From: Planctomycetota bacterium
GTDB taxonomy: Bacteria; Planctomycetota; Phycisphaerae; UBA1845; PWPN01
Direction: 5' to 3'
DNA: 11,122 bases
Assembly: GCA_016209665.1 (NCBI GenBank)
Contig: JACQVT010000692.1
Location: 1 to 11,122 of the forward strand
The notes below the pieces were generated by a model. It made no database searches and had not been told where the DNA came from. It saw nothing but the letters and a program-made list of their open reading frames with translations. Positions 1-11,122 of this stretch are shown in pieces; the stretch's first letter is position 1, and each line of letters begins with the position of its first letter. The position numbers and the translations under genes were made by a program.

Positions 1-39
1 GAGAATGGAGAATGGAGAATGGAGAATGGAGAATGGAGA
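1..39. repeat. 7-bp tandem repeat, about 5.5 copies
   Basis: The unit GAGAATG is repeated five times without error, followed by a partial unit, and the array may continue to the left of the window. It lies upstream of the TauE/SafE gene. A second heptamer array in the opposite orientation follows at 79-106. No function can be read from it. Confidence 0.95.
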
Positions 40-78
40 CAGGATAGCGGGCGGCGGCGCCGATGACTGAAGCGGTGT

Positions 79-106
79 CTCCACTCTCCACTCTCGACTC
101 TCCATG
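79..106. repeat. Degenerate 7-bp repeat, inverted relative to 1-39
   Basis: Four heptamers in a row read CTCCACT, CTCCACT, CTCGACT and CTCCATG. The reverse complement of the unit is a rotation of GAGAGTG, which differs from the upstream GAGAATG unit by one base. The two arrays therefore form a long imperfect inverted repeat with A-C mismatches. This array lies within the possible N-terminal extension of the downstream permease and argues that the extension is not protein-coding. Confidence 0.8.
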
Positions 107-113
107 CGGCAAC

Positions 114-845
114 ATGCACGAGATCCTCATCTTTGTATCCATCGTGTGTCTGGCCGCGTTGATACAAGCCTTCGTCGGCTTTGCCGGAGCGTTGACTGCC
201 GTCCCCTTGTTCGCGGTATTTCTCTCCCCGAAAGAGGCCATCCCGACGTACAACATGGTCATGCTGCTGATCGACGTGTGGCTGGTGTTCGAGGCCCGCC
301 GTCACGTGCAGTGGCGGAGCGTCGGCAAGCTCCTGCTGGGCGGGTGCGTCGGGGTCCCCATCGGTGCCTTCGGACTCAAGCACCTGCCGGTGGGAGTCAT
401 CAATGTCGTCATCAGCGTGATCACCTGCACGTTCGCGATCCTCCTGCTGATGAAGGTCCGAATCCGCCTGAGGGGGACCACCGGCACCCAGGTGGGCGTC
501 GGTCTCCTGAGCGGCCTGCTGGGCGGCTGCATCTCTCAGCCCGGGCCGCCGGTGACCCTCTATGGCCTCGCCCGCGACTGGGACAAGAACACCTTCCGGA
601 CGACGCTTCTGAGCTATTTCATGTGCCTCTGTGCGATGGCCGTCGTCTCCTACTGGTGGGTGGGTCTGATCGCCCGGAAGAACCTGATGGCCTTCTCCGC
701 CACCGTCGTGCCGGCGATTCTGGCTTCGGGGATCGGGCTCGTTCTCAAGAACCGGGCCAGCGAAGCAGGATTCCGTCGGGCAGTCCTGATGGTCGTCATC
801 GCGGTCAGCATCATCAGCGTCTCGCGGTCGCTGTGGAGATGGTGA
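114..845 (+). CDS. TauE/SafE-family membrane permease (sulfite/organosulfonate exporter-like)
   Basis: This is a polytopic inner-membrane protein of 243 residues, close to the usual TauE/SafE length of about 250. Known members move sulfite, sulfoacetate or related anions, but the substrate here cannot be read. It is hydrophobic throughout, with roughly seven to eight membrane segments. Glycine-rich family-like stretches lie at residues 22-32 (GFAGALTAVPL) and 130-150 (GLLSGLLGG, then a Pro-rich QPGPP turn), consistent with the internal duplication of the family. I chose ATG 114 because the upstream in-frame ATG at 63 would add 17 residues encoded by a simple heptamer repeat, and residue 1 of the shorter form leads directly into a membrane helix. 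No clear Shine-Dalgarno site precedes either start. It converges on the next gene across a 63-bp gap. No sulfur-metabolism genes are nearby, so a sulfite role is only a family guess. Confidence 0.85.
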   Translation: MHEILIFVSIVCLAALIQAFVGFAGALTAVPLFAVFLSPKEAIPTYNMVMLLIDVWLVFEARRHVQWRSVGKLLLGGCVGVPIGAFGLKHLPVGVINVVISVITCTFAILLLMKVRIRLRGTTGTQVGVGLLSGLLGGCISQPGPPVTLYGLARDWDKNTFRTTLLSYFMCLCAMAVVSYWWVGLIARKNLMAFSATVVPAILASGIGLVLKNRASEAGFRRAVLMVVIAVSIISVSRSLWRW

Positions 846-908
846 AGGACCGCGCCGGGGCGTTTGCTCGGGGCCGGCGGGGATGCCATCGAGGTTCTCC
901 GGCCGCCC

Positions 909-2789
909 TCACTCCGCACAGTTCGGATCCGCGAGACGGTCCGGCCCGCTCCAGCACCGCTGAAAGACGGCAAAGTCGACCTGATCCACGTCGTCATCGT
1001 CATCAAGCCGGGCGCTTCGGCAATCAGGGTCAGGCTGCGGCATGGCCGGGCCCGAGGCGCAGCCCGAGAGAATCGCCAGATCGGCCGCATCGACGTCGGC
1101 ATCATAATCCAGATCCGCCCGACAGGAGACGAAAGGCCCGACGGCGAACGGCGTGTTCGTGTTGGCAAAGTACAGCCAGGCGGTGGGGGCGACACCGCAC
1201 CACGTAGGGAGCCAGATGCCATCACCCGACCACGTCTCCTGGTTCGGCAGACCCGGCGGCAGGGGCGGAGTCCCGGGCATGCAACCGCCCGGTTTGCGAG
1301 CTGGGTTCAGCACGTTATCCAGCAGCGATTGGGCCCCGGGGCCACGGGCGCACACGTACTGAGCCACACCCTCATACCAGACCGAAAACGGTCCTTGGCC
1401 ATCCATCGCTTCCACGATGTGCCGGAAGTCCCAGGTCCGTAGCGCCTCGGCCGCGAAACCAAGTGCGGCCAGGCAACGCACCGGCCGACCCGTCGCAACG
1501 TGCAAGGGGCCGCCCCACGCCTGGGAGTCGAGCGAATTCCAGGAGCCGCTCGTGCGCCCCCCGAGCCATCGCTGCTGATCGACATCCCACACGCAGGTGT
1601 CGAGGTAGGCCAGAACCGCGTCCGCTTCGGCATAAAAGGCGGTGGCCTGAAAAGCCCACCACGCGTCAATGTTGCCCTCGGTGACCCAGTGGACGGCCCT
1701 CCCCCCACAATCGTCGTAGAGTTGGGTCTTGAGATAGGCCGCGCCTCGAAGCGCGCTTCGGGCGTACTCCAGACTTTGCACGTGGCCGGCGTACCTGGCG
1801 AGGGCGTAGACCATCCAGGAAGTATCGCCGACCCAGAACTCCGCCGCGGGGTCGTTCATCGACACCGGCAGGCCGGTCGTGGTGTCGTACCGCCGGTGCC
1901 ACGAACCGTCGGGCAACTGCAAGGCGGCGATCGCTTCGGCCAAGTCGGCGGCCTCGTCGGGGTGCTCGTGCATTAGCACCAGCAAGGCCAAGGCCTGATC
2001 GTACAGATAGGCCCACGGCCCCGCGTCGCCTTCCCATGAAGGGATGAGGTGGGTATTCGGATCCTGACGGCCGGCGATCCACTCCGCGGCGTCGGCTGCG
2101 ACGGCCGAATTGCCGGTGAGCCGCTCGAAACCCAAGGGCACGGTCCGGGGTTTACTGTTGGCCGACGCGACGAGGTCGATACACAGCGTGCCGGCGGTGT
2201 TGGGAGGAAGGTGGGAGTAGTCGAGATCGTTCCCGCGGGCGACGGCGATGAGGATTTCACGGATATCGGACCAGTCCAGGACTCCGTCGCCGACGCCCGG
2301 GTCCTGGTCGTTGAACAGCCGGTGGTCGAGGTAGGCGTGGACGCAGGCGGGCACGTGAGCCACCCGCGGGACGTGCAGGATGAACTCGTCGTCGCCGTCC
2401 TTCACCTTGACCTCCAGCCGGTGCTCGGAAGTCGCCGGGCTGCCGCAGTACCACAGCCCGATGAAGTCGTCCTGGCAGAGGTCCAGCGGCTGGGCGAAAT
2501 GATGGTAGGCGATAACCCAGTTTCCCGTGCCCAGGTCATAGTCGATGCGGATGCCGTTGCCATCCACGCCGTCGCAGGTCCCCAGGGCTGCCGACGCCCC
2601 CGCGGGCAGGATCAGGCTCCACTCAGACGGGTCGTCACAGTCCTGAATCACCGCGGTCGACCACGCCAGCCGCGGAAAGTTCCCCGCGGGATCGACCTGC
2701 GGACTCCAGTTCAACTCCGCCGCTGAACCAGGGACGGCGATGCTCAAGCTGAGCGCCAGGAACGTGGCTGCGCGCCGGCGGGCGTGCAT
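909..2789 (-). CDS. Secreted multidomain protein: CBM11-like domain, alpha/alpha-toroid-like domain, dockerin-like tail
   Basis: This is a 626-residue exported protein of unknown exact activity. Residues 1-24 form a Sec signal peptide (Arg-rich start, hydrophobic core, cleavage after GSAA). Residues 45-205 look like a beta-sandwich of the CBM11/CIA30 type: a DCDDPSEW opening, then GNGIRIDYDLG and a WVIAYHHF strand. Residues 227-545 are helical, with repeated aromatic/Gly motifs (GPWAYLYDQALALL at 257, GDTSWMVYALARY at 321, TEGNIDAWWAF at 370, LDSQAWG at 420, VAPTAWLYFA at 533), as in six-hairpin glycosidases and related alpha/alpha toroids. Residues 556-626 hold two Asp-rich, Ca-binding dockerin/EF-hand-like repeats with paired Cys. 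The start at 2789 is fixed by the signal peptide and a GGAGG site at 2797-2801; the open frame continues 128 codons upstream but is not needed. A polysaccharide-active enzyme is plausible, but no catalytic pair can be assigned. Confidence 0.8.
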   Translation of the reverse strand: MHARRRAATFLALSLSIAVPGSAAELNWSPQVDPAGNFPRLAWSTAVIQDCDDPSEWSLILPAGASAALGTCDGVDGNGIRIDYDLGTGNWVIAYHHFAQPLDLCQDDFIGLWYCGSPATSEHRLEVKVKDGDDEFILHVPRVAHVPACVHAYLDHRLFNDQDPGVGDGVLDWSDIREILIAVARGNDLDYSHLPPNTAGTLCIDLVASANSKPRTVPLGFERLTGNSAVAADAAEWIAGRQDPNTHLIPSWEGDAGPWAYLYDQALALLVLMHEHPDEAADLAEAIAALQLPDGSWHRRYDTTTGLPVSMNDPAAEFWVGDTSWMVYALARYAGHVQSLEYARSALRGAAYLKTQLYDDCGGRAVHWVTEGNIDAWWAFQATAFYAEADAVLAYLDTCVWDVDQQRWLGGRTSGSWNSLDSQAWGGPLHVATGRPVRCLAALGFAAEALRTWDFRHIVEAMDGQGPFSVWYEGVAQYVCARGPGAQSLLDNVLNPARKPGGCMPGTPPLPPGLPNQETWSGDGIWLPTWCGVAPTAWLYFANTNTPFAVGPFVSCRADLDYDADVDAADLAILSGCASGPAMPQPDPDCRSARLDDDDDVDQVDFAVFQRCWSGPDRLADPNCAE

Positions 2790-2796
2790 GGGTCCA

Positions 2797-2801
2797 CCTC
2801 C
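2797..2801 (-). promoter_or_regulatory. Ribosome binding site deciding the start at 2789
   Basis: On the minus strand GGAGG is followed by 7 nt and then ATG. It is the only strong site near the candidate starts and lies immediately before a textbook signal peptide. Confidence 0.75.
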
Positions 2802-2807
2802 GCAACC

Positions 2808-2813
2808 AGTATA
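2808..2813 (-). promoter_or_regulatory. Possible -10 box for the secreted toroid protein
   Basis: On the minus strand TATACT stands 18 nt before the start codon. No convincing -35 is seen at 16-18 bp, where the sequence resembles CACAGG. Initiation here would leave a very short leader that only just includes the GGAGG site, so the assignment is weak. Confidence 0.3.
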
Positions 2814-2949
2814 CCCGATAAGTGCGCCTCCCTGTGCGTAGGCCCGTCCATGTCGAGGTCCAGGACCAACCGTCTGTCCGGACACCATGGCCGTCCGCCT
2901 GCCCGGTCCGGGGTGGACACTCCCAAATCCCACGTCCAGGTCGGACGGA

Positions 2950-2978
2950 TTGAGATTCGCCCGAAAACGCGGTAGAAT
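2950..2978 (+). promoter_or_regulatory. Sigma-70-type promoter of the GH25 gene
   Basis: TTGAGA (2950-2955) and TAGAAT (2973-2978) are separated by exactly 17 bp, and each differs from consensus at one position. Predicted transcription starts near 2985, giving a leader of about 43 nt before ATG 3028. The rest of the 2790-3027 divergent intergenic region shows no gene. Confidence 0.65.
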
Positions 2979-3018
2979 ATCAGGCTGCGGAGCGAGCGGT
3001 TCAGCGACCCCTTCTTTC

Positions 3019-3024
3019 GGAGGG
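3019..3024 (+). promoter_or_regulatory. Ribosome binding site deciding the start at 3028
   Basis: GGAGGG is followed closely by ATG 3028. The spacing is a little short, but the motif coincides with the start of the signal peptide and lies downstream of the promoter. The 47-codon in-frame extension from 2887 begins upstream of that promoter. Confidence 0.65.
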
Positions 3025-3027
3025 CTC

Positions 3028-4338
3028 ATGCGATTACGTGCGGTGCCGTCCAGCCGGTCGGGATGGACTCTACGCGGCCTGGTTGCGCTGGCGGGCATGG
3101 TGGTGGCTGCGATCGGATCTTCGGCTTCGGCGGCGCGGCCGCTCGGCGTCGACGTGTCGCAGTTCCAGGGCACGATCGACTGGAACCAGGTCTACGCCGG
3201 CGGCCGCGTGTTCGCGTTCATCCGGGCCACGCACGGTTCGCTCAACGACACGAAATTCCTGTTCAACATGCCGGCCGCCCGCAACGCCGGCGTGCTCGCC
3301 GGCGCCTACCACTTTGCCGTGCCCGTTTACGACGAGGACTACGACCTGCCGGGCGCCCACCCGCAGACCGAGGCCGCCCGCTTCCTGAACCAGGCCCGCA
3401 ACTTCCTCATCCCCGGCTATCTGCGCCCCGTGATCGACGTGGAGCTGGGCGGCGGCCAGACCCCCGTGGGGGCGGCCAACCTTTCCGATTGGACCAACGC
3501 CTGGATCGAGGCCGTCGAGCAGCAGACCGGCGTCGAGGCCATCGTCTATTGCAACAGCAACTACGCGAAGAACTACCTCAACTCCACGCTAGCTTCGCGG
3601 ACGCTGTGGATCGCGGACTGGACCTACCCCAGCAATCCTGATACCGCCCAGCCGACGCACGGCACCGGCCTCTGGTCGAACTGGGTGTTCTGGCAATACT
3701 CCAACATGGGGAACACGGCCGGCAACCCCAGCGTCCCGGGCATCAACGCCCGCGTCGACCTCGACGTGTTCAACGGTACGCTGGCCCAGTTGCAGAACTA
3801 CGTCATCGCCCCGACGGCCGTGATCAGCCTCTCGCCCGCTTCGTTGTCCCGGACCGTCCGCCAGTTCGTGAATCCCGCCAGCCAGACGTTCACGGTCCGC
3901 AACACGGGGCCGGGGACGATGGTCTACGAGGTGCTCACCGCGGGTGCCTGGCTGAGCGTGAATCCCGACGGCGGCACCAGCGCGGGGGAAATCGACACCA
4001 TCACCGTCAGCTACTCGACCGCCGGCCTGAACGTCGGCACGCACAACGGTACGATCATCGTCACGAGCCTGCTGGCCAATAACTCTCCGCAGACGATCGA
4101 AGTGACGATGACCATCACCCCGACCCCCGGCAACCTCGACCACGACGGCGATGTCGATGCGGACGACCTGGCCATCCTCCTCGGTTGCATCACCGGCCCC
4201 GGTCAGGGCCCGCCGGCCGCCGGCTGCGCGGAGGCGGACCTCGACGGGGACGGCGACACGGACCAGTCGGACTTCGGCGTCTTCCAGAGGTGCCTCAGCG
4301 GCACCGGTATTCCTCCGGACCCCTACTGCGCCCCGTAG
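3028..4338 (+). CDS. Secreted GH25 muramidase (lysozyme) with BACON-like and dockerin-like domains
   Basis: This is a 436-residue exported enzyme predicted to cleave the beta-1,4 bond between N-acetylmuramic acid and N-acetylglucosamine in peptidoglycan. Residues 1-35 are a signal peptide ending in SSASA. Residues 38-255 match glycoside hydrolase family 25: GVDVSQFQG with D42, the strand PVIDVE carrying D137 and E139 (the family's catalytic acid pair), WIADW with D197, FWQYS at 221-225, and VDLDVFNG near the domain end. Residues about 265-363 form a BACON/Ig-like beta-sandwich (ISLSPASL, FTVRNTG, WLSVNPDGG). Residues 369-436 hold two Asp-rich dockerin/EF-hand-like repeats (DHDGDVDADDL and DLDGDGDTDQSDF) closely similar to the tail of the divergent neighbour. 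It may degrade prey, competitor or own wall, or a phage-like substrate; the target is inference. No immunity gene is recognised nearby. Confidence 0.92.
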   Translation: MRLRAVPSSRSGWTLRGLVALAGMVVAAIGSSASAARPLGVDVSQFQGTIDWNQVYAGGRVFAFIRATHGSLNDTKFLFNMPAARNAGVLAGAYHFAVPVYDEDYDLPGAHPQTEAARFLNQARNFLIPGYLRPVIDVELGGGQTPVGAANLSDWTNAWIEAVEQQTGVEAIVYCNSNYAKNYLNSTLASRTLWIADWTYPSNPDTAQPTHGTGLWSNWVFWQYSNMGNTAGNPSVPGINARVDLDVFNGTLAQLQNYVIAPTAVISLSPASLSRTVRQFVNPASQTFTVRNTGPGTMVYEVLTAGAWLSVNPDGGTSAGEIDTITVSYSTAGLNVGTHNGTIIVTSLLANNSPQTIEVTMTITPTPGNLDHDGDVDADDLAILLGCITGPGQGPPAAGCAEADLDGDGDTDQSDFGVFQRCLSGTGIPPDPYCAP

Positions 4339-4362
4339 GCCCAGCCGTTCATCCACACCACT

Positions 4363-4375
4363 ACCCGGCACGGGT
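4363..4375 (+). terminator. Weak hairpin after the GH25 gene
   Basis: ACCCG-GCA-CGGGT forms a 5-bp stem with a 3-nt loop, followed by CGGTTTCGATT. The stem is short and the tail only partly T-rich, so intrinsic termination is doubtful. Confidence 0.25.
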
Positions 4376-4446
4376 CGGTTTCGATTCAGTTCGCGGTCAA
4401 CGTCAGCCGCGTCCCCGCCCCAGAATCATCCCCATCGTGGCCGGAT

Positions 4447-4467
4447 GAAGTCTCGATCCGGGACTTC
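4447..4467. repeat. Inverted repeat upstream of the abiE promoter
   Basis: GAAGTC (4447-4452) and GACTTC (4462-4467) are perfect complements, and the stem can extend inward by a T-G and a C-G pair. It ends 2 bp before the proposed -35 box at 4470. It could be an operator for the AbiEi regulator, which in known systems binds inverted repeats in its own promoter, or the end of the GH25 transcript. No T-tract follows. Confidence 0.4.
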
Positions 4468-4469
4468 TG

Positions 4470-4498
4470 TTGCATCAAGTTAGCATTTATGATATGTT
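4470..4498 (+). promoter_or_regulatory. Probable sigma-70-type promoter of the abiE operon, possibly leaderless
   Basis: TTGCAT (4470-4475) and TATGTT (4493-4498) are spaced by exactly 17 bp in a locally AT-rich stretch. Initiation 7 nt downstream would fall on the A of ATG 4505. No Shine-Dalgarno sequence precedes that start, which fits a leaderless message. Confidence 0.5.
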
Positions 4499-4507
4499 AA
4501 TGATATG
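4489..4507. repeat. Direct repeat ATGATATG at 11-bp period over the abiEi start
   Basis: ATGATATG occurs at 4489-4496 and again at 4500-4507, with starts 11 bp apart (about one helical turn). The copies span the proposed -10 box and the start codon. Such spacing would suit a protein binding one DNA face, so an AbiEi operator is possible. Confidence 0.5.
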
Positions 4508-5137
4508 AAATGGGAATCCCTGCTGGCCCTGCTTGGCCACGAGCCGGTCTTCTCGTCGGCGTTGATGCTGGCCGGCAACGTGTCGGTCGCTCAGGTCCGC
4601 TTGCAGTTGTCGCGCTGGGCGAAGGCCGGCCGGCTGCTTCAGCTCCGGCGTGGTGTCTATATACTGGCACCCGCGTGGCGCAAGGCGGAACCTCATCCAT
4701 TTCTGGTAGCTAATATGCTTCAGCGAGGATCATGCGTGAGTTTGCAATCCGCACTGGCGTTCCATGGGGTCATCCCCGAGCACGTGCCGGTGGTGACCAG
4801 TGTCGGGCCCGGCCGCCCGGAGACGGTGCGCAACCCACTGGGCGCCTTCCAATTCAGCCATGTGGCCCGAGGCCTGCTGTACGGCTATACCCGGCTGGAG
4901 GTTGCCCCGCGGCAGTTTGCCTTCGTGGCCTGCCCGGAGAAGGCGTTGCTGGATCTGGTTCACCTGACTCCGGGCGCGGACTCGCCTGCGTACCTTTGTG
5001 AGCTGCGGCTGCAGAACACGGACGCGATGAGTGCCCAGGTGCTGCACGAGTTGGCCGAACGCAGCGGCAGGCCCAAACTGCTCCGGGCGGCCCGGCTCGC
5101 GGGACCGCTTCTCTCCGCCGAGGGGGAGTTGTTATGA
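4505..5137 (+). CDS. abiEi: AbiEi-like antitoxin / transcriptional regulator (type IV TA)
   Basis: This 210-residue protein is the likely antitoxin of a two-gene AbiE system. In characterised systems AbiEi represses its own operon and counteracts the toxin without a stable protein complex. Residues 1-60 look like a winged-helix domain (VSVAQVRLQLSRWAKAGRLL, then a LRRGVYIL wing), the standard AbiEi N-terminus. The remainder has the family-like VSLQSALAFHG motif, a central beta-rich part and CPEKALLDLVHL near residue 140, all typical of AbiEi C-terminal domains. Its length is near the family's usual 200-280. The ATG at 4505 lacks a Shine-Dalgarno site and lies at the predicted transcription start. 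It overlaps the next gene by 4 nt (ATGA), so the pair should be co-translated. The family assignment is firm; activity is inferred. Confidence 0.85.
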   Translation: MKWESLLALLGHEPVFSSALMLAGNVSVAQVRLQLSRWAKAGRLLQLRRGVYILAPAWRKAEPHPFLVANMLQRGSCVSLQSALAFHGVIPEHVPVVTSVGPGRPETVRNPLGAFQFSHVARGLLYGYTRLEVAPRQFAFVACPEKALLDLVHLTPGADSPAYLCELRLQNTDAMSAQVLHELAERSGRPKLLRAARLAGPLLSAEGELL

Positions 5138-5937
5138 AGGAGTATCTCCGACAACTGTTGGGACAAGCCGACAATGACCTCGCCCGCGGGTGCCTGTTGC
5201 GGGAGTATCTCCAGGCCCGGATTCTCGAGTTGTTCCAGGCTCGGGGGGTATTCTTGCGATGGGCGTTTCTGGGGGGCACGGCCTTGCGCTTTCTGTACGC
5301 GATCCCCAGGTTCTCGGACGATCTGGACTTCTCGCTCATCACCCCCGGGGAGGACGCCGGTCTTAGAACGGTGCTCGCTGGCGTAAAGCGTGCGCTGGAA
5401 ATGGAAGGGTACCGAATCGAGGTCAAGGTCAGCGACCGAAAGACAGTTGCTTCCGCTTTCGTCAGATTCCCGGGGCTGCTCCACGAACTCGGGCTCTCGC
5501 CCCATGCGTCACAGGCGCTTTCGATCAAGGTGGAAGTGGATACCCGGCCGCCGTCGGGGGCAGGCATCGAGACCTCCGTGGTCCGTCGGCATGTGACTCT
5601 TCACCTATGCCACCACGACAAGGCGTCCCTGCTGGCAGGCAAACTGCATGCCGTGTTGAGTCGGCCCTGGGCCAAGGGACGAGATCTCTACGACCTCGTC
5701 TGGTACCTGGCCGATCGGACGTGGCCGGCGCCGAACTTGGAACTACTGAATGCCGCACTGGGCCAGACCGGCTGGAAAGGTCCGATCCTGACGGGAGTCA
5801 ACTGGCGCCTCGAGGTCTGGCGACGGATCGAGGCCCTGGATTGGGCCAAGGCCCGAGCCGACGTGCGGCCGTTCCTGGAACGCGAGCGGGACCTTGACCT
5901 CGTGACGGCAGACACGCTCGGCAGTCTCTTGAGCTGA
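5134..5937 (+). CDS. abiEii: AbiEii-like nucleotidyltransferase toxin (type IV TA)
   Basis: This 267-residue protein belongs to the AbiEii/AbiGii/MenT nucleotidyltransferase-like toxins. Relatives halt growth, and some mycobacterial ones transfer nucleotides to tRNA ends. Motif I is clear at residues 46-66: LGGTAL, then SDDLDF, with D63 and D65 as likely metal-binding acids. Motif II is IKVEVD at 131-136. Motif III/IV follows as K170 (LLAGKLHAVL) and KGRDLYDLVWYL at 181-192. No core motif is missing, so the toxin looks intact. Translation is well supported: AGGGGGAG at 5121-5128 is followed by 5 nt and ATG, which overlaps the antitoxin stop. The pair could act in phage defence by abortive infection or in plasmid-like stabilisation; nothing in the sequence decides between them. 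Confidence 0.88.
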   Translation: MKEYLRQLLGQADNDLARGCLLREYLQARILELFQARGVFLRWAFLGGTALRFLYAIPRFSDDLDFSLITPGEDAGLRTVLAGVKRALEMEGYRIEVKVSDRKTVASAFVRFPGLLHELGLSPHASQALSIKVEVDTRPPSGAGIETSVVRRHVTLHLCHHDKASLLAGKLHAVLSRPWAKGRDLYDLVWYLADRTWPAPNLELLNAALGQTGWKGPILTGVNWRLEVWRRIEALDWAKARADVRPFLERERDLDLVTADTLGSLLS

Positions 5938-6052
5938 TCCTGATCGGCCTACGATGGATGGTAGTCGGTTTTCGTGGCCGGCCCGTTGGTCAGCATGTGT
6001 CCGTTCCGCCCCCCGCTGCCCGCGTGGTCCATTTCAAGCTCGGTCACGCCGC

Positions 6053-6082
6053 TTGACACTGTCGGCCATTCCGTTCTATACT
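6053..6082 (+). promoter_or_regulatory. Near-consensus sigma-70 promoter of the dksA-like/lspA/ribD operon
   Basis: TTGACA (6053-6058) is a perfect -35 and TATACT (6077-6082) is one base from consensus, with an 18-bp spacer. Transcription should start near 6089, leaving a leader of about 77 nt before GTG 6166. The remaining 5938-6052 stretch shows no gene, and the 228 bp between the two flanking genes contain nothing else I can name. Confidence 0.75.
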
Positions 6083-6154
6083 TGCCGGACTGGACTTATG
6101 CCGTTTCCTATTGTTGCACAAGAGGTTACATCGAGCGAACGATCCTGCGGTTCC

Positions 6155-6159
6155 GAGGG
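6155..6159 (+). promoter_or_regulatory. Ribosome binding site deciding the GTG start at 6166
   Basis: GAGGG is followed by 6 nt and GTG. An in-frame ATG at 5974 lies upstream of the near-perfect promoter, so it cannot be the start on that transcript. Confidence 0.65.
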
Positions 6160-6165
6160 TTGAGC

Positions 6166-7092
6166 GTGGCCAAGCACAAACAAGCACCGGCGAAGAAGAG
6201 CAAGCCGAGGGCCAACCGGGGCGGTGCCGGTCGATCCGCGAAGGGTGCCCGCAAGCCGTCGTCCTCCCCGGCGGCTTCGCGATCGGCATCGAGTCCGGCC
6301 GGCGTGAAGAAGTCGTCCACCAGTGGGGACAAGGCCAAGCCGCCGGTCCCGAAGTCCACCGCGGGCGAGATTCGCCGGAGCGAACCCGCTCCGCGAGGTG
6401 AGCCGGCCACGAAGGCCGCGGCCCATCCTGTCGCCAAGGTCCAGCCGCCGGCCGGCTCACCACGGCGAGCAGACAAGAAGTCCGCCGCAGGCGAGGGCAG
6501 TTCACCCGCCGGGGCGGGCCGTGGCGAGCCGGCATCGGGTAAGGCCGGCGCGGCCACATCGCCCCGGCCGGCGAGAGGCAAGAAGAACCTGCTGCCGCCC
6601 AGGCCCCCGGTCAAGCTCAACCGCGCCGGCCAGGTGGCGGGCGTCTTGCAGGCGGCGCGATCGGTGGCCTCCAAGGCCACCAAGATCGTCGAGACCACCA
6701 AGGAGCGCAAGAGCCACCTCACCGCGGAGGAACTGGCGGAGTTCAGGCAGATCCTTCTCGACAAGCGGCGGGAGCTGGTCGAGGACATGGTGAACCTCGA
6801 AGGCGAGGCCAAGCGGTCAGGCGGGGAGGGTGGGGCGCTCTCGGGCACGATGCCCATCCACATGGCCGACCTGGGCACGGACACCTGGGAGCAGGAGTTC
6901 ACCCTCAACCTCATTGAGAAAGAGCGGACGATCGTCCGCGAGATTGACGAGGCCCTTGACCGCATCGAGAAGAAGACGTACGGAACCTGCCTGGCCACGG
7001 GCCGACCGATCTCCAAGGCCCGCCTGCGGGTGAAGCCCTGGGCGAAGTACTGTATTGAATACGCTCGCAAGCGCGAGCTGGGGCTGACGTGA
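6166..7092 (+). CDS. TraR/DksA-family RNA polymerase-binding protein with long basic N-terminal tail
   Basis: This is a 308-residue protein. The C-terminal part (about 185-308) is a TraR/DksA module: the coiled-coil helix LTAEELAEFRQ, the turn region HMADLGTDTWEQEF, a second helix, and a zinc-finger-like end beginning YGTC. DksA proteins bind the RNA polymerase secondary channel and tune initiation, often with ppGpp. Of the four zinc cysteines only C275 and C296 remain. The partners at +3 are T278 and Y299, so zinc binding is probably lost, as in the shorter CxxTG variants of this family. Residues 1-184 are Lys/Ala/Pro/Ser-rich, low-complexity and probably disordered, roughly doubling the usual length of about 150; they may bind nucleic acid. 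GTG 6166 is supported by a GAGGG site and the upstream promoter. The stop overlaps the lspA start by 4 nt. Confidence 0.82.
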   Translation: MAKHKQAPAKKSKPRANRGGAGRSAKGARKPSSSPAASRSASSPAGVKKSSTSGDKAKPPVPKSTAGEIRRSEPAPRGEPATKAAAHPVAKVQPPAGSPRRADKKSAAGEGSSPAGAGRGEPASGKAGAATSPRPARGKKNLLPPRPPVKLNRAGQVAGVLQAARSVASKATKIVETTKERKSHLTAEELAEFRQILLDKRRELVEDMVNLEGEAKRSGGEGGALSGTMPIHMADLGTDTWEQEFTLNLIEKERTIVREIDEALDRIEKKTYGTCLATGRPISKARLRVKPWAKYCIEYARKRELGLT

Positions 7093-7838
7093 CCAACGCT
7101 GACTCAGCCATCAGGAGCGTGCCGTCGCACCTGCGGCTGTGGCTGGTGACGGTGGTCGGCCTGGGCGTCGACTTGTGGTCGAAGCACTGGGCGTTCACGC
7201 GGCTCGATCCGAGTTCGATCCACGATGGGTACGTGGTCGTCCCGCACCTGATCACGTTCCGCCAGTCGTTGAATCCGGGGGCCCTGTTCGGTCTGGGCAA
7301 GGGACTGACGCCGGTTTTCATTGCCGCCTCGCTGCTGGCCCTGGGGTTCGTGCTGTTCCTCTTCCGTCACAGCACCTCGAAGCGCTGGAGCCTGCACGTC
7401 GCGCTGGGCCTGGTCCTGGCCGGAGCGCTCGGCAACCTGTACGACCGGGCGCGCGTGATCGCCGACGTGGTCAAGTACACCGAGAACGGCCGCCGCGTCA
7501 CGGTCATCGGCAAGGTCACGAACCCCGGGCAAAGCCCGATCCTGCTGGGTTCCTGGCCGGACGGGCAACATCCCCGTCCGATTCCCGCCCACCGCGACCC
7601 CGAGGTCCGCTCGATGGGCGTGGTCCGGGATTTCGTGAAGATCGAGCCGCATTTCCAGCTCGGCGGCTACCGGATCGACCTGTGGCCCTGGGTGTTCAAC
7701 GTGGCGGACGTGCTCCTCGTGGCCGGCGTCGCAATCCTGATGCTCAATTTCTGGCGGGAACGCCGACAGGAGCGGGCGACCCAGGCGGCGGCGGCCGCCG
7801 CACAGACCGAGTGCACGGGTGACGCCGGCTCGGTTTGA
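7089..7838 (+). CDS. lspA: Lipoprotein signal peptidase II with a large internal insertion
   Basis: LspA cleaves the signal peptide of prolipoproteins after diacylglyceryl transfer, at the outer face of the inner membrane. All family motifs are present: DLWSK at 28-32, LNPGALFG at 61-68, ALGNLYDR at 113-120, VVRDF with D181, and WVFNVADVLL with D207. D181 and D207 correspond to the catalytic aspartate pair. The protein has 249 residues against a usual 150-170. The excess is mainly about 53 residues between the YDR motif (D119) and D181; the same gap is 9 residues in the Pseudomonas enzyme, as I recall it. An Ala/Gln-rich tail accounts for the rest. Four membrane segments remain recognisable. 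The start is GTG overlapping the upstream stop (GTGA) with no strong Shine-Dalgarno, suggesting translational coupling to the TraR/DksA gene. Confidence 0.93.
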   Translation: MTNADSAIRSVPSHLRLWLVTVVGLGVDLWSKHWAFTRLDPSSIHDGYVVVPHLITFRQSLNPGALFGLGKGLTPVFIAASLLALGFVLFLFRHSTSKRWSLHVALGLVLAGALGNLYDRARVIADVVKYTENGRRVTVIGKVTNPGQSPILLGSWPDGQHPRPIPAHRDPEVRSMGVVRDFVKIEPHFQLGGYRIDLWPWVFNVADVLLVAGVAILMLNFWRERRQERATQAAAAAAQTECTGDAGSV

Positions 7839-7871
7839 CGGCCCTACCGTCGGCGTGCCATCATCCCGACT

Positions 7872-9032
7872 ATGCTTGGTTCGCGAGGCGACCCCAAACC
7901 GTTTACCGCCGCCGAGCCTGCTCGCCGTGGCGAGACCGCGTTCATGGAGCGGACGTTCGCGCTGGCGGCGCGGGGCCGGGGCCGCGTCGAACCGAACCCG
8001 ATGGTCGGGTGCGTGCTCGTGCGCGGCAGTGAGATCGTGGGCGAGGGCTACCACCGGCGGTTCGGCGGGCCCCACGCCGAGGTCGAGGCGATCCGGGCCG
8101 CGGGCCCGGCCGCCCGCGGGGCAACGGCCTACGTCACGCTCGAGCCCTGCTGCCATCACGGCAAGACGCCGCCCTGCACCGACGCCCTGCTGGCCGCCGG
8201 CATCAAGCGGTTGGTGGCGGCCATGCGCGACCCGTTCGAGAAGGTCCGCGGGCGGGGTCTGGCCATCCTCCGCCGGGCGGGCGTGCGGGTGAACGTCGGC
8301 CTGTGCGAGCAACAGGCCCTCCGGCTGAACGGGCCCTACATCAAGCGACAGAAGCTGGGCCTGCCGTGGGTCATCCTCAAGTGGGCCCAGAGCATCGACG
8401 GCAAGATCGCCACTCGGACCGGCGACTCGAAGTGGATCAGCGGCGAGCGGTCGCGGCGGTGGGCGCATCAACTCCGCGGACGGGTGGACGCCATCGTCGT
8501 CGGCGTGGGCACGGTGGTGGCGGACGACCCGCTGCTGACCCGCCGTCACGGCCGGCCCCGGCGCGTCGCCACCCGGATCGTTCTCGATCCCCGGCTCCGC
8601 ACGCCGCGACGATCGCAGCTTGTGCAAACCGCAAGATCGGTTCCGACGATCATCGTCACGTCCAATGCGGTCACGCGGACGAGAAAGCAGCCGTTCACGC
8701 AGGCGGGCATCGAAGTGTTGGGCGTCCGCACACGCCGCAACGGTCTGGATCTGCGAGCGCTGCTGGTCGAGTTGGCCCGCCGCGGCATGACCAACGTGCT
8801 CGTCGAAGGCGGCGGGCGGACGCTCGGTACGTTCTATGACGCGGGCCTGGCCGATGAGGCGGTGGTGTTCGTCTCCCGCCGACTGATCGGCGGGGCGGCT
8901 TCGCCTTGTGCCCTCGGCGGCTGGGGACCGTCGGAAATGAAGCACGTGCCGTGGCCGGTCGACGTGAGGCTCACGCGGTGCGGACAAGACGACGTGTATC
9001 AGATCCTCCTGGCGCCAACGCCCGCGATCTGA
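7872..9032 (+). CDS. ribD: Bifunctional riboflavin biosynthesis deaminase/reductase RibD
   Basis: RibD catalyses the second and third steps of riboflavin synthesis from GTP: deamination of the diaminopyrimidine and NADPH-dependent reduction of the ribosyl side chain. The deaminase half (about 25-165) carries the zinc motif HAE (H68, E70) and PCCHHGKTPPC (C93, C102). The reductase half (about 166-386) shows LKWAQSIDGKIAT, the GDSKWISGE loop, VVGVGTVVADDPLLT and VEGGGRTLGTF. Its 386 residues compare with 367 in E. coli. The start is uncertain: ATG 7872 gives a 24-residue leader without homology that I recognise, while ATG 7944 (MERTFALAARG) aligns with the usual N-terminus. Neither has a Shine-Dalgarno site. 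It follows lspA by 33 bp and is probably in the same operon. No FMN riboswitch is seen. Confidence 0.93.
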   Translation: MLGSRGDPKPFTAAEPARRGETAFMERTFALAARGRGRVEPNPMVGCVLVRGSEIVGEGYHRRFGGPHAEVEAIRAAGPAARGATAYVTLEPCCHHGKTPPCTDALLAAGIKRLVAAMRDPFEKVRGRGLAILRRAGVRVNVGLCEQQALRLNGPYIKRQKLGLPWVILKWAQSIDGKIATRTGDSKWISGERSRRWAHQLRGRVDAIVVGVGTVVADDPLLTRRHGRPRRVATRIVLDPRLRTPRRSQLVQTARSVPTIIVTSNAVTRTRKQPFTQAGIEVLGVRTRRNGLDLRALLVELARRGMTNVLVEGGGRTLGTFYDAGLADEAVVFVSRRLIGGAASPCALGGWGPSEMKHVPWPVDVRLTRCGQDDVYQILLAPTPAI

Positions 9033-9038
9033 GTCTCC

Positions 9039-9257
9039 TTACGCCTCAACCAGTTCGTAAACCTTACCGTGCTGTTTGAGCCACGCCACGTCGCCCGTAG
9101 CGGCGCGGCGTCCGACCTCATCGAGTAGGCGCGCGGTGTCGGGGCTGAGAATCGGTTCATCCGGAGCCTCGGGCGAATATGTGACCTCGATGGGCACTTC
9201 AACGAGGTATCGGCCCCGTCGCACGCTCGTCACCTTCTTCTCGCGAATCTGCTCCAT
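9039..9257 (-). CDS. Small antitoxin-like hypothetical protein (orphan)
   Basis: This is a 72-residue hydrophilic protein with the pattern RRGRYLVEVPIEV near 13-25, a Ser/Pro linker, LSPDTARLLDEV at 37-48, and KVYELV at the end. The layout recalls a family of small bacterial proteins, some annotated as antitoxin components, with a short beta-hairpin followed by helices. That comparison is from memory and unverified. The open frame extends to a TTG at 9323, but that codon falls inside a plausible -35 box, so ATG 9257 (preceded by GGTGA, 4 nt spacing) is preferred. No partner toxin is visible: ribD ends 6 bp beyond its stop on the other strand, and 163 bp of non-coding DNA lies upstream. It could also be a chance open frame. 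Confidence 0.5.
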   Translation of the reverse strand: MEQIREKKVTSVRRGRYLVEVPIEVTYSPEAPDEPILSPDTARLLDEVGRRAATGDVAWLKQHGKVYELVEA

Positions 9258-9293
9258 GATTTCACCCGCGATCGTAAACTGAGCACACCTTTC

Positions 9294-9323
9294 ATCGTAT
9301 TCGGTTCTCGGAGCGGGTTCCAA
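9294..9323 (-). promoter_or_regulatory. Possible promoter for the small orphan gene
   Basis: On the minus strand TTGGAA (9318-9323) and TACGAT (9294-9299) are spaced by 18 bp, each matching consensus at four of six positions. A start near 9287 would give a leader of about 30 nt. Nothing else convincing is seen in 9258-9420. Confidence 0.35.
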
Positions 9324-9420
9324 CTGTCTCGTCCGCCTGAACCAGCGTCATCCACCGCCACCGGCCGCGCAACGAGAAGTAGCTTGCTTTCGCCTGTACG
9401 AGGCTCAACAATAGGGTGTC

Positions 9421-9717
9421 ATGATTGCCGACGGCACACAACTCATCGGCGTGCTGCTGATCCTGGCCGGGGCGGTTGGGTATCTGACCCTCCATTACCG
9501 CCGCGTCATCAAGGGCGATGGCGGCGGATGCGGTTGCGGCTGCGGCGTGTCGGCGAAGCGGCCGCCCTCGCAGTCGGCCCCGACATCGCCGGCGCCGGCC
9601 GGCACGCAGCAGTTCCTGCCCGCCGAGAATCTCGCCGACCTGGCGGCCCGGCATCGGCAGGAACGTGATGCCGGCGGCGCGCCGGCGGCTCAAAACAACG
9701 AGTCCCCACCCCCGTGA
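9421..9717 (+). CDS. Small membrane protein with a Cys-Gly cluster
   Basis: This is a 98-residue protein of unknown function. Residues 5-24 form one membrane helix (GVLLILAGAVGYLTL), followed by a basic stretch and the cluster GGGCGCGCG at 34-42 with C37, C39 and C41. The rest is Pro/Ala-rich and probably disordered. The layout of one helix followed by a cytosolic Cys-Gly motif is reminiscent of FeoB-associated Cys-rich membrane proteins, but there is no feoAB here and the likeness is weak. Its stop overlaps the GTG start of bioF by 4 nt, so bioF translation is probably coupled to it. A metal-binding role is a guess. ATG 9421 has only a weak AGGGTG site just ahead. Confidence 0.65.
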   Translation: MIADGTQLIGVLLILAGAVGYLTLHYRRVIKGDGGGCGCGCGVSAKRPPSQSAPTSPAPAGTQQFLPAENLADLAARHRQERDAGGAPAAQNNESPPP

Positions 9718-10964
9718 CCACCGATCAGACCGCGTCCAACGAATGGCTCGACCAACTGGAAGAGTTGGACGCCCAGGGTCTGCGGCGGCGGCTGCGGCGG
9801 GTCGACTCCGCTCAGGGCGCGTACGTCACGGTCGACGGCCGGCGGATGTGCTGCTTCGCGAGCAACAACTACCTGGGCCTGGCCAACCACCCGCGGGTGG
9901 TCGCCGCCGTCCGCGACGCGGTCGAGCGGTGGGGGTGGGGGGCGGCCGCCTCGCGGCTGATCACCGGCCACATGGGTCCGCACGAGCAGCTCGAGGCCCG
10001 CCTGGCCGCGTTCAAGGGCACCCCGGCCGCCCTCGTCTGCGCGACGGGCTACCAGGCGAACCTCGCCGCTGTGCGCGGCCTGGCCGGTGTGGGCGACATG
10101 GTCATGATCGACAAGCTCGATCACGCGAGCATCGTCGATGCCGCCCGCGGCTGCGGGGCCGTCCTGCGTGTGTTCCCGCACCGCGACTACGCCAAGCTGG
10201 AGCGGATACTGAGGCGGGCCGGCGATTTCCAGCGTCGCATAATTGTCACTGATTCGCTGTTCAGCATGGACGGTGACTTCGCCGACCTGCCCCGGCTCGT
10301 CGAGCTGAAGCGCAGGTACGACGCCCTGCTGTGCATCGACGAAGCCCATGCCACCGGTGTATTCGGTGAGCACGGACGCGGAGCGGCCGAGGCGATGGGC
10401 GTCGAGCACGAAATCGACTTGGTCGTCGGCACACTGAGCAAGGCGCTGGGCGGCATCGGCGGCTTCGTCGCGGGCCGGGCCGAGATCATCGATTGGCTGA
10501 TCAACACCGCGGGGCCGTTCATCTACACGACGGCCCTGCCGCCCGCGGCCTGCGCCGCTGCGATGGCCGCCCTGGACATCGTCGAGCACGAGCCCGGGCG
10601 GCGGCAGCATCTGCTCGAACTCGCCGCGTACCTGCGGCACGAGTTGGCCGAGGTCCGCGGCCTCGACATCGCCGGTTCGACCCTTGACACGCAACGCGGC
10701 CCTGCCGCTCGGAGCCGCGAAGCGGCTGTTGCGTGTCAAGGGTCGACCAGCCAGATCGTGCCGCTGATCGTCGGCGACGCCCGTGAAGCTGTTCGCCTGG
10801 CCGACACTCTGGCCGACGAGGGCCTCCTGGCGCTGCCGATCCGTCCGCCGACCGTGCCCCGCGGCACCGCCCGCCTGCGGATCAGCCTGTGCTGCGAGCA
10901 CACGAAAGCCGACGTGGACCGACTCCTCGCCGCGGTCGATCGCCATTGGCCGCGCGCCCAATGA
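9714..10964 (+). CDS. bioF: 8-amino-7-oxononanoate synthase carrying an in-frame insertion
   Basis: This is a PLP-dependent alpha-oxoamine synthase of 416 residues. BioF condenses pimeloyl-ACP/CoA with alanine to give 8-amino-7-oxononanoate, the first committed step of biotin ring formation. Visible elements are FASNNYLGLANHP at 48-60, SRLITGHMGPHEQLE at 80-94, DHAS with H137, CIDEAHATG at 207-215, TLSKALGGIGG with the PLP lysine K243, and the C-terminal IRPPTVPRGTARLRISL. This last motif favours BioF over the related 2-amino-3-ketobutyrate ligase. Residues 324-345 (LDTQ to QGST) are foreign to the family. They come from a palindromic element; without them the protein reads GST followed by SQIVPLIVGD, as in ordinary BioF, and has the normal length near 394. 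The GTG start overlaps the upstream stop (GTGA), with no Shine-Dalgarno. No other bio gene is in view. Confidence 0.9.
   Translation: MTTDQTASNEWLDQLEELDAQGLRRRLRRVDSAQGAYVTVDGRRMCCFASNNYLGLANHPRVVAAVRDAVERWGWGAAASRLITGHMGPHEQLEARLAAFKGTPAALVCATGYQANLAAVRGLAGVGDMVMIDKLDHASIVDAARGCGAVLRVFPHRDYAKLERILRRAGDFQRRIIVTDSLFSMDGDFADLPRLVELKRRYDALLCIDEAHATGVFGEHGRGAAEAMGVEHEIDLVVGTLSKALGGIGGFVAGRAEIIDWLINTAGPFIYTTALPPAACAAAMAALDIVEHEPGRRQHLLELAAYLRHELAEVRGLDIAGSTLDTQRGPAARSREAAVACQGSTSQIVPLIVGDAREAVRLADTLADEGLLALPIRPPTVPRGTARLRISLCCEHTKADVDRLLAAVDRHWPRAQ
10677..10680. repeat. Left flanking direct repeat (TCGA, or TCGACC) of the bioF insertion
   Basis: TCGA at 10677-10680 (TCGACC through 10682) is repeated exactly 66 bp later at 10743. 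It is the likely target-site duplication. The 4-base and 6-base readings cannot be told apart because the two bases after each copy are identical. Confidence 0.75.
10681..10742. mobile_element. Palindromic insertion element within bioF (MITE/REP/RPE-like)
   Basis: A 62-bp sequence begins CCCTTGACACGCAAC and ends with its exact reverse complement (10728-10742). With the palindromic TCGA flanks, the outer stem reaches 19 perfect pairs (10677-10695 with 10728-10746). Inside lie two further perfect hairpins: GCGGC-CCT-GCCGC (10696-10708) and AGCCGC-GAA-GCGGCT (10713-10727), joined by TCGG. Only ten bases stay unpaired, giving a Y-shaped three-way junction as DNA cruciform or RNA. The element encodes no protein of its own, but it is open in the bioF frame and adds 22 codons including one flank copy. 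Loss of 66 bp restores a continuous BioF reading. It is therefore inferred to be a recent non-autonomous insertion. I do not recognise the family; transposition in trans is an inference. Confidence 0.85.
10743..10746. repeat. Right flanking direct repeat (TCGA, or TCGACC) of the bioF insertion
   Basis: This is the second copy of the flanking sequence, TCGACC through 10748. It leads straight into the conserved BioF codons for S-Q-I-V. Confidence 0.75.
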
Positions 10965-11021
10965 GGCAACCCACCGCCGCACCCCGTCAGGTAGGCTGCG
11001 TGACAGAATCGGCGGGGCATC

Positions 11022-11083
11022 TCAGAGCCCCGAGCGCAAGCGAGTGGGTCGTGTCTACCCGTCGCTGGCGCTCCGGGCTCTGA
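11022..11083. repeat. Long imperfect intergenic palindrome downstream of bioF
   Basis: The left arm (11022-11049, starting TCAGAGCCCC) pairs with the right arm (11057-11083, ending CCGGGCTCTGA) around the 7-nt loop CGTGTCT, with a few mismatches and one bulge. Matching blocks include CAGAGCCC, GAGCGC and AGCGA. It resembles dispersed palindromes that I recall from planctomycete genomes, but copy number cannot be judged here. It could also stop transcription leaving bioF, though no T-tract follows. The rest of 10965-11122 shows no gene. Confidence 0.75.
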
Positions 11084-11122
11084 AAAGCCCACGTCGGTGT
11101 CGCCGCCCAGACTGTCACGCAC

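Follow-up and report, generated by a model that had tools for sequence, protein, structure and literature searches.

The bioF gene of a planctomycete carries a 62-bp palindromic element that belongs to a multi-copy family of the same genome, and this element is very probably a non-autonomous, MITE-like mobile palindrome, tolerated inside genes when its insertion is frame-neutral and avoids stops. The window, by which the whole analysed stretch of 11,122 nucleotides is meant, is the complete contig C589 of a genome bin of 4.87 Mb in 940 contigs (77.6% complete), and the parts of the insertion are listed in Table 1.

Table 1. Parts of the insertion in bioF, with their positions in the window
Feature	Position	Strand	Basis
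bioF (8-amino-7-oxononanoate synthase) frame with the insertion	9714..10964	+	416 codons, stop-free
Left TCGA, 4-bp target duplication	10677..10680	+	sequence; boundary from comparison with other copies
62-bp palindromic element, ends CCCTTGAC / GTCAAGGG, codon phase 1	10681..10742	+	model match 81.5 bits, E 1.4e-13
Outer stem, left arm, 15 bp	10681..10695	+	sequence, fold, family covariation
Inner hairpin 1, GCGGC CCT GCCGC	10696..10708	+	fold, family covariation
Inner hairpin 2, AGCCGC GAA GCGGCT	10713..10727	+	fold, family covariation
Outer stem, right arm, 15 bp	10728..10742	+	sequence, fold, family covariation
Right TCGA, second copy of the target duplication	10743..10746	+	sequence, family direct repeats

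The element in bioF, CCCTTGACACGCAAC...GTTGCGTGTCAAGGG, has perfect arms of 15 bp (19 bp including TCGA), and its in-frame translation (10681..10742) is L-D-T-Q-R-G-P-A-A-R-S-R-E-A-A-V-A-C-Q-G. Together with one TCGA, the palindrome accounts for a surplus of 66 bases, or 22 codons. The strand over 10670-10755 folds at -60 kcal/mol (z -7.84), and none of 200 shuffles folded equally well. The frame 9714-10964 is identified as BioF by TIGR00858 (437.7 bits, cut-off 426.45), which is matched by 385 residues over 363 profile positions, a difference of 22, and the two alignments shown with solved structures leave gaps of 23 and 22 residues at the place of the insert. It is the single BioF match of its own genome at E 1e-60. 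The sequence-only reading had proposed 22 extra in-frame codons in bioF, made up of the palindrome and one copy of a duplicated target, and this is borne out by the sequence, the BioF profile and the homologs. Its proposal of a target duplication of 4 or 6 bp stands for the 4-bp TCGA and falls for the 6-bp TCGACC; other copies place the ends of the element at CCC/GGG, so that CC belongs to the conserved element end and the duplication in bioF is TCGA. In the structure predicted for BioF with the insert (mean pLDDT 66.9, 6 aligned sequences), the inserted residues 322-343 are below 50 and partly drawn as helix, and in this model the insert sits between helix 294-314 and strand 348-355, in a low-confidence stretch.

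In three host genes, homologous proteins show the insertion site to be exactly empty. Among the BioF matches outside the own genome, 11 of 18 were aligned and one of these is truncated; the 22 residues are absent from all 10 that span the site, the same-genus protein (79% identity) included. The site is spanned by 118 of the best 119 homologs from the protein database, and in 116 of these exactly 8 residues stand against the 30 of the window. The remaining two carry different inserts there, of 19 residues (P0312) and 50 residues (P0332), and this loop of BioF may be a tolerant hot spot. The insert of P0332, a protein of another genome, stands between GYNIG and SSSQIIP, has PLADRS and PDGRGSD motifs, and may itself be a translated palindromic repeat. 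Other hosts of the family agree with bioF: in a DUF1611 protein with a 72-bp copy the insert takes up 25 alignment columns, and in an MFS protein 22, and no more than 3 residues fall into these columns in any of the 119 homologs of either protein. Moreover, a nucleoside transporter with two nested copies, which was matched at all in 3 of 14 relatives, aligns in two pieces to two relatives, with 42 and 43 residues of the query left unaligned where 44 are expected. Conservation of the 22 residues in distant BioF proteins, which had been named as evidence against mobility, is thus not what is found, and an ancestral or single-copy insert is ruled out by the uninterrupted homologs and by the multi-copy family.

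That family comprises 63 full-length matches in the own genome (78% complete), as found by BLAST and by a covariance model made from 25 copies; the count is possibly a lower bound, since 150 of 8084 first-look candidates were scored. A contig-edge fragment and two outer copies, each interrupted by a nested one, come on top of the 63. Of the full rows, C287:2052 (E 0.0036) and C725 (E 0.28) score lowest, and C725 is like the family in one half only and, by eye, a half-copy. Lengths are 62-64 bp in 49 copies and 69-77 bp in 14, the longer forms having an apparent extra hairpin (by eye). In 45 of the 63 copies, CCCTTGAC stands at both ends, and the conserved ends of the family are CCCTTGAC/GTCAAGGG. 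The core of the family consists of the outer stem and two inner hairpins, and at 7 of 24 pairs among the 25 copies changes on both sides are compensatory. When the outermost 12 positions of 61 copies were compared, 63 changes were found on a single arm, 41 of them at one position that the consensus leaves unpaired, and 7 were matched on both arms; no argument for selection on arm pairing within copies is drawn. Two insertions are nested, in C835 and C631, both within open reading frames, and the contigs C703 and C811 start inside or at a copy. No Rfam model scored above its gathering score (best 24.2 bits against 80, a microRNA model), and viral contigs gave no exact pattern match to the element. 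A single-copy element, the other finding that had been said to argue against mobility, is thus excluded, and the mobility that was proposed is supported by the multi-copy, nested, empty-site and frame evidence.

A coding test was used that reads the flanks alone (at most 240 nt per side, by codon-position GC and stops) in the 63 copies, 61 of them with both flanks. Both flanks are coding on the same strand in 25 copies, one flank only in 20, neither in 12, and opposite strands in 4, while 2 were too short. The frame is kept across the element in 24 of the 25 (binomial against 1/3, p 6e-11, a value that overstates independence because the copies are related to each other). The bioF copy fell into the opposite-strands class and was counted manually as one more in-frame case. 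The exception (L027, G000:C204:729-791) seems to lie between two genes and to give the upstream frame its stop, the TGA of the element. No in-element stop occurs in any of the 24 in-frame copies, of which 14 are in phase 1, 7 in phase 0 and 3 in phase 2. A standard CCCTTGA end in that last phase would read CCT TGA, and the phase-2 copies (C287:8762, C781:3711 and the half-copy C725) all have the end CCCTTTAC, in which TGA is changed to TTA and which is absent from every other copy; in its two full copies, the change is on both arms. By a looser open-frame criterion, 33 of the 63 copies are in genes, among them C106:4116, a weak case whose period is 65. Of 30 host proteins scanned with Pfam, 9 have a match that continues through the insertion, the matched families including G6PD_C, Sulfatase, Pkinase, MFS_1, Methyltransf_11 and Nucleos_tra2_C. 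The inserted peptides vary with phase and orientation and are, by eye, rich in R, S, A and D. Insertion into genes in frame, as proposed from bioF alone, is supported by the kept frames and the missing stops.

The targets are short. Both flanks are usable in 62 copies, and 50 of these show an exact direct repeat, of 3 bp in 35 cases and of 4 bp in 15. The 4-bp repeats are CCAG or CTGG in 10 of 15 cases, and the 3-bp repeats have a G directly before or a C directly after them in 34 of 35. No exact repeat of 3-4 bp was found in the other 12 copies, including the one in the DUF1611 host (C785), and C654:6508 has a 2-bp match only. The sequence-only reading had suggested asking whether other copies lie in genes and in frame with a 4- or 6-bp duplication; they do lie in genes and in frame, and repeats of 4 bp occur, but so do repeats of 3 bp. 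The period, meaning the length of the element plus its direct repeat, is a multiple of three in 46 of the 50 copies, by six combinations (62+4, 63+3, 69+3, 72+3, 71+4 and 74+4), and the exceptions have periods of 65 (C370, C483 and C106:4116) and 68 (C277). It is divisible in 21 of 21 coding copies and in 25 of 29 copies not scored coding (Fisher p 0.13, not significant), some of the latter being in genes by the looser open-frame criterion.

In relatives, the family mostly lies outside genes. The element model matched nothing in the same-genus genome, and the end motif is no commoner there than a control. Forty relatives were searched together with the own genome, under strict filters and with 131 candidates scored in each; 14 of the 41 genomes match at E 0.001, with 42 matches in G002, where both strands of the palindrome are counted, and 1 to 11 in the other matching relatives; in a class-wide draw of 298 genomes including the own, 8 matched at 1e-6 (18 candidates scored per genome). 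While 33 of 63 copies in the own genome passed the open-frame criterion, 3 of the 41 that were read in relatives did so (Fisher p 1.7e-6); many copies of G002 and G005 share longer flanks and so are not independent. The passing copies are those of G009 (80 bp, TGGA repeat, period 84), G010:C180 (without an exact repeat) and G002:C56 (period 69). Periods in relatives, for repeats of at least 3 bp, are 65, 67, 76 and 77, and also 66, 69, 72 and 84. None of the 6 period-67 copies in relatives passes the criterion, and the frame-neutral copies there seldom pass either. G002 has subfamilies with periods of 67 and 69, both mostly outside genes, and its frame-neutral 66+3 copies are mostly intergenic, with 1 of 10 passing, so that a frame-neutral length alone does not bring the element into genes. 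In addition, scanning named genomes with a pattern brought up 23 stretches, 19 of them in records titled Phycisphaerae, Phycisphaerales or Planctomycetota and the other 4 in Nevskiales, Chloroflexi, Prevotella and Alphaproteobacteria bins, the last three being unlike the family by eye. The Nevskiales bin, which is far from the planctomycetes, has a typical 62-bp copy with CCAG repeats (L092 95-156), the result of either a transfer or a binning error. The named records with the element, together with named BioF homologs, support a planctomycete lineage of the class Phycisphaerae for the genome of the window.

These periods bear on the alternative that the length of the insertion is set by the transposition mechanism (a period of about 66, 72 or 75), the kept frame being a by-product and not a trace of selection. 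The divisible periods of most copies not scored coding are in its favour. We nevertheless regard it as unlikely, since six different combinations of length and repeat all give multiples of three, the exceptional periods of 65 and 68 exist and none of them is among the 25 strictly coding copies, the relatives show 65, 67, 76 and 77 besides the divisible lengths, and the stop-free phases are left unexplained. A second alternative, in which a Y1 (HUH) transposase spreads the palindrome as in REP/RAYT systems, would account for the hairpin structure and for the four Y1_Tnp matches of the own genome. It appears distinctly improbable: the exact short direct repeats point to staggered cuts, REP elements are typically extragenic, and the stretches read at the four Y1 loci carry no matching palindrome. 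In the transposase search, which covered DDE_Tnp_1, DDE_Tnp_1_4 and Y1_Tnp, the own genome gave no match to either DDE model, and no transposase or longer element with the family ends was found in its 78%-complete assembly. Several candidates for an autonomous relative were rejected. The unpaired ends in C43, C117, C573 and C737 belong, by eye, to no IS; a pair of ends 3064 bp apart in the relative G003 turned out to be two short copies, with no transposase by eye among its reading frames; and the long end pairs in L107 are chance by eye.

The kept frames and absent stops also weigh against the idea that the element is skipped or removed at the level of RNA or translation, by bypass between the duplicated bases or by processing of the hairpin RNA, so that the proteins would lack the peptide. 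The bypassing elements of some mitochondria are hairpins flanked by short direct repeats, and the present element is likewise a very stable hairpin between such repeats. Under bypass or removal, frame and stops would be irrelevant, yet 24 of 25 copies are in frame, the 24 are free of stops, and only copies with the TTA change occupy phase 2; we consider this explanation highly improbable. Domestication of the inserts as useful peptides or regulatory RNA hairpins, to which their presence in conserved metabolic genes might point, is scarcely credible given that unrelated genes, differing phases and both orientations yield different peptides and that the element was not found in the same-genus genome.

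We return to a MITE-like palindrome, which short duplications, inverted ends, nested copies and the lack of own genes fit as an element moved in trans. Its forms of 62-64 bp and the longer ones of 69-77 bp would insert at short GC-rich targets and duplicate 3 or 4 bp, the 4-bp targets being mostly CCAG/CTGG and the 3-bp targets lying beside a left G or a right C. The ends CCCTTGAC/GTCAAGGG would probably be recognised by a cut-and-paste transposase acting in trans. Within genes, an insertion would persist if its period is a multiple of three and its phase avoids the TGA of the CCCTTGA end. The host gene would then be translated through the element and its product gain 22 residues (24 or 25 with the longer forms); the peptides that vary with phase and orientation, and the position of the BioF insert in a low-confidence stretch between helix and strand, fit retention in genes by such translation. 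Enzyme activity would presumably be retained, and purifying selection would lie behind the frame pattern. A further idea, which we put forward tentatively and hold to be possible rather than probable, is that of a selfish element with lineages adapted to life in genes, in which each length form with its duplication makes whole codons and the TTA variant colonises the phase barred to the standard form. Since the period is divisible by three in non-coding copies too, selection at the lineage level for a whole-codon length is offered here as a hypothesis and not as a result.

Some other features of the window were noted. Just downstream of bioF, at 11015-11090, there is a second palindrome, whose 29-nt arms are 86% complementary, stand 18 nt apart and include CGAGCGCAAGCGA in one of them. 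On the minus strand, an overlapping frame reads PLACARGSE, and the palindrome possibly represents another repeat family of the own genome. A short tandem repeat, GAGAATGGAGAATG, occupies positions 1-49, and a similar repeat with inverted copies occurs around a Y1 transposase match on C623 (L181 612-697). The overlapping genes at 4505-5137 and 5134-5937 are a possible type IV toxin-antitoxin pair; the first matches an AbiEi-type antitoxin model weakly (39.3 bits, cut-off 150), and the second has no NCBIfam match and a product that looks, by a motif, nucleotidyltransferase-like.

The main known carriers of protein-coding palindromes are obligate intracellular Rickettsiales, in which different species often share the inserts. 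The planctomycete, which is presumably free-living, has dozens of copies with target duplications, nested copies and exact empty sites, and these features make the movement of the element, the tolerance of proteins and the adaptation to the frame directly testable. Furthermore, selfish peptides of recent origin can be present in the proteins predicted from such genomes. A literature search by title or start of the abstract, mostly without subscription papers, found no such elements described in planctomycetes. The coding palindromes of Nematomorpha mitochondria (PMC6649704) are similar in being inverted repeats inside translated genes, but there both arms encode conserved protein, whereas the planctomycete palindrome is an added mobile segment. 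REP elements, the GTAG- and CGTC-tagged palindromes, are likewise short hairpins in many copies (PMC3733652), and the planctomycete element differs from them by its target duplications and its intragenic, in-frame location. Closer in type are bacterial MITEs such as ERIC, the 107-bp Correia form of Neisseria and QMITE1 of Coxiella, which two papers present as small non-autonomous repeats with inverted ends and sometimes in-frame gene fusions (PMC2229807, PMC5896051). The planctomycete family has terminal inverted repeats, is short and multi-copy without an own gene, and has a narrow target duplication length (3 or 4 bp, with exact repeats in 50 of 62 copies). ERIC, Correia and QMITE1 elements are longer, about 100-400 bp, and the QMITE overlaps with functional genes that are named there lie at gene ends, whereas in 9 of 30 planctomycete hosts scanned a domain match continues on both sides of the insert.

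Closest by behaviour are the Rickettsia palindromic elements (RPEs), named as a precedent from the start; we claim a likeness in behaviour and no membership. It is borne out by the multi-copy, in-frame insertion in unrelated genes: RPEs and their Wolbachia counterparts are multi-copy palindromes in frame in unrelated conserved genes and also intergenic (PMC10969869, PMC2229807, PMC3767692), and the planctomycete palindrome lies in frame in many unrelated protein genes (24 of 25 plus bioF, with 9 of 30 spanned by Pfam matches). One guanylate kinase with an RPE insert is translated and active, the RPE target duplication is marked unknown in a table (both PMC2229807), and rickettsial orthologs carry the insert at the same locus (PMC3767692). 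RPEs are given as about 100-150 bp long, with single cases of 84-192 bp tabulated (PMC3767692), while the planctomycete element measures 62-77 bp. The planctomycete family is further unlike RPEs in being GC-rich, in its inner hairpins, clear 3-4-bp repeats, exact empty sites and nested copies, and in its occurrence in another phylum.
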